Assembly (NCBI RefSeq): GCF_013816785.1
Contig: NZ_JACDDV010000005.1
Span: 1-64,000 of the forward strand
Direction: 5' to 3'
DNA: 64,000 bases
From: Sphingomonas sp.
GTDB taxonomy: Bacteria; Pseudomonadota; Alphaproteobacteria; Sphingomonadales; Sphingomonadaceae
Shown here: positions 1 through 64,000 of the stretch, piece by piece
How the letters are laid out: each line of letters begins with the position of its first letter
Position numbering within the stretch: position 1 is the stretch's first letter
Notes under the pieces: model-generated
What the model was told of the DNA's origin: nothing
What the model saw: the letters and a program-made list of their open reading frames with translations, nothing else
The model's database searches: none
Made by a program: the position numbers and the translations under genes

Positions 1-509
<509 letters not shown>

Positions 510-523
510 CAACTTGCGCCGTG

Positions 524-578
524 CCCTCACCCTGCCGTCGCTGCGCGACGGCTGTCCCTCTCCCGCGAGGGGAGAGGG
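524..578 (-). repeat. palindromic repeat family A, copy 2
   Basis: Reads CCCTCACCC, then a GCCGTCGC/GCGACGGC stem, then CCCTCTCCC and GGGGAGAGGG: the reverse-complement layout of copy 1. It lies immediately upstream of the DUF559 core and is open in the DUF559 frame. Confidence 0.85.
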
Positions 579-592
579 AGGAGGCTTGCTCG

Positions 593-1006
593 TCACTCCC
601 CTCTCCCCTTGCGGGAGAGGGTCGACTCGGCGTCAGCCGAGCGGGGTGAGGGGACTGCGCGAGGTCGGCCGTTTTCGTCCAACGCCACGAACGTAAACTC
701 CCCGCTCGCGACCTTCGTCTCCCTATCCCCATCCCGCTCGCGAGCCACCGCCTCGACCGCGATGCGCATCGAGCTTCGGCCCTGTTTCACCAGCTCGGCG
801 AAGACGCTCAGCTCATCCCCGACCCCCATCGGCCCGATGAAGCGCAATTCGTCCGCCGCCACCACCACCGCCTTGCCGCGCGAGTGGCGCGAAGCGAGGC
901 TCCCCGCAGCGAGCGCCATCTGGCTCATCAGCCACCCCCCGAACACCCCGCCATAGGGGTTGGTGTCGGCTGGCATGGCGGTGACGCGGATGAGGGGGAC
1001 CCTCAT
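593..1006 (-). CDS. acyl-CoA thioesterase, hotdog fold (YciA/BACH type)
   Basis: A 137-residue single-hotdog thioesterase that hydrolyses acyl-CoA thioesters in the cytoplasm. The YciA-type signature is visible near the N-terminus (MPADTNPYGGVFGGWLMSQM), followed by the hotdog helix and strands ADELRFIGPMGVGDELSVFA. The chain length of its substrate cannot be read from sequence. Its start overlaps the stop of the membrane protein gene at 1003-1425 as ATGA, so translation is probably coupled. The C-terminus is odd: after VALDENGRPRAV the remaining residues (PSPRSADAESTLSRKGRGE) are the translation of a palindromic repeat, and the stop lies just beyond it. The natural end of the protein has therefore probably been replaced or extended by the repeat. 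Confidence 0.82.
   Translation of the reverse strand: MRVPLIRVTAMPADTNPYGGVFGGWLMSQMALAAGSLASRHSRGKAVVVAADELRFIGPMGVGDELSVFAELVKQGRSSMRIAVEAVARERDGDRETKVASGEFTFVALDENGRPRAVPSPRSADAESTLSRKGRGE
598..653 (+). repeat. palindromic repeat family A, copy 3
   Basis: CCCCTCTCCCC, GCGGGAGAGGG, a GACTCGGC/GCCGAGC stem, then GGGGTGAGGGG. It is in the same orientation as copy 1 and encodes the last 17-18 residues of the thioesterase upstream. Confidence 0.85.
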
Positions 1007-1425
1007 GTCGTTGCCGTCGGTGGTGATCGGGCAAAGAAAAGGAGGCCGAGCACAAAACCGATCGACGCGCCTGCGATCGCTCCGAACTGTTCGAAGACTC
1101 CGAACGTTTTGAACATGCCGAATGTCACGAACATCAAGAGCGCACCGACGATGCCGCCGCCGACAGTGAGAACTCCTGTCGCGGGCAACAGAGAGTAGGC
1201 GCGACGTCTAAGGAATCGGATGGCCGGCAAGCCAAAGAACAGAGCTGGAAATGCCCCGAAAATCACGTAGGTCCCGGCGATTCCGAGCATCACTAAGACA
1301 CTCGTCTGATCAGCACTCGAGGGCAAGTCCCAAACTATGGACAGAAAACTAGCAAGTATGCCTCCGCCCAAAATCGCAAGCACAAACAACAAGGCTTTTC
1401 GCAACTGGTCGAAGGCAATTTTCAA
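1003..1425 (-). CDS. hypothetical four-helix membrane protein
   Basis: 140 residues with about four hydrophobic segments, near residues 10-30, 43-68, 78-100 and 112-132. Glycine-rich stretches such as [18 protein letters not shown] resemble small integral membrane proteins of unknown function. I recognise no catalytic motif. It is locked into the cluster by ATGA overlaps at both ends: its start with the pdhC stop (1422-1425) and its stop with the thioesterase start (1003-1006). Codon use appears less GC-rich than pdhC. The function is unknown; expression with pdhC is inferred from the overlaps. Confidence 0.7.
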
Positions 1426-2777
1426 GCCACCAGCCCCAGCGGCGTCTCCACCAGCGCCTTGAACGCCTTCATCAGCCGTGCCCCGTCGGCGCCGTCGATG
1501 GCGCGGTGGTCGAAGCTGCCGGTCGCGCTCATGATGGTCGCGATCTGCAGGCTGTCATCGATCACATAGGGCCGCTTTTCGCCCGCGCCTATGGCCATGA
1601 TCATGCCCTGCGGCGGGTTGATGACGGCCTCGAACTGCTTGATTCCATACATGCCCATGTTCGACAGGCTGGCGGTGCCGCCCTGATATTCGTTCGGAGC
1701 CAGCTTGCCCTCCTTGGCGCGACCGGCGAGGTCGGTCATTTCTTTCGAAATCGCGGAAATCGCCTTGGTCTCGGCACCGACCACGATCGGGGTGATCAGC
1801 CCGCCGTCGATACTCACCGCGACCGAGATGTCGGCGCGGCTGTATGTGATCAGCGTGTCGCCGGCGAAGCTGACGTTGCATTCGGGGACTTCGATCAGGC
1901 TTAACGCCAGAGCCTTGATCAGCATGTCGTTGACCGACAGTTTGATGTTCCGCGCGGCGAGGCCCGCGTTGAGCTCACCGCGTAGCTTCAACAGCGCATC
2001 GAGCTGGATATCGACCGTCAGGTAAATGTGCGGCACTTGCTGCTTCGACTCGGTCAGCCGCCGCGCGATGGTCTTGCGCATATTGCTGAGCTTGACCGTT
2101 TCGTGCGGAATGTCGGTTTCGAACGGTTTGGCGGGCGCAGCCGGCGCCGCGGCTTGCGCGGCTGTAGCGGCCTGAGCGCCGCCACCGGCGCTACCCAGAT
2201 CGGCGCGAACAATCCGCCCGTCCGGCCCGCTGCCCTTGAGGCTAGCAAGATCAATCCCCTGCGCCTCGGCGAGACGACGCGCGAGAGGCGAGGCTTTGAT
2301 TCTATCGCTCCCCTCTCCCCTTGAGGGAGAGGGCGACTCAGCCGCAGGCTGAGCGGGGTGAGGGGGTGCTGAAGGAGTTTCACCGCCACCTTTCGACGGA
2401 GGGGCGGGTGCGGGCCCAGGTTGCGCCCCCTCACCCTGGCTGGCTGCGCCAGCCTTTCCCTCTGCCGCGAGGGGAGAGGGGCTGACAGATGCGCTTTGGC
2501 TGCTGCCCCCGGCAGCAGCGTCGCTAGCATCTTCCCCCTCGCCCGCCAAAATCGCAATCGGCGTGCCGACCTTCACCCCATCCGAGCCTTCCGGGACCAA
2601 AATCTGCGCGATTGTCCCCTCGTCAACCGCTTCGAATTCCATCGTCGCTTTGTCGGTTTCGATCTCGGCCAGGATATCGCCCGACGACACGGAGTCGCCG
2701 ACCTTAACCAGCCATTTGGCGAGGGTTCCTTCCTCCATCGTCGGCGACAGGGCGGGCATTTTGAGTTCGATCGTCAT
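1422..2777 (-). CDS. pdhC: dihydrolipoamide acetyltransferase (E2) of pyruvate dehydrogenase
   Basis: E2 core of the pyruvate dehydrogenase complex; it transfers acetyl groups from lipoamide to CoA. An N-terminal lipoyl domain (about residues 1-78, lipoylated Lys in [11 protein letters not shown]) is followed by a Pro/Ala linker, a peripheral-subunit-binding domain ([17 protein letters not shown]) and a C-terminal catalytic domain with the [15 protein letters not shown] active-site motif (His and Asp). The start is placed at [17 protein letters not shown] with an AAGAAG Shine-Dalgarno. An upstream in-frame ATG exists at 2837 but would add 20 atypical residues. The linker is unusual: two inverted copies of palindromic repeat family A (2310-2365 and 2426-2481) are read in frame and supply much of it. 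The pdhA/pdhB genes are not in the window. Confidence 0.93.
2310..2365 (+). repeat. palindromic repeat family A, copy 4, in frame inside pdhC
   Basis: CCCCTCTCCCC through GGGGTGAGGGG with an internal CAGCCGCAGGCTG stem; nearly the same sequence as copy 3 at 598-653. It is translated in the pdhC frame as part of the linker after the lipoyl domain. Confidence 0.85.
2426..2481 (-). repeat. palindromic repeat family A, copy 5, in frame inside pdhC
   Basis: CCCCCTCACCC, a GGCTGGC...GCCAGCC stem, then CCCTCTGCC and GGGGAGAGGGG. It is inverted relative to copy 4, with 60 bases between them; all of it is read through in the pdhC frame. Confidence 0.85.
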
Positions 2778-2915
2778 GGGCACTTCTTTGGCTGGAGACT
2801 CGCCGGGCACAAAGGCCAAAGCGGCGGGTGGGGTCAAGAGGGCGGCGGAATCGCGGATGGCCGCTTGTCAGATGAACCGCTTTGGCGCAGCCTCGCGCTC
2901 AAGGGGGGATCGGGC

Positions 2916-3374
2916 ATGGCGCGCACCTATCTGGTGGTGATCGACGACAGCGCCGAAGCGCGGGTGGCGCTGCGCTTCGCCGCGCGCCGCGCCGCCAAGA
3001 CTGGCGGAGCGGTCGAAGTGCTCGCCGTGGTTCAGCCGCAGGATTTCGTCCAATGGGGCGGAGTGCAGGCAGCGATCGAGGAAGAGCAGCGCCTCAGGAT
3101 CGAGGCTAGCGTCGCCGCCTCGGTCGGTGAGATCGTCGATGCGGCAGGGATCAAGCCCGAAATTGTGGTGCGCGAAGGGGATCCGGTGACGGTCGTGCGG
3201 GCCTATGTCGGCACACGCGACGACATCGCCGCGCTGGTCCTTGGCGCCGCGCCGGCGGGCAAGCCCGGGGCCCTGGTCGCCGACTTCACCGGCAACGACG
3301 CCGGCAAGCTGCCCTGCCCGCTGATGATCATCCCTGGATCGCTAACCGACGACCAGCTCGAACATTTGAGTTAG
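2916..3374 (+). CDS. universal stress protein (UspA family)
   Basis: 152-residue UspA-fold protein. The first strand and loop (MARTYLVVIDDSAEARVAL) and the segment EIVVREGDPVTVVRAYV fit the Usp fold. The ATP-binding glycine motif (G2xG9xGS/T) is only partly recognisable near LGAAPAGKPGALV, so nucleotide binding is uncertain. The start is chosen at 2916, behind an AAGGGGGGAT ribosome-binding site; a longer open frame upstream runs antisense to pdhC and is rejected. It diverges from pdhC across a 138-base gap and converges on the sulfoxide reductase gene. The likely role is stress tolerance, but no partner can be named. Confidence 0.85.
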   Translation: MARTYLVVIDDSAEARVALRFAARRAAKTGGAVEVLAVVQPQDFVQWGGVQAAIEEEQRLRIEASVAASVGEIVDAAGIKPEIVVREGDPVTVVRAYVGTRDDIAALVLGAAPAGKPGALVADFTGNDAGKLPCPLMIIPGSLTDDQLEHLS

Positions 3375-3379
3375 CCGTC

Positions 3380-3859
3380 TTAAATTGCGGCGCTGAGAAT
3401 TTCACCCAGCCGGACGCATCCGGCCTCATCCTCTTCATCGAACCTGGCGAGCGAAGGGCTGTCGAGGTCGAGCACCGCGATCAACTCGCCGTCGCGCATG
3501 ATCGGCACCACGATTTCGCTATTCGACGCGGAATCGCAGGCGATGTGGGTCGGGAAGGCATGGACATCCTCGACGCGTTGGACCTGGCGGGTCGCCGCGG
3601 CGACGCCGCACACGCCCTGGCCGAAGGGAATGCGGATGCAGGCCGCGCGGCCCTGGAACGGCCCCAGCACCAATTCGCCGCCGATATTGCGGTAAAAGCC
3701 CACCCAGTTGAGGTCGGGCAGCGTTTCCATGATCAGCGCCGTCGTATTGGCCATATTGGCGATGCCGTCGGACTCGCCCGCGACCAGTCCCTCGAGCGCC
3801 GAGGCGAGGTCGGCGTAGAGTGTCGCCTTGTCGGCCGCCTCGATCTTGAAGTCGTACAT
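3380..3859 (-). CDS. free methionine-(R)-sulfoxide reductase, GAF domain
   Basis: 159-residue GAF-domain enzyme of the fRMsr (YebR/MsrC) family, which reduces free methionine-R-sulfoxide using thioredoxin. The family signatures are present: NWVGFY, LGPFQGRAACIRI, FGQGVCGVAA, and VHAFPTHIACDSASNSEIVVP. The three conserved cysteines (RAAC, GVCG, HIACD) are all in place, so the enzyme should be active. The start overlaps the arfB stop as TGATG (3857-3861), making a coupled arfB-fRMsr pair. The whole product is cytoplasmic with no signal peptide. Confidence 0.9.
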   Translation of the reverse strand: MYDFKIEAADKATLYADLASALEGLVAGESDGIANMANTTALIMETLPDLNWVGFYRNIGGELVLGPFQGRAACIRIPFGQGVCGVAAATRQVQRVEDVHAFPTHIACDSASNSEIVVPIMRDGELIAVLDLDSPSLARFDEEDEAGCVRLGEILSAAI

Positions 3860-4263
3860 CAGTCCCAGCTCACCTTCCCACGGCCCGCCTTGACCTGGCT
3901 GCGGCCTTTTTTTTCGTCGACGCGCCTGGCCTTGGCGGCGCGCGACGGGCGCGTGGTCTTGCGCTTGGCCTGCACAATATGGGCCTCGGCGATCATTTTC
4001 GCCAGTCTTGCCCTCGCATCCTCGCGGTTCGCCTCCTGGGTGCGGTAGCGCCGAGCGGTGATGACCAACTCGCCGCCGGTGGTCAGCTTGCTCCCGGCGA
4101 TGACCTTGAGCCTGGCGTAAACTTCGGGGCTGAGTCCAAGCTTATAGACGTCGCAGCGCAGCTGGCAGGCGGTTGCGACCTTGTTGACGTTCTGCCCGCC
4201 CGGCCCGGTCGCGGCGAGGAATTTTTCGGACAGCGCTTCCTCGGGGCTGGCGTCAATGGTCAT
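3859..4263 (-). CDS. arfB: peptidyl-tRNA hydrolase ArfB (ribosome rescue)
   Basis: 134-residue release-factor-like protein. The GGQ motif (ATGPGGQNVNKVATA) carries the catalytic glutamine that hydrolyses peptidyl-tRNA on stalled ribosomes. The basic C-terminal tail (KRKTTRPSRAAKARRVDEKK and beyond) is the ArfB element that enters the empty mRNA channel of non-stop ribosomes. The length matches ArfB/YaeJ rather than RF1/RF2. It overlaps the pseudouridine synthase gene upstream by 11 bases and the fRMsr gene downstream by one base, so the three genes form one transcription unit. Confidence 0.93.
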   Translation of the reverse strand: MTIDASPEEALSEKFLAATGPGGQNVNKVATACQLRCDVYKLGLSPEVYARLKVIAGSKLTTGGELVITARRYRTQEANREDARARLAKMIAEAHIVQAKRKTTRPSRAAKARRVDEKKGRSQVKAGRGKVSWD

Positions 4264-4912
4264 CGATCATGTCCAGCCACAGGCCGAAGCTATCGGGGAT
4301 TTTCGCCATCACGTCGATCGCCGGCTTGGGGTCGCGCGGCACCCTGAGCTTCCAGGCGTGGAGCAGCATCGGCCGATCGCCCGAGCCGTAAACCGGATCG
4401 CCGACGATCGCCGCGCCCAGCCCGCGGGCGGCATGAACGCGGATCTGGTGCGTGCGGCCAGTTTCGGGCTTAAATTCGACGAGGCTCTGCCCCCCTTCCA
4501 CGGCAATCCGCCGCCAATGTGTCACCGCGCGCTTGCCGCCCTCGTCGACCACCATCCGCCAGCCCTCGGCCGCGCTGGAAACCTTGGCGACTGGCAAGTC
4601 GATCGTCCCCGCTTCCCCCGGCGTCTCGCCCACGACCACCGCAATGTAGGTTTTCTCGACCGTGCCGGCCTCAAAGGCCTGCTGGAAACGCGCCCGCGCC
4701 TTCGGATTGCGCGCGAACAAGAGGCAGCCCGAGGTGTCGCGGTCGAGCCGGTGCATCGCCGTCGGCGGCCGTTTGAAGCCGAGGCTCAATTCAAACGCCC
4801 GCGCTTCGACGCTCGGACCGCCATTGCGCGGGGGGTCGACCGGCAGGCCCGCCGGCTTGTCGATCACGATCGCCTCGCCATCGATGAACAGGATCAGGTC
4901 TTCCAGCGTCAT
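4253..4912 (-). CDS. RluA-family RNA pseudouridine synthase
   Basis: Pseudouridine synthase of the RluA family acting on rRNA or tRNA. The catalytic motif HRLDRDTSGCLLFAR contains the nucleophilic Asp. Other family motifs are VIDKPAGLPV near the N-terminus, ETGRTHQIRVHAA and GDPVYG. There is no S4 domain, as in short RluA-type enzymes. The start is placed at MTLEDLILFIDGEAIVIDKP (4912); an upstream ATG at 4990 would add 26 residues lacking family similarity. It is the first gene of a three-gene unit with arfB and the sulfoxide reductase. The target uridine cannot be assigned from sequence. Confidence 0.9.
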   Translation of the reverse strand: MTLEDLILFIDGEAIVIDKPAGLPVDPPRNGGPSVEARAFELSLGFKRPPTAMHRLDRDTSGCLLFARNPKARARFQQAFEAGTVEKTYIAVVVGETPGEAGTIDLPVAKVSSAAEGWRMVVDEGGKRAVTHWRRIAVEGGQSLVEFKPETGRTHQIRVHAARGLGAAIVGDPVYGSGDRPMLLHAWKLRVPRDPKPAIDVMAKIPDSFGLWLDMIDDH

Positions 4913-5039
4913 ACGCAGAGGCGATGCCACCTGATCCCGGCCCCTGCAAGGGAAGGGCAGGTGATGCAGCGCTGCAACGTTTCCGGGCATTTACCTAGCT
5001 TTACGCAACATTAACCTTTTGCGCCGAGAAACGGCATGG

Positions 5040-5054
5040 TTAATGGACGCTTAG
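5040..5054 (+). promoter_or_regulatory. candidate CtrA-binding site upstream of ctrA
   Basis: TTAA (5040-5043), seven bases, then TTAG (5051-5054): one base off the TTAA-N7-TTAA CtrA box, located 71 bases before the ctrA start. A further TTAACC at 5011 is a half-site. This suggests autoregulation as in Caulobacter; it is inferred from the motif only. Confidence 0.45.
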
Positions 5055-5124
5055 TTCTCGTTAAGAGCGCGAAACCTTTTTTGGACGCGCCTTGGGACGG
5101 GGATCTGGACGGGGGACTTGAGCA

Positions 5125-5838
5125 ATGCGCGTACTGCTGATCGAAGACGAAGCGACCATCGCCAAGAGCATCGAGCTGATGCTCGGGACCGAAGGCTTCA
5201 ACGTCTACACCACCGATCTTGGCGAAGAAGGCCTCGATCTTGGCAAGCTCTATGATTACGACATTATCCTGCTCGATCTGAACCTGCCCGACATGCATGG
5301 CTACGACGTGCTCAAGAAATTGCGCACCGCCAAGGTCGGCACACCGGTCCTCATCCTTTCCGGCATCGGCGAGATGGACAGCAAGGTCCGCGCGCTGGGC
5401 TTCGGCGCCGACGATTATGTCACCAAACCGTTCCACCGCGACGAATTGGTCGCGCGCATCCACGCCATCGTCCGCCGCTCGAAGGGCCACAGCCAGTCGG
5501 TCATCCGCACCGGCAAGCTGGCGGTCAACCTCGATGCCAAGACGGTCGAAGTCGACGGCAGCCGCGTCCATCTGACGGGCAAGGAATATGCGATGCTGGA
5601 GCTGCTTTCGCTCCGCAAGGGCACGACGCTGACCAAGGAAATGTTCCTCAACCACCTCTACGGCGGCATGGACGAACCCGAGTTGAAGATTATCGACGTA
5701 TTCATCTGCAAGCTGCGCAAGAAATTGAGCCTTGCGTGCGGCGGCGACAATTACATCGAAACCGTCTGGGGCCGCGGCTATGTGCTGCGCGAGGTCGAGG
5801 GCGATAGCGCAACGACCGAGGTCGCTGCGGTCGCCTGA
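5125..5838 (+). CDS. ctrA: cell-cycle response regulator CtrA
   Basis: 237-residue OmpR/PhoB-type response regulator. The receiver domain (1-115) has acidic pocket residues E7/D8, phosphoacceptor D51 in [11 protein letters not shown] and Lys in [10 protein letters not shown]. The DNA-binding winged helix spans about 125-230 ([37 protein letters not shown]). The strong match to the CtrA N-terminus ([20 protein letters not shown]) and the motif [20 protein letters not shown] identify it. CtrA controls cell-cycle, motility and division genes in alphaproteobacteria. It is monocistronic: a long upstream region with a candidate CtrA site on one side and a hairpin terminator on the other. Confidence 0.96.
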
Positions 5839-5864
5839 TACCCACGAATTCGGGACAGCCAAGG

Positions 5865-5894
5865 AACGGCGGTGCGGCGACGCGCCGCCGTTTT
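5865..5894 (+). terminator. intrinsic terminator of ctrA
   Basis: AACGGCGG (5865-5872) pairs with CCGCCGTT (5885-5892), followed by T residues, 27 bases after the ctrA stop. Confidence 0.75.
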
Positions 5895-5950
5895 CTATTG
5901 GGACTGGCGATCTTCTTCAGAGGTTTATTTGTAAGATTGGCGGCGTCCGG

Positions 5951-5976
5951 GGAACTGGCGGAGGTCGAGGGCGGTT
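5951..5976 (+). promoter_or_regulatory. candidate EcfG-type promoter of the ferritin-like operon
   Basis: GGAAC (5951-5955), 17 bases, then GGTT (5973-5976), 38 bases before the start of the first ferritin-like gene. The -35 is exact, while the -10 is GGTT instead of CGTT, so this is a moderate candidate for control by the EcfG encoded at 48631-49335. Confidence 0.45.
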
Positions 5977-6014
5977 TCCAATGCCAGCCGAGGGGTTGGC
6001 AGCGGAGTTCGATT

Positions 6015-6989
6015 ATGGACTATATTAGCCTCGATCCCACTAGGCGGCAGGCGCTGCGGATGATGTCCGCCGGCCTGATGGGAGCCGGGCTCGCCGGCTG
6101 TGCCGACCTGATCCCGCAAAATCTCGGCCTTGCACTGTTACCCAATCCGCTAACCGACCCCGCCGTCTATAATTTCGCACTCAACCTCGAATATCTCGAG
6201 GCCGAATTCTATCGTCGCGGCGTCTATGGCGAAGGCTTGCCCGGCGAGCTGATCGGCCCCAATCCGGGCGCAGTGATCGGCGGCCGCCGCGTACAGTTCC
6301 GCACGCCGTGGATCGCCGAGATGTTCGCCGAAATCACTGAGGATGAAACCAACCATGTGCGGTTCATCCGGCAAACGATTTCCTCTTCGCCGCTGGTCGA
6401 GATCAACCGACCGGTGATCGACCTCCAGACCAGCTTCCGGACGCTCGGCATGCAAGCCGGCCTCGGTCCCAACTTCGACCCCTTCGCCGACGAGGAGTCC
6501 TACATCCTCGGCGCCTTTATCTTCGAGGATGTCGGTGTGACGGCTTATGCCGGCGGCAGCGATCTGATCGCCGACGATGATTCAATCGAAGCGGCGGCCG
6601 GGATTCTTGCGATCGAAGCATATCACGCCGGCGCGATTCGCGCGACGATAGCCGAGATGGGACCACGGATGGTCGCCGCCGCCGACGGCATTTCACGCGC
6701 TCGCGGCGCAGCCGAAGGCCCGAACAACCGCCGGCCGAACCGGTCGAGCGTCCATACCGTCCCGGGACCGAAGGAGCAGGCCATTAGCGCCGGCGAGGTG
6801 TTCCAAGGCGAAGTCGTCATTGCGCCGACCGATCCCCAAGGTCGCAGTTTCCCGCGCCCACCGCAGGATGTCCTCAACATCGTCTTCATGAATCCCGATC
6901 CGGAAGCGAATCGCGGCGGCTTCTTCCCCAATGGCGTCCAGGGTGTCGTTCGCCACGCCATGTATCCAGCCCAGACGAGGAGTGCCTGA
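6015..6989 (+). CDS. exported ferritin-like domain lipoprotein
   Basis: 324-residue ferritin-like (Ferritin_2 / desiccation-related type) protein. The N-terminus has a twin-arginine (R10-R11, RRQALRM) and a lipobox LAGC ending at C29, suggesting Tat export and lipid anchoring. Helix-bundle residues typical of a di-metal site are visible: NLEYLEAEFYRRG, TEDETNHVRFI, IFEDVGVTAYAG and IEAYHAGAIRA. The start is chosen at MDYISLDPTRRQALRM, with a GGAGT ribosome-binding site at 6004-6008. It is directly followed by a paralogue and then an Nramp transporter. Catalytic activity is unknown; metal storage or protection from oxidative or desiccation stress is inferred from the family and the neighbours. 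Confidence 0.85.
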   Translation: MDYISLDPTRRQALRMMSAGLMGAGLAGCADLIPQNLGLALLPNPLTDPAVYNFALNLEYLEAEFYRRGVYGEGLPGELIGPNPGAVIGGRRVQFRTPWIAEMFAEITEDETNHVRFIRQTISSSPLVEINRPVIDLQTSFRTLGMQAGLGPNFDPFADEESYILGAFIFEDVGVTAYAGGSDLIADDDSIEAAAGILAIEAYHAGAIRATIAEMGPRMVAAADGISRARGAAEGPNNRRPNRSSVHTVPGPKEQAISAGEVFQGEVVIAPTDPQGRSFPRPPQDVLNIVFMNPDPEANRGGFFPNGVQGVVRHAMYPAQTRSA

Positions 6990-7871
6990 ATGGAACAGAT
7001 CGGCCAGGATCGGCGCTCGCTGTTCGGCTTGTCGAATGGCCAGGCAGCGCTTGCCGCCGTTGGCGTGCTCGCCGCATCGACCGCTTTCCCGCTCAATGAA
7101 GCGGTAGCGCAACAGGCGGAAAGTTCGACCGACGTCGACCTTTTCAACTTCGCCCTGAACCTCGAATATCTCGAAACCGATTATTATCTGCGCGGGCTCG
7201 GCACGACCGTTGATGTGGTGTTTCGAACATCGTTCGGGGCACCGGTAAAGGGCGGCCGCAAGGTCCAGTTCTCTAACCCGGTGCGCGAAGGCATGATCAA
7301 GAACATTGCCGGCAACGAGGTCGCGCATATCAATTTCGTGCGGGCCATAACCGGCAGCCAGGCGTCCAAGCGGCCACCGATCGATATGGACGCGGGATTC
7401 GCCGCGGTTGCCGCCGCGGCTGGACTGTCGGACTTCGATCCGTTCGGCAACGAGATGGATTTCTTCCTCGGCGGCATGTTGTTCGAGGACGTTGGAATCA
7501 GCGTGCTCAAGGGATCGGCGCGCAAGTTGCGCAGCCTGACCCTGCGCGAATCCGCCGCTGGCCTGCTCGGCAGCGAAGGCTATCACATGGGAGCAATTCG
7601 ATCGGTCATCTACAAGATGGGCGATACGTGGCGGTCGCGCGCCGCCGCCATCTCCGAATTTCGCGACCGGCTCGATGGCCCGCAGGATCTCGATCAGCCC
7701 CCGGTCAAGGTCGGTGCCTTGGCCAACATCACACCAACCAACCAGAACGGGATTGCGTTCGGGCGAACCCCGCAGCACGCGCTCAACATCATCTATGGCA
7801 ATCCGGCGCAGGGCATCATGGCGGGGGGCTTCTTCCCCGAGGGATTTAATGGCAGAATTCGGTCGACCTGA
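6990..7871 (+). CDS. exported ferritin-like domain protein, second copy
   Basis: 293-residue paralogue of the preceding gene, beginning at the base after its stop. It shares the ferritin-like signatures NFALNLEYLETDYYLRG, AGNEVAHINFVRAI, MLFEDVGISVLKG and GSEGYHMGAIRS. The N-terminus has twin arginines (DRRSLFGLS) and a hydrophobic stretch ending AVAQ, which looks like a cleavable Tat signal rather than a lipobox. So one member of the pair is probably membrane-anchored and the other soluble in the periplasm. The C-termini also match (ALNIIYGNP...GGFFPEGFNG versus VLNIVFMNP...GGFFPNGVQG). The exact role is unknown. Confidence 0.85.
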   Translation: MEQIGQDRRSLFGLSNGQAALAAVGVLAASTAFPLNEAVAQQAESSTDVDLFNFALNLEYLETDYYLRGLGTTVDVVFRTSFGAPVKGGRKVQFSNPVREGMIKNIAGNEVAHINFVRAITGSQASKRPPIDMDAGFAAVAAAAGLSDFDPFGNEMDFFLGGMLFEDVGISVLKGSARKLRSLTLRESAAGLLGSEGYHMGAIRSVIYKMGDTWRSRAAAISEFRDRLDGPQDLDQPPVKVGALANITPTNQNGIAFGRTPQHALNIIYGNPAQGIMAGGFFPEGFNGRIRST

Positions 7872-7919
7872 AGCCGATAGCTTGGCACGGCGTTAACGAT
7901 CAGGGCCAGGGAGCAGGGG

Positions 7920-9269
7920 ATGAGGATGGCGACGGGGGTGAATAAGGCAGAAGTATCGCCACGCCCAATCGCCGCGAGCCTCCCTGAATCCTTCCAGACG
8001 GTGCCGATTCCCGGCCGAGGGGCGGGCTTCTGGCGCAAGATGGGCGCCTTCGCCGGGCCCGGCTACCTCGTCGCGGTCGGCTATATGGACCCGGGCAACT
8101 GGGCGACTGACTTGGCCGGGGGTTCGGCCTTCGGCTACACCTTGCTGTCGGTTATCCTCCTGTCGAACATCATGGCGATGGTGCTGCAGGCGCTGTCGGC
8201 CAAGCTCGGCATCGTCACCGGGCTCGACCTCGCCCAAGCGTGTCGCGCCCACTATAGTCCGCCGGTTCGTATCGCGCTGTGGCTGCTATGCGAACTGGCG
8301 ATCATCGCCTGCGACCTGGCCGAAGTGCTGGGGACCGCCATCGCGCTGCAACTGTTGTTCGGGATTCCACTGGTGTGGGGCGTGATCCTGACCGCGCTCG
8401 ACGTGCTGATCATCCTGCTTCTGCAGCAGCGCGGCTTCCGCTGGCTCGAAGCCTTCGTCATCGCCCTGTTGATCATCATCGGCGGCTGCTTCGCGGTCGA
8501 ACTCGCGCTTGCTCAGCCGAGCATCGCGGCGATTGCCGGAGGACTCGTGCCGCGACCCGAAATCGTCTCGAATCCAGCCATGCTGTACATCGCCATCGGC
8601 ATCATCGGCGCGACCGTCATGCCGCACAACCTCTACCTGCACAGTTCGATCGTCCAGACCCGCCGCTTCGACCAAAATCCCGAGGGCAAGCGCGAGGCGA
8701 TTCGCTTCGCCACTCTCGACAGCAGCATTGCGCTGAGCCTCGCGCTGTTCATTAACGCCGCCATTCTAATTCTCGCCGCCGCCACCTTCCACCAAGCAGG
8801 GCGGACCGAGGTGGCCGAGATTCAGGACGCCTATCATCTGCTGACGCCGATGCTGGGCCTCGGCATGGCCAGCACCCTGTTCGCCGTGGCGCTGCTCGCC
8901 TCGGGGCAGAATTCGACGATCACCGCAACGCTGGCCGGGCAAATCGTGATGGAAGGCTTTTTGAATATCCGCCTTCCCGCCTGGCTTCGCCGCCTCGTGA
9001 CGCGAGTGCTGGCGATCATCCCCGCGGTCGCGGTCGCCGCCGCTTACGGCGAGGCAGGAACGGCCAAGCTGCTTGTGCTGAGCCAGGTTGTGCTGAGCTT
9101 TCAGCTACCGTTCGCGGTGGTACCGCTGGTCAAATTCACCAGCGACCGCGGCAAGATGGGCGAGTTCGTCAACTCGACATTGCTCAAGGTCGCGGCCTGG
9201 GTCATTTCGACGGTCATCATCGCCCTCAACCTGAAGCTGTTGGCGGACGTGTCGGGACTGTTCGGCTAA
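7920..9269 (+). CDS. mntH: Nramp-family divalent metal (Mn2+/Fe2+) transporter
   Basis: 449-residue inner-membrane proton-coupled divalent metal importer. The Nramp signature [13 protein letters not shown] in the first helix holds the metal-binding Asp and Asn, and [10 protein letters not shown] in the sixth helix provides the conserved Met-Pro-His. About eleven hydrophobic segments follow in the expected spacing. The start at 7920 has a GGAGCAGGGG ribosome-binding site. It lies 48 bases behind the ferritin-like pair on the same strand, so metal uptake and exported metal-binding proteins are probably co-expressed. No upstream MntR site was recognised. The last bases overlap the end of bpt convergently. 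Confidence 0.92.
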
Positions 9270-10072
9270 GCGTCGACCAGGATGCGGCGTGGGCTGCGGG
9301 TCGGCAGCGTGACGTCGATCCTGGGGGCATCGGCCTCGCCTGCGTCCATCGACCGCCAGCCGTCGCGGCCAAGACGCTCGAGCGGACGGAAGGTCGCTTT
9401 GTAGGCCATTCGGCTCGACCCTTCGACCCAGTAGCCGAGGTAGACATAGGGAAGGTTCGCCCGCGCGGCGCGGATGATGTGGTCGAGAATGATGAAGGTG
9501 CCGAGGCCTTTGCGCGATCCCGGGCCGACATCGTAGTAGCTGTAGATCATCGACAGCCCATCGCCCTGCTGATCGCTCAGGCAGGCGCCGACCAGCTTGC
9601 CGGGGCGCCCGCCTATCGACGGCTCGCGATATTCGATGACATAGGTGCGAACCGGGGTCTGCTCTACCATGTCGGCATAATCATGCTCGTCCATTTCGGC
9701 CATGCCGCCGCCGGGGTGCCGCTGGGCGAGATAGGTGCGGAGCAGCGCATATTGTTCCTCGGTGCTCCACGGACGGCAAGCGCTGACCTCCAGATCGGCG
9801 TGGCGGCGCATCAGCTTGCGTTGGGTAGCGTTAGGCTCGAATCGGTCGGCGGCAACGCGAACCGAAACGCAGGCCGAGCAATCCACGCAGCTGGGCCGAT
9901 AGGCCACCGATTGCGAGCGGCGGAAGCCAATGCGGCCAAGTGCCTCGTTGAGCTCGCCCGAGTTGCGGCCGTTCAATTCGGTGAACACCTTCCGCTCGAC
10001 CTTGCCCGCAAGATAGGGGCACGGTGAAGGGTTGGTGACGAAGAATTTCGGGAAGCGGAATGGTGCGCTCAC
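9266..10072 (-). CDS. bpt: aspartate/glutamate leucyltransferase (N-end rule)
   Basis: 268-residue Bpt protein, related to eukaryotic arginyltransferase ATE1. It transfers leucine from Leu-tRNA to proteins with N-terminal Asp or Glu, marking them for ClpS-ClpAP degradation. Family features: N-terminal [19 protein letters not shown], the cysteine cluster [13 protein letters not shown], and the GNAT-like C-terminal region [17 protein letters not shown] and [19 protein letters not shown]. The first methionine in this frame (10072) gives the expected N-terminus. It is convergent with mntH and seems to be transcribed alone. Confidence 0.92.
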
Positions 10073-10202
10073 CCTGTCCGGCCTTTCGCAATGGTTACGA
10101 AACTCTTTATGCGACCGGTAAACGCGGTTGGAAAGGGGCTGGTACTACGAAAAGAGGGTTAAGGGGGGATGCTGTCCCGCGACTGGACGGAACGAGGTTA
10201 AT

Positions 10203-11429
10203 TCAATCGAGCTCCGCGCGCTCGACATCGAAGCCGGCGCCTTCCAGGCGCTCGACCAGAAGTTCGATGGCACGAGCGTCGCGGGCCTCGCCTTCGACCT
10301 CGATCACCGTATCCTTGGCCGGAAGGCGGGTGAAGATGCGCTGATGCTGGACCTCAATGATGTTGACGCCGCTGGCCTGGAAGCAGGCGGTGATCGAGGC
10401 GAGTGCGCCGGGCCTGTCCTGCGCCGCGATCCGGAGCCGGGCGATCCGCCCGCAGCGAACCAGCTCGCGCACCAGCACGTTGGCCAGCAAATGAGGGTCG
10501 ATATTGCCGCCGCACAAGATTGTCCCGACCTTGCGCCCCTGGTAGCGCTCGGGATTGGCGAGGATCGCCGCGAGGCCTGCTGCACCCGCCCCTTCGACCA
10601 CCGATTTTTCGATTGCGACGAGCAGCGCGACGGCATGCTCGATCGCTCGTTCGTCGACCAGGTCAATGCGGTCGACCAGATCGGCGATGATGGCGCGGGT
10701 TAGCTGCCCCGGCTCCTTGACCGCGATGCCCTCGGCCAACGTGTCGCCGCCGATCGCACCATGGCCGTCCTCGACGACATTCTTCATCGATGGGTAGAGT
10801 TCCGCTTCGACCCCGATGATTTCGATGCCTGGTTTCAACGCCTTGGCCGCCGTGGCGATTCCGCTGATCAGCCCGCCGCCACCGATCGGCACCACCAAAG
10901 TGTCGAGGTCGGGCACGTCCTCTAGCATTTCGAGCGCGACCGTGCCGGCGCCGGCCATCACCGCCGGATCGTCGAACGGATGGACGAAGACCAGCCCGCG
11001 CTCGGCCTCGAGTTGCCTGGCATGTGCGTGCGCCTCGTCAAACGTCTCGCCGACCAGCTCGACCGTCGCGCCATGGCCCTCGGTCTGGGTCACCTTGATC
11101 GTCGGCGTGTTGACCGGCATCACAATCGTCACCGGAATGCCGAGCCGCCGGCCGTGATAGGCGACCGCCTGTGCATGATTGCCCGCCGACGCCGCGACCA
11201 CGCCGCGCCGGCGGTCGTCTGGATTGAGCTGCAGCAATTTGTTGAGCGCGCCGCGTTCCTTGTAGGCGGCGGTGAACTGTAGATTCTCGAACTTCAGCCA
11301 GACTTCGGCACCGACCATTTCGGACAGGGTGCGGCTGCAATGGACGGGCGTGCGAACCACCGCGCCATCAATGGCAACGGCGGCGGCGCGAATATCGTCC
11401 AGGGTCGGCCGGGTCGTGCAATTGTTCAT
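10203..11429 (-). CDS. ilvA: threonine ammonia-lyase with C-terminal ACT domain
   Basis: 408-residue PLP-dependent enzyme converting threonine to 2-oxobutyrate, the first step of isoleucine synthesis. The PLP lysine is in FTAAYKERGALNK, with SAGNHAQAVAY and the glycine loop VVPIGGGGLISGIA. A short ACT-type domain occupies the last 80 or so residues (DRPGALASITACFQASGVN). Such single-ACT forms differ from the long two-ACT IlvA of E. coli, so a catabolic or weakly regulated role is possible. It diverges from the amidohydrolase gene across about 53 bases. Confidence 0.9.
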   Translation of the reverse strand: MNNCTTRPTLDDIRAAAVAIDGAVVRTPVHCSRTLSEMVGAEVWLKFENLQFTAAYKERGALNKLLQLNPDDRRRGVVAASAGNHAQAVAYHGRRLGIPVTIVMPVNTPTIKVTQTEGHGATVELVGETFDEAHAHARQLEAERGLVFVHPFDDPAVMAGAGTVALEMLEDVPDLDTLVVPIGGGGLISGIATAAKALKPGIEIIGVEAELYPSMKNVVEDGHGAIGGDTLAEGIAVKEPGQLTRAIIADLVDRIDLVDERAIEHAVALLVAIEKSVVEGAGAAGLAAILANPERYQGRKVGTILCGGNIDPHLLANVLVRELVRCGRIARLRIAAQDRPGALASITACFQASGVNIIEVQHQRIFTRLPAKDTVIEVEGEARDARAIELLVERLEGAGFDVERAELD

Positions 11430-11482
11430 CGGTTGGGGTGCCTAGCCCTTCCGCACAAAGCAAACAATGCTATGCCGTCGCC

Positions 11483-13132
11483 ATGCTGAAACCCCCGTTC
11501 GCGCTTGCCACGCTGCTCATCGCCACCAGCCCCGTGGCCGCCCTCGCCGATACGTTGGTGACCAACGCCAACGGCATTCAGGTTGATACCAACGGTAAGC
11601 TGCAACATTTCACCGGGTTACTGATCGGCGACGATGGCAAGGTGGAGCGGTTGCTTCAAAAGGGTGATGGGGCACCCAAGGCCCAAAAGCGGATCGACGC
11701 AGGTGGGCGAACTCTGCTTCCCGGATTGATCGACGCCCATGGCCATGTCTTGGGGCTCGGTCTCGGCGCGATCCAGCTCGACATCACCGGCTCCAAATCG
11801 CTTGCCGAGATGCAGCAGCGACTACGCAATTATGCGACCGCCAATCCCGGCACCGGCTGGATCCTCGGGCGCGGCTGGAACCAGGAACTGTGGGCCGATA
11901 AGCGCTTCCCGACCACGGTCGATCTCGACGCGGTGGTCGCCACGCGTCCGGTGTGGCTCGAGCGGGTCGACGGCCATGCTGCGGTCGGCAACAGTGCAGC
12001 GCTGAAAGCCGCGGGGGTCACTGCCGCGACCCAGGCGCCATCGGGCGGGCGGATCGAGAACGGGCTGTTCGTAGACACCGCGCGCGGCTTGGTGGAAGGC
12101 AAGATTCCTCCGGCCAGTGTCGCCGATCGCGACCGCGCGCTGAAGGAAGCGCAGCGCATTCTCCTGTCCAGCGGGCTGACCGCAGTCGCCGACATGGGCA
12201 CGTCCCTCGACGACTGGAAAGCGATGCGCCGACTGGGGGATGCAGGCGCACTTAACTTCCGCATCCTCAGTTACGCGGCCGGCCCGGAGGCGTGGCCGGT
12301 CATCACTGGAGGCAAGCCGACGCCTTGGCTCTACGGCGGACGGCTCCGCATGGCGGGGATAAAGCTTTACGCCGACGGGGCGCTCGGGTCGCGCGGGGCG
12401 TGGCTCAAGGCGCCTTATGCCGACAAACCCGACACCAATGGGCTGCGTTTCCTGACCGATGCCGAGCTCGACAGACAGGCGGGCGACGCCGCGGCGCACG
12501 GCTTCCAGATCGCGGTCCACGCCATTGGCGATGCCGCCAACGCGCAGGTGATCGGCGCCTATGAGCGGCTGACCAAACGCTATGGCGCCGCCCGGCGCTG
12601 GCGGATCGAGCATGCACAAATCATCGACCCAAAGGATATTCGACGCTTGAAGCCGGCCGGGATCATCGCCTCGATGCAGCCGACCCACCAGACCAGCGAC
12701 CGGACCATGGCCGAGGCGCGGCTAGGACCTAGTCGGTTGGCGGGCGCCTATGCGTGGGCGACCATCGCGAAGTCGGGAGCGCGGCTCGCGTTCGGGTCCG
12801 ATTTCCCGGTCGAATCGCCCAATCCCTTCCCGGGCCTGAGCGCCGCGATCAGCCGCCAGGGCCTCGACGGCATGCCCCCGGGCGGCTGGCGACCCGAAGA
12901 GCGGGTGAGCTTCGAAGCGGCGCTGGCCGGCTTCACGCGCGGCGCGGCATATGCCGGCTTCGCGGAAGATCGCATCGGCTCGCTCGATCCCGGCCGCTAC
13001 GCCGACTTCATCCTCGTCGACCGCGACGTGAGCAAGGTGTCGCCAAGCGATCTCGGGCGGACGAAAGTGCTCGAAACCTGGGTCGCAGGAAAGCAGGCTT
13101 GGACTAGCGCGGACGCGAAGCCCGCTCGCTGA
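11483..13132 (+). CDS. secreted amidohydrolase (YtcJ-like, amidohydrolase family 3)
   Basis: 549-residue metal-dependent amidohydrolase with an N-terminal signal peptide (MLKPPFALATLLIATSPVAA, cleavage near ALA-D). Metal ligands: HxH-type GLIDAHGHVLGLG, the Lys region GIKLYADGALGSRGAWL, AVHAIGDAAN, RIEHAQIIDP and the Asp in FGSDFPVES. The overall architecture matches YtcJ-like hydrolases that remove N-acyl groups or cleave amides. The start was chosen at the signal-peptide Met; an in-frame ATG 45 bases upstream is unlikely. The substrate is unknown. It converges on the DsbD-like gene with only three bases between stops. Confidence 0.88.
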   Translation: MLKPPFALATLLIATSPVAALADTLVTNANGIQVDTNGKLQHFTGLLIGDDGKVERLLQKGDGAPKAQKRIDAGGRTLLPGLIDAHGHVLGLGLGAIQLDITGSKSLAEMQQRLRNYATANPGTGWILGRGWNQELWADKRFPTTVDLDAVVATRPVWLERVDGHAAVGNSAALKAAGVTAATQAPSGGRIENGLFVDTARGLVEGKIPPASVADRDRALKEAQRILLSSGLTAVADMGTSLDDWKAMRRLGDAGALNFRILSYAAGPEAWPVITGGKPTPWLYGGRLRMAGIKLYADGALGSRGAWLKAPYADKPDTNGLRFLTDAELDRQAGDAAAHGFQIAVHAIGDAANAQVIGAYERLTKRYGAARRWRIEHAQIIDPKDIRRLKPAGIIASMQPTHQTSDRTMAEARLGPSRLAGAYAWATIAKSGARLAFGSDFPVESPNPFPGLSAAISRQGLDGMPPGGWRPEERVSFEAALAGFTRGAAYAGFAEDRIGSLDPGRYADFILVDRDVSKVSPSDLGRTKVLETWVAGKQAWTSADAKPAR

Positions 13133-13135
13133 GCC

Positions 13136-15136
13136 CTAGCGCTGTCTCGCAGCGCGTTCACTCAACATGCCCGGGGTGAGGATTTGCGGCAGTTCCTCGG
13201 GCTTCGCCTTGCCGGGCTCGTACCACAGATAGAGCGGCGCCCCGGCTCGCCCCTGGCTTTCCAAGAAGCGGGTGATCGCTGGATCGCCGTTGGTCCAGTC
13301 GCCGACCAACACCTTGACCCCCGCCCTGGCGAACGCCGCGCGGGTCGACTCCCGCTCGATCGCGGCGGCTTCATTGGCTTTGCAGGTCAGACACCAGTCG
13401 GCGGTGAAATAGACGAACGCCGGGTGCCCGGCGGCAAGCTCGCGCTGGACCGCCGCTTCGCTCCATACTCCGGCGCCGAGGGGAACGCGCGACGCGGACT
13501 GCTGCAGTTGCGGCACGAGCATTGCCGCCGCGCCACTCAGCAATAGCGCGGCGCCGAGCGCCATGAGGCCGCCAGATTCGCCGCGCCGCTGCCGCCTACC
13601 CGCCCACGCAAGCAGCAATACCAGCGCCGCGACCGCAGTAAGACCGACACCGAGCGCCGCTATTCCTGCTTGCCGGTAAAGCAACCACAGGCAGCCAACC
13701 GCAGTCGCCGCCATCGGGATAGCGAGGAAGCGCTGCAACCGCGCCATCCACGCCCCCGGCTGCGGCAGTCGGCGGCGGAGGGCGGGGACGAACGCGACGA
13801 CCACGAACGGCAGCGCGAGGCCGAATCCCAGCGCCGCGAACACCGCGATTGATCCGTAGGCGGGCAGCAGCAGGGCAATGCCCAGCGCCGCCCCGAGGAA
13901 AGGCCCGGCGCAAGGCGTCGCGACGAACGCAGCCAGGGCGCCGGTACCAAAGCTGCCGGTCGGTCGGGTCTCGCTGCCGATCACTGGCAGCTCGAAGATG
14001 CGCAGTAGGTTCAATGTGATCGCGGTGGCGAGCAGCAGAAGGATAACAGTGGTGCGCGGGTCCTGCAGTTGGAATGCCCAGCCGGCCGACCTGCCCCCGG
14101 CGCGGATCGCGAGCAGCAGTGCTCCGAGCAGGCCGGTGCCGACGATCGCGCCGCCCGCATAGGCGATCGAATCGCGCCGCGCCGCGCGCTCGTCGCCGCC
14201 CGATTTGGCCAAGTGCAACGCCTTCAAGGCAAGGATCGGGAAGACGCATGGCATCAGGTTGAGGAGAATTCCACCGACCAGCGCGCCGAGGATCGCCAGG
14301 ACGACGGCGTTAAACCCCAGCGCGCCTACGGCGCCGATCGGGCTGCCGCCTGGCGGGACCGCACCGGGCACCGCGACAATCTCCAGCCCGCGACCGTCAC
14401 CGAGCGCGAGCACGCCGGTCAGCCGCTGTGGGGATCCGCGCCGATGCTTGAGTTCGACCACCAGCGTGTCGCCGACTCGGCGGAAGGTTTGCGGCGCGGC
14501 ATAATCGATCGGGCCCTCCTCGGCCGGAAAGAAATAGGGCTCGCCGATCGTCACGTTGCGCGGCAACGGGACCGCAATCCCGACCTTCTCACCTTTGATT
14601 TCGAACCGTGCGGTGCTGGCGAGCGGTCGCGGCAGAGCGCGGCGCCAATCGTCGAAGCGGGTATTCGCGGTCGGCCGGCCAACCCCGACCGAAAGATCGA
14701 GCGCGAAGCTGCCCTTTTCGGGCACGCAGACCTGATCGGTGCAGGCGAGCCAGCGCGCTTCGGCACGGATTGGCAGGTTGTCCGACGCATCGGCGGGAAC
14801 CTTGAGCCGGGTCAGGATCGCATGGTCGCGCTCGTAGACATAATTGACGATGCCGGCGACCAGCAGCTTCGATGGCACCGGGTAGCGCAATGGTCCGACG
14901 CTTGCGCCCCTGGGCAGCGTCCACTGGATCGTCATCGGCAACCCGGCGTCGCCGGGATTGAGCCAGTAGCCGTGCCAGCCCGGGCTGGTGTGCATCAGGA
15001 TCGCGATCTCCACCTCGCCGCCCGGGTGCGCCGGTCCTTCCGCGACCAGCTCCGGCCGGATCGCGTTGCCGCGCGGCAATTGCGCCAGCGCAGGCTGGGC
15101 AATCAGCGCGGCGAACAGAAGGAGAAAGCGAAGCAT
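13136..15136 (-). CDS. thiol:disulfide interchange protein DsbD/ScsB type
   Basis: 667-residue inner-membrane electron conduit that brings reducing equivalents from cytoplasmic thioredoxin to the periplasm. A signal peptide (MLRFLLLFAALIAQPALAQ) leads into an N-terminal periplasmic domain with a cysteine pair (WLACTDQVCVPEKG). Next comes an eight-helix CcdA-like domain with cysteines in NLMPCVFPILALK and ATPCAGPFLGAALG. The C-terminal thioredoxin domain has YFTADWCLTCKANE (CxxC). The start at 15136 has a GCGGGGGCG ribosome-binding site. An ATG at 15154 that overlaps the metH stop as TGATG is an alternative. Its place directly after the methionine operon suggests co-transcription. Confidence 0.9.
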   Translation of the reverse strand: MLRFLLLFAALIAQPALAQLPRGNAIRPELVAEGPAHPGGEVEIAILMHTSPGWHGYWLNPGDAGLPMTIQWTLPRGASVGPLRYPVPSKLLVAGIVNYVYERDHAILTRLKVPADASDNLPIRAEARWLACTDQVCVPEKGSFALDLSVGVGRPTANTRFDDWRRALPRPLASTARFEIKGEKVGIAVPLPRNVTIGEPYFFPAEEGPIDYAAPQTFRRVGDTLVVELKHRRGSPQRLTGVLALGDGRGLEIVAVPGAVPPGGSPIGAVGALGFNAVVLAILGALVGGILLNLMPCVFPILALKALHLAKSGGDERAARRDSIAYAGGAIVGTGLLGALLLAIRAGGRSAGWAFQLQDPRTTVILLLLATAITLNLLRIFELPVIGSETRPTGSFGTGALAAFVATPCAGPFLGAALGIALLLPAYGSIAVFAALGFGLALPFVVVAFVPALRRRLPQPGAWMARLQRFLAIPMAATAVGCLWLLYRQAGIAALGVGLTAVAALVLLLAWAGRRQRRGESGGLMALGAALLLSGAAAMLVPQLQQSASRVPLGAGVWSEAAVQRELAAGHPAFVYFTADWCLTCKANEAAAIERESTRAAFARAGVKVLVGDWTNGDPAITRFLESQGRAGAPLYLWYEPGKAKPEELPQILTPGMLSERAARQR

Positions 15137-15153
15137 CGTCGCCCCCGCTAGCA

Positions 15154-17774
<2,621 letters not shown>

Positions 17775-17778
<4 letters not shown>

Positions 17779-18842
17779 GCAGCGAGGATCATCGGTTCGA
17801 GGCCGGCCAATATTGTTCTCGAAGGTGCGCACGGGACGGCGCGCGGCGTGCAATCGCGCGCCGCCCCGGTGATCGCGGCGATGTGCCGAGGAGTCGTACC
17901 GCAGCATCCGCCGACAATGTTGACCAGGCCGGCGTCGAACCATTCCGCCACCTGGCGCGCGGTTTCCTCCGCGCTTTCGTCATAACAGCCAAGCTCATTG
18001 GGCAGCCCGGCGTTGGGATAGGCCATCACCAGAGTCTCGGCGGTGGCCGAAAGCGCGGCAAGGTGCGGCCGAAGCTGCGCCGCGCCGAACGAGCAATTGA
18101 GGCCGATGGTCAGCGGTCGGGCATGGCGCACGCTCGCCCAGAACGCCTCAACCGTGTGGCCGGAGAGGTTGCGGCCGCTCAAATCGGTCAGAGTCATCGA
18201 AATCATGATCGGCAAGTCGCGGCCGAGCGCGGCACCCGCTTCGAGCGCGGCCATGATCGCCGCCTTGGCATTCAACGTGTCGAACACCGTTTCGATCAGA
18301 ACCGCGTCGACCCCGCCCTCGACCAATGCGTCGATCTGCTCGCGATAAACCGCCTTGACCTCGTCAAAGTCGACTTCGCGATAGCCCGGGTCATTGACCT
18401 TTGGCGACAGCGAAAGCGTCTTATTGGTTGGGCCGCAGGCGCCCACGACCCAGCGCGGCTTGCCGTCGGCGGCGGTGGCGGCATCGACCACTTCGCGAAT
18501 GATCGTCGCCGCGGCGCGGTTGATGTCGACGACCAGATGCTCGGCGCCATAATCGGACTGGCTGATGCGGGTCGCGTTGAAGCTGTTTGTAGCGAGAATG
18601 TCCGCCCCGGCATCGACGAAACGCCCGGCGATCGCGCGGATGATATCGGGCCGCGTCAGGTTCAGCAGGTCGTTATTGCCGCGCTGATCATGGTTGAGGG
18701 TCAGCTTGCCGCGATAATCGGCTTCCTTCAGCTTCTCGTCCTGAATCATCGTGCCATAGGGGCCGTCCTTGATCAGGATACGGGTCGCGGCGGCGGCGCG
18801 GATGGCGGCGGCCACCCCCCCTGAGCCTGTCGAACGGGTCAT
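17775..18842 (-). CDS. metH: homocysteine S-methyltransferase module of split MetH
   Basis: 355 residues equal to the first module of MetH. Substrate and Zn-site features are DGPYGTMIQ at the N-terminus, GLNCSFGA (first Zn cysteine) and [12 protein letters not shown] (the other two). It binds homocysteine and receives the methyl group from the cobalamin module encoded downstream. The start at 18842 overlaps the metF stop as ATGA, and its stop overlaps the start of the second metH gene as ATGA. The first residues (MTRSTGSGG) are encoded by a short repeat-like sequence containing CTGAGCCTGTCGAACGGG (18823-18840), so the N-terminus may have been altered by a repeat insertion. Confidence 0.93.
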
Positions 18843-19741
18843 GCCCTTACTCCCAGCATGTGACAGATGGCGTAGGCCAGCTCGGCACGGTTGAGTGTGT
18901 AGAAATGGAAATGGCGAACCCCGCCGGCGTAAAGCTGGCCACACAGTTCGCCGGCTAGCGTCGCCGCGACCAGCTGCCGCGCGGCGGGCAAATCGTCGAG
19001 CCCTTCGAACAAATGGTCCATCCATCCGGGGATTGCCGCGCCGCACATCCCGGCGAAACGGCGGGTCTGGGCGACGTTGGACACCGGCAGGATGCCCGGC
19101 ACGATCTCGATGTCGGCGCCGCGCGCCGCGACCCGGTCGCGAAAACGAAAGAAGCTTTCGGCCGAGAAGAAGAATTGAGTAATTGCCCGGTCGGCGCCGG
19201 CGTCGATCTTGCGCAGAAGATTGTCGAGATCGCTATCCGGGCAATCCGAGTCGGGATGCACCTCGGGGTAAGCGGCGACCGAAATGTCGAACGGCGCGAC
19301 CTGCTTCAGTCCCGCCACCAGCTCGGCGGCGTTGGCATAGCCCTGAGCATGCGGCGCGTATGGCTGGCCGGGCTCGCTGGGGTCGCCGCGCAGCGCGACG
19401 ACGTGGCGGACGCCCGCTTCCCAATAGGCGCGGGCGACATCGTCGATCTCGCCGCGGCTCGCCCCCACGCAAGTCAAGTGCGCAGCCGGCGTCAAATCGG
19501 TGTCGCGCACGATTCGCTCGACCGTCGCGTGCGTCCGCTCGCGGGTCGATCCGCCGGCGCCATAGGTGACCGAGACGAAGCGCGGCCGAAGCGGTGCCAG
19601 CGTCTCGATAGAGTGCCACAGCGTTTCGGCCATGGCGTCGGACTTGGGCGGGAAAAATTCGAAGCTGACGGCGATATCGCCGCGCGCCTCGGCGAACAGG
19701 GGCGAATGCGCCGCAAGCGCGTCGAGGGCCTGACGGTTCAT
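18839..19741 (-). CDS. metF: methylenetetrahydrofolate reductase
   Basis: 300-residue flavin enzyme reducing 5,10-methylene-THF to 5-methyl-THF, the methyl donor for MetH. Family motifs: VSFEFFPPK near the N-terminus, VSVTYGAGGSTRERTH, HLTCVGASRGEI, ALRGDPSEPG, and FFFSAESFFRF. The start at 19741 overlaps the stop of the ArsR-methyltransferase gene as ATGA. The order regulator-metF-metH1-metH2 makes the operon a complete remethylation unit for homocysteine. Confidence 0.95.
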   Translation of the reverse strand: MNRQALDALAAHSPLFAEARGDIAVSFEFFPPKSDAMAETLWHSIETLAPLRPRFVSVTYGAGGSTRERTHATVERIVRDTDLTPAAHLTCVGASRGEIDDVARAYWEAGVRHVVALRGDPSEPGQPYAPHAQGYANAAELVAGLKQVAPFDISVAAYPEVHPDSDCPDSDLDNLLRKIDAGADRAITQFFFSAESFFRFRDRVAARGADIEIVPGILPVSNVAQTRRFAGMCGAAIPGWMDHLFEGLDDLPAARQLVAATLAGELCGQLYAGGVRHFHFYTLNRAELAYAICHMLGVRA

Positions 19742-20703
19742 GCCGCCGCCCTCTGGCGTTTGGCCACCGGCTGGGTCGCGCGCCACAGGATTACCGTCAG
19801 CTCGCCGCCTTCGAGCCGCTCGATGCGGTCGAGCTTTAGCCCGGCGGCGGCGAACCAGCCGCGCATCGCGTCGTCCGCAAAGCCGAGGCGAAGGTGCGCG
19901 TCCTGCTCGCGCAGCTCGGCCCGCTCGTGCTGGGCAAAATCGATCACTAGCAAGCGCCCGTCCGGCTTCATGACGCGCGCCGCTTCGGCAATTGCCGCGC
20001 CCGGTTGCTGGGCAAAATGTAGCACCTGGTGGAGGATGATGCTGTCGGCGCTGCTGGCCGCTAGCGGCAGCGCGTACATGTCGCCCTGGCGAAGGCTGGC
20101 CGTGCAAATGCCCGCGGCCTCCAGCTTGACGCGGGCGAGGCGCAGCATGTCCGACGAACGGTCGATGCCGACCGCGCTTCTGGCGCGCGGCGCGAACAGT
20201 TCAAGCATCCGTCCGGTGCCAGTACCGATGTCGAGCAGCGCGCCCAGCGGCTTGTCGTCGAGCATCTTCTCGATCGCCCGCTCGACCTCGTCGTCGGGGA
20301 CGTGCAGCGCGCGAATGCTGTCCCAGGTCGAGGCGCGCGCCTCGAAATAGCGGCGGGCGGCCTCGGCGCGGTCGATCCTGACGGCCTCCAGCCGCGCATT
20401 GTCGCCGGCGAACAAGGCTTCCGCTTCCCCGTCGGCCCAGCCCGCGAACAGGTCGAACAGGGGTGCCGAGCGAGCCGTTTCCGCCAGCTGAAGGAAGACC
20501 CAACTTCCTTCCTTGCGCCGGCCGACAAGCCCGGCGTCGCTCAGGATCCGCACGTGGCGCGATACCCGCGGCTGGCTTTGCCCTAAGACCTGCGCCAGCT
20601 CGCCGACCGACAATTCCATCGTTTTCAGCAGGACGACGGTTCGCAGCCGCGTCGGGTCGGCCAACGCCTGGAAAAGGGCGGCAAGGGGAAGTTCTCTGCT
20701 CAC
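19738..20703 (-). CDS. ArsR-family regulator fused to a SAM-dependent methyltransferase
   Basis: About 321 residues. An N-terminal winged helix (LFQALADPTRLRTVVLL, LGQSQPRVSRHVRIL) is fused to a class I methyltransferase domain with motif I LLDIGTGTGRMLELF and HQVLHFAQQP. This fusion is found next to methionine-cycle genes in alphaproteobacteria. The methyltransferase fold may act as a SAM/SAH sensor rather than an enzyme (inference). The start is placed at GTG 20703, just before SRELPLAALFQALADP. A TTG at 20739 is in frame but lies in the promoter. The stop overlaps metF as ATGA. It probably represses or tunes its own operon through the inverted repeat at 20712-20733. Confidence 0.85.
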   Translation of the reverse strand: MSRELPLAALFQALADPTRLRTVVLLKTMELSVGELAQVLGQSQPRVSRHVRILSDAGLVGRRKEGSWVFLQLAETARSAPLFDLFAGWADGEAEALFAGDNARLEAVRIDRAEAARRYFEARASTWDSIRALHVPDDEVERAIEKMLDDKPLGALLDIGTGTGRMLELFAPRARSAVGIDRSSDMLRLARVKLEAAGICTASLRQGDMYALPLAASSADSIILHQVLHFAQQPGAAIAEAARVMKPDGRLLVIDFAQHERAELREQDAHLRLGFADDAMRGWFAAAGLKLDRIERLEGGELTVILWRATQPVAKRQRAAA

Positions 20704-20739
20704 GGAATAACGATATAAACATGTCTTTATATCCGTCAA
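20704..20739 (-). promoter_or_regulatory. promoter and inverted-repeat operator of the met operon
   Basis: On the minus strand TTGACG (20739-20734), 16 bases and TATATC (20717-20712) resemble a sigma70 promoter. A perfect 8-base inverted repeat GATATAAA...TTTATATC (20712-20733, 6-base spacer) covers the spacer and the -10. This is a typical place for an ArsR operator. The predicted transcription start falls at or within a few bases of the GTG at 20703, so the mRNA may be leaderless. Confidence 0.65.
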
Positions 20740-20908
20740 TCACCGAGAGCATCACCGGTCGTTTGGCGCCCGGCCGCAAATGACGATTGCGTGACGCAAG
20801 GCACATCTATATTCCGGCGCGCTGGCCTGACCTCTTTTTTAGTGGCAGGCCGAGCCGGACTGACCGTCGCAAGAGGGCTGGTCCCCATAAGCAAGGAATG
20901 GAACGATC

Positions 20909-21148
20909 ATGAAGAAGGTTGCACTGACCGTTGCGGTCCTCGCGCTCGGCCTAGCCGCGTGCGAAACGAAAACTGAGAATGCGGTTGAGAACGTCGCCGT
21001 CGAAAACGCTGTCGAAGCCGATGCGATGGCCGCCGACAATGCGGTCGACAATGCGCTCGACGCGGCTGGCAATGCCACGGAGAACGCCGGCAACGCCGTT
21101 GAAAACGCTGCCGACGCGACTGCGAACGCCGCCGACAACGCGATGTAA
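20909..21148 (+). CDS. small alanine/asparagine-rich lipoprotein
   Basis: 79 residues. The signal peptide MKKVALTVAVLALGLAAC has a lipobox LAAC with Cys18. The mature part is low complexity, repeating Asn-Ala units such as NAVENVAVENAVEADAM and DNALDAAGNATENAGNAVE, with an acidic, helical, amphipathic character. I do not recognise a named family; the pattern recalls LEA-like or entericidin-like small lipoproteins. A Shine-Dalgarno AAGGAATGG precedes the start. A hairpin terminator follows at 21183-21216, so it is a single-gene unit. Confidence 0.7.
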   Translation: MKKVALTVAVLALGLAACETKTENAVENVAVENAVEADAMAADNAVDNALDAAGNATENAGNAVENAADATANAADNAM

Positions 21149-21182
21149 TTTCGCGCTGTCGCGTCTTTCGGATGCGATAGGA

Positions 21183-21216
21183 GGGCCGTCCGCTGGTTCA
21201 GCGGGCGGCCCTTTTT
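21183..21216 (+). terminator. intrinsic terminator after the small lipoprotein gene
   Basis: GGGCCGTCCGCT (21183-21194) pairs with AGCGGGCGGCCC (21200-21211) with one G-T pair, followed by five T residues. Confidence 0.8.
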
Positions 21217-21234
21217 CATGGAGAGAGAATGCCA

Positions 21235-21408
21235 ATGCGTCTGCTTCTCCTGTTGATCCTTCTGGCGGCTTGCCAGCGAGAGGAGACGGTCGCGCCGCCG
21301 ACCGCGGAGGAGCACCAGCGCCTGGACGATGCCGAATCGATGCTGGACAATCTCGCCAACGAAGAAGGGCCGGCGAACGCTTCCGCGCCCTCCGGCCCTT
21401 CAAACTAG
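21235..21408 (+). CDS. 57-residue lipoprotein, uncharacterised
   Basis: A short gene with a clear signal peptide and lipobox: MRLLLLLILLAAC with Cys13. The mature part is acidic and about 44 residues long (EEHQRLDDAESMLDNLANEE). A GGAGAGAG ribosome-binding site ends seven bases before the ATG; an in-frame ATG at 21229 is less well spaced. It lies just after the terminator of the previous lipoprotein gene and converges with groEL. The function is unknown. Confidence rests on the lipobox, the ribosome-binding site and an intact frame. Confidence 0.65.
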   Translation: MRLLLLLILLAACQREETVAPPTAEEHQRLDDAESMLDNLANEEGPANASAPSGPSN

Positions 21409-21422
21409 CTGGCAACTCGGAC

Positions 21423-23078
<1,656 letters not shown>

Positions 23079-23141
23079 TCAAACTGTTTGAATGTTCTCA
23101 ATGTTCGCACTGATGCACCAGTTGTGCGCCAGCTTTCGAAG

Positions 23142-23429
23142 TCAGCCGACGATCCCCAGGATGTCGCTTTCCTTCATGATGATCAGGTCTTCACCGTCGA
23201 TCTTGACCTCGGTGCCCGACCATTTGCCGAACAATATCTTGTCGCCGGCCTTCACTTCGAGCGGATGGATCTCACCTGCTTCGTTGCGAGCACCGGTGCC
23301 GGCTGAGACAACTTCGCCTTCCTGCGGCTTTTCCTTGGCGCTATCGGGAATGATGATCCCGCCCTTGGTTTTTTCGTCGGCCTCGACCCGGCGGACGAGG
23401 ACTCGATCGTGAAGCGGCCTAAAACCCAT
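23142..23429 (-). CDS. groES: co-chaperonin GroES
   Basis: 95-residue GroES; it caps GroEL rings and times release of substrate. The N-terminus is [20 protein letters not shown], the mobile loop is [15 protein letters not shown], and GEVVSAGTG and [20 protein letters not shown] follow. An upstream in-frame ATG exists at 23573 but it would read through the promoter region. The start at 23429 is therefore chosen. CIRCE lies 40-66 bases upstream, so groESL is probably an HrcA-repressed operon. Confidence 0.97.
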
Positions 23430-23468
23430 GTTGCTTAACCCTCTTTGCATCTTGGTATGTTGTGGCGC

Positions 23469-23495
23469 TTGGCACTCGCATTGGACGAGTGCCAG
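23469..23495 (-). promoter_or_regulatory. CIRCE operator (HrcA-binding) upstream of groESL
   Basis: TTGGCACTC (23469-23477), nine bases, GAGTGCCAG (23487-23495). This matches the CIRCE layout TTAGCACTC-N9-GAGTGCTAA with one change per arm, placed 40 bases before groES. Confidence 0.85.
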
Positions 23496-23594
23496 CGATG
23501 CAGAGCATATGGGTCGTCCGATCCTATTCGTCAACGGCATCTGGCCACGCTCATCGATGGTCTGCGCGGCCAACGTCCGGCAGCCACGTCTATA

Positions 23595-25001
23595 TCAGGA
23601 TTTGGCGGGCAGCAGCCCGATCGCCGCGAGGCGCGACCAGCGCCAGATCATCAGCGCGGCGACGATTGCGAGGCCAATCGCCAGTCCGGTCCAGATGCCG
23701 ACCCCGGCCCAGCCGCGCGAGAACGCCAGCCAGGCGCCGACGCCGATGCCGATCGCCCAATAGCCAATGAAAGTGAAGACCATCGGCACACGCGTGTCGT
23801 GGAGCCCGCGCAGCATGCCCGCGCCGACCACCTGCGCGCCATCGACAACCTGGAAGATGGCGGCGATGCCGAGAAAAGAGACGCCGAGGGCGATCACCCT
23901 CGCATTGGCCGGCGTGTCTGCGAGAAACAGCGTCATGAGGTCGCGCGGGATGGCCCAGATCGTCAGCGCCATCAGCCCCATGAAGCTGACGCCGAGGGCC
24001 CAGGCGGTCCAGCCGGCGCGGCCGATCGCGACGCGGTCACCTTGCCCGAGGAACAAGCCGACGCGGACCGTCGCTGTTTGGCTAAGGCCCCAAGGGACCA
24101 TGAACGACAGCGCCGCGATCTGCAGAGCAACGGCATGCGCGGCGACCGATTCGGCGTTGATCAGGCCCATCAGATAGGCGGCGGCGCTGAACACCCCGCC
24201 CTCAAACCCCATCGCTAGCCCGATCGGCAGGCCGAGCCGCCACATCCGGCCGTAGCGCGGCCAATCGGGGCGCCACAGGCGGCCGAACAAGTGGAAACGG
24301 CGGAACTGACGGTCGGTGACGATCACCACCGCGAGCAACGCGGCGAGCAATGCCCAAACGATCGAGCTGGCCAGGCCACCGCCGAAGATACCGAGTCGGG
24401 GCAGGCCGAAGCGGCCGAAGATGAGGCCATAGCCGAGCGCGAAATTGACGACGACCCCGCCCAGGCTGATCGCCAGCACCCAGCCCGGCCGCTGGAGCGC
24501 CGAGACGAAGTTGCGCATTGCCTGAAAGAGCAAGAAGGGCAGCATCGACCAGAGATAGCCGTGGAGGAAGCGCTCGGCGTCGGCGGCGAGCGCCGGCTCC
24601 TGCCCCAGCGCGCGAATGATCGGCGCACTGTGGTAGAGGATTAGCCAGACGGGAAGCGTGACGGTCGCGACCAGCCAGAAGGACTGGCGAAACGTGCGCC
24701 GTACTTCGCGCACCGCGTGCCGCCTGGTCCCCAAGGCAGTCGCCATCATCGGCGAGGAGGCGGTGACCAGGCCGAGGCAGATCAGACTGAAGGCGAAGTT
24801 CAAGTTGATGCCGAGCGCCGCGGCGGCGAGCTGGCGCGGTCCGAGCCAGCCCATCAGCACCACGTCGCTCGCCTGGATCGCCGCCATGGTCAGGTTGGCG
24901 AGGATCAACGGCCAGGCGAGCGACAGGGTAGCGCGGAGTTCGGCGCGCCAAGCGCGAGTCTCTGTCAGATTTCGGGAGAGGGTAACGGCGCGGGACGACA
25001 T
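23595..25001 (-). CDS. MATE-family multidrug/Na+ antiporter
   Basis: 468-residue inner-membrane transporter of the MATE family (NorM-like). Twelve hydrophobic segments fall in two homologous halves. Typical signatures: LAWPLILANLTMAAIQASDVVLMGWLG... near the first helix (D at the membrane entry) and LALGINLNF, LRGLHDTRVPM in the second half. It probably exports cationic drugs or toxins by Na+ or H+ antiport; substrates cannot be predicted. The start at 25001 gives the normal length. A palindromic repeat (25007-25080) lies right upstream, between it and the divergent sppA gene. Confidence 0.88.
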   Translation of the reverse strand: MSSRAVTLSRNLTETRAWRAELRATLSLAWPLILANLTMAAIQASDVVLMGWLGPRQLAAAALGINLNFAFSLICLGLVTASSPMMATALGTRRHAVREVRRTFRQSFWLVATVTLPVWLILYHSAPIIRALGQEPALAADAERFLHGYLWSMLPFLLFQAMRNFVSALQRPGWVLAISLGGVVVNFALGYGLIFGRFGLPRLGIFGGGLASSIVWALLAALLAVVIVTDRQFRRFHLFGRLWRPDWPRYGRMWRLGLPIGLAMGFEGGVFSAAAYLMGLINAESVAAHAVALQIAALSFMVPWGLSQTATVRVGLFLGQGDRVAIGRAGWTAWALGVSFMGLMALTIWAIPRDLMTLFLADTPANARVIALGVSFLGIAAIFQVVDGAQVVGAGMLRGLHDTRVPMVFTFIGYWAIGIGVGAWLAFSRGWAGVGIWTGLAIGLAIVAALMIWRWSRLAAIGLLPAKS

Positions 25002-25006
25002 CGGCC

Positions 25007-25080
25007 GTCATTGCGAGGAACGCAGTGACGAAGCAATCCCAGGTTACGCGGCCGGATTGCTTCGCTTCGCTCGCAATGAC
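25007..25080. repeat. palindromic repeat, third type
   Basis: Arms GTCATTGCGAG...GAAGCAATCC and GGATTGCTTCG...CTCGCAATGAC face each other around a 14-base centre; about 74 bases in all. It lies in the short gap between the divergent MATE and sppA genes, very close to the MATE start. It is of the REP/MITE type; no coding capacity was seen. Confidence 0.85.
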
Positions 25081-25124
25081 CGAGATGTTTCGCTAGGCGT
25101 CTGCGAAACTTCGGGAGTTTGGCG

Positions 25125-26993
25125 ATGCGGTTCGTTCGCGCGGTGTGGAAATTGCTGGTCGGCATCAAGGACGTGCTGGTCCTGATCTTCATGTTGATGT
25201 TCTTTGGCCTGCTCTACGCGGTACTGTCCGCGCGGCCGACGGCGATCAGCGATGGGGTGCTGGCGATGGACCTCGATGGGGTGGTGGTCGAGCAGGCCGC
25301 GCGGCCCAGCCCATTCTCAAGTGTCGTCGGGACCGGCAAGGTCACCCAGGAGTTCGCTCTTCGCGACTTGACCGAAGCGCTCGATTCGGCGCGTACCGAT
25401 GACCGGGTCAAGGCCGTCGCGCTCGACCTCGACGGGTTCCTCGGCGGCGGTCAGGCGGCGCTGGCCGCGCTGGGCGAGAAGCTTGACGCGGTGCGCAAGG
25501 CGGGCAAGCCGGTGGTCGCCTTCGCCGCCGGCTATACCGACGATCGCTATCAGCTGGCGGCGCATGCCTCCGAAGTGTGGATGCCCGAATTGGGGGCGAT
25601 GGCGGTCGCCGGGCCGGGCGCCACTAATCTTTATTACAAGGGGCTGCTCGACAAGCTTGGCGTGGCGGTCAACGTCTATCGCGTTGGCACCTACAAGGCG
25701 GCGGTCGAGCCCTTTACGAGGAGCGACATGTCGCCCGAAGCGCGCGAGAATGCGCAGGCCCTCGGCGACGCCCTGCTCGAAACGTGGAAACAGGACGTCA
25801 GGCGCGGGCGGCCCGCCGCGGCGGCCGGGCTCGACCGCCTGCTAGCCGATCCGGTGGGGGTAGCTCGGCAAGCCAATGGCGATCTCGCCAGGGCCGCGCT
25901 CAACCTCAAGTTGATCGACCGGATCGGCGAGCGCCGCGCTTATGAAGCGCGACTGGCCAAGCTGGGCGGCGCCGACGCAACCGCGCCGCACGGCTACAAG
26001 CGGATCAAACTGGGCGCCTATGAAGATCAGCTGAGCGACGACAAGGGACCCATCGGCGTGATCACGATCGCCGGGACGATCGTCGACGGCAAGGCTGGAC
26101 CGGGGACGGCCGGCGGCGATACCATCGCCGCGGCGATCGAGAAGGGGTTAGCCAAGAACGATCTCAAGGCGCTGGTCGTGCGCATCGACAGCCCCGGCGG
26201 ATCGGTCATGGCGTCCGAGCGGATCCGTCAGGCCCTGCTCGCCGCCAAGGAAAAGAAGCTGCCGATCGTGGTGTCGATGGGCAGCGTCGCCGCGTCCGGC
26301 GGCTATTGGGTGGCGATGCCCGGCGATTTCGTCTTCGCCGAGCCGTCGACCATCACCGGATCGATTGGCGTGTTCGGCATCCTGCCCAGCTTCCAGGGCA
26401 CACTCGGCAAGCTCGGCGTCGGCGCCGACGGGATCAGGACGACGCCGCTGTCAGGCGAGCCGGACCTCCTCAAGGGGCCGTCACCGGCCGCCGGCGCAAT
26501 CATCCAGGCGGGGGTCGATCAAATCTATGCAAAATTCCTCGGCATCGTCGCCCAGGCGCGGCGCAAGTCGCCGGCCGACATCGACCGGATCGCCCAGGGA
26601 CGCGTGTGGGACGGCGGTACCGCGCGCCAGCTCGGCCTGGTGGACGGGTTCGGCGGAATGGACGACGCGATCGCCAAAGCGGCGGCGCTCGCCAAGCTGG
26701 GCGAGGATGAGCGCGGGTTGACCAATCTCGAGCGCGAACCAGACTTCACCGACACGCTGGTGGGCTTGTTCGCGGGCGCCGAGGAGAGCGACGATGCGAC
26801 CGGCTCCGAGGCCTTGGCAACGCTGGCGCCGGCATCCGAGTCGCTGGTCGCACGCGCCTTGGCCGATGTCCGCGAGATATTGTCGGGGCCGGTCCTTCAG
26901 GCGCGCTGCCTTGCCTGTCCGCCGGGCACGGCGGCGGCGCGGCTGACCACCGACGATCGCGGATTGCTGGCGCGCTGGCTCAGCTGGGGTTGA
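25125..26993 (+). CDS. sppA: signal peptide peptidase SppA, long (67K) type
   Basis: 622-residue membrane serine protease that degrades cleaved signal peptides in the envelope. A single N-terminal transmembrane helix (about residues 15-35) is followed by two homologous SppA domains. The catalytic dyad is K191 (VGTYKAAVEPF) in the first half and S391 (SMGSVAASGGYW) in the second, as in E. coli SppA. The ATG at 25125 has a GGGAG ribosome-binding site seven bases upstream; a TTG at 25119 is less likely. It ends with a cysteine pair (ARCLACPPG) in a short tail. The stop overlaps the convergent PepSY gene by 14 bases. Confidence 0.9.
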   Translation: MRFVRAVWKLLVGIKDVLVLIFMLMFFGLLYAVLSARPTAISDGVLAMDLDGVVVEQAARPSPFSSVVGTGKVTQEFALRDLTEALDSARTDDRVKAVALDLDGFLGGGQAALAALGEKLDAVRKAGKPVVAFAAGYTDDRYQLAAHASEVWMPELGAMAVAGPGATNLYYKGLLDKLGVAVNVYRVGTYKAAVEPFTRSDMSPEARENAQALGDALLETWKQDVRRGRPAAAAGLDRLLADPVGVARQANGDLARAALNLKLIDRIGERRAYEARLAKLGGADATAPHGYKRIKLGAYEDQLSDDKGPIGVITIAGTIVDGKAGPGTAGGDTIAAAIEKGLAKNDLKALVVRIDSPGGSVMASERIRQALLAAKEKKLPIVVSMGSVAASGGYWVAMPGDFVFAEPSTITGSIGVFGILPSFQGTLGKLGVGADGIRTTPLSGEPDLLKGPSPAAGAIIQAGVDQIYAKFLGIVAQARRKSPADIDRIAQGRVWDGGTARQLGLVDGFGGMDDAIAKAAALAKLGEDERGLTNLEREPDFTDTLVGLFAGAEESDDATGSEALATLAPASESLVARALADVREILSGPVLQARCLACPPGTAAARLTTDDRGLLARWLSWG

Positions 26994-27681
26994 GCGGCTT
27001 GCGCCGTTTGCGACGACGAATGGTCAGGGGCAGGATGACCAGCGCCAGCAAAACCATGCCGAGCGACAATAGGGCGAAGGTCACGATCCACGGATTGTTG
27101 ATGTCCTCGCGGCCCTGCAGGTCCATGATGTGCAGGCCCCACATGAAATCGTAAAACCGCCACCAGCGGGTTCGCCGGGCGACGATCTCGCCGGAACCGG
27201 CATCGACGTAGAAATGGGTGCCGTCATCGAGAACCACTCGCCAGCCGTCCATCGCTCGGCGCAGTTCGAGCGGCGGGCTTGCGCGGCCCACACGGCTGGT
27301 TTCGACAATCTTCGCCGGACCGGTGTAGCGCGAGGTCACCTCGCGCGCGGCGTCGGCCGGGCCGAGCGTCGGCAGCAACGCCCCCGTCGCGGGATCGGCA
27401 AGGCGCGATCCTCCGTCGGCGAATGCGATCACCCAGCGCGGCCCCGATGCGCGGGATTCGAGACGGAGCGAGGCAATCGCCCGGCCCTCGATGACGGGCG
27501 CGGCGAAGCCCGCGGTCGAGGTAATAGGTGCAGGGTCGCGGATCAGCGCTGTGCCGCGCACCTCGTCGATTGGTTTGGCGACCATCACCACGCCCGACAG
27601 GGTCCACAGCAGCATCGGCACGCCGACCAGCCAGCCGAGCCAGACGTGCCAGCGGCGCAGCCTGCGTCTTACCGTGACCAA
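26980..27681 (-). CDS. PepSY-associated membrane protein
   Basis: 233-residue protein with one N-terminal transmembrane helix (WLVGVPMLLWTLSGVVMVA), a periplasmic domain with PepSY-like repeats (DGTHFYVDAGSGEIVARR, then the WRFYDFMWGLHIMDL motif) and a C-terminal helix (IVTFALLSLGMVLLALVILP) before a basic tail. The layout resembles PepSY-TM proteins often linked to iron-siderophore reductases. No haem or metal ligand set could be confirmed. Convergent with sppA (14-base overlap). Confidence 0.78.
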   Translation of the reverse strand: MVTVRRRLRRWHVWLGWLVGVPMLLWTLSGVVMVAKPIDEVRGTALIRDPAPITSTAGFAAPVIEGRAIASLRLESRASGPRWVIAFADGGSRLADPATGALLPTLGPADAAREVTSRYTGPAKIVETSRVGRASPPLELRRAMDGWRVVLDDGTHFYVDAGSGEIVARRTRWWRFYDFMWGLHIMDLQGREDINNPWIVTFALLSLGMVLLALVILPLTIRRRKRRKPLNPS

Positions 27682-28082
27682 GAAGAATCTCCCCCGCCTA
27701 CAGGCCGATGCGGCGGTTGATCCGAAAGCTCGCCCCCAAGCCTCGGCGCCGAATCGGCAAGCGCTGTTGTCTAGCGGGGCCCAACGGAAACGCCATGCAT
27801 TTTTAGTCCGAATTAAGTTTCAAGTGTGACCGATGATGTAGTTGTTGATGAGGGTCGCGCCTCCCTTTCTGCGGACGGACAAGGCGAATTCGCGCCGGTC
27901 GGTGCCGTTGATATGAGCAGTTCGGCCAATGCGTCGGCCAGCGGATCGCCAACCCGGTCAACCGGCACCGCCCCCTAGAATCTGGGTTCCCTGCACCACC
28001 ATCGTCGCGTCATAGGGCGCTTCCGGATGGGTCGGATGGGACGTAGCAGATTTACGCGACGTCCCCCGCCGGGCACCACGGA
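27682..28082. other. 401-base region without an intact gene
   Basis: Holds the upstream region of the PepSY gene and a stretch that looks like a decayed reading frame on the minus strand (see 27820-28065). No RNA gene, repeat or strong promoter was recognised. Confidence 0.5.
27820..28065 (-). pseudogene. possible remnant of a frameshifted gene
   Basis: On the minus strand three consecutive frames each show protein-like sequence. The first is ATSHPTHPEAPYDATMVVQG, ending at a stop at 27958. The second is VDRVGDPLADALAELLI. The third is NGTDRREFALSVRRKGGATL, continuing INNYIIGHT to a stop at 27820. Together they look like a coding region broken by two frame changes. I could not recognise the parent family. 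It may be chance, as GC-rich DNA gives plausible peptides in many frames. Confidence 0.3.
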
Positions 28083-28730
28083 TCAGTCTGCCAAACTCAG
28101 CCTTTGACTGAGGTCGCTCACCAGGCGTTTGCGGCTGCTGTGCGGATATTCGGCCGGGGAAAAAGGCATTGCGGCGCTGGCATACTGATCGATCAGCGGC
28201 GCCAGTCCTTCGCGGTCGAGTGGTTCAGCGCCTTCGCACAAAGCGCTCAATTTTTCCTGGAGCACCTCCTTGCGCGCGATCGACCGCACCGATCCTGACT
28301 CGGCGACGCACAAGGCAAATACCCCATCCAGGAAATAGCCCCACATCGAATCGAGCCGCGCTGCAAGCCCCGGCAACGGCTCGCCGTCTTCGTCGAACGC
28401 ATCGGGTAAGCGGTGGATGGTTCGGTCGGCGTCGGCCAGCGCCCGAGCCATTTCTTCGCGAAAAGCCGGTTCGAGCGACGCGCCCCCTGATGCCCGGTCG
28501 AGCCATTGCTTCTGCGACGGAGCGAAGTAGCGGCCGGCGGGAACGCCATCGTTGGGAAGGTCGCCGAACGCCGCCGAAACAATGCGGTTGGCCAGGACGG
28601 TGTAAGATGGCGCGGGCACGGCGCCGGCCGCGACCAACCGGTCGAGCTCGTCGACCGACAGTCCGCTGCCCTCGGCGATAACGGACGCCTCTCGAAAATA
28701 TCGGTCGAGATAATTCCGCATTGTGCTCAT
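28083..28730 (-). CDS. DUF6058-like hypothetical protein
   Basis: 215-residue soluble, mostly helical protein. The N-terminus MRNYLDRYFREASVIAEGSG, the segment LVAAGAVPAPSYTV and the mid-protein WGYFLDGVFALCV resemble DUF6058 proteins, some of which occur near biosynthetic genes. This family name is from memory and only moderately certain. The gene begins 11 bases downstream of the lpdA stop, so it is probably the last gene of the mdh-suc-lpd transcription unit. The start could be M1 or M4. No function can be given. Confidence 0.65.
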   Translation of the reverse strand: MSTMRNYLDRYFREASVIAEGSGLSVDELDRLVAAGAVPAPSYTVLANRIVSAAFGDLPNDGVPAGRYFAPSQKQWLDRASGGASLEPAFREEMARALADADRTIHRLPDAFDEDGEPLPGLAARLDSMWGYFLDGVFALCVAESGSVRSIARKEVLQEKLSALCEGAEPLDREGLAPLIDQYASAAMPFSPAEYPHSSRKRLVSDLSQRLSLAD

Positions 28731-28741
28731 CGACTACTCCA

Positions 28742-30148
28742 TCAGATGTGAATCGGCTTCCCCTGAACCGCCATCGCCGCTTCCTTGATCGCCTCGGCGT
28801 GCGTCGGGTGGGCGTGGCAAGTGTAGGCGATGTCCTCGCTGGTCGCGCCGAACTCCATTGCCAGGGTCGCTTCGGCGATCAGCGTGCCAGCGAGGCTCGA
28901 GATGATCCACACCCCAAGCACGCGGTCGTTCTTGGCGTCGGCGATGACCTTGACGAAGCCGTCGGTGTCGCGGTTGGTCTTGGCGCGGCTGTTGGCCATG
29001 AACGGGAATTTGCCGACCTTGATGTCGTGGCCCTTTTCCTTCGCCTGTTCCTCCGACAGGCCGACCCCGGCGATCTCCGGATAGGTGTAGACCACCGACG
29101 GGATGACGTCGTGATTGACGATGCCGGTCTGGCCGGCGATGTTTTCGGCGGCGGCGATGCCCTCGTCCTCGGCCTTGTGGGCGAGCATCGGGCCGGGAAT
29201 GACGTCGCCGATCGCCCATATGCTGGGCACCTTGGTCCGGAAATCGTGGTCGGTTTCGACCTGGCCCTGCTTGTTGGTGGCCAGCCCGACCTTATCGAGG
29301 CCGAGGCCTTCGGTGTTGGGCCGCCGCCCGATCGAGACGAGCACCGCGTCGGCCTCGATCGTCGAAGCTTCCCCACCTTTGGCCGGTTCGACGGTCAGCG
29401 TCGCCTTGCCGTTCGCGACCGTGGCGCCGGTGACCTTGGTCCCGGTCCTGATGTCGAAGCCCTGCTTCTTAAAGATTTTCGCCGATTCCCTGCGAATTTC
29501 CTCGTCCATACCGGGCAAGATCTGGTCGAGATATTCGACCACCGTGACCTTGGCGCCGAGCCGCCGCCAGACGCTGCCGAGCTCAAGCCCGATCACGCCC
29601 CCGCCGATGACGACGAGATGCTGAGGCACTTTGGGCAGCGCGAGTGCTCCGGTCGAATCGACGATCACGCCCGCATCATTGTCGACCTCGACTCCGGGCA
29701 GCGGCGTGACGGATGATCCGGTGGCGATTATGATGTTCTTCGCGGTGACGGACTTGCCCGCGACATTAATCGCGTTCGGCCCCTCGAAGGTCGCATAGCC
29801 CTTGAGCCAGTCGACCTTGTTCTTCTTGAACAGAAACTCGATCCCACCGGTCAACTCTTTGACCGCCTTGGCTTTCTCGGCGTGCATCTGATCGAGATTG
29901 AGCGCGACGCCCGACAGATCGATCCCGAACTTGGTCAGCGCGCCCGAATGGGCTTCCTCGTAAAGCTGCGACGAATGAAGCAGCGCCTTCGACGGGATGC
30001 AGCCGACGTTGAGGCAGGTCCCGCCCAGCGTCTCGCGACCCTCGGCGCAGGCAGTCTTCAGCCCGAGCTGCGCCGCGCGGATCGCGGCGACATAGCCGCC
30101 TGGGCCCGAGCCAATGACGATGAGGTCGTAGTCGTAAGTATCGGCCAT
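28742..30148 (-). CDS. lpdA: dihydrolipoyl dehydrogenase (E3)
   Basis: 468-residue flavoprotein disulfide reductase. The N-terminal FAD motif is [20 protein letters not shown]; the redox-active disulfide is GGTCLNVGCIPSKALL; the NAD motif is VIGGGVIGLELGSVW; and the C-terminal catalytic pair is in CHAHPTHAEA (HxxxxE). It reoxidises lipoamide on E2 and makes NADH. It follows sucB by nine bases and is presumably the E3 of 2-oxoglutarate dehydrogenase. A second lpd copy starts at the left edge of the window, next to pdhC. Confidence 0.96.
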   Translation of the reverse strand: MADTYDYDLIVIGSGPGGYVAAIRAAQLGLKTACAEGRETLGGTCLNVGCIPSKALLHSSQLYEEAHSGALTKFGIDLSGVALNLDQMHAEKAKAVKELTGGIEFLFKKNKVDWLKGYATFEGPNAINVAGKSVTAKNIIIATGSSVTPLPGVEVDNDAGVIVDSTGALALPKVPQHLVVIGGGVIGLELGSVWRRLGAKVTVVEYLDQILPGMDEEIRRESAKIFKKQGFDIRTGTKVTGATVANGKATLTVEPAKGGEASTIEADAVLVSIGRRPNTEGLGLDKVGLATNKQGQVETDHDFRTKVPSIWAIGDVIPGPMLAHKAEDEGIAAAENIAGQTGIVNHDVIPSVVYTYPEIAGVGLSEEQAKEKGHDIKVGKFPFMANSRAKTNRDTDGFVKVIADAKNDRVLGVWIISSLAGTLIAEATLAMEFGATSEDIAYTCHAHPTHAEAIKEAAMAVQGKPIHI

Positions 30149-30157
30149 CTTGTTTCC

Positions 30158-31480
30158 CTAAAGGTCGATCAGAAGGCGCGTCGGGTCTTCGATCGCTTCC
30201 TTGACGCGGACCAGGAAGGTGACTGCTTCGCGGCCGTCGATCAGGCGATGGTCGTAGCTAAGCGCGAGATACATCATCGGGCGGATGACGACCTGGCCGT
30301 CCTTGGCCACGGGCCGGTCCTCGATGCGGTGCATGCCGAGCACTGCCGATTGCGGCGGGTTGATGATCGGGGTCGACATCAGGCTACCGAACACGCCGCC
30401 GTTGGAGATGGTGAAGGTGCCCCCCTTCATGTCCTCGGCGGTGAGCGCGCCGTCCTTGGCCTTCTTGCCATAGGCGGCGATGGCCTTTTCGATCTCGGCG
30501 AAGCTCATCCGGTCGGCATTGCGCACGACGGGGACGACCAGGCCTTTCGGGGCCGACACCGCGACCGAGACGTCAAGATAGTCGTGATAGACGATCTCGT
30601 CCCCCTCGATCCGGGCGTTGACCGACGGAACGTCCTTGGCGGCGAGCGCGACGGCTTTGACGAAGAAGCCCATGAAGCCGAGGCGGATGCCGTGCTTTTT
30701 TTCGAACAAATCCTTGTAGCGCGCGCGGGCGTCGATCACCGCGCTCATGTCGACATCGTTGAAGGTGGTCAGCAGCGCCGCCGTGTTTTGCGCTTCCTTC
30801 AGGCGAGTGGCGATGGTCTGCCGCATCCGCGTCATCTTGACGCGTTCTTCACGCCGTTCTTCGTTCCCCGGCAAAGGCCGGGGTCCAGGAGCCGCAGGCT
30901 TCAAATCCGGTGATGCGGGCGCTTTCGCCTCCGGCGCCTGGGCCCCGGCCTGCGCCGGGGAACCAGAGTCCTTAACCTTCGCCGCCGCGAGCACATCGTC
31001 CTTGGTCAGCCGGCCGTCCTTGCCACTGCCCTTGATCGCCGACGGGTCGACATGAAGTTCGAGCACCGCGCGGCGGACCGCGGGCGACAGAGTCAGTGCT
31101 TCGGTAGCAACGGCGGCAGAAGGCGCCTGCTCCGGGACCTGCTCCGGCGCATGCTCGTCGTCGCGCGGCAGGGGCGTCTCGGCCGGGCCGGCCGGGTTGG
31201 TCGGCGCTTCGCTGGCCTCAGCAGGCGCCGCTACAGCTGCCCCGCCATCGCCGACGCGCGCGATAATCGCGCCAACCGCGACAGTGTCGCCTTCCTTGCC
31301 CAGCTGCTCGGCCAGCGTGCCCGCCACCGGTGACGGGACCTCGACCGCGACCTTGTCGGTTTCGAGGCTGACGATCGGCTCGTCGAGCGCAACCGCGTCG
31401 CCCGGCGCCTTGAGCCACTGGCCGATCGTCGCCTCGGTGATCGATTCGCCCAGCGTCGGGACCTTTACGTCGGTGGCCAT
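30158..31480 (-). CDS. sucB: dihydrolipoamide succinyltransferase (E2 of 2-oxoglutarate dehydrogenase)
   Basis: 440 residues. The lipoyl domain (about 1-76) has lipoyl Lys in [11 protein letters not shown], then a linker, a subunit-binding domain ([20 protein letters not shown]), a second linker and the catalytic domain ending with [18 protein letters not shown] (His/Asp active site). It transfers succinyl groups to CoA in the TCA cycle. The linker before the catalytic core ([20 protein letters not shown] and following residues) is encoded by a palindromic element at 30863-30964, read in frame. It is eight bases downstream of sucA and nine upstream of lpdA. Confidence 0.95.
30863..30964. repeat. 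palindromic element family B, in frame inside sucB
   Basis: Two arms face each other: GTTCCCCGGC..GGCCGGGGTCCAGG from 30863 and CCTGGGCCCCGGCC..GCCGGGGAACC ending at 30964. The unrelated centre is about 47 bases. The arms match those around the GIY-YIG gene at 34327-34713. The whole element is read through in the sucB frame. Confidence 0.85.
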
Positions 31481-31488
31481 GATAATCC

Positions 31489-34317
31489 TTACGAAGCGTT
31501 GGCGGTGGCGGAGCCTGCCGCGCTGCTATGCCCCAGCGCGTCGGCAATCAAGGCCGCTTGCTCTGCGGCGTGACGCTTGGCGAGGCCAGTAGCGGGCGAC
31601 GCGGCGGCGGCGCGACCGGCATATCGCGGCCGCATCCCGCTGTGCCCGATCTCGGCGAGGCAGGCCTCGATCCGCTCCTTGGCGAAGAACCAGGCGCCGT
31701 CATTCTTGGGTTCTTCCTGCGCCCAGACCACGGCCTCGAGCTTTGGCATCGCCGCGAAACGCTTGACCAAGGGTTCGGCCGGGAACGGGTATAGTTGTTC
31801 GATACGGACGATCTCTGTGTGCTTGTCGCCGGCCGCGTCGCGCGCCTCCATCAGCTCGTAGCCGATCTTGCCGCTGCACAGCACGGCGCGCCGCGTTTCG
31901 CCCGTCGCCGGCGGGTTCAGGTCGCTGAGAATTCTTCGGAAATGGCCTTCCCCGATGAAATCCTCGCGCTTCGATACCGCCAGCTTGTGCCGAAGCAGCG
32001 ACTTGGGCGTCATGATGATCAGCGGCTTGCGGAAATCGCGAAGCATCTGCCGGCGCAGAATATGGAAATAATTGGCCGGGGTGGTGCAGTTGGCGACCTG
32101 GATATTATCCTCGGCACAAAGCTGCAAAAAGCGCTCGGGCCGGGCCGAGCTATGTTCCGGCCCCTGCCCTTCATAGCCGTGCGGAAGCAGCAGCGTCAGG
32201 CCCGAAGCACGCAGCCACTTGGCCTCGCCCGCGGCGACGAATTGGTCGATGACCGTCTGGGCGCCGTTGGCGAAGTCGCCAAATTGGGCCTCCCACAGCA
32301 CCAAGGTGCGCGGGTCGGTGATCGAATAGCCATATTCGAAGCCCAAAACGCCAAACTCGGACAGTGGGCTGTCGCGCACTTCGAAGCGCGGGCCGACGTC
32401 CGACCGGTCATTGATCTGGCGCAGCGGGATATATTTCTCGCCAGTCTTCTGATCGACCCAGACGGCGTGGCGCTGCGAAAAGGTGCCGCGGCCCGAATCC
32501 TGGCCGGACAGCCGCACCGAGTAGCCGTCTTCGACCAGACTACCGTAGGCAAGTGCCTCCGCGGTCGCCCAGTCGATCCCCTCCCGACCATCGAGCGTCT
32601 TCTTCTTGACCTCAAGGATGCGGCCCAGCGTTTTGTGGATCGTCAGGCCGGGGGGAACGGTCGTCAGCAGCGACGACAGCCGAGCATAGAGGGCTTCGTC
32701 GATCGCCGTATTGACGTTGCGGCGCGCATCGACCGGTTCGCCCGGGCGGCCCAGGCCTTGCCAGCGTCCTTCGAACCAGTCGGCCTTGTTGGGCAGGTAG
32801 CTAGTTCCCGCCTCGAACTCGGCTTCCAGATGGGCCGTGAACTGCTTGGTGGCATTGTCGACCCACGCCTCGTCGATGACGCCTTCCGCGATCAGCCGCT
32901 TGCCGTAAATCTCGCTGATCGGCGGATGCTTGGCGATCGCGGCGTACATCAGCGGCTGGGTAAAGCTCGGCTCGTCGCCCTCGTTGTGGCCGAAGCGGCG
33001 ATAGCACCACATGTCGATGACGATGTCGCGGTTGAACCGCTGCCGATATTCAATTGCCAGCTTGCAGGCGAAGGTGACGGCTTCCGGATCGTCGCCGTTG
33101 ACGTGGAGGATCGGCGCCTGGACCGATTTGGCGATGTCCGACGGATAAGGCGAAGACCGGCCGAACTGGGGCGAGGTTGTGAAGCCGACCTGGTTGTTGA
33201 TGACGAAGTGGATCGTCCCGCCAGTGCCATAGCCGGGCAGGCCGGAAAAGCCGAAGCATTCGGCGACGATCCCCTGTCCCGCGAAGGCCGCGTCGCCATG
33301 GAGCAAAAAGGGAAGGACCGTGTCGCCATGCTTGTCGCCGGCGAGGGTCTGGGCCGCGCGGCTCTTGCCGAGCACGACCGGGTCGACCGCTTCCAGGTGC
33401 GAGGGGTTGGGGACGAGGCTCAAATGGACCTTGTTGCCGTCGAATTCGCGGTCCGACGACGTGCCGAGATGATATTTGACATCGCCCGACCCACCGACGT
33501 CGGCCGGGTTGGTTGCGCCGCCGGCGAATTCGTGGAAGATCGCGCGGTAGGGCTTGCCCATGACGTTGGCGAGGACGTTCAGGCGCCCGCGGTGGGACAT
33601 GCCGAAGGTGATCTCGACGACCCCCATCTGCCCGCCGTACTTGATGATCGATTCAAGCGCCGGGATCGCGCTTTCGCCGCCATCGAGGCCGAAGCGCTTG
33701 GTGCCGACATATTTGCGGGCGAGGAATTTCTCCCATTGCTCGCCGTGGATGACTTTTTCGAGGATCGACTGCTTGCCTTCGGGGGTGAAGCTGATTTCGG
33801 CCGCCTTGCCCTCGATCCGTTCCTGAAGGAAGCGCCGCTCGGCGATGTCATTGATGTGCATATATTCGACGCCGACCGGGCCGCAATAATTGCCCTTCAG
33901 CACGCCAAGCATCTCACGCAGGCTGGCGCTGTCGAAGCCCAGCGTGCCGCCGAGCCAGATTTTGCGATCGAGATCGTCTTCGGTGAAGCCGTGGAACGAC
34001 GTGGTCAGTTCGGGAACCTCGTCGTGATGCGCGAGGCCGAGGGGGTCAAGCTTGGCGGCGAGATGCCCGCGCACGCGGTAGCTGCGGATCAGCATCATCG
34101 CGCGGATCGAATCCTCCGCTGCGCAGCAGATCGAGGCATCGTCCGTGACACCGGTCGCGGCGGCCGCCGAGCGAGCCGCGTCGGCGACCTCCTCGACCGT
34201 TGCCTCGGTCGGGTCGAGGCCGAGATTGTTAGCGTCGAGCTGGCTCACCGGCCAGTTCGCCCGCGCCCAGCTCGGGCCCTGCTCGCGATCGATCGACATT
34301 GACATTTGATCAGTCAT
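31489..34317 (-). CDS. sucA: 2-oxoglutarate dehydrogenase E1
   Basis: 942-residue thiamine-diphosphate enzyme that decarboxylates 2-oxoglutarate in the TCA cycle. Family features: [57 protein letters not shown], and [15 protein letters not shown] towards the C-terminus. Its length equals that of E. coli SucA. The start is at 34317 with a GAGAGATGA ribosome-binding region. Just ten bases further upstream begins the family B element with the GIY-YIG gene, which separates sucA from sucD. The complex partners are the sucB and lpdA products downstream. Confidence 0.96.
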
Positions 34318-34326
34318 TCATCTCTC

Positions 34327-34699
34327 GTTCCCCGGCGGAGGCCGGGGTCCAGGCCGGCGGCAGCCGGGGTCAAAACAAGGTCGGATAAAGATCAACCCAA
34401 TCAAGATTTCGTTCCTCGATTTGCTTAATCTTCCAGGGCCGCTTCCACTCCTTCATCCGCAGTTCGCGCTGGCGGGCTTCCTGCAAATCGTCAAATGCTT
34501 CGAACCATACTAGCAGCGTGCAACCATGGTCCTTTGTGAAACCGTTGATCAGGCCTTCGCGATGTTCATAGCCGCGTTTGATAGGGTCGCTGGTCGCGCC
34601 AATGTAGATCGTTCCATTCCTGCCGCTCGCCATGATGTAAACGAAGCCGGCTTTCATTCATCCTCCACTAATCGCAGCCTTCGGCTCCTGGACCCCGGC

Positions 34700-34713
<14 letters not shown>
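34327..34713. mobile_element. candidate GIY-YIG mini-element with 27-base terminal inverted repeats
   Basis: The left arm at 34327-34353 and the right arm at 34687-34713 are inverted copies of each other with one mismatch in 27 bases. Both begin at their outer ends with GTTCCCCGGC and end inside with GGGGTCCAGG; each arm is itself a hairpin (CCCCGGC/GCCGGGG). The only gene between them is the GIY-YIG nuclease. The element interrupts the sucD-sucA spacing. No target-site duplication was identified, so calling it mobile is an inference. Confidence 0.6.
34370..34657 (-). CDS. GIY-YIG nuclease-domain protein
   Basis: 95-residue single-domain GIY-YIG protein (UPF0213/YhbQ-like group). The motif FVYIMASGRNGTIYIGATSD supplies the two tyrosines, then the catalytic Arg in PIKRGYEHREG and the downstream Glu in LQEARQRELRMKEWKR. 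It should have nuclease activity of unknown target. The gene is enclosed by the 27-base inverted repeats of family B and looks less GC-rich than sucA and sucD. It is on the same strand as the suc genes, so it can be transcribed with them but has no evident role in the TCA cycle. Confidence 0.85.
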   Translation of the reverse strand: MKAGFVYIMASGRNGTIYIGATSDPIKRGYEHREGLINGFTKDHGCTLLVWFEAFDDLQEARQRELRMKEWKRPWKIKQIEERNLDWVDLYPTLF

Positions 34714-36558
<1,845 letters not shown>

Positions 36559-36655
36559 CTAAGCTTGCCTTTCGTCGTGATGGATGCAAGCGGTCCAAAG
36601 CCGCGTGCGGCGCCCGCTTAGCGGCATGACGCGACCCGGGCAACCGCGAGCTAAG

Positions 36656-36680
36656 GGAACGAGTCGGCGATCGGGCGGTT
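36656..36680 (+). promoter_or_regulatory. candidate EcfG-type promoter
   Basis: GGAAC (36656-36660), 16 bases, GGTT (36677-36680), 60 bases before the exported protein gene at 36741. The -10 deviates by one base from CGTT. Confidence 0.45.
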
Positions 36681-36740
36681 TTCTGGATGAATGGGACGGT
36701 CACGAGCCGTTCAGGGGCTTGCCTCCAGGATCGGATCATT

Positions 36741-37115
36741 ATGAAAAACATCATCATCCTCGCGAGCGCCGCAGCGTTCGCCTTCACCGCCCCGGCCTAT
36801 GCCAAACCAGGCCATGGCAACAAAGGGCACGGTGACCACGGCTATTCGCAGGGCTATGGCAACTGCCCGCCCGGGCTCGCCAAGAAGCACAATGGCTGCT
36901 TGCCCCCGGGTCAGGCAAAAAAACACTACAGCATCGGCCAGCGGTTGCCTTATGGCTACAACCGTTTCACGCCGTACGACCAGATCCCCTACGATCTGCG
37001 GCGCCAATATGATTTGAACAATGATTATCGCTACATCTATCGCGATGATTATCTCTACCAGGTCGACCCGACGACGCTGGTCGTGCGCCAGATTTTGAAC
37101 TCGATTATCCGCTAA
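36741..37115 (+). CDS. small exported RcnB-like/YXWGXW-type protein of unknown function
   Basis: 124 residues with a signal peptide ([21 protein letters not shown], cleaved near AYA-K). The mature N-terminus is rich in Gly and His ([20 protein letters not shown]) and could bind metal. A repeated [21 protein letters not shown] segment is typical of a sphingomonad periplasmic family. The C-terminal part ([20 protein letters not shown]) resembles RcnB-like domains. The role is unknown; a stress or metal function is inferred from His content and the candidate EcfG promoter. A terminator follows at 37152-37184. Confidence 0.75.
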
Positions 37116-37151
37116 GTTCTAGCGATAGCGGCTGAGTGCAACCGGCCGCTT

Positions 37152-37184
37152 GGGGCCGCTCCGCGCAATCGGGGCGGCCCTTTT
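37152..37184 (+). terminator. intrinsic terminator after the exported protein gene
   Basis: GGGGCCGCTCC (37152-37162) pairs with GGGGCGGCCC (37171-37180), followed by four T residues. Confidence 0.75.
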
Positions 37185-37274
37185 ACCAAACATATGAGCC
37201 TGATCAGGCCGGCAGGCGCTCCTGATTTTCTTCTTTCGACCGGCCCCAGTGCGACCAGAACGGCTGTCGTTTTG

Positions 37275-37655
37275 TCAGGCAGTTTGGAACAGGCTGAGGA
37301 TGTTGCCATCGGGATCCTTGAACCAGGCGGTTTTCATCCCCTCGGCCGCATAAATGTCGCCATCGCGAGCGAGGCCGTCCATGTCGTAATGTTCGAACAT
37401 CACGCCTTTGTCCTTGAGGTCGCTGACCTCGGCGGCGATGTCCTCGACGTCGAAGGTCAGCGCCGTCGCCTTGTTGGTGCCGGCGAACTCGGATCGATAG
37501 ACGTTGAGCTTGGTGTCGCCGCTCATCATCGTGACGACTTCGCCGCCCTGCTCGTCGACCGCCTTCAACCCGAGGGTGTCGGCGTAGAAAGTCCTGGCGC
37601 GATCAAGATCCTTGACCGCGATCATGGGGGTTGCGTCGGATTTCCCGATCATCAT
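37275..37655 (-). CDS. VOC (glyoxalase/bleomycin-resistance fold) protein
   Basis: 126-residue single-domain vicinal-oxygen-chelate protein. The two beta-alpha-beta-beta-beta halves show in MIAVKDLDRARTFYADTLGL and TALTFDVEDIAAEVSDLKDK, ending with the typical WFKDPDGNILSLFQ. Members are lyases, dioxygenases or antibiotic-binding proteins, and this one cannot be assigned a substrate. An AAAGGAGAG ribosome-binding site precedes two adjacent ATG codons; the second may be the true start. Not clearly in an operon with its neighbours. Confidence 0.82.
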   Translation of the reverse strand: MMIGKSDATPMIAVKDLDRARTFYADTLGLKAVDEQGGEVVTMMSGDTKLNVYRSEFAGTNKATALTFDVEDIAAEVSDLKDKGVMFEHYDMDGLARDGDIYAAEGMKTAWFKDPDGNILSLFQTA

Positions 37656-37714
37656 CGCTCTCCTTTGGGGTGATGCGATGGAAACGAGCGAACGGACGCC
37701 GCCGTTCCGGTCGC

Positions 37715-39148
37715 TTATTTCCCCGCCAACTCCCTGAGCATGATCTCCCAGTGGACGACATTGTCGTCGAGCGACTGGACCGGAAGCCGTTCGTCCTTGC
37801 CATGGGCGCGCAGGTCCGTGGGAGCCACCAACCAGCCGCCGTTGGTGCCATAAACCGGGATTCCGGCGACGCGGAACGGACGGGCGTCGCTGGCGCCGGT
37901 CGACATTTCGGGGTACACCGCCGTCCCGGGATGCAGCGCCTGCACCGCCTTGGTGTGGGCGTTGGTAACGTCAGGACGGAGCGGCGACGCGAGGCTGGCG
38001 ACATAATCGTCGTTGCGGGTCACCTTGACATCGGGATCCGCGACGATCTTTTCCAGATCGACGCGGACCACATTGGGATCGACGCCGGGGAATAGCCGGC
38101 AGTTGATCATCGCCGTCGCCAGCTGGGGCAGCGCATTGTCAGCATGACCGGCGAACAGGCGGGTAGCGACGCAGCGGGTGCGGGTCAGCCCGACCTGGCC
38201 CTCGTCGGCCTCGACGACGTCGGCCGCCTGGCCGTCGTCGGGGTTGGCGAGCCAAGCGCGCATCGCGTCGCCTAGCGGCCCCTTCTCCATCTTTGCCCGT
38301 GCCGTGAAATAGGCGCGCGTCGTCTCGCTCAGCATCGGCTCGAACCGATAGGCCTCGATCTTGTCGATCGCGTGGGCGAGCGAATAGATTGCATTGTCCT
38401 TGCGTGGCTTCGACGAATGGCCGCCGCGGTTGCGCACCGTCAGCGTGTAGCCCGCGAAGGTCTTCTCCGCCGTCTGCATGGTGAAGCCGATCATCTCGCC
38501 GCCAGCGGTCTTGCTGCCGCGGCCGCCATCGGCGTTGAGGCCATATTCGGGGTGGCCGAGCAAATCGAGCCACTCGCTGGCGCCCTTGGCCGCGCCGATG
38601 CCGTTGGTTTCCTCGTCGCCGGTGAACAGCACGACGATGTCGCGCTTCGGCTTAAAGCCGGCCGCCTTCAGGTCGATCATCGCCTGGGTGATGCCGACGA
38701 TGCCATCCTTCATGTCGATCGTGCCGCGGCCATAATAATAGCCATCTCGGGTGGTCATGACGAACGGGTCGGTGGTCGAATCCTCACGCTTGGCCTCGAC
38801 CACGTCCATATGGCCCATCAGCAGGATCGGTTTGCCGCTCGCCTTGCCGCTCGCGCGCCAGCGGACGATCAGCGCGGCGGTATCGTCCTCGCCGGTGGTC
38901 GCGCTGCCGGTGTGGTAGGGAACGACGTGGACGTCGGCCGCTGGGAAGCCCGCCGCGGTGAACTGATCAGCAACATATTGCGCCATCGCCGGCACCTGAT
39001 GGCGGCCAATCACGGTCGGCATGTTGATCACATGCTCAAACATATCATGGGTCGCCTGGTGTCGCGCGGGCGACAGAGCGGGCGCAGCCGGCGCGGCGAG
39101 CGCGGCGGCGGATGAAGCGGTCAGCAAGGCGGCAAACATCAAACGCAT
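37715..39148 (-). CDS. exported M20-family metallopeptidase
   Basis: 477-residue zinc peptidase of the M20 (ArgE/DapE/CPG2-like) family. The signal peptide is MRLMFAALLTASSAAALAAP. Metal and catalytic motifs: LLMGHMDVVEAKRED (His, Asp), GRGTIDMKDGIVGITQAM (bridging Asp), LFTGDEETNGIGA (catalytic Glu pair) and STGASDARPF near the C-terminus. It is secreted to the periplasm, where it likely hydrolyses dipeptides or acylated amino acids. A paralogue lies directly upstream; both end in an RELAGK tail, so they arose by tandem duplication. Confidence 0.88.
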   Translation of the reverse strand: MRLMFAALLTASSAAALAAPAAPALSPARHQATHDMFEHVINMPTVIGRHQVPAMAQYVADQFTAAGFPAADVHVVPYHTGSATTGEDDTAALIVRWRASGKASGKPILLMGHMDVVEAKREDSTTDPFVMTTRDGYYYGRGTIDMKDGIVGITQAMIDLKAAGFKPKRDIVVLFTGDEETNGIGAAKGASEWLDLLGHPEYGLNADGGRGSKTAGGEMIGFTMQTAEKTFAGYTLTVRNRGGHSSKPRKDNAIYSLAHAIDKIEAYRFEPMLSETTRAYFTARAKMEKGPLGDAMRAWLANPDDGQAADVVEADEGQVGLTRTRCVATRLFAGHADNALPQLATAMINCRLFPGVDPNVVRVDLEKIVADPDVKVTRNDDYVASLASPLRPDVTNAHTKAVQALHPGTAVYPEMSTGASDARPFRVAGIPVYGTNGGWLVAPTDLRAHGKDERLPVQSLDDNVVHWEIMLRELAGK

Positions 39149-39248
39149 GGCATCATCTCCACAGAACAAGCGCCGCACGCTAGGCGCGCACGCCGCGCAG
39201 TCAATCATCGGACGTCGACCAGTTGGCGGTGAAAAGTCGAAGAAGCCC

Positions 39249-40661
39249 TCACTTGCCCGCCAGCTCGCGAATCATCGCTTCCCAATGCGCGACATTGTCC
39301 CACAGGGCCTGAACCGGCAGGCGCTCGTCACGGCCGTGCGCGCGCTCGTCGTCGGGCGAAATGCCCCACGCGCCATTGACGCCATAGACCGGGATGCCGA
39401 TGGCACGGAATTCCAGCCCGTCGGTCGCGCCTGTCGACATTGTGGGGATGATCTGCACGCCCGGATGAATTGCATGCACTGCGTGAGTATAGGCATCGAT
39501 CACATCGCGGCGCAGCGGCGATGCGGGCGTAGGCCGCCCGCCAGCGGCATCGGCGACAATTTCGACGTTGGACCCGACCAATTGTTTCAGTTCGGTTTCG
39601 ACCAGCTTCGGTGCAACGCCGGGCATGATCCGGCAATTGACCGTTGCCTCGGCCAGTTGCGGGAGAGCGTTGTCGGCATGGCCGCCTTTGAGCATCGTCG
39701 CGACGCAGCGCGTCCGCGTCTTGCCGACTTCAAGCTCATTGGCCTCGATCGCGTCAGCGGCGGGAGCATCGGCGGGGTTGGCGAGCCACGTGCGCATTGC
39801 TCGGCCAAGCGCGGAGTCTCGTTCCTGTTTGGCGCGCTCGGTGAAATAGGCACGGGTGGTTTCGGTAAGCGTTGGCGAAAATCGATGCAATTCAAGCTTC
39901 TTCAACGCATCGGCCAGTTGATAGATGGCGTTATCGGGTCGCGGCTTGCTGCTATGCCCGCCCTTGTTACGTACTCGAAAATAATAGGTCTGGAATGTTT
40001 TCTCCGACGTTTGCAGGGCGAATCCGAGCGAAGACCCGCTCGATGTAACCGCGCCATCGCCGTCGTCGGCATTGAGCGCAAATTCGGCATCGGTCCATTT
40101 ACGCCAATCGTTGGCGCCGAGCGATGCCCCCTTGCCCATCGTCTCCTCATCGCCGGTATACAGGAGGACGATGTCTCGGTTGGGTTTGAATCCGGCGGCG
40201 CGCAGCTTCATCAATGCAACCATGGACGCGACGACACCCTGCTTGTCGTCCCAGCTTCCCCGTCCATAAAAATAGCCATCCTTTTCGACGAGTTTGAACG
40301 GATCGCTGTCCCAGTCGGAAGCAAGCGCCTCCACCACATCCATGTGCGCCAGGATCAGGATCGGCTTGGCCTTGGTTTTACCGGTCGCTGGCCAGCGGGC
40401 GACCAGGGCCGCCGTGTCGTTGCCTGGGGCCGAAGTGTAGGGAAGGACATGGACATCCGCGGCTGCCCAGCCCGCGCCCTTGAGCTTTTCGGCGAGATAG
40501 TTGGCGAGGGCCGGAAGCTGGTTGCGCCCGGCGACGGTCGGCATTTCGACCGCGGTTTTGTAAATCTCGCGGGTGGTCGCTTCCCACTGGGGCGTAAGCT
40601 TGGCCGGGGCGGCGAGCGTGGCCGTCGAGACGAAGAGCAAGCAGGCGGCGATCGAGCGCAT
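39249..40661 (-). CDS. exported M20-family metallopeptidase, second copy
   Basis: 470-residue paralogue of the neighbouring gene. Signal peptide MRSIAACLLFVSTATLAAPA. Conserved motifs are LILAHMDVVEALASD, GRGSWDDKQGVVASM (Asp ligand), LYTGDEETMGKGA and STGATDGLEF. The start at 40661 has an excellent GAGGGGAA ribosome-binding site; an upstream ATG at 40814 is antisense to zapE and is rejected. The differences in the substrate-binding part suggest a different peptide preference, which the sequence alone cannot tell. Confidence 0.88.
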   Translation of the reverse strand: MRSIAACLLFVSTATLAAPAKLTPQWEATTREIYKTAVEMPTVAGRNQLPALANYLAEKLKGAGWAAADVHVLPYTSAPGNDTAALVARWPATGKTKAKPILILAHMDVVEALASDWDSDPFKLVEKDGYFYGRGSWDDKQGVVASMVALMKLRAAGFKPNRDIVLLYTGDEETMGKGASLGANDWRKWTDAEFALNADDGDGAVTSSGSSLGFALQTSEKTFQTYYFRVRNKGGHSSKPRPDNAIYQLADALKKLELHRFSPTLTETTRAYFTERAKQERDSALGRAMRTWLANPADAPAADAIEANELEVGKTRTRCVATMLKGGHADNALPQLAEATVNCRIMPGVAPKLVETELKQLVGSNVEIVADAAGGRPTPASPLRRDVIDAYTHAVHAIHPGVQIIPTMSTGATDGLEFRAIGIPVYGVNGAWGISPDDERAHGRDERLPVQALWDNVAHWEAMIRELAGK

Positions 40662-40692
40662 TTTAATTCCCCTCTTTTTCGAGGGGGCAAGG

Positions 40693-41793
40693 CTATGCCG
40701 AGCCGTGCCCTTCGGCAAGGTAATCGGCGCTCTGCATCTCCTGGAGGCGGCTGACGGTGCGCTCAAACTCGAAATTGCCATCACCGACGGGATAGAGACC
40801 CTCTGGCTCGGCATCGGCGGCGGCGAGCAATTTGACGCGATGCTCGTAAAGCGCGTCGATCAAGGTGACGAACCGAGCCGCCTCGTTGCGCATTTCGCGG
40901 GTCATCACGGGAACGCCGACCAGGATCACGGTGTGATAAGTCTGTGCGATTGCGAGATAGTCCGCCGCGCCACGCGCTTCGCCGCACAGCCGCTTGAACG
41001 AGAACACCGCCACGCCTTTGAGGCTTTTGGGGACGTGAAGCGTCCGCTTGGCTCCGACGTCGAGTTCAGCTGACGGAACATGGGCGCGATCCTCGACAGG
41101 GTAGTCGGTCAGGCGGAAAAAGGCTTCGCTGAGCTTGGTCGTCGCCTCCGGCCCGTTGGGCACCAGCCAGGTGTCGAGGCCGGCCAAGCGGTCGAGACGA
41201 TAGTCGGTCGGGCCGTTCAAGGGCACGACCTGCATCCGCGCCTCGATCAACCGGATGAACGGCATGAACAGTTCGCGGTTGAGGCCGTCCTTGTAAAGGT
41301 CGGCGGGCGGGCGGTTGGAGGTGGTAACCAGCGCCACGCCTTCCTCGATCAACGCGGTGAACAGCCGCGACATGATCATCGCATCGGCCGGATTCGAAAC
41401 CATCATTTCGTCGAAGGCTAGGAATTTGACTTCTTTCGCACTGTGCTCGGCGACCGCGATCACCGGGTCGCCCTCCTCGTTCTCACGCGCCTTCTTGAGA
41501 AGGCGATGCACGTCGAGCATGAACGGGGAGAAGTGGGTGCGGCGCTTAGGCTCGACCGGGATCTGGTCGAAGGCCAGATCCATCAGCATCGACTTGCCGC
41601 GCCCGACCCCGCCCCACAGATAGACGCCGCAGGGCGGCTCCCGGCGCCCGAACCATCGCTTCAAAAGTCCGCCACGATTGCCGATGTCGGCTGAGAACCG
41701 ATCGAGCGCCGAAACCGCGCGCTGCTGATCGGCGTCGGGCTTCAGCTCGTTGGCCGCAATCAGCGCGGCATAAGCCCTACCGACTGGGCCCAT
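40693..41793 (-). CDS. zapE: cell division ATPase ZapE (AFG1-like)
   Basis: 366-residue AAA-like ATPase. The Walker A is LWGGVGRGKSMLMDLAF, the Walker B is KFLAFDEMMV, and the family signature YLWGGVGRGKSML with THFSPFMLDVHRLL is that of AFG1/ZapE. In proteobacteria it associates with the divisome under low oxygen or heat. A role in membrane protein turnover is known for mitochondrial homologues. Its start overlaps the end of the thioesterase gene by 17 bases, linking it to the sdhB-thioesterase unit. Confidence 0.92.
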   Translation of the reverse strand: MGPVGRAYAALIAANELKPDADQQRAVSALDRFSADIGNRGGLLKRWFGRREPPCGVYLWGGVGRGKSMLMDLAFDQIPVEPKRRTHFSPFMLDVHRLLKKARENEEGDPVIAVAEHSAKEVKFLAFDEMMVSNPADAMIMSRLFTALIEEGVALVTTSNRPPADLYKDGLNRELFMPFIRLIEARMQVVPLNGPTDYRLDRLAGLDTWLVPNGPEATTKLSEAFFRLTDYPVEDRAHVPSAELDVGAKRTLHVPKSLKGVAVFSFKRLCGEARGAADYLAIAQTYHTVILVGVPVMTREMRNEAARFVTLIDALYEHRVKLLAAADAEPEGLYPVGDGNFEFERTVSRLQEMQSADYLAEGHGSA

Positions 41794-42253
41794 TGGCCCG
41801 CGTCACCCGCTTCAGCGTGCCGGTGAAACTATGGGTTGGCTGCCCGTCCTGCTCGCAATGTCCCGACAGGAAGACATGGCCGCCCTTGGTTTGGCCAACC
41901 AGCCGGACGATGGCCTCGAGGGGTACATCGCTCCGCCCGCGCGCGATGAAATGGACGGCGCAATCGAGCGTGACGTAATGGCCCTCGGCCATCCCGGCGC
42001 AGCGTCCGCCGGCGAACAAGGCCATGTCGATGAAGCTCATCACCGCGCCGCCATGGATCGATCCGCCCATGTTGAGGTGCGCCTCGGTCGGAAACATCCT
42101 TGCGCGCGCCTGCCCTTCGCCTTCGGGCTTGAACAGCAGCCGACCCGTCTGCGCCGCGAAACTGCCGGGCGGGAAATCGCCCCAGCTGTACCAGCCGGGG
42201 TTTTGGGGGTCGGGCTCGGCCCCGGTGGGAACGCTCCCCGGCTCGTCGCTCAA
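41777..42253 (-). CDS. PaaI-type hotdog thioesterase
   Basis: 158-residue hotdog-fold thioesterase. Core motif [22 protein letters not shown] (Asn/His-Gly-Gly) and the closing [26 protein letters not shown] are PaaI-like. The start is a TTG at 42253 that overlaps the sdhB stop as TTGA, giving [11 protein letters not shown]; longer frames upstream are out of frame with known sequence. It is probably translationally coupled to sdhB and overlaps zapE at its end. The acyl-CoA substrate is unknown. Confidence 0.82.
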
Positions 42254-43032
42254 GCCGCCCGCTCCGCGATCAATTTCTTGGTTTCGGCGATCGCCTTGGC
42301 CGGGTTCAGGCCCTTGGGGCAGGCGTTGGCGCAGTTCATGATGGTGTGGCAGCGGTAAAGGCGGAATGGATCCTCGAGCTGGTCCAATCGCTCGCCGGTC
42401 GCCTCGTCGCGGCTGTCGGCCAGCCAGCGGTAGGCGGCGAGCAGGACGGCAGGGCCCAAAAACTTGTCGCTGTTCCACCAATAGCTCGGGCAGCTGGTCG
42501 AGCAACAGGCGCACATGATGCATTCGTAAAGCCCGTCCAGTTTGGCGCGGTCGGCGGGCGACTGCAGCCGTTCCTTGGCCGACGGGTCCGGCGTCGCTGT
42601 CTTCAGCCACGGTTGGATCGACGCATATTGGGCGTAGAAATGGGTCATGTCGGGGACCAGGTCCTTGACCACTTCCATATGCGGCAAGGGGGTAATCTTA
42701 ACCTCGCCCTTGAGGTCGTCGATGGCGGTGGTGCAGGCGAGGCCGTTGCGGCCGTTCATATTCATCGAGCACGACCCGCAGATGCCCTCGCGGCACGAGC
42801 GGCGGAAGGTCAGCGTCGGGTCGATCTCGTTCTTGATCTTGATGATCGCATCGAGGACCATCGGCCCGCATTTATCGAGGTCGATCGCGTACGTGTCGTA
42901 GCGCGGATTGGCGCCGGTATCGGGGTCATAGCGATAGACTTTGAACGATTTTGTCCGCTTGCCCGCCTCGGCCGCAGGATAGTTGCGGCCTTTGCCGATC
43001 TTGCTGTTCTTGGGCAGGATGAATTCGGCCAT
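42250..43032 (-). CDS. sdhB: succinate dehydrogenase iron-sulfur subunit
   Basis: 260-residue SdhB; it carries electrons from SdhA to the membrane quinone. The [2Fe-2S] ligands are in [15 protein letters not shown] and LACTT; the [4Fe-4S] and [3Fe-4S] ligands are in [17 protein letters not shown] and [17 protein letters not shown]. It is cytoplasmic, at the inner membrane. sdhC, sdhD and sdhA are not next to it on this strand; upstream is a divergent glycosyltransferase gene. In this genome sdhB has apparently been separated from the rest of the operon, or is expressed on its own. Confidence 0.96.
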
Positions 43033-43117
43033 CGGACTCTCGGGTCTCCTCGATTTCGTGCCGACTTAGCGAGCCGCACTGGGCAAGGGAAGAGCCGTAC
43101 GTTAGGTGAGCGGCCGA

Positions 43118-44212
43118 ATGAGCGGCCCCGCGATCCTCTATGTCCACGACCTGCGCGGCAGCGGCGTGGTGACCAACGCGATCGCCTTGGCGCGGCGGCT
43201 GGGGGCCGAGCGCAAAACGATCTTGGTGGCGGGCTATGGCAAGGGATTGAACCGCGCGGTTGATGTTGCCCCGGCGCGACTGGCGATATTGTCCGACGCG
43301 CCCGAGCCGGCCCGGGCGCGGTTGGCGTCGGCGCGGCGGCTGCGGCGGCTCATCCAGACGAGCGGCGCCAGACTGGTGATGTCGATGGGCAATTACGGCC
43401 ATTCGACGGTGTTTTTCGCAACGCGGGGAATGGACGTCCACACCGTCTACCGCATTAGCAACGAGATCGGGCGACCTGGGGCGGGGTTTCGCAGCTTCCG
43501 CCGCCGAGCGTGGCAAAAACTACTGCTCGCCACCGCCGATGGGATCGTGCTGGTAGGGCGCGCGCTGGCCGAGCAACCGCTGTTCGCCGGGGCGGTGAAG
43601 CGCGGGGAGGCGGCTTATATCCCCAACGGCATTGACCTCAAGCGGGCGGCCGCCGGGGCGGAGGGGCCGTCGCCGCACCCGTGGCTGGATGATGGCGGGC
43701 CGCCGGTGGTCCTGACCATCGGACGAATCCATGTGCAAAAGAACCTCGACGGGCTGGTCGAAGGCGCGGCGCTGGCGGCGGAAGTGCGGCCTCTCAGGCT
43801 GGTTATCGTCGGGTCGGGCGATGCCGCGCTGCGCGACCGGCTGACAGCGCAAGCCGATGAGCGCGGCCTGGCGCTGTTGTTCGCGGGCGAGACCGACAAT
43901 GTTTTCGCCTGGCTGGGGCGGGCCGACCTGTTCGCGCTGGTGTCGCACTGGGAAGGATCGTCGACCGCGCTGCTCGAGGCGATCGCAGTCGGCGCGCCAG
44001 TGGTTGCCAGCCGGCAGGCGGGGGACGCTGCTCACGTCCTCGACGGTGGCACCTATGGCCGGCTGGTCGATGCCGACGATCCGGCGAGCATCGCCGCGGG
44101 GATCGTAGCCCAACTCGACGTCCCGATCCGCCCCGGCAACCGCGCCGAGCAGTTCCGCCTCTACCGCACCCACCAGCGCTATCTTGATGTCCTAAGGGCC
44201 TTAGGAACCTAA
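43118..44212 (+). CDS. glycosyltransferase family 4 (GT-B fold)
   Basis: 364-residue glycosyltransferase. N-terminal YVHDLRGSGVVTNAIALARR (sugar-acceptor side), nucleotide-sugar side TIGRIHVQKNLDGLVEGAAL, and HWEGSSTALLEAIAVGAPVVA with the EX7E motif. It probably takes part in synthesis of lipopolysaccharide or exopolysaccharide. The ATG at 43118 is preceded by AGGTGAG; a GTG at 43106 is in frame but lacks a good site. It converges with a family 2 glycosyltransferase gene one base away, so these two look functionally related. Confidence 0.87.
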   Translation: MSGPAILYVHDLRGSGVVTNAIALARRLGAERKTILVAGYGKGLNRAVDVAPARLAILSDAPEPARARLASARRLRRLIQTSGARLVMSMGNYGHSTVFFATRGMDVHTVYRISNEIGRPGAGFRSFRRRAWQKLLLATADGIVLVGRALAEQPLFAGAVKRGEAAYIPNGIDLKRAAAGAEGPSPHPWLDDGGPPVVLTIGRIHVQKNLDGLVEGAALAAEVRPLRLVIVGSGDAALRDRLTAQADERGLALLFAGETDNVFAWLGRADLFALVSHWEGSSTALLEAIAVGAPVVASRQAGDAAHVLDGGTYGRLVDADDPASIAAGIVAQLDVPIRPGNRAEQFRLYRTHQRYLDVLRALGT

Positions 44213-44213
44213 T

Positions 44214-45239
44214 TCAAAGCGATCGTCGAGCCGCCCGGTTGGCGGCGAACGCGTAGCGGCCCTCTCGGTTAAACAGGCCAAGGCTCAGCGAAGATCGGGC
44301 CAATCTTCGCCAGCCATATGCTCGGTCGCTGCCATGAAACCCGGCGTTGCACGCCCGCGCCCAGAACAAAGCACAAACGTAAGCCAATCCGTCATCGTTA
44401 TAGACCCGAAGCCGGTGATTGGCGGCGATGATCCTCGTCAGCCAACGCTCCGTCCAGTCGATGAACTCGCGGTCCACGGCCCGTCGACGAAGCCGGCCGA
44501 GCAGAATGTGGCGATCCAGCTCGGTATCGTCGGCCGCGATGCCCAGCCGATCGAACTCCGCGGCGAACAAGGGTCGCTTGAACTCGCGGACGCGCGCCGC
44601 CTGCTGCTTGACGATCTGGCCCGCGTGATCCCGCCGTTCCATCAGGACTTCGGGAAGATTTGCGACGCGATGATCCGCCGACACGCGCAGGAACATGTCG
44701 AGATCCTCGCAGACGGGAAAGTCCGGATTATAGGGATAGTTTTTCAGGATCGCGGCCCGGCCGATCAGGGAGGATTGTTTGAAGGCGGCGCGAAACAGCA
44801 GCGTCGGGCGGATGATCTCGTGCCGGCCAGGGGCCGATCTAAGCTTGCGCTTGACTCCGGTGCCGATCGTTGCCGCGCACGCGCCCACCATGGCGATGTT
44901 CGGGTTCGCCTCGAGGAAGGCAAGCTGGAGCTCCAGCCGACGGGGGCGCGCCAGGTCGTCGCTGTCAAGCCAGGCGATAAAGTCGCCCCGCGCGGCGGCC
45001 AAACCGGTGTTTCGAGCGCCGGGAATTCCCTGGTTGCGTTCGTGGCGGATGAGGCGAAGCCGTGGGTCATCGATCGCCTCGACGACTGCCACGGTATCAT
45101 CAGTCGATCCATCGTCGACCACAACGATTTCAAGGTTGCTCAGCGATTGTGTCTGGATGCTGTTGATCGCCTCGGCAATCATCCCGGCCCGATTGAAGAC
45201 CGGCATGATGACCGAGACCCGCGGTTTTGACTCCGTCAA
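44214..45239 (-). CDS. glycosyltransferase family 2 (GT-A fold)
   Basis: 341-residue glycosyltransferase. The N-terminal GT2 motif VSVIMPVFNRAGMIAEAINS, the first Asp box EIVVVDDGSTDDT and the DXD-type IAWLDSDDLARP are clear. An inverting enzyme using nucleotide sugars; the acceptor is unknown. The start is a TTG at 45239 that overlaps the bcp stop as TTGA, so translation is coupled to bcp. It converges on the GT4 gene. Confidence 0.85.
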   Translation of the reverse strand: MTESKPRVSVIMPVFNRAGMIAEAINSIQTQSLSNLEIVVVDDGSTDDTVAVVEAIDDPRLRLIRHERNQGIPGARNTGLAAARGDFIAWLDSDDLARPRRLELQLAFLEANPNIAMVGACAATIGTGVKRKLRSAPGRHEIIRPTLLFRAAFKQSSLIGRAAILKNYPYNPDFPVCEDLDMFLRVSADHRVANLPEVLMERRDHAGQIVKQQAARVREFKRPLFAAEFDRLGIAADDTELDRHILLGRLRRRAVDREFIDWTERWLTRIIAANHRLRVYNDDGLAYVCALFWARACNAGFHGSDRAYGWRRLARSSLSLGLFNREGRYAFAANRAARRSL

Positions 45240-45691
45240 TGAGTTTTCGCTGCCGCGAGGACCTCTGCGGCATGACCCGGCACCTTGACCTTGCGCCATT
45301 CGCGCAGGATTTTGCCATCGGCGTCGATCAGGAAGGTGGCGCGCTCCATCCCCATATATTTGCGGCCGTACATCGATTTTTGGACCCAGGTGCCGAACGC
45401 GTCGCTGATTGCGCCATCCTCGTCGGCGGCGAGCGGGACCTTAAGCTCATATTTGGCGATGAACTTGTCATGTTTCGTCATCGGGTCGCGCGACACGCCG
45501 ACAACCTTGGCCCCGGCCGCGGCAAAATCGGCGGCCATCGCCGTAAAATCCTGCGCTTCGCGCGTGCAGCCCGACGTGTCGTCCTTGGGATAGAAAAAGA
45601 GCACCAGCGCCCCGCCCGGCGAGGCGAGGTCGAGGCTTGATCCGTCGCTGAGCCCGATGTTGAGAGCCGGAACCTTATCACCTTCGGTCAT
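45236..45691 (-). CDS. bcp: thioredoxin-dependent peroxiredoxin (Bcp/PrxQ)
   Basis: 151-residue atypical 2-Cys peroxiredoxin reducing hydroperoxides. The peroxidatic Cys is in FYPKDDTSGCTREAQDF; the adjacent position that usually holds the resolving Cys in PrxQ (five residues on) is Asp-Phe here, so this is a one-Cys-like form. Other features are VVGVSRDPMTKHDKF and ERATFLIDADGKI. The start at 45691 overlaps the glnE stop as ATGA. The stop overlaps the TTG start of the glycosyltransferase gene. A stand-alone antioxidant in the cytoplasm. Confidence 0.93.
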   Translation of the reverse strand: MTEGDKVPALNIGLSDGSSLDLASPGGALVLFFYPKDDTSGCTREAQDFTAMAADFAAAGAKVVGVSRDPMTKHDKFIAKYELKVPLAADEDGAISDAFGTWVQKSMYGRKYMGMERATFLIDADGKILREWRKVKVPGHAAEVLAAAKTH

Positions 45692-48393
45692 TGCTTGCCT
45701 TCCCTCACTGCCGCCCAGCGCGCCGCGATCCTCTGCCGGGCTTCGTCGATTGCCGCAAGCAGGCCCGACCAATCGGAGTGCCCGCACAGCGACGCGACCA
45801 ACGCGCGCGACTGTTCGGCCGGCTCCATCGAGCCTTGCGGGCTGACCAGGCGCAGGACGACCAGCACCCGGCTGAGCAGGCGCAGGTCGAGATCGGCGCC
45901 TGCGTCAATGAGACCCGCTTCGGCCAATCGGGCCAGCGCGACCTCGAGCCGCGGGTCGAGCCCGACATGGTAGCTCAATTGCAGCGTGTGGACCACGAAC
46001 TCCAGGTCGACCAGGCCACCGGGGCCGAGCTTGATGTCGAGCGATCCGGAGGCCGGCTTGTGGCGCGCTATTTCCTCGCGCATCGCCGCGGCGTCGGCCC
46101 GAATTTTGGCCGGATCATTAGCAACGGAAGATATTTGAAGGAAGAGATCGCGGACCTTTTCCTTGGCCGCGTCCGATCCGGTCAGCGGCCGCGCGCGGCA
46201 CAGAGCCATATGCTCCCACGTCCAGGCTTCGCTCCTCTGATAGGCCCCGAACGCCTCCAGGCTCACGGCCAACATGCCCTGCGCCCCCTGCGGACGAAGG
46301 CGTGTGTCGACATCGTAGAGGGGCCCGACCGCTGTCGGCGTGCCGAGCGCAGCGCTGATCCGGCTGGCGAGACGATTGTAATAGTCGGTCGCCGGGACTG
46401 GCCGCGGCCCGTTCGACTGCACCCCTGGCGGGGCGTCGAACAGGTAGATGAGGTCGAGGTCGCTGGCATGGGTCAGCGCCCGCCCGCCGAGCCGGCCAAG
46501 GCCGAGGATGATCAGCTCGCCGCCCGGGACCACGCCGTTCGCCTGCGCGAATTCGCGCTGCACCGCCTCGCTCAGCGCGACGATCGCCGCTTCGGCAAGG
46601 TCGCTATAGCCCTCGGCGATGACGATCGGGTCTCGGTATGCAGCGAGCAATTGCACGCCCAGCGCGAAGCGGCGCTCGCCCACGGTGCGGCGGATGCGGT
46701 CGAGCGCCGTGTCGAACGCATCGCCCTTGATCTTGGCGCGGAATCGCTCGGTCAGCGCATCCGCGTCGGGCGGCACGCCGAAGCTCGATTCGTCGATCAG
46801 CCCGTCGAACAGTGTCGGCCGCCGCGCCAGCTGGTCGGCTAGCGGCGGCGCATGGGTCAGAATCAGCGCGAACAGGTCGGCGAGGCGCGGCCCGGCGGCA
46901 AGCAGGCGATAGAGGTTGATCCCGCTCGACAGCTTATCGACAATGTCGCCGAACCGATTCAGCGCTCGCATTGGGTCCGGGCCGGCCGCAATCGCTTCCA
47001 TCAACGTCGGCAGCATCGCCTCGAACGCCGCCCGGGCCGCCGGGGAGCGCAGAGAGCGCGCCCGCCCAGAGCGCCAATCGCCGAGGTGCCTGACGGCCTC
47101 CTCGACGTCCGTAAACCCGATCTCCGCAAGCTCGGCCCGCAGGATGTCGGGGTCATTCGACAAGCGCTCCTCGCGCTCGGTCACCAAGCCGTCGAACTGG
47201 CGGGCGACAAAATCGACATGGCATGCCAGCGATCGCATCAGCGCCGCGCCATCCTCGCGTCCGTCTAGCCTGGCGAGCGCGTCGAGCGCCACGGAATCGA
47301 CGGGCAGGCGGTGCTCCTGCCGATCGTCGATCATCTGCACGCGATGCTCGGTAGTGCGCAAGGCGCGATAGGCGGCGCCGATGGCCGTCGCGACATCCCG
47401 GTCCAGCCGACCGGCGTCGGCCAATGCTGCCAGCGCGTCGAGGGTTGCTGGGGCCTGCAACGCCGGCTCGCGCCCGCCATGGATCAACTGCTGGACCTGG
47501 GTGAAAAACTCGGCCTCGCGGATGCCGCCGCGGCCGCGCTTGAGGTCAAATCCGGGGCCGAATGCCTGGCCCTGCGCATAATGATCGCGGATGCGCAGCG
47601 AGATTTCTCGAATTTCCTGGATCGCGCCGAAATCGAGCGCGCGACGCCAGACGAACGGCCGGATTTCCTCCAGGAAGGTGTCGCCGACCGCGCGGTCGCC
47701 GGCGGCGGCGCGAGCGCGGATGAAGGCGGCGCGCTCCCACGGCAGGGCCGAACTCTCGTAATAGCTGATTGCCGCGCCAATCGGCAGGACGATTGGCGTG
47801 ACCTCGGGCGCGGGGCGGAGTCGCAAGTCGACCCGTGCGACATAGCCCTCGGCCGTTCGCTGCTGCATAAGCTCGACGAACCGCCGGCCATAACGCACCG
47901 CCGCTTCGCCGGGATCGTCGCGCGCGCGGCGCGGCAGCGTCGCCGGGTCGAACAGCAGCACAAGATCGACGTCGGAAGAATAGTTGAGCTCGCGGCTGCC
48001 AAGCTTGCCGAGCGCGAGGATGGCGATGCCGCGCGGCTCGGCGTCGGGCATGCGTTCCAAGATCGCGGCGGAAAGCGCCTCGTCCATCGCCGCGTCGGCG
48101 AAATCGGACAAGGCGCGGGTCACCCAGATCAGGTCCTTCTCGCCGCTGAGATCGGCCAGCGCAACGGCCAGGGCGATCGCGTGGCGGCGGAGGCGGAGGC
48201 GGGCGGCTACCCCGTCGCCCTCGAGAGCCGCCGCGACCGCAAACGCCGCTTCGCTGCCATGATCGACGAACATTCGCGCCACTTGCGGAAAGGCGGCGGC
48301 GGCGGCGCGAAGGAACGGTGAATGCGCCTCGGCGCGCGCCAGCGCCGCCGCCCGCTGCGAAGAATCGACCGTCGCAATCATGCCACATCTCAT
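45688..48393 (-). CDS. glnE: bifunctional glutamine synthetase adenylyl-transferase/removing enzyme
   Basis: 901-residue GlnE. It adenylylates glutamine synthetase under nitrogen excess and reverses this under limitation, directed by PII. Two nucleotidyltransferase domains: the first with ALGKLGSRELNYSSDVDLVL, the second with GLGRLGGRALTHASDLDLIY, each followed by the GlnE/GlnD-type helix region. A little shorter than E. coli GlnE (946). The ATG at 48381 (MIATVDSSQRAAALAR) is an alternative start. Its stop overlaps bcp as ATGA. Confidence 0.94.
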   Translation of the reverse strand: MRCGMIATVDSSQRAAALARAEAHSPFLRAAAAAFPQVARMFVDHGSEAAFAVAAALEGDGVAARLRLRRHAIALAVALADLSGEKDLIWVTRALSDFADAAMDEALSAAILERMPDAEPRGIAILALGKLGSRELNYSSDVDLVLLFDPATLPRRARDDPGEAAVRYGRRFVELMQQRTAEGYVARVDLRLRPAPEVTPIVLPIGAAISYYESSALPWERAAFIRARAAAGDRAVGDTFLEEIRPFVWRRALDFGAIQEIREISLRIRDHYAQGQAFGPGFDLKRGRGGIREAEFFTQVQQLIHGGREPALQAPATLDALAALADAGRLDRDVATAIGAAYRALRTTEHRVQMIDDRQEHRLPVDSVALDALARLDGREDGAALMRSLACHVDFVARQFDGLVTEREERLSNDPDILRAELAEIGFTDVEEAVRHLGDWRSGRARSLRSPAARAAFEAMLPTLMEAIAAGPDPMRALNRFGDIVDKLSSGINLYRLLAAGPRLADLFALILTHAPPLADQLARRPTLFDGLIDESSFGVPPDADALTERFRAKIKGDAFDTALDRIRRTVGERRFALGVQLLAAYRDPIVIAEGYSDLAEAAIVALSEAVQREFAQANGVVPGGELIILGLGRLGGRALTHASDLDLIYLFDAPPGVQSNGPRPVPATDYYNRLASRISAALGTPTAVGPLYDVDTRLRPQGAQGMLAVSLEAFGAYQRSEAWTWEHMALCRARPLTGSDAAKEKVRDLFLQISSVANDPAKIRADAAAMREEIARHKPASGSLDIKLGPGGLVDLEFVVHTLQLSYHVGLDPRLEVALARLAEAGLIDAGADLDLRLLSRVLVVLRLVSPQGSMEPAEQSRALVASLCGHSDWSGLLAAIDEARQRIAARWAAVREGKQ

Positions 48394-48486
48394 GGCCGAT
48401 GCGGCGAGCGACGGAAACCTCTGGCGCTTTCGAGCATTAAGTAGCTGATGAATTTGGAACGTCCCTTTGTTGCAAGGACGGAAGGC

Positions 48487-48621
48487 ATGAAGCGCATTAT
48501 CTGCTCGAATGATCTTCCACCGTCCCAGGCAGGCCTTGCCGCCGCCCTGCGCCGCGCTTTTGAAGCGCCGAGCGGAGACGCGTCGTGCGAGTTCGACGCG
48601 CTGCTGAGGAAGCTCGGGTAA
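48487..48621 (+). CDS. short hypothetical protein, 44 residues
   Basis: A 44-codon frame MKRIICSNDLPPSQAGLAAA... with a GGAAGG-type ribosome-binding site close to the ATG. It contains a small helical segment (LAAALRRAFEAP) and two cysteines. It lies between the divergent glnE and the convergent ecfG, and its stop is 10 bases before the ecfG stop. No family recognised. It may be a real small protein or a chance frame. Confidence 0.4.
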   Translation: MKRIICSNDLPPSQAGLAAALRRAFEAPSGDASCEFDALLRKLG

Positions 48622-48630
48622 GGCGGCGGC

Positions 48631-49335
48631 TTAGCCGCGGTCGCGGCTAAGCTCGTCGACCTCGGCCATGATTTCCTGAAGCGCGGTCTTGTCGGGATTG
48701 GTTTTGTGCTGCCGCCGCGAGGGCAGCTTTCCCCCGCTGAGCAGAGCCTCTAACGCGACCCTCCCGCGCGCCACGCGACTCTTGATCGTGCCGACCGCGC
48801 AGCCACATATCTCGGCTGCTTCTTCATAAGCGAAACCGCCCGCGCCGACCAGGATCAGCGCCTCGCGTTGCGGTTGCGGCAGGTGGAGCAGGGCGCGTTG
48901 CATGTCGCCCAGTTCGACGTGCCGGTCCTGACTGGCGGGGGCGGCGAGAATCTTGGCGGCGGTGACATCGTCCCACTCGCCCTTGAACCGCGCGCGGCGC
49001 ATCTGGCTCAAAAACAGGTTGCGAAGAATGATGAATGTCCAGGCGCGCATGTTGGTCCCGGCCTGGAACCGAAGCCTCGCCGCCCAGGCCTTGAGCAGCG
49101 TTTCCTGAACCAAGTCGTCGGCAAGATCGCGGCTGCCCGAAAGCGAACGGCCGAACGCGCGCAGATGGGGAATGACCTGCGCCAGCTGTTCCTTGAATTC
49201 GTTGTCGGGCAGCGGCACCGGTTCGGGGCGCGGTCCCTCTTCGACTTCATCGTCGTCGGAATCGTTCACAGGAATCCGCCCCGCTTTTGCCTCGGCCGTC
49301 CTGACAGCCTCGGCCTTGTGATACGCACCAGCCAT
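48631..49335 (-). CDS. ecfG: general stress response sigma factor EcfG
   Basis: 234-residue ECF sigma factor of the EcfG class, the output of the alphaproteobacterial general stress response. Region 2 is VIPHLRAFGRSLSGSRDLADD and AWTFIILRNLFLSQMRRARF; region 4 is LPQPQREALILVGAGGFAYE with HTH EAAEICGCAVGTIKSRVARG. An acidic, unusual N-terminal extension (DSDDDEVEEGPRPEP) precedes region 2, and a basic tail follows region 4. NepR (50690-50896) holds EcfG inactive; PhyR-P releases it. It lies 12 bases behind a small membrane protein gene and is probably transcribed from the EcfG promoter at 49516-49541, i.e. autoregulated. Confidence 0.93.
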   Translation of the reverse strand: MAGAYHKAEAVRTAEAKAGRIPVNDSDDDEVEEGPRPEPVPLPDNEFKEQLAQVIPHLRAFGRSLSGSRDLADDLVQETLLKAWAARLRFQAGTNMRAWTFIILRNLFLSQMRRARFKGEWDDVTAAKILAAPASQDRHVELGDMQRALLHLPQPQREALILVGAGGFAYEEAAEICGCAVGTIKSRVARGRVALEALLSGGKLPSRRQHKTNPDKTALQEIMAEVDELSRDRG

Positions 49336-49347
49336 CAATGTAGGGGC

Positions 49348-49485
49348 TTAGCGGGCGACGAACAATATGACGGCAAAGATTGCAATTACGAGCAACAGGC
49401 CACCGCCAAGGACAAGCCGCATGCTCTTTGGTCCCGTTCCCTCGCGCGCCTCGGTCCCGGTCAGATGTTCCGGCTGATCGTCCAT
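49348..49485 (-). CDS. 45-residue single-pass membrane protein upstream of ecfG
   Basis: MDDQPEHLTGTEAREGTGPK is followed by SMRLVLGGGLLLVIAIFAVI and ends LFVAR: a short polar N-terminus and one clear transmembrane helix to the C-terminus. GGGAAC provides a ribosome-binding site. Its stop is 12 bases before the ecfG ATG, and a perfect EcfG-type promoter (49516-49541) lies 31 bases upstream of its start, so it is probably transcribed with ecfG under stress control. Too short for routine gene callers. Function unknown; an envelope protein of the stress response is the simplest reading. Confidence 0.7.
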   Translation of the reverse strand: MDDQPEHLTGTEAREGTGPKSMRLVLGGGLLLVIAIFAVILFVAR

Positions 49486-49515
49486 GTCGTTCCCATCAAG
49501 AATGTTTCACCCACC

Positions 49516-49541
49516 AACGCAGCGCGACTCGTACCGGTTCC
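49516..49541 (-). promoter_or_regulatory. EcfG-type promoter of the small membrane protein and ecfG
   Basis: On the minus strand GGAAC (49541-49537), 17 bases and CGTT (49519-49516): an exact match to the EcfG consensus GGAAC-N16/17-CGTT. The predicted transcription start is about 23 bases before the small gene's ATG. Confidence 0.8.
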
Positions 49542-49587
49542 GAAAAGACGGGAACTTAGCCGTTGATCGCCGACGTTCGGGTTTGGT

Positions 49588-50388
49588 TCAGCCGGCGGGA
49601 ACGGTCGCGGCGTCGAAAAACAAAGCCTGGCTGATCGCCGCCTTGACCGTCGAGCGCTGAAAAGGCTTGGTGATCAGGAAGGTCGGCTCGGGCCGAGTGC
49701 CGGTCAACAGTCGCTCGGGAAAGGCGGTAATGAAGATCACCGGCACCGAGAATTCGGCGAGAATGTCTTTGACCGCGTCGATTCCGGAGCTGTCGTCGGC
49801 CAACTGGATATCGGCCAGCACGAGCCCCGGCGGCGACTTGCGCGCCTGGGTCACCGCTTCGTCCCGGGTGACGGCAACGCCGGTCACGTTGTGGCCAAGA
49901 TCGCGAACGATCGATTCGATGTCCATCGCAATGATGGGCTCGTCCTCGATGATCAGCACATCGGCGTGAGTCTGCCGCTCAATTTCCTCCATTGCCTCGG
50001 CGACCAGATTCTCGACGTCATCGGGCGAAGCCGAGATCAGATAGGCGGTGTCGTCGCTGGAAAAGCCCTCGAGGCTGGTCAGCAGCAAGGCTTGGCGCGA
50101 CAGAGGCGTTATCCGTGACAGGCGTGCCTGCGCGATGCCCTCATGGCCGCCAAGGCTGGTGGTCGGCTCCTCGCCCTCCTCGATATTGGCGCTCGACCAG
50201 ATCGCGTGGAAGGTGCGGTAAAGTCCGAGGCGCGGCTCGATCTCGGTTGGAAATTCCTCTGGCCCCGCGACGATCGTCTCCAGAGTCGCACGAACGAAGG
50301 CGTCGCCATGCGCCTGGCTTCCGGTCAGGGCGCGCGCATAACGGCGAAGAAAGGGCAGATGCGGTGCGAGTTCTTGACCCAACGACAT
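49588..50388 (-). CDS. phyR: general stress response regulator PhyR
   Basis: 266 residues. The sigma-factor-like domain (1-130; MSLGQELAPHLPFLRRYARA, TPLSRQALLLTSLEGFSS) mimics an ECF sigma factor and binds NepR once the C-terminal receiver domain is phosphorylated. Receiver features: VLIIEDEPIIAMDIESIV, phosphoacceptor D193 in GLVLADIQLAD, and FLITKPFQRST. The start at 50388 yields the canonical N-terminus; an upstream in-frame Met at 50472 adds 28 residues lacking family similarity. Divergent from nepR, as in other sphingomonads. Confidence 0.95.
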   Translation of the reverse strand: MSLGQELAPHLPFLRRYARALTGSQAHGDAFVRATLETIVAGPEEFPTEIEPRLGLYRTFHAIWSSANIEEGEEPTTSLGGHEGIAQARLSRITPLSRQALLLTSLEGFSSDDTAYLISASPDDVENLVAEAMEEIERQTHADVLIIEDEPIIAMDIESIVRDLGHNVTGVAVTRDEAVTQARKSPPGLVLADIQLADDSSGIDAVKDILAEFSVPVIFITAFPERLLTGTRPEPTFLITKPFQRSTVKAAISQALFFDAATVPAG

Positions 50389-50689
50389 AAAAAGATGGTC
50401 TCCGCTAAATTCGTTAAATCGCTCGGCGTCCGTTGTGGGCGCGCCGAAGCGGTGGCGCAACCCTGTAGCCAAGCGATGAATGACCTTTCAATGGCCCACA
50501 CCCATGCCCCAAGTTCGCGCAAGGTGGAACAAAGCACTGGCGATTTGGTTTCCTGCTTCGCTACCTCGGTCCCAATAGAAGTCGCGCATTGACGGGGCCG
50601 TGTGGCGGGCGATAGGTTCGGTGTCGTTCCCGAGGTCGTACCTCTCGGTCGGCTTTGCGCCCAGTGAGTTTTCAAAAGGATTGGCGCAT
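50389..50689. other. 301-base divergent control region between phyR and nepR
   Basis: Contains the promoter regions of phyR and nepR. A candidate EcfG-type site on the plus strand is at 50526-50550. AAAGGA before the nepR ATG is its ribosome-binding site. No other structure was recognised. Confidence 0.6.
50526..50550 (+). promoter_or_regulatory. candidate EcfG-type promoter of nepR
   Basis: GGAAC (50526-50530), 16 bases, GGTT (50547-50550), 140 bases before nepR. One base off the -10 consensus; the long leader is a weakness. Confidence 0.5.
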
Positions 50690-50896
50690 ATGCTCGTGCG
50701 CGAGGGGGACGAGAGGTTGAGTGGTACTGAAAAAGCCAGCGGCGACCGCGTTTCCGGCAAACCCGGCGCTTCCGCTCCCCAAAAGCGCAAGGTCAAGTCC
50801 GGCACGGTGGGTCGCGCCCTCCGCACCGTCTACGACGATATGCTGCGCGAAGAGGTTCCCACGGATTTCCTCGACCTTCTTGGCAAGCTCGACTGA
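50690..50896 (+). CDS. nepR: anti-sigma factor NepR
   Basis: 68-residue NepR. The C-terminal conserved part VGRALRTVYDDMLREEVP followed by TDFLDLLGKL is diagnostic: its two helices grip EcfG regions 2 and 4. The N-terminal half is disordered and basic (KPGASAPQKRKVKSG). The start at 50690 has an AAAGGA ribosome-binding site. Under stress, phosphorylated PhyR takes NepR away from EcfG. It is 18 bases upstream of the kinase-like gene, forming a nepR-kinase operon. Confidence 0.93.
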   Translation: MLVREGDERLSGTEKASGDRVSGKPGASAPQKRKVKSGTVGRALRTVYDDMLREEVPTDFLDLLGKLD

Positions 50897-50914
50897 AGTT
50901 CGGGTCGAGGCCGC

Positions 50915-52459
50915 ATGGCGGTAAACGACGGCTTTTCGGGCTTGATCGCCCGCCTCCCGACTCCGGCCAAGATTCTCCTGATTCTCAGCTTGGCCTTGCT
51001 GCCCCTTGGGGTGGCCAGCGCATGGTCGGCGGCACGTGGACTCGAAGCCGCCAACCACGCCCTCGACGAGCGGTCTCGCGACCAGGCTCGCGTCGCAGCT
51101 GAATCCATGGAAAGCTTGATCGCCCGAAACACCCTGGCGGTTCGGGTCGCTGCCAATGCCGTGCTTTCCGCTCCTCCGGGAGAACACTGCGCCGAAATGC
51201 AGCGCATCCTGGGCATCGCGCCGGCGGTCGGCCGCGAGTTCGCGCTGCTCGACGACGGCGGCCGGCAATTGTGCAGGGTCGGCGACCTGATGCCGCCCGT
51301 CCCCCTCGGCCGCATCGCCCCCGGCGATTTCAGCCTGTGGGCGTCGACCACCAAAGACGCGATAATCGTTCGCGCGGGCGTGGTGCTCGGGTCCACGCTG
51401 GTGCGCGTGCCGACCGTCGATTTGCGAGATGCAGTCGTATCGAAAGGCGTGCCGTTCGGCGGGGTGACGCTGATCGCCGCCGGCCAGGAGTTGGTCGTCA
51501 TCCCGAACAAGGGCGGCAGCGGCCGGATCGTGGAGACGGTGCCGCTCGCGTCGAACCAGGTCGAGGCGCGGATTTCGGTGAGCCGTCTCAATATCCCGAC
51601 GCTCGACCGGCTGTTCATCTTCCTGCCGTTGCTGATGTGGGCTGCGGCAGCGATCATCAGCTGGTGGATGGTCCATCGCCTGCTCATCCGCCCGCTGCGG
51701 CGGCTGCAGGGCGCGGTGGTCGATTATCGGCCGGGCGACGGTCAGTCGCTGGCCATTCCGGAAAGCCTCGGCCCGGCGAGGGAAATCCATGAACTGGGCG
51801 ACGCGTTCCAACGCGCGGTCCAACGGATCGAAGATGCTGAACACGAGGCGCGCGAAGCGCTGGAGGGACAGCGGCGGCTGGTGCGCGAGGTCCACCATCG
51901 GGTGAAGAACAACCTGCAGGTGGTCGCGTCGCTTCTCTCGATCCACGGGCGCAGCGCCGAAGATCGCCAGGCCAAGGCCGCATATTCCTCGATCGGTCGG
52001 CGGGTCGATGCCCTGTCGGTCGTCCACCGCAATCATTATGCCGAGCTTGAGGAGAATCGCGGCATCGCGCTCCGCCCGCTGCTCACCGAGCTTTCCGCAG
52101 GGCTGAAGGCAAGCGCCCCGGCCGAGGCCCGCAAGATCCTCGTCGAACTGGAGCTTGATTCCGTCTCGACCACCCAGGACGTCGCCGTCGCCGCGGCCTT
52201 CCTGATCACCGAAATGGTGGAGTTCGCGATGTTGCGGGCGCCGGCCGACCCGATCGACATTTCGCTTCGCCGGGAAAGCGAACTGACGGCATCACTGTCG
52301 ATCAGCGCATCGGTACTGGTTCCGGACGCCGACACGTCTGAGATCAGCAAGCAGCAGTTCGAACGGATCGTCGAGGGATTGGCGCGGCAGCTGCGCTCAC
52401 CTCTCGAGCGCAAGCTCGGCCGCTACACCGTAACATTGCCGATATTCCCCGATCGTTGA
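50915..52459 (+). CDS. HisKA_2-type sensor kinase homologue with degenerate ATPase domain (PhyP-like)
   Basis: 514 residues. Two transmembrane helices (about 18-38 and 233-255) flank a periplasmic sensor of about 190 residues; a HAMP segment follows (255-305). The HisKA_2 dimerisation motif REVHHRVKNNLQVVASL carries H328. The C-terminal region shows the remains of an HWE/HisKA_2 ATPase, but the N-box Asn is replaced (ITEMVEFAMLRA, versus the usual TELVTNALKH) and no DxGxG motif is seen. It fits PhyP of Sphingomonas, a negative regulator acting as a phosphatase on PhyR. So it probably removes phosphate from PhyR rather than adding it (inference from the missing motifs). Confidence 0.87.
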   Translation: MAVNDGFSGLIARLPTPAKILLILSLALLPLGVASAWSAARGLEAANHALDERSRDQARVAAESMESLIARNTLAVRVAANAVLSAPPGEHCAEMQRILGIAPAVGREFALLDDGGRQLCRVGDLMPPVPLGRIAPGDFSLWASTTKDAIIVRAGVVLGSTLVRVPTVDLRDAVVSKGVPFGGVTLIAAGQELVVIPNKGGSGRIVETVPLASNQVEARISVSRLNIPTLDRLFIFLPLLMWAAAAIISWWMVHRLLIRPLRRLQGAVVDYRPGDGQSLAIPESLGPAREIHELGDAFQRAVQRIEDAEHEAREALEGQRRLVREVHHRVKNNLQVVASLLSIHGRSAEDRQAKAAYSSIGRRVDALSVVHRNHYAELEENRGIALRPLLTELSAGLKASAPAEARKILVELELDSVSTTQDVAVAAAFLITEMVEFAMLRAPADPIDISLRRESELTASLSISASVLVPDADTSEISKQQFERIVEGLARQLRSPLERKLGRYTVTLPIFPDR

Positions 52460-52510
52460 CCGCCGTTTCCCGGCTATGATTGAGCGATTGTATTTTTTTT
52501 GAAGAAGAAC

Positions 52511-52536
52511 GGAACCGACTGCGAAAAGCGGACGTT
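52511..52536 (+). promoter_or_regulatory. EcfG-type promoter without a downstream protein gene
   Basis: GGAAC (52511-52515), 17 bases, CGTT (52533-52536): exact consensus on the plus strand, 51 bases after the kinase stop. The next gene on the plus strand is over 3 kb away. It points at the hairpin pair at 52544-52638. Confidence 0.75.
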
Positions 52537-52542
52537 TTACAA

Positions 52543-52645
52543 GTCGGATAGCGACCTTTTGCCCCCCCGCTCTCGCTATCCGATTACATGGGCCCGGAAC
52601 CGCCAACCCTTCCCCCCCCGGTGGCGTTTCCGGGCCCACATTCGT
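52543..52645 (+). ncRNA. candidate EcfG-dependent small RNA with C-rich loops
   Basis: Predicted to start near 52543, seven bases after the EcfG -10. Hairpin 1: TCGGATAGCGA (52544-52554) pairs perfectly with TCGCTATCCGA (52573-52583), with a seven-C run in its loop. Hairpin 2: arms at 52589-52605 and 52622-52638, 17 pairs with one mismatch, with an eight-C run in its loop. C-rich loops could pair with Shine-Dalgarno sequences, as GsrN of Caulobacter does. Both hairpins are equally present on the minus strand just after the tatC stop, so a role in tatC 3'-end formation is an alternative. No U-run follows hairpin 2; the 3' end is uncertain. Confidence 0.6.
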
Positions 52646-53428
52646 CTAGGCCCCTTCCACATCACCGATTGAGGTTGCCCGCGCCCGGCGCGACGCGCGC
52701 CAGTGCGTAACGCGAATGGCGAGTAGCGCGAGTTCATAGAGGCCGTAAAGCGGCACCAGCAGCAGCAGCATCGAAACGACGTCCGGCGGGGTCAGCACGG
52801 CCGACACCGCAGCCGCAGCGACGATCGCATAACGCCGCGACCCGGCGAGTTGCTCGCGCGTGACGATCCCGGCGCGCTCGAGGATCATCAGGAGGACCGG
52901 CAGGAGGAAGGCGACCCCGAAGCCGAACAGGAAACGGGTAACGAAATTCAGGTAATTGCCGATCGCCGGCAGCGCCTCCTGCGTCACCCCGCCGACATTG
53001 CCGCCGAAGCCGAGCAGAAACTTGAGCGCCCACGGCATCGCCACATAATAAGCGAAGCACGCGCCAGCGGCGAAGAAGAACGGGGTCATCAGCAGGAACG
53101 GCAGAAATGCCTTCTTTTCGGTCTTGTACATGCCGGGCGCGACGAACCGCCATATCTGTGTCGCCAGCACCGGAAAGCTCAGCATCAACGCGGCGAAGAA
53201 AGCCACCTTCACCTCGACGAAAAACGCCTCGAACAGGTCGGTGTAGATTAGCTTGCCCTGCCCGGCGCGGAGCAAAGGCTGGACCAGAATGGCAAATATT
53301 GGTTTGGCGAAATAGAGGCAGGCGAAGAACCCTACCCCCATTGTCGCGACGCACCAAAGCAGGCGGCGACGAAGCTCGATCAGATGCTCGAGCAGCGGCG
53401 CCTTGCTGTCGTCAATGTCACCGATCAT
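52646..53428 (-). CDS. tatC: Sec-independent protein translocase TatC
   Basis: 260-residue TatC with six transmembrane helices; it recognises twin-arginine signal peptides and docks TatA/TatB. The N-terminal cytoplasmic motif APLLEHLIELRRRLLW contains the conserved EL/ELR residues; helix 1 is MGVGFFACLYFAKPIF, followed by a large periplasmic loop and the segment LFGFGVAFLLPVLLMILERAG. It overlaps tatB by ATGA at 53425. It is the last gene of the scpA-scpB-tatA-tatB-tatC unit. The exported ferritin-like proteins at 6015-7871 are likely clients. Confidence 0.96.
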   Translation of the reverse strand: MIGDIDDSKAPLLEHLIELRRRLLWCVATMGVGFFACLYFAKPIFAILVQPLLRAGQGKLIYTDLFEAFFVEVKVAFFAALMLSFPVLATQIWRFVAPGMYKTEKKAFLPFLLMTPFFFAAGACFAYYVAMPWALKFLLGFGGNVGGVTQEALPAIGNYLNFVTRFLFGFGVAFLLPVLLMILERAGIVTREQLAGSRRYAIVAAAAVSAVLTPPDVVSMLLLLVPLYGLYELALLAIRVTHWRASRRARATSIGDVEGA

Positions 53429-53808
53429 GGCAGCGGCCGTTCGGCCGGGGGCAGCGGATCTCCGTCAGGCGCGGCTGGGGCCTCCAGCGGCAGCATCGGC
53501 TCAGGTTCCGGCAGTGCGGTCATCACCACGCCGTCATCGGTTTTGGCGGGCGGGTCGGGATAGACGGCATCGGCTGGATATTGGGAAAGGATGCGCTGAT
53601 TCTCTTCACGCCAATTGCGCTCCATTTCCTCCAATTCGGCCTCGCGCATGACATTTTCGATGCCGGCAGTGAAATGACGGGCATAGCCGCGCACCCGCCC
53701 CACCCAGCGGCCGACGTTGAGCATCACGCGCGGCAGATCCTTGGGCCCGATGAACAGCAAGGCCACGACTGCCACGACGAGCAATTCGGAGGTGTCGACG
53801 CCGAACAT
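53425..53808 (-). CDS. tatB: Sec-independent protein translocase TatB
   Basis: 127 residues. The N-terminal helix MFGVDTSELLVVAVVALLFI and the amphipathic helix GPKDLPRVMLNVGRWVGRVR are typical TatB. The C-terminal part is Pro-rich (PPAKTDDGVVMTALPEPEPM) and not conserved. TatB forms the receptor complex with TatC. It overlaps tatC by ATGA. Confidence 0.93.
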   Translation of the reverse strand: MFGVDTSELLVVAVVALLFIGPKDLPRVMLNVGRWVGRVRGYARHFTAGIENVMREAELEEMERNWREENQRILSQYPADAVYPDPPAKTDDGVVMTALPEPEPMLPLEAPAAPDGDPLPPAERPLP

Positions 53809-53823
53809 GGCGCAGGAAAATAA

Positions 53824-54099
53824 CTAGCGGCTGCTGTCGTCGCTGGGCGGCGGCGGCGTAACTGGATCGGGGCTGCGCGGGGTGATGTCGATCGGTTGCT
53901 GTTGCTGCGGCGTCTGTGGCGGAAGCTGGCGCGGATCGGCCGGGCGCTGCGCCTTGTCATCGTCGTCGGTCATACCCTGCTTGAAGCTCTTCAGCCCCTT
54001 GGCGACATCGCCCATCATCGAGCTGAAGCGATTGCCGCCGAACAAGAGCAGCAGGATGATCGCGAAAATGAGGATATGCCAGAGGCTGAAACCGCCCAT
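53824..54099 (-). CDS. tatA: Sec-independent protein translocase TatA
   Basis: 91 residues. N-terminal helix [40 protein letters not shown] (amphipathic helix with the conserved Phe-Gly hinge) and an acidic, Pro/Gln-rich tail. TatA oligomers form the translocation path. Sixteen bases before tatB, 34 after scpB. Confidence 0.94.
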
Positions 54100-54133
54100 G
54101 AGGAAACTCCGATAAAAGGACTTGGCGACTTAC

Positions 54134-54700
54134 TTAGGCCTCCTCCTCGTCACTTTCCAGCTGAAGCTGAAGCGCCGCCTCGTCGAGCGGATCGAGCAGG
54201 CCCGCAGCCTTCAAATCGTCGATACCCGGCAGGTCGCGCCGCGACCCCAGTCCGAAGTGGGTGAGAAAATCGACGGTTGTCGCATAGAGCAACGGTCGGC
54301 CCGGCCCTTCGCGGCGCCCGGCGGTCCGCACCCAGCCCGCCTCCATCAGCACATCGAGCGTGCCCTTCGAAATCTGCACTCCCCGGATCGCCTCGATCTC
54401 GGCGCGACTGACCGGCTCATGATAGGCGACGATCGCCAGAGTCTCGGTCGCGGCCCGCGACAGCCGCCGCGACTCCTCGCGGGTGCGACGGAGAATGTGG
54501 GCGAGGTCGGGCGCGGTCTGGAAATGCCAGCGGCCGCCGCGCTCGACGAGCTCGATCCCATGCCCGGTGTAGATTTGCGACAGCGCGGCCAACGCCGCTG
54601 CAACTTCACCCTCGCCGGCGAACGCGGCGATTTCCTCGGGCGACAGCGGCTCTGATGAAGCGAAAATCGCGGCTTCGACGGCGCGCTCAAATTCTTCCAT
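54134..54700 (-). CDS. scpB: chromosome segregation/condensation protein ScpB
   Basis: 188-residue dimeric partner of the SMC-ScpA complex, made of two winged-helix domains (AAIFASSEPLSPEEIAAFAG; LAIVAYHEPVSRAEIEAIRG with VQISKGTLDVLMEAGWVRT). It helps condense chromosomes. TGATG overlap with scpA. Confidence 0.93.
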   Translation of the reverse strand: MEEFERAVEAAIFASSEPLSPEEIAAFAGEGEVAAALAALSQIYTGHGIELVERGGRWHFQTAPDLAHILRRTREESRRLSRAATETLAIVAYHEPVSRAEIEAIRGVQISKGTLDVLMEAGWVRTAGRREGPGRPLLYATTVDFLTHFGLGSRRDLPGIDDLKAAGLLDPLDEAALQLQLESDEEEA

Positions 54701-55458
54701 CAGGCCGTGCTTCTCACCAGCAGGTCACCGAAGGCGGCGCCTTGGTCGAGCTCGATCCGCCCCTGGCGGGCCAGTTCCAATGCAGCGACGAAAGAGCTGG
54801 CCAGCGCCGAGCGGCGGTAGGCGGGGTCGGTCGTGACCGGCAGGAACGCCTCGAGCGCGGTCCAGTCGAAGGCTTGCCCGATCAGCGCCGACACGCGCTG
54901 AATCGCATCTTCCAGCGTCATCACCGCGCGCCGGGCGACGATGTGCATCGCCGGCTGGGTCCGCGCCCTGACCCGACCGTAGGCGGCGAACAGGTCGAAG
55001 GCGCTCACCACCCAGGCCGACTTGCGCACAAGACGCAGCCCTTCGGGCGTCCCGCGAGCGAACACATCGCGGCCCATCCGATCTCGGCCCATCAGCCGCG
55101 CCCCGGCCTCGCGCATCGCGTCGAGCCGCTGGAGCCTGAGTTGCAGCCGCATCGCCAACTCTTCAGGGCTGGGATCGATCGTCGAGTCCTTGGGCAGCAA
55201 CAGGCAGGATTTAAGGTAAGCGAGCCACGCCGCCATGACGAGATAATCGGCGGCAATCTCCAGCTTGAGCGCCTTGGCGCCTTCCAGATAAGCGAGATAC
55301 TGCTCGACCAGCGCGAGGATTGAAATCTGATGAAGGTCGACTTTCTGCGCGCGGGCAAGGTTGAGCAGCAGGTCGAGCGGCCCCTCCCACCCGTCGAGGC
55401 TGAGGGTCAGCTCGTCGGACTGGCGTCGCGGCAGTTCGAATTCGTCGGTCTCGCCCAT
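54700..55458 (-). CDS. scpA: chromosome segregation/condensation protein ScpA
   Basis: 252-residue kleisin subunit of the SMC complex. The N-terminal domain LDGWEGPLDLLLNLARAQKV is the family signature; YLVMAAWLAYLKSCLLLPKD follows, and the C-terminal winged helix binds SMC. The start at 55458 (MGETDEFELPRRQ) gives the normal length. nagZ usually precedes scpA in this operon, but here a plus-strand methyltransferase gene sits between them. Confidence 0.93.
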   Translation of the reverse strand: MGETDEFELPRRQSDELTLSLDGWEGPLDLLLNLARAQKVDLHQISILALVEQYLAYLEGAKALKLEIAADYLVMAAWLAYLKSCLLLPKDSTIDPSPEELAMRLQLRLQRLDAMREAGARLMGRDRMGRDVFARGTPEGLRLVRKSAWVVSAFDLFAAYGRVRARTQPAMHIVARRAVMTLEDAIQRVSALIGQAFDWTALEAFLPVTTDPAYRRSALASSFVAALELARQGRIELDQGAAFGDLLVRSTA

Positions 55459-55693
55459 CGTGGACAGCGTAGAAGAAAATTCGAGGCGGGTGAACGCCCC
55501 TCCACTCCCCGTCGCGATCAGAGGATGCAACGGCGCTCTTTTCGACTCGTAGGGGATCTGGCCGGGACCCACGCTTGTCCGGCGGGGCACCCTCTGCTAC
55601 GAATTGATTAACCCCCTTTGCATGCGTGCTTGCGGTCAGCCCGCTTAGTTCCCCGTGAAGAGCTATGCCAATCAGCGACAGGGAGAAAAGTCG

Positions 55694-56761
55694 ATGCCGG
55701 GTTCGGTCGAACGTGAGCCAAGACGTGAAGCAGAAATACTTTCCGTAACGTCGCCGCCGCAACAACCTCCCGCGCAAGTCATGATGCAGCTGATCACGGG
55801 CTATTGGTTGAGTCAGGCCGTGGGCGCAGCGGCTCATCTCGGCATTGCCGATGCGTTGGCCGCGGGTCCTCGCACGAGCGAAGAGCTGGGCCAAACCATC
55901 GGTGTCCAGCCGCAAGCTGTCTTCCGCTTGTTGCGATTGCTGACAAGCCTCGGCGTCTTTCGGCAGGATGAGCACGATAGTTTCGCTCTCAACCCTCTTG
56001 GCGAAACTCTCCTTTCGGAAACTCCTGGATCGGTGCGCGACTTTGCAATCACAGAAACCGCTCCTGGGCATTGGCTACCGTGGGGCAGACTGTCTGACAG
56101 CGTTCGAACGGGCAAGCCGATGGCCCGCGAAACGCTCGGGGCGGAGCTATTCGATTGGTACGCGCAAAATCCTGAAGAGGCCGGGTTTTTCACAGCCGCA
56201 ATGGGCAATCTCTCGGCGCTCGCGGCAGGTGAACTGGTCCGCGTCTACGATTTCACCAATGTAGAAAAAGTGATCGACGTTGGTGGAGCGCACGGAATTC
56301 TGCTTGGCGCGGTTTTGAAGGCGAACCCGAACGCCAGCGGAATTATCTTTGACTTGCCGCACGTAATTGGCACCGCCGAAAACGTAATCGATCCGGCGGT
56401 AAGGGATCGCTACGAACTTGTGAGCGGTGATTTTTTTGAGTCCGTGCCCCCGGGCGCCGACTTGCATATTCTGAAACAGATTGTTCACGACTGGGATGAG
56501 GAACGTGCCTCGCTCCTGCTCAGAAACTGCCATGACGCACTGCGCCCGGGAGGCACGCTGCTTTTGATAGAAATGATCGTACCGGGCGACAACCGTCCCG
56601 ACCTTGCCCAGGCGATGGACTTGAACATGCTTGTTATTCTTGGCGGGCGCGAACGTACCGAGGAAGAGTATCGCAGCATTTTGGCGGCATCGGGGTTCCG
56701 ATTGGAAAGGGTGATTGCAACTCACTCACCGTTCAGCGTCATCGAAGCGCTGCGCGTCTGA
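55694..56761 (+). CDS. O-methyltransferase (acetylserotonin/hydroxyneurosporene type)
   Basis: 355-residue SAM-dependent methyltransferase of the Methyltransf_2 family. The dimerisation domain has LITGYWLSQAVGAAAHLGIA; motif I is KVIDVGGAHGILLGAVLKAN, with motifs FDLPHVI and LKQIVHDWDEERASLLLRNC (catalytic His-Asp). It acts on hydroxyls of phenolics, carotenoids or polyketides; the substrate is unknown. The start at 55694 has GGGAGAAA seven bases upstream. It lies on the opposite strand between nagZ and scpA and looks less GC-rich than both, suggesting it was acquired. Confidence 0.88.
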   Translation: MPGSVEREPRREAEILSVTSPPQQPPAQVMMQLITGYWLSQAVGAAAHLGIADALAAGPRTSEELGQTIGVQPQAVFRLLRLLTSLGVFRQDEHDSFALNPLGETLLSETPGSVRDFAITETAPGHWLPWGRLSDSVRTGKPMARETLGAELFDWYAQNPEEAGFFTAAMGNLSALAAGELVRVYDFTNVEKVIDVGGAHGILLGAVLKANPNASGIIFDLPHVIGTAENVIDPAVRDRYELVSGDFFESVPPGADLHILKQIVHDWDEERASLLLRNCHDALRPGGTLLLIEMIVPGDNRPDLAQAMDLNMLVILGGRERTEEEYRSILAASGFRLERVIATHSPFSVIEALRV

Positions 56762-56794
56762 TCGGCGATCTGGTCAGCAAGGCTCTTCTCGGCG

Positions 56795-57805
56795 TCAGGC
56801 TAGCGCCAGCAACGCGTCGCGCTTGGCCACCGCCTCAGCAAACTCCATTTCGTCGTCGGGCGTGAAGCGCATTGCCATCGCCCGTGCCAGCCGTCCTTCG
56901 GCTTCGGGCGACAACGGCGGAACCGCCTTGGCTACCAGGAGCATATTCTCCAGCTTGCCGTCGCAGTGCAGGGCGACATCGCAGCCAGCGGCGACGCACG
57001 CCGCGGCGCGCGTGCCGTGGTCGCCGCCCAGCGCTTCCATGCCGATGTCATCGCTCATCAGGAAACCTTCGAAGCCGATCCGCTGGCGGATGATGTCGTG
57101 AATCACGATCGGCGATTGTGATGCGGGGCGTTCCGCGTCCCATTGCATGTAAAGCAAGTGGGATGTCATCCCCATCGCCGCGTCGCGCAGCCGCTCGAAC
57201 GGCTCGAGGTCGATCGCCAGCTCCGCTTCGCTCGCCTCGACGATCGGCAGTTCATCATGGCTGTCGACCAGCGCGCGCCCGTGGCCGGGAATATGTTTGA
57301 TCACGCCGAGGACGCCGGCCGACGCGAGCCCGTCGAGGATCGCACGGCCAAGCGCGGCGACCTGCATCGGCTCGGACCCCAGCGCGCGATCGCCGACAAT
57401 GTCGGTCGCGCCTGGCTGGCGCACGTCGAGCATCGGCAGGCAATCGATGTTGACACCCACCTCATGCAGCATCAACCCCAGCGCGCGCGCATTGACCCGC
57501 GCCGCCTCGATCGCGCTCGACGGGGCGATCTGGTAAAGCCGGTCGAACATCTCGCCGCTCGGAAACGCCGGCCATTCGGGCGGCCGCATCCGCGCCACTC
57601 GTCCGCCCTCTTGGTCGATCAGGATCGGCACACCGTCATGGTCTTCAAGGTCGCGCAAACTGTCAGTAAGCCGCCGCAATTGTTCTCGGCTGTCACAGTT
57701 GCGTCGGAACAATATGTAGCCGGCGGGCCGCGCATCGCTAAAAAAATCCGCCTCGTCGGCGGACATCTCGACCCCCGCCAGGCCGTAAATCGCAGCCTGG
57801 GTCAA
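56795..57805 (-). CDS. nagZ: beta-N-acetylhexosaminidase (peptidoglycan recycling)
   Basis: 336-residue family 3 glycoside hydrolase that removes GlcNAc from anhydro-muropeptides in the cytoplasm. Signature VIKHIPGHGRALVDSHDELP holds the flexible-loop Asp-His pair of NagZ, FEGFLMSDDIGMEALGG the nucleophile Asp, and ILIDQEGGRVARMRPPEW the substrate Arg. The start is a TTG at 57805 that overlaps the SPOR gene stop as TTGA, giving MTQAAIYGLAG. It may affect induction of penicillin-recognising enzymes by changing muropeptide levels. Confidence 0.92.
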   Translation of the reverse strand: MTQAAIYGLAGVEMSADEADFFSDARPAGYILFRRNCDSREQLRRLTDSLRDLEDHDGVPILIDQEGGRVARMRPPEWPAFPSGEMFDRLYQIAPSSAIEAARVNARALGLMLHEVGVNIDCLPMLDVRQPGATDIVGDRALGSEPMQVAALGRAILDGLASAGVLGVIKHIPGHGRALVDSHDELPIVEASEAELAIDLEPFERLRDAAMGMTSHLLYMQWDAERPASQSPIVIHDIIRQRIGFEGFLMSDDIGMEALGGDHGTRAAACVAAGCDVALHCDGKLENMLLVAKAVPPLSPEAEGRLARAMAMRFTPDDEMEFAEAVAKRDALLALA

Positions 57806-58494
57806 TTGACGATCAAACAATTCTCGCCAGCGGCCTTCAGCGCCGCGCAAGCGGCGCGCGTCAGATCGGACGATCCGGTCGCGCGCAGGCGATAATAGGG
57901 CTTCCCGGCGACGGTCGCGCTGACCACCGTCTTGCTCATCGCCGCGACTTCGGGAAACCGCCCCGACAGCATCCGCCAAGCGGTATCGGCCTTGATTGTC
58001 GAGCCATAGGCGCCGAGCTGGACCGTCGGCCCAGCCGGCGTAGTCGGCGCGGCGCCATCATCGAGAGCGGGCTCTTTTGTTTCGTGCGGCGGAATTTTCT
58101 TGGGCAGCGGCGGCGGCGCGCCCTCGACCGGTTCGGGCGGCGGCGCTTCCATACCCTGGGGCAGGCGGCGCGTGTCGAGCACCGCGTCGGGGTCCTCGCC
58201 CGCGCTGGTCGAGTAAGCGGTTTCGCTGTCGCCGGCGACATCGAGCCCGCCGGGTTCAATGGGCTTGACCTTGTAGGGACCCGGCTCAGCCCTGATCAGC
58301 TGGGGCGCGCCGGTCACCGCGACGTCACGCCGGCCGATCCAGAAAAAGGTCCCGGCGACAATCACACCCGCAGTCAGCACCAGCACGAGCGCGACCAGCA
58401 TCCTGCGCGCCGACACGCCGCGCGGCCCGTCCTCGTCGTCGACTCCTTCGAGCCAGGGCAAGGCCTGGTCGTCATAGGCGCGTGCGTCGCTCAT
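57802..58494 (-). CDS. SPOR-domain membrane protein
   Basis: 230 residues. N-terminal cytoplasmic tail with ALPWLEGVDDEDG, one transmembrane helix (VALVLVLTAGVIVAGTFFWI), a long Pro-rich linker and a C-terminal SPOR domain (TVQLGAYGSTIKADTAWRML, AGKPYYRLRATG) that binds denuded septal glycan. Such proteins mark division sites. The stop overlaps the nagZ TTG start. The neighbour at 58580-59329 has the same layout. Confidence 0.87.
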   Translation of the reverse strand: MSDARAYDDQALPWLEGVDDEDGPRGVSARRMLVALVLVLTAGVIVAGTFFWIGRRDVAVTGAPQLIRAEPGPYKVKPIEPGGLDVAGDSETAYSTSAGEDPDAVLDTRRLPQGMEAPPPEPVEGAPPPLPKKIPPHETKEPALDDGAAPTTPAGPTVQLGAYGSTIKADTAWRMLSGRFPEVAAMSKTVVSATVAGKPYYRLRATGSSDLTRAACAALKAAGENCLIVN

Positions 58495-58579
58495 CCCGCT
58501 CCCTCTCTCGGTCCGATGCGCGCCATGTTAATCCCGCGAAGCGACAATGACAGGGGCCTTTTTGATGTTTTTGCTCGGC

Positions 58580-59329
58580 TCAGGCGACCGTGCAGGCGCG
58601 CCCGGTTTGGCGAAGGTTCAGGCACAATTGCTGCGCATGAGTGTGCGACGGCGTACCCAATTGCAGCCGGTAGAAGCGGCGCGACGACTTGCCGAACCGG
58701 ACCGGCGAGATGTTCTTCGGCATGGTCACGAGGAAGGTATAGTCCTTGATCGCGCTTCGCCATGCCGTCTCGGCCTGACGCGCGGTCAGATAGACCCCGA
58801 GCTGCGCCGTCCTGCCGCGCGTTACGGCCGCATTCGGATTGACCGTCGGGCGTAACGGAAGGACGGGTGCGGGCGCGAGTTGAAGGATTGGCGCGGGCCG
58901 CGGCATGATGGCAATCTGCTCGGACAATATGCTTTCGTAGCTGATCCGGTCGGGCACGGCGGTGACGATCCGCCTTTTCGGTCGGGCGGTGCGGCGCGAC
59001 GAAGCAGCGGAGATGCTGGCGCGATGAACAAGGGGCCCGCGCGCCGGTGCCGGCACGACCTGTACCTTGATCGGCATTATGGGAACGTCGAGCTTCATCG
59101 CGTCGGGCGCGGGTAGCAACACGCTCGCCTGAGGCGGTACCGCCGGGGCGGGCTGCTCTGTCGTAACGTTCGCCATGCGCACGACCGATGACGAGGACAC
59201 CCCCGCGATCGCGATCAGACCGGCCGCCGCCAGCGCTTTGCCGCGCCCTGCCTTCGCCTCGACCGGCGCACGATAGGGTTCGAGCCAGGGAAGGCGGTCG
59301 CCCTCCTTCAACACCCCCGCGTCGGCCAT
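58580..59329 (-). CDS. second SPOR-domain-like protein
   Basis: 249 residues. N-terminal DRLPWLEPYRAP resembles the motif in the following gene; a weakly hydrophobic helix (ALAAAGLIAIAGVSS) and a proline-rich, basic linker follow. The C-terminal 75 residues fit a SPOR fold (TAQLGVYLTARQAETAWRSA, SRRFYRLQLGTPSHTHAQQL). The start overlaps the argS stop as TGATG. Probably a periplasmic glycan-binding protein; less certain than the first copy. Confidence 0.8.
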   Translation of the reverse strand: MADAGVLKEGDRLPWLEPYRAPVEAKAGRGKALAAAGLIAIAGVSSSSVVRMANVTTEQPAPAVPPQASVLLPAPDAMKLDVPIMPIKVQVVPAPARGPLVHRASISAASSRRTARPKRRIVTAVPDRISYESILSEQIAIMPRPAPILQLAPAPVLPLRPTVNPNAAVTRGRTAQLGVYLTARQAETAWRSAIKDYTFLVTMPKNISPVRFGKSSRRFYRLQLGTPSHTHAQQLCLNLRQTGRACTVA

Positions 59330-61059
59330 CAGCGCATCTCCTCGGCGGCCTCCACGCCCATCAGGGCCAGGCCGTTCTTGATAACCTGCCCTATTCCGCG
59401 CGCCAATTCCAGCCTCGCGCGGGTTAGATCGGGTTGATTTTCAATGAGGAATCGCCGCTCTGTGTCGTCGTTGCCACGGTTCCATTGGGCGTGGAGCGCG
59501 GCGGCGAGGTCGCCGAGGAAGAAAGCGATCCGGTGCGGCTCATGCGCCAGCGCCGCAGCTTCCACCTGCCGCGGATATTGCGCGGCGAGTTTTGCCAGCG
59601 CAAGATCCTCGGCATCGAGCAGCGAAAGGTCGGCCGGCGTGTCGAGCGAGACGCCGATCTCTGCCGCCTTGCGCTGAAGCGAGGCAATTCGCGCATGGGC
59701 GTATTGGACGTAGAACACCGGATTGTCCTTCGACGCCTCGACCACCTTGGCGAAATCAAAGTCTAATGGCGCATCGGCGCGTCGCGTCAGCATCATGAAC
59801 CGCACGACATCCTTGCCGACTTCGCGAACGACATCGGCGAGCGTGACGAAATTGCCCGATCGTTTCGACATTTTAATCGGTTCGCCAGCGCGGAACAGGC
59901 GGACCATCTGGACCAGCTTGACGTCGAGGTCGACGCGGCCTTCGGTCAGCGCGGTCACCGCCGCCTGGACCCGCTTGACCGTCCCCGCATGGTCGGCGCC
60001 CCAGATGTTGACCAGGTGATCGGCCTTGGCTGCCTTTTGCAGATGATAGGCAGCGTCGGCGCCGAAATAGGTCCAGCTGCCGTCCGATTTTTTCATCGGC
60101 CGGTCCTGATCGTCGCCGAACTGGGAGCTGCGGAACAGTGTCAGCTCGACCGGCTCCCAGCCCTCGGGCGCCTCGCCCTTTGGTGCTTCGAGCACGCCCA
60201 AGTACACCAGCCCCTTGGCCTCAAGAGATTCCAATCCTTTGCTGACGGCACCTGACTCATGCAGCTCCGCTTCGGACGTAAAAATATCGTGATGGATGCC
60301 GAGCAGCGCGAGGTCGTGCCTGATTAGCTCGATCATCGCCGCCACGGTTTTTTGCCTGAACAGGACGAGCCATTCGCTCTCGGGGGCGCCGACATATTTG
60401 TCGCCAAACTCGGCCGCCAGCAACTTGCCGACGGGGACAAGATAGTCGCCTGGATAGTATCCATCGGGAATCTCGCCGATGTTTTCGCCCAGCGCTTCGC
60501 GGTAGCGCAGGTGCGCCGAGCGGGCGAGCGTGTCGACCTGGCTGCCGGCATCATTGACATAATATTCGCGGGTAACGGCGAAGCCCGCCGCTTCGAGCAG
60601 CGAGGCCAGCGCATCGCCTACCACCGCGCCGCGGCAATGGCCCATGTGCATCGGCCCGGTCGGGTTGGCCGAGACATATTCGACGTTGACCCGCTCGCCC
60701 TTGCCGATGTCCGACAGGCCGTAACGCCGGCCCTCCCCGATGATCGTCGTCAGCTCGTCGCGCCACGCGTCCTCGGTCAGCCGCAGGTTGATGAACCCCG
60801 GCCCGGCGATTTCGACCGCGGTTACTCCCGGCAGCACTTCCAGCCTTGGAGCAATCAGCGCGGCGAACGCGCGCGGATTGGTTCCTGCCCCCTTGGCCAG
60901 GACCATTGCGGCGTTAGTCGCCAAGTCGCCATGCGACTCATCGCGAGGAGGCTCGAACGCAACCGCCTTGCGGTTGGCTTCGACCGGCAAATGTCCTTCG
61001 GTGACCAAATCGTCGAGGATAGCGTCGAGCAGCACGGAATAACGGGCATAGAGAGACAA
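59329..61059 (-). CDS. argS: arginyl-tRNA synthetase
   Basis: 576-residue class I synthetase charging tRNA-Arg. The HIGH-like motif is [20 protein letters not shown], the KMSK-type motif is [17 protein letters not shown], the N-terminal Add-1 domain is present ([16 protein letters not shown]) and the C-terminal DALR anticodon-binding domain is VLPSLTA-like with [17 protein letters not shown]. Gene order with dgt and the SPOR and nagZ genes is the sphingomonad one, although two genes lie between it and dgt. Confidence 0.96.
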
Positions 61060-61143
61060 GGCGGGTTCCGTCCGATGAAGGATGCGGCGCCTCTAGCGAA
61101 TAGCCGCCGCCGCGTCACCCTTGGCCGAATCGCATTCCGTGCT

Positions 61144-61989
61144 TCAGGGAGAGGCGAAGGCAGCGGCGCCGAACGGATAGCGGAAGGCCGCGGCAAAGCC
61201 GTCGTAGATGACGCGTGCGGCCCGGGCGATCAGCCGCGGGCGGTCGTCCCGACCCCGGGCGAACAGCGCGACGGCGATGCGGCGGCCGTCGGGCATGGTG
61301 ATGAAGCCGACGTCGCTGGTATATCCCGTCAGCGTCCCGGTCTTGTGCTCGACCGGCGTGCCCATCGGCAGCAACCCGCGAATGCGATTTCTGCCGGTCA
61401 TGCAGCGGCTCATCAAGCCGAGCAGGTATGAACGGCTTGCCGGTCGAAGCAGCCTGCCGCTGTCGATCCGCTGCAACAGTTCGACCATCGCTCGCGGCGT
61501 GCTCGAATCCCGGACGTCGCGCAAATCACGGCGATCGCTCAGCAACTGGGCGATGCTGCGGTCGATACGCAGGCCGCTTAGCTCATTCTGGGTCAGCCAG
61601 TGCTGGATCGTGCGGGGGCCGCCAAGGTCGCGCAGCAAAATATCGGTCGCGGCATTGTCACTGTGGATCAGCATCGCTTCCATCAGCCTGCTCGCCGTCC
61701 GGCCGCGGATCGTGTCGCTGAGCGAGCGGCGGCCGGCTTCGACCTGCGCCAGATAATTGGCAGCAATCGCAACCTTGACCGTGCTGGCCATTGGGAAGGG
61801 CTCGTCGCCCTGCACGCTGATCAATTCGCCGCTCCTGAGGTCCAGCGCGGCGATGCCGACATCGCCCGAGCTGGCACCGACCATGGCGGTCAACTGCTGG
61901 CGCAGCGATTGCAGCGATGGGAGGGTCTGCGCCGACGCCGGCTGCGCCATCAGTACCAGCAGCCACAGCATTAGCCTCGTAAACCGCAT
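61144..61989 (-). CDS. class A beta-lactamase-fold serine hydrolase lacking the omega-loop Glu
   Basis: 281 residues with signal peptide MRFTRLMLWLLVLMAQPASA. The active site has S69-TVK72 (FPMASTVKVAI), S110-D111-N112 (HSDNAAT) and K216-T217-G218 (EHKTGTLTGYTSDVG), as in class A beta-lactamases. The omega-loop is RIDRSIAQLLSDRRD, whereas active enzymes have RLDRxEPELN: both the deacylating Glu166 and Asn170 are missing. It would be acylated but deacylate poorly, so a penicillin-binding, carboxypeptidase or other hydrolase role is more likely than resistance. Located between argS and the phosphatidyltransferase gene. Confidence 0.85.
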   Translation of the reverse strand: MRFTRLMLWLLVLMAQPASAQTLPSLQSLRQQLTAMVGASSGDVGIAALDLRSGELISVQGDEPFPMASTVKVAIAANYLAQVEAGRRSLSDTIRGRTASRLMEAMLIHSDNAATDILLRDLGGPRTIQHWLTQNELSGLRIDRSIAQLLSDRRDLRDVRDSSTPRAMVELLQRIDSGRLLRPASRSYLLGLMSRCMTGRNRIRGLLPMGTPVEHKTGTLTGYTSDVGFITMPDGRRIAVALFARGRDDRPRLIARAARVIYDGFAAAFRYPFGAAAFASP

Positions 61990-62134
61990 CGTTCCCTTCC
62001 TTTCGCGATCAGGCGTAACTGCTGCAGTTCCAATGGTCGATGAACGATTAATTTCGTCGGCCGGATCGGGATGAGCCGAGGCGCGGGTGCGATTAGCCGA
62101 GGCTGTATCGCCCGCTACGGGACGACAGCCTATC

Positions 62135-62863
62135 CTATTCGCCTTGTGTGGCGATGCGGCGCGCCGTCACGATCGTCTGTACGACGAAAATCGCCAGCAG
62201 AATTGCACCAGCGGCGCCGACCAGCCAATCGAACGGCGACCAGCCAGGCTCCGGCTCGATCGCGAACATGGACAAAGTGACGGCGACAAGCAGCACTCGC
62301 AATTCGGTCGGGCCGGCGGCGATGTACGACAATTTGAGCTCGCCCAGCACCCGCGCCGATAAAAAGGCATGGATCGACATCAGCAAATATCCGGTCAGCG
62401 CGAACAGTGCGACATCAAACCTGACGAACGGACTGAGCCCCAGCCCCGCCATGATCATGAAATTGGCGAGCCCATCGCAGCTATGGTCGATGAAATAGCC
62501 GAAACGCGGCCGCTCGATGTCGCGGAACCGGGCCAGGCTGCCGTCGAGCGAATCGCCGAACCAGTGGACGCAATATCCTGCGATCGCCAGCCACAGCCAG
62601 CCGAGGTGAAGCGCACTCGCCGCATAACCGGTCAGCACCATCAGTGCGCCGACCAGCCCAAGGCTGGTCAGATGATCGGGCTTCACCCACTCGGGCAACC
62701 GGGCGCACAGCCAATTCAAGACCCGCCGCTCCGCCACCGCGAGCAAATTCTGCTGAATCCGCTCGATCGGTTTCAGCGGTGGAGGACTAGCGGGCGAATC
62801 CGGATTGGGCGGGCTGAGCAAAAGAGGTCCGATACAGCAGAATGTCACCTGTATGTAACGCAA
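62135..62863 (-). CDS. CDP-alcohol phosphatidyltransferase family protein
   Basis: 242-residue integral membrane enzyme. The family motif D(x)2DG(x)2AR(x)8G(x)3D(x)3D is intact: GDSLDGSLAR, then RDIERPRFGYFIDHSCD. About six membrane segments. It transfers a phosphate-bearing group from CDP-alcohol to an acceptor, for phospholipid or related lipid synthesis. The first 30 or so residues (rich in Pro: NPDSPASPPPLKP) are unusual; a start at a later codon is possible. The substrate cannot be named. Confidence 0.85.
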   Translation of the reverse strand: MRYIQVTFCCIGPLLLSPPNPDSPASPPPLKPIERIQQNLLAVAERRVLNWLCARLPEWVKPDHLTSLGLVGALMVLTGYAASALHLGWLWLAIAGYCVHWFGDSLDGSLARFRDIERPRFGYFIDHSCDGLANFMIMAGLGLSPFVRFDVALFALTGYLLMSIHAFLSARVLGELKLSYIAAGPTELRVLLVAVTLSMFAIEPEPGWSPFDWLVGAAGAILLAIFVVQTIVTARRIATQGE

Positions 62864-62913
62864 GCGACGCCTCGCGTCACGGGTCAGCCCAACCCAAGCA
62901 CGTCAGGCTAAGC

Positions 62914-63066
62914 CTAAAACTTCGCCACCCCGGCCATGATCAGGACGCAAGCGACGGTCATCAAAACCCATCCCGGATGGCGCCCCCGCGTCACCCAGCA
63001 CTTGCCGATCGCGCCCTATAGGAAGAATCCGCCGACCACGAGCCGCGCCTGCGGATCGCCCTTCCA
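62914..63066 (-). pseudogene. possible decayed small membrane protein gene
   Basis: On the minus strand the frame GDPQARLVVGGFFL is interrupted by TAG and continues GAIGKCWVTRGRHPGW, then VLMTVACVLIMAGVAKF to a stop at 62914. It looks like a small two-helix membrane protein broken by one in-frame stop. It may be a chance frame; the length (about 50 codons) is short. Confidence 0.35.
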
Positions 63067-63079
63067 AGGTCAACGGTAA

Positions 63080-64000
63080 CTAGAAACGATCGGGCAGCCT
63101 GACCGGCCCGATCAGTTCCTCGTGCCTGGCAATCGCGAAGCGGTCGGTCATGCCGGCGATGAAGTCGCCGATCCCTCGCAGTCGTCCCGTTTCGTCTGCT
63201 CCGCGCTGCCAGCCATCAGGAAGGTGCCGAGGATTTTCGCGGTAGCATTGCGCGAGGTCGGCAACGATCCGTTGCGCCTCGAGCCGGATCGGAGTCAGCG
63301 CATCCGAATTGTACAGGTGCCGGTAAAGATGCCGCTTAAGCGCGCGCTCCTCGGTCTGGATTTCGTCCGAAAAGCCGGCGAGTTGGCGACCGGCCGCGCG
63401 AACCTCATCGAGGCTTGCCACCCCCGCCTCGGCGATCCGTCGGCGTGTTTCGGCCAGCACGTCGCCAACCATGCTGCCGATCCCGTCGCGGACCAGCGCC
63501 TTCAGCTTGCGCGTGCGGTCGAGCCCCGGATGGCGGCGCTCGATGTCGGCCCAATGGCGCGCGACGAACGGCAATATGAGCAACGCGTCCAAATCGAGAA
63601 TACCCGCGCGCAGCCCGTCGTCGATGTCGTGATTGTCATAGGCGATATCGTCGGCGATGGCCGCAACTTGCGCTTCGAGGCTCGGCCAGCTTTCCAGTTC
63701 GAGGTCGAAGCCTGCATTGGCCTCGGCCAGCGCCCAGTTCGGCGCCATGGCCGGACCGTTATGCTTGGCCAATCCCTCGAGCGTCTCCCAAGTCAGGTTC
63801 AATCCATCGAACGTCGGGTAGGGATTCTCCAGCGCGGTCACCAGCCGCAGCGTATGGCCGTTGTGATCGAACCCGCCGGCATCGACCAGGCTGCCGTCGA
63901 GCGCATGTTCGCCGCCATGGCCGAACGGCGGGTGACCCAGGTCATGGGCCAGGCACAGCGCCTCCGTCAGGTCCTCGTTGAGGCCCAGCGCTCGGGCCAT
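63080..64000 (-). CDS. dgt: deoxyguanosinetriphosphate triphosphohydrolase-like protein (partial)
   Basis: The C-terminal 306 residues of a dNTP triphosphohydrolase; the N-terminus lies beyond the window, although a Met codon happens to fall at 64000. The HD motif CLAHDLGHPPFGHGGEHAL gives His-Asp metal ligands, and DDIAYDNHDIDDGLRAGIL holds another Asp. It converts dNTPs to deoxynucleosides and triphosphate, regulating the dNTP pool. This is the usual neighbour of argS in the group, with two extra genes here between them. Confidence 0.92.
   Translation of the reverse strand: MARALGLNEDLTEALCLAHDLGHPPFGHGGEHALDGSLVDAGGFDHNGHTLRLVTALENPYPTFDGLNLTWETLEGLAKHNGPAMAPNWALAEANAGFDLELESWPSLEAQVAAIADDIAYDNHDIDDGLRAGILDLDALLILPFVARHWADIERRHPGLDRTRKLKALVRDGIGSMVGDVLAETRRRIAEAGVASLDEVRAAGRQLAGFSDEIQTEERALKRHLYRHLYNSDALTPIRLEAQRIVADLAQCYRENPRHLPDGWQRGADETGRLRGIGDFIAGMTDRFAIARHEELIGPVRLPDRF

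Follow-up and report, generated by a model that had tools for sequence, protein, structure and literature searches.

The stretch of DNA analysed here (the window) comprises 64,000 nucleotides of a Sphingomonas sp. contig (NZ_JACDDV010000005.1), and the features of interest are collected in Table 1. A putative RNA element sits 3' of the same-strand nepR-phyK pair, and the opposite strand encodes phyR and ecfG close by. The nepR frame is listed from a GTG codon, and its real start probably lies further in. Between ecfG and the second promoter-like site on the minus strand there is also an ORF for a membrane-bound-looking peptide of 45 residues (49348-49485), for which Pfam gave no match. A preliminary description of this region had claimed an exact EcfG-type promoter, two long hairpins with 11 perfect pairs and with 17 pairs including one mismatch, loops of seven and eight C, and a lack of any plus-strand protein gene for 3 kb. 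We verified the coordinates and the match of the promoter and the coordinates of both hairpins and their loops, and found that the next plus-strand ORF judged to be genuine starts at 55655.

Table 1. Positions of the stress-locus genes and of the elements that make up the predicted RNA gene in the window.
Feature	Position	Strand	Basis or remark
ecfG sigma factor (approximate start)	48631..49248	-	PF04542, PF08281
Second GGAACC-N16-CGTT site	49516..49541	-	Upstream of the 45-aa ORF and ecfG
phyR (approximate start)	49588..50394	-	PF22029, PF22233, PF00072
nepR, anti-sigma factor	50600..50896	+	PF18557 NepR, E 1.7e-9
phyK-like HWE/HisKA_2 histidine kinase	50915..52459	+	PF07568, PF07536
EcfG-type promoter GGAAC-N17-CGTT	52511..52536	+	Exact match; GGAAC 52511-52515, CGTT 52533-52536
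Predicted small RNA, about 105-110 nt	52541..52650	+	Ends estimated
Hairpin 1, C7 loop (52562-52568)	52544..52583	+	Arms 52544-52554/52573-52583, 11 perfect pairs
Hairpin 2, C8 loop (52612-52619)	52589..52638	+	Arms 52589-52605/52622-52638, 17 positions, one mismatch
Tail after hairpin 2	52639..52650	+	Weakly T-rich in own genome; runs antisense into the 3' end of tatC
tatC, convergent with the RNA gene	52646..53428	-	PF00902

The region 52530-52660 has a predicted folding energy of -57.4 kcal/mol, which corresponds to z = -6.6 relative to 200 dinucleotide shuffles, and a covariance model of the element (R1, described below) matches 52537-52659 at 135 bits; the exact ends of the small RNA in Table 1 are those that we infer. 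Hairpin 2 probably doubles as the stem of a terminator. No canonical intrinsic terminator was called at 52400-52720 of the window, and among 100 homologues the T fraction at +3 to +8 after hairpin 2 was 0.63-0.78, compared with a background of 0.21.

Using BLASTN with the region as query, we found the element in 69 of 71 genomes of the window's genus, its own genome included, and both of the negative genomes are incomplete (77% and 79%). A single match was obtained in 67 of the 69 positive genomes; the other two (G052 and G056) gave two matches each, one of those in G056 being cut by a contig end. Across the family, BLASTN was positive in 118 of 397 sampled genomes. The covariance model R1, which was built from 54 homologues and cut to begin just 3' of the -10 box, raised this figure to 155 of 397 at E 0.01, distributed over 43 of 96 genera. 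When applied to 289 genomes of the class, R1 matched two family members and four marginal others, and its marginal matches were re-examined where a broader model (R2) found them too. R2 in turn matched three family members and eight others in the 289 class genomes, and none of the nine loci from the eight genomes of other families possessed an EcfG promoter of at least 8 of 9 letters. Among 40 family genomes negative for R1, 18 were matched by R2, and five of these loci have the promoter (L216, L217, L220, L223 and L228); the remaining 13 are taken to be mostly other C-rich hairpins. Since the large R1 and R2 searches scored 8 to 12 candidates per genome, absences are soft. As far as these searches reach, the RNA appears to be a trait of the Sphingomonadaceae. 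One locus from a genome of another family (L207 in G581, 1501-1615) has two hairpins with C7 and CCUCCCCC loops and no EcfG promoter, and similar C-loop RNAs may therefore exist elsewhere in the class under different control.

The sequence sets used below were assembled as follows. Among 107 loci, 12 had no BLASTN match, nine of these being Sphingopyxis loci that were later recovered by R1. The 95 BLASTN matches were reduced to 76 by dropping identical rows, short rows and rows with N, and one more was without anchor; 92 sequences were reduced to 54 by a 95% identity cut. Alignment A2 contained 114 R1 matches; a stricter cut-off removed 14 weaker ones, which were secondary or came from the complementary strand of loci already represented, and gave alignment A3. 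The 100 homologues were chosen from the loci collected, mostly one per genome (three genomes gave two each), with at least 10 from the window's genus and every match at E 1e-6.

Taken by itself the EcfG motif is weak evidence, since its occurrence in the window could be due to chance. The pattern GGAACN{15,18}CGTT was found four times against 1.62 +/- 1.14 expected (5 of 100 shuffles reach 4), and the stricter GGAACC-N16-CGTT was found twice, where 0.14 would be expected and a single shuffle in 100 has two, these two sites being the RNA promoter and the minus-strand site upstream of ecfG. The preliminary description had regarded the placement of the promoter as the telling point, and in our analysis too it is location and conservation that carry the weight. 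A promoter of 8 or 9 of 9 letters precedes 94 of the 100 homologues, compared with 3 of 2000 shuffled upstream regions, at a distance constant within 3 bases. Many of the 100 homologues were first found by BLASTN with a query that contained the promoter; R1 excludes it, so that promoter presence at R1 loci is a separate test, and 15 of the 18 loci missed by that BLASTN query nonetheless have the promoter. In an earlier set found by BLAST it was exact in 63 of 75 sequences, with varying spacer letters. Six of the 100 fall short of 8 letters (L195, L164, L157, L162, L149 and L163), and in L157 and L162 a GGAAC...GTT is visible that extends beyond the scanned span, both having been counted as misses. 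The element carries GGAAC-N16/17-CGTT at a fixed distance, the arrangement that we took as the mark of the EcfG regulon, and judging by this motif it is apparently EcfG, the stress sigma factor, that activates the RNA gene.

Both C-runs are at least 5 long in 96 of the 100 homologues and at least 6 long in 93, with lengths of 6-8 and 5-10 in most family members, and in the alignment of 54 sequences conservation extends to the letters on either side of loop 1. The stems, on the other hand, change freely while keeping their pairing. Covariation over the 100 homologues was 0.447, compared with 0.176 for shuffled and at most 0.087 for slid alignments, and double changes occur in all 28 pairs (9 of 9 in hairpin 1, 19 of 19 in hairpin 2). 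Being fitted to the model, this alignment is biased in its favour, and for that reason we also counted a MAFFT alignment of the 54 sequences, where covariation was 0.175 (shuffled, 0.114; slid, no more than 0.073), and changes on both sides were seen in 20 of 32 pairs. Covariation of the stems and conservation of the C-runs were the checks that had been proposed at the outset, and both came out in favour of a structured RNA. As to strand, G-U cells outnumber A-C cells by 64 to 11 in one count and by 126 to 33 in a second, which points to the plus strand as the RNA. Conservation merely as part of the tatC 3' end on the minus strand, the outcome that had been named as fatal to a small RNA, is further contradicted by the other genera in which an entericidin gene lies between the RNA and tatC, and by a second copy situated elsewhere. 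This copy (L147 in G292, 1313-1453) shares an identical 22-base stretch at loop 1, has a different stem and an EcfG promoter of its own, and its second hairpin is T-tailed as judged by eye.

The surroundings of the RNA differ among genera. A same-strand ORF for an entericidin-type lipoprotein, recognised by its lipobox pattern, lies 3' of the RNA in 43 of 82 distinct loci, and the one such ORF that was tested contains PF08085. Loci of this kind, with the ORF about 100-190 nt downstream, include L049, L052, L056, L068-L072, L074, L076, L079, L085, L089, L091-L093 and L095-L107. The 39 of 82 loci without the ORF belong to the window's genus, to some named records whose genus was unmapped, and to another genus (L090). 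An exact EcfG promoter precedes entericidin in 0 of 43 loci; a relaxed scan detected EcfG-like promoters of 8 of 9 letters between the RNA and entericidin in 32 of 34 loci outside Sphingopyxis, the other two scoring 7 and 6, where the best scores of shuffles average 6.3 over 38 loci. These promoters read GGAAC-N16/17 with CATT, GGTT or TGTT as the usual -10, and flexibility of the -10 box is the subject of a section in an EcfG paper on S. granuli (PMC7083833, seen in part). In nearly all scanned cases the RNA and entericidin form a tandem of two EcfG-like units. Within the window's genus entericidin is absent at the RNA locus and the RNA is retained with tatC close behind, which argues for a function of the RNA itself.

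Sphingopyxis departs from this arrangement. At its loci the entericidin ORF begins about 30-35 nt after hairpin 2, no phyK match was found, and four scanned loci gave no promoter between the RNA and the ORF; upstream of the RNA, at the one Sphingopyxis locus examined there, lies a gene that we take to be mgtE-like. Given this spacing and the lack of an intervening promoter, the RNA may double there as a leader. A dRNA-seq study on SuhB in Sphingopyxis, cited in the literature, may contain reads for the RNA. In most of the loci examined outside Sphingopyxis, the RNA looks from its sequence context like a separate unit.

No Rfam family reached its gathering score in the window. Scr3202 of Streptomyces (RF02833) gave 38.1 bits (E 2.4e-4) against a gathering score of 52, in a full-length match that spans both hairpins. 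As a true homologue it was rejected, 0 of 190 class genomes (own genome included) having a match, although control genomes were also without match and this result has little weight. The 6C family (RF01066) reached 17.8 bits against 47 in the window and 36.1 bits in the best homologue seen (L155), and alpha-r14 (RF02344) reached 11.2 bits against 58.8 in the window, with 38.3 and 36.5 bits in two diverged homologues, the best among 13 loci scanned.

In terms of architecture three known RNAs are similar. According to the portions of PMC5869019 that we drew on, GsrN of Caulobacter has an EcfG/sigma-T-type promoter, a length of about 100 nt, a C-rich 5' loop that pairs with the katG leader and a 3' terminator, and its homologues typically adjoin the stress locus, as does the element here. 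The Sphingomonadaceae RNA has the EcfG-type promoter and the exposed C-rich loop on the 5' hairpin that characterise GsrN, but differs in bearing long C-runs on both hairpins. Outside the family, none of the R2 matches in the 289 class genomes was accompanied by the promoter; the presence of Caulobacteraceae in this set is not assured. Erythrobacter litoralis is itself a member of the Sphingomonadales. Searches described in PMC5869019 (in part) placed GsrN-like RNAs in Caulobacteraceae and Rhizobiaceae, with no apparent gsrN-like gene reported there for the outgroup E. litoralis.

The alpha-r14/NfeR1 RNAs resemble the element in their constant C-rich anti-Shine-Dalgarno loops on freely changing stems, in having redundant seeds and in targeting the translation start (excerpts of PMC10746234 and PMC3927594), and NfeR1 masks ntrB through its redundant loops (PMC10746234, in excerpt). 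They differ in that alpha-r14 consists of three hairpins with CCUCCUCCC, whereas the Sphingomonadaceae RNA has two (C7 and C8 in the window) and an EcfG promoter. At one locus (L155) the two hairpins are closely followed by a third (1418-1450 minus), which has a C-rich loop and a T-tail, and this locus resembles a three-hairpin alpha-r14 RNA. The actinobacterial 6C/B11 RNAs are likewise about 100 nt long with two hairpins each bearing about six or more C (PMC4046766, in part), and two hairpins with loops of six or more C are also what we found in the window; in mycobacterial B11 either C-rich loop alone represses a leader with a six-G tract (PMC10470900, in part). These RNAs belong to another phylum and the scores fall below gathering, and the likeness is probably convergent.

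Among the literature matches listed, the RNA is not named in titles or abstract openings. By term search, the main text of a sphingomonad stress-transcriptome paper (PMC6599016) treats no sRNA, and PMC7083833 has no mention of sRNA, with non-coding RNA confined to its reference list. The RNA family is a proven member of none of GsrN, NfeR1 and 6C, and it is best read as a new sequence family of EcfG-driven two-loop C-rich sRNAs that would work like GsrN, NfeR1/alpha-r14 and 6C/B11.

To look for candidate targets we searched the own genome for GGGGGG-N3-10-ATG, which gave 69 sites compared with 17 for the reversed pattern, a poor control in that ATG reversed is GTA. The complement of loop 1, GCGGGGGGGC, gave no signal in the own genome (5 sites, one being the RNA gene, against 6 for the reversed sequence). 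The G6 sites were sorted and their products named by eye, and plausible starts included two TonB-receptor-like genes, an autotransporter and several transporters. Pfam confirmed the first TonB receptor and the autotransporter; for the second TonB-like gene, of which the first 60 residues were scanned, it returned no domain. Within the genus, 52 of 71 genomes have a match to the first TonB receptor (E 1e-80). A start was available at 29 of 30 loci (L280-L309), and its ribosome site carries a G-run of at least 4 in 29 of 29 and of at least 5 in 20 of 29; the gene had been picked for its G6 in the own genome, so that the other 28 genomes are the test, and there a run of at least 5 was found in 19 of 28. 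By comparison, control starts (tatA, tatB, tatC, scpB, phyR, phyK and ecfG) have G-runs of at least 4 in 8 of 173 cases and of at least 5 in 0 of 173, this control being soft because some of the genes overlap or closely follow another one and the starts were assigned automatically. For ORFs of at least 250 residues in the own genome the figures are 11 of 139 and 5 of 139. The autotransporter is weaker than the TonB receptor, with runs of at least 4 in 22 of 30 loci and of at least 5 in 5 of 30.

Duplex energies between loop and target single out neither the TonB receptor nor the autotransporter. For eight of nine candidates, an equally strong duplex is formed by 2-16% of 139 ordinary start regions, the value for the TonB receptor being 15%. 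The ninth candidate, a RodZ-like gene (L250, named by eye, start at 222), formed a stronger loop duplex than all 139 background start regions. The pairing with Shine-Dalgarno sequences put forward in the preliminary description gained one indirect support, the conserved G-run ribosome site in the TonB-receptor gene, a target that duplex energy does not set apart. Such G-rich sites might also be maintained simply for the sake of translation; on the strength of the sequence pattern we put forward the TonB-receptor mRNA as the leading candidate target.

How else might these features be explained? One alternative is that the RNA acts in cis, as the 5' leader of an entericidin mRNA that is induced by stress and controlled by the C-loops, the downstream gene having been lost in the window's genus. 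The same-strand ORF in 43 of 82 loci, the four Sphingopyxis loci where no promoter was found before it, and the Cis-reg label that Rfam gives to the similar 6C family are all consistent with this; yet in 32 of 34 loci outside Sphingopyxis entericidin is preceded by a promoter of its own, of the GGAAC-N16/17-CATT/GGTT type, the window's genus retains the RNA without entericidin and with tatC close behind, and the T-rich tail together with the L147 copy, which by eye has its own terminator, likewise speaks against a leader. As an account of the family we consider a leader improbable. We would also call it unlikely that the C-runs act as a sponge, binding a protein (e.g. Rho, a cold-shock or other C-binding protein) or capturing another RNA in place of mRNA ribosome sites. 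Two nearly pure C-loops that stay constant while the stems change would suit such a role, as would the conservation of the loop 1 flanks in the 54-sequence alignment beyond what a bare G-run target needs, but no result obtained here suggests a protein partner, and the known RNAs with such loops work by pairing, as far as the consulted parts of PMC5869019, PMC10746234 and PMC10470900 describe.

That the hairpins are a mere bidirectional terminator between the convergent phyK and tatC is suggested by their position between these genes in the window's genus and by the GC-rich hairpin 2. A terminator has no need of a promoter, of constant C-loops or of hairpin 1; in other genera a further gene precedes tatC, the Sphingopyxis loci are without phyK match, and G-U pairs dominate on the plus strand, all of which makes this explanation very unlikely. 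Finally, 1.6 copies of the promoter motif would be expected in the window in any case, and its coincidence with hairpins could in principle be due to chance or to a repeat element. With one match per genome in 67 of 69 positive genus genomes, mapped loci that adjoin phyK and tatC, and stems that are compensated, we give this almost no credence.

We therefore return to the reading that we consider likely, namely a free-standing, trans-acting sRNA of about 105-110 nt that is transcribed by EcfG and whose C7 and C8 loops mask G-run ribosome sites. What the sequence itself shows is the promoter motif, both stems and their loops, the strand, the distribution of the element and, for most loci examined outside Sphingopyxis, its standing as a separate unit; the transcript, its dependence on EcfG, the pairing, the targets and the direction of the effect are what we infer beyond it. 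The PhyR-EcfG switch is well established. Under stress PhyR would free EcfG, which would transcribe the RNA from the GGAAC-N17-CGTT promoter until transcription stops after hairpin 2. C-loops that stay constant while their stems change typify seeds, as in GsrN, NfeR1 and B11, and on this ground we propose redundant pairing with G-run ribosome sites: the C7 and C8 loops displayed by the two hairpins would be interchangeable seeds for G-runs within the translation-initiation regions of target mRNAs, where pairing would mask the ribosome-binding site. The outcome would most likely be less of the growth-phase envelope and uptake proteins.

EcfG-controlled sRNAs have been proposed to be prevalent in Alphaproteobacteria (PMC5869019, in part). 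Although speculative, and to our minds doubtful at this breadth, the RNA might represent a family-wide post-transcriptional arm of the stress response, in which outer-membrane uptake by TonB receptors and autotransporters would be switched off through G-run landing pads, and which would have arisen independently of 6C/B11. What the Sphingomonadaceae offer is a conserved and mostly single-copy candidate beside the stress genes, and with it a testable post-transcriptional arm that has a named seed and a candidate target. They may also be one more lineage in which RNAs with multiple C-rich loops arose or were kept.
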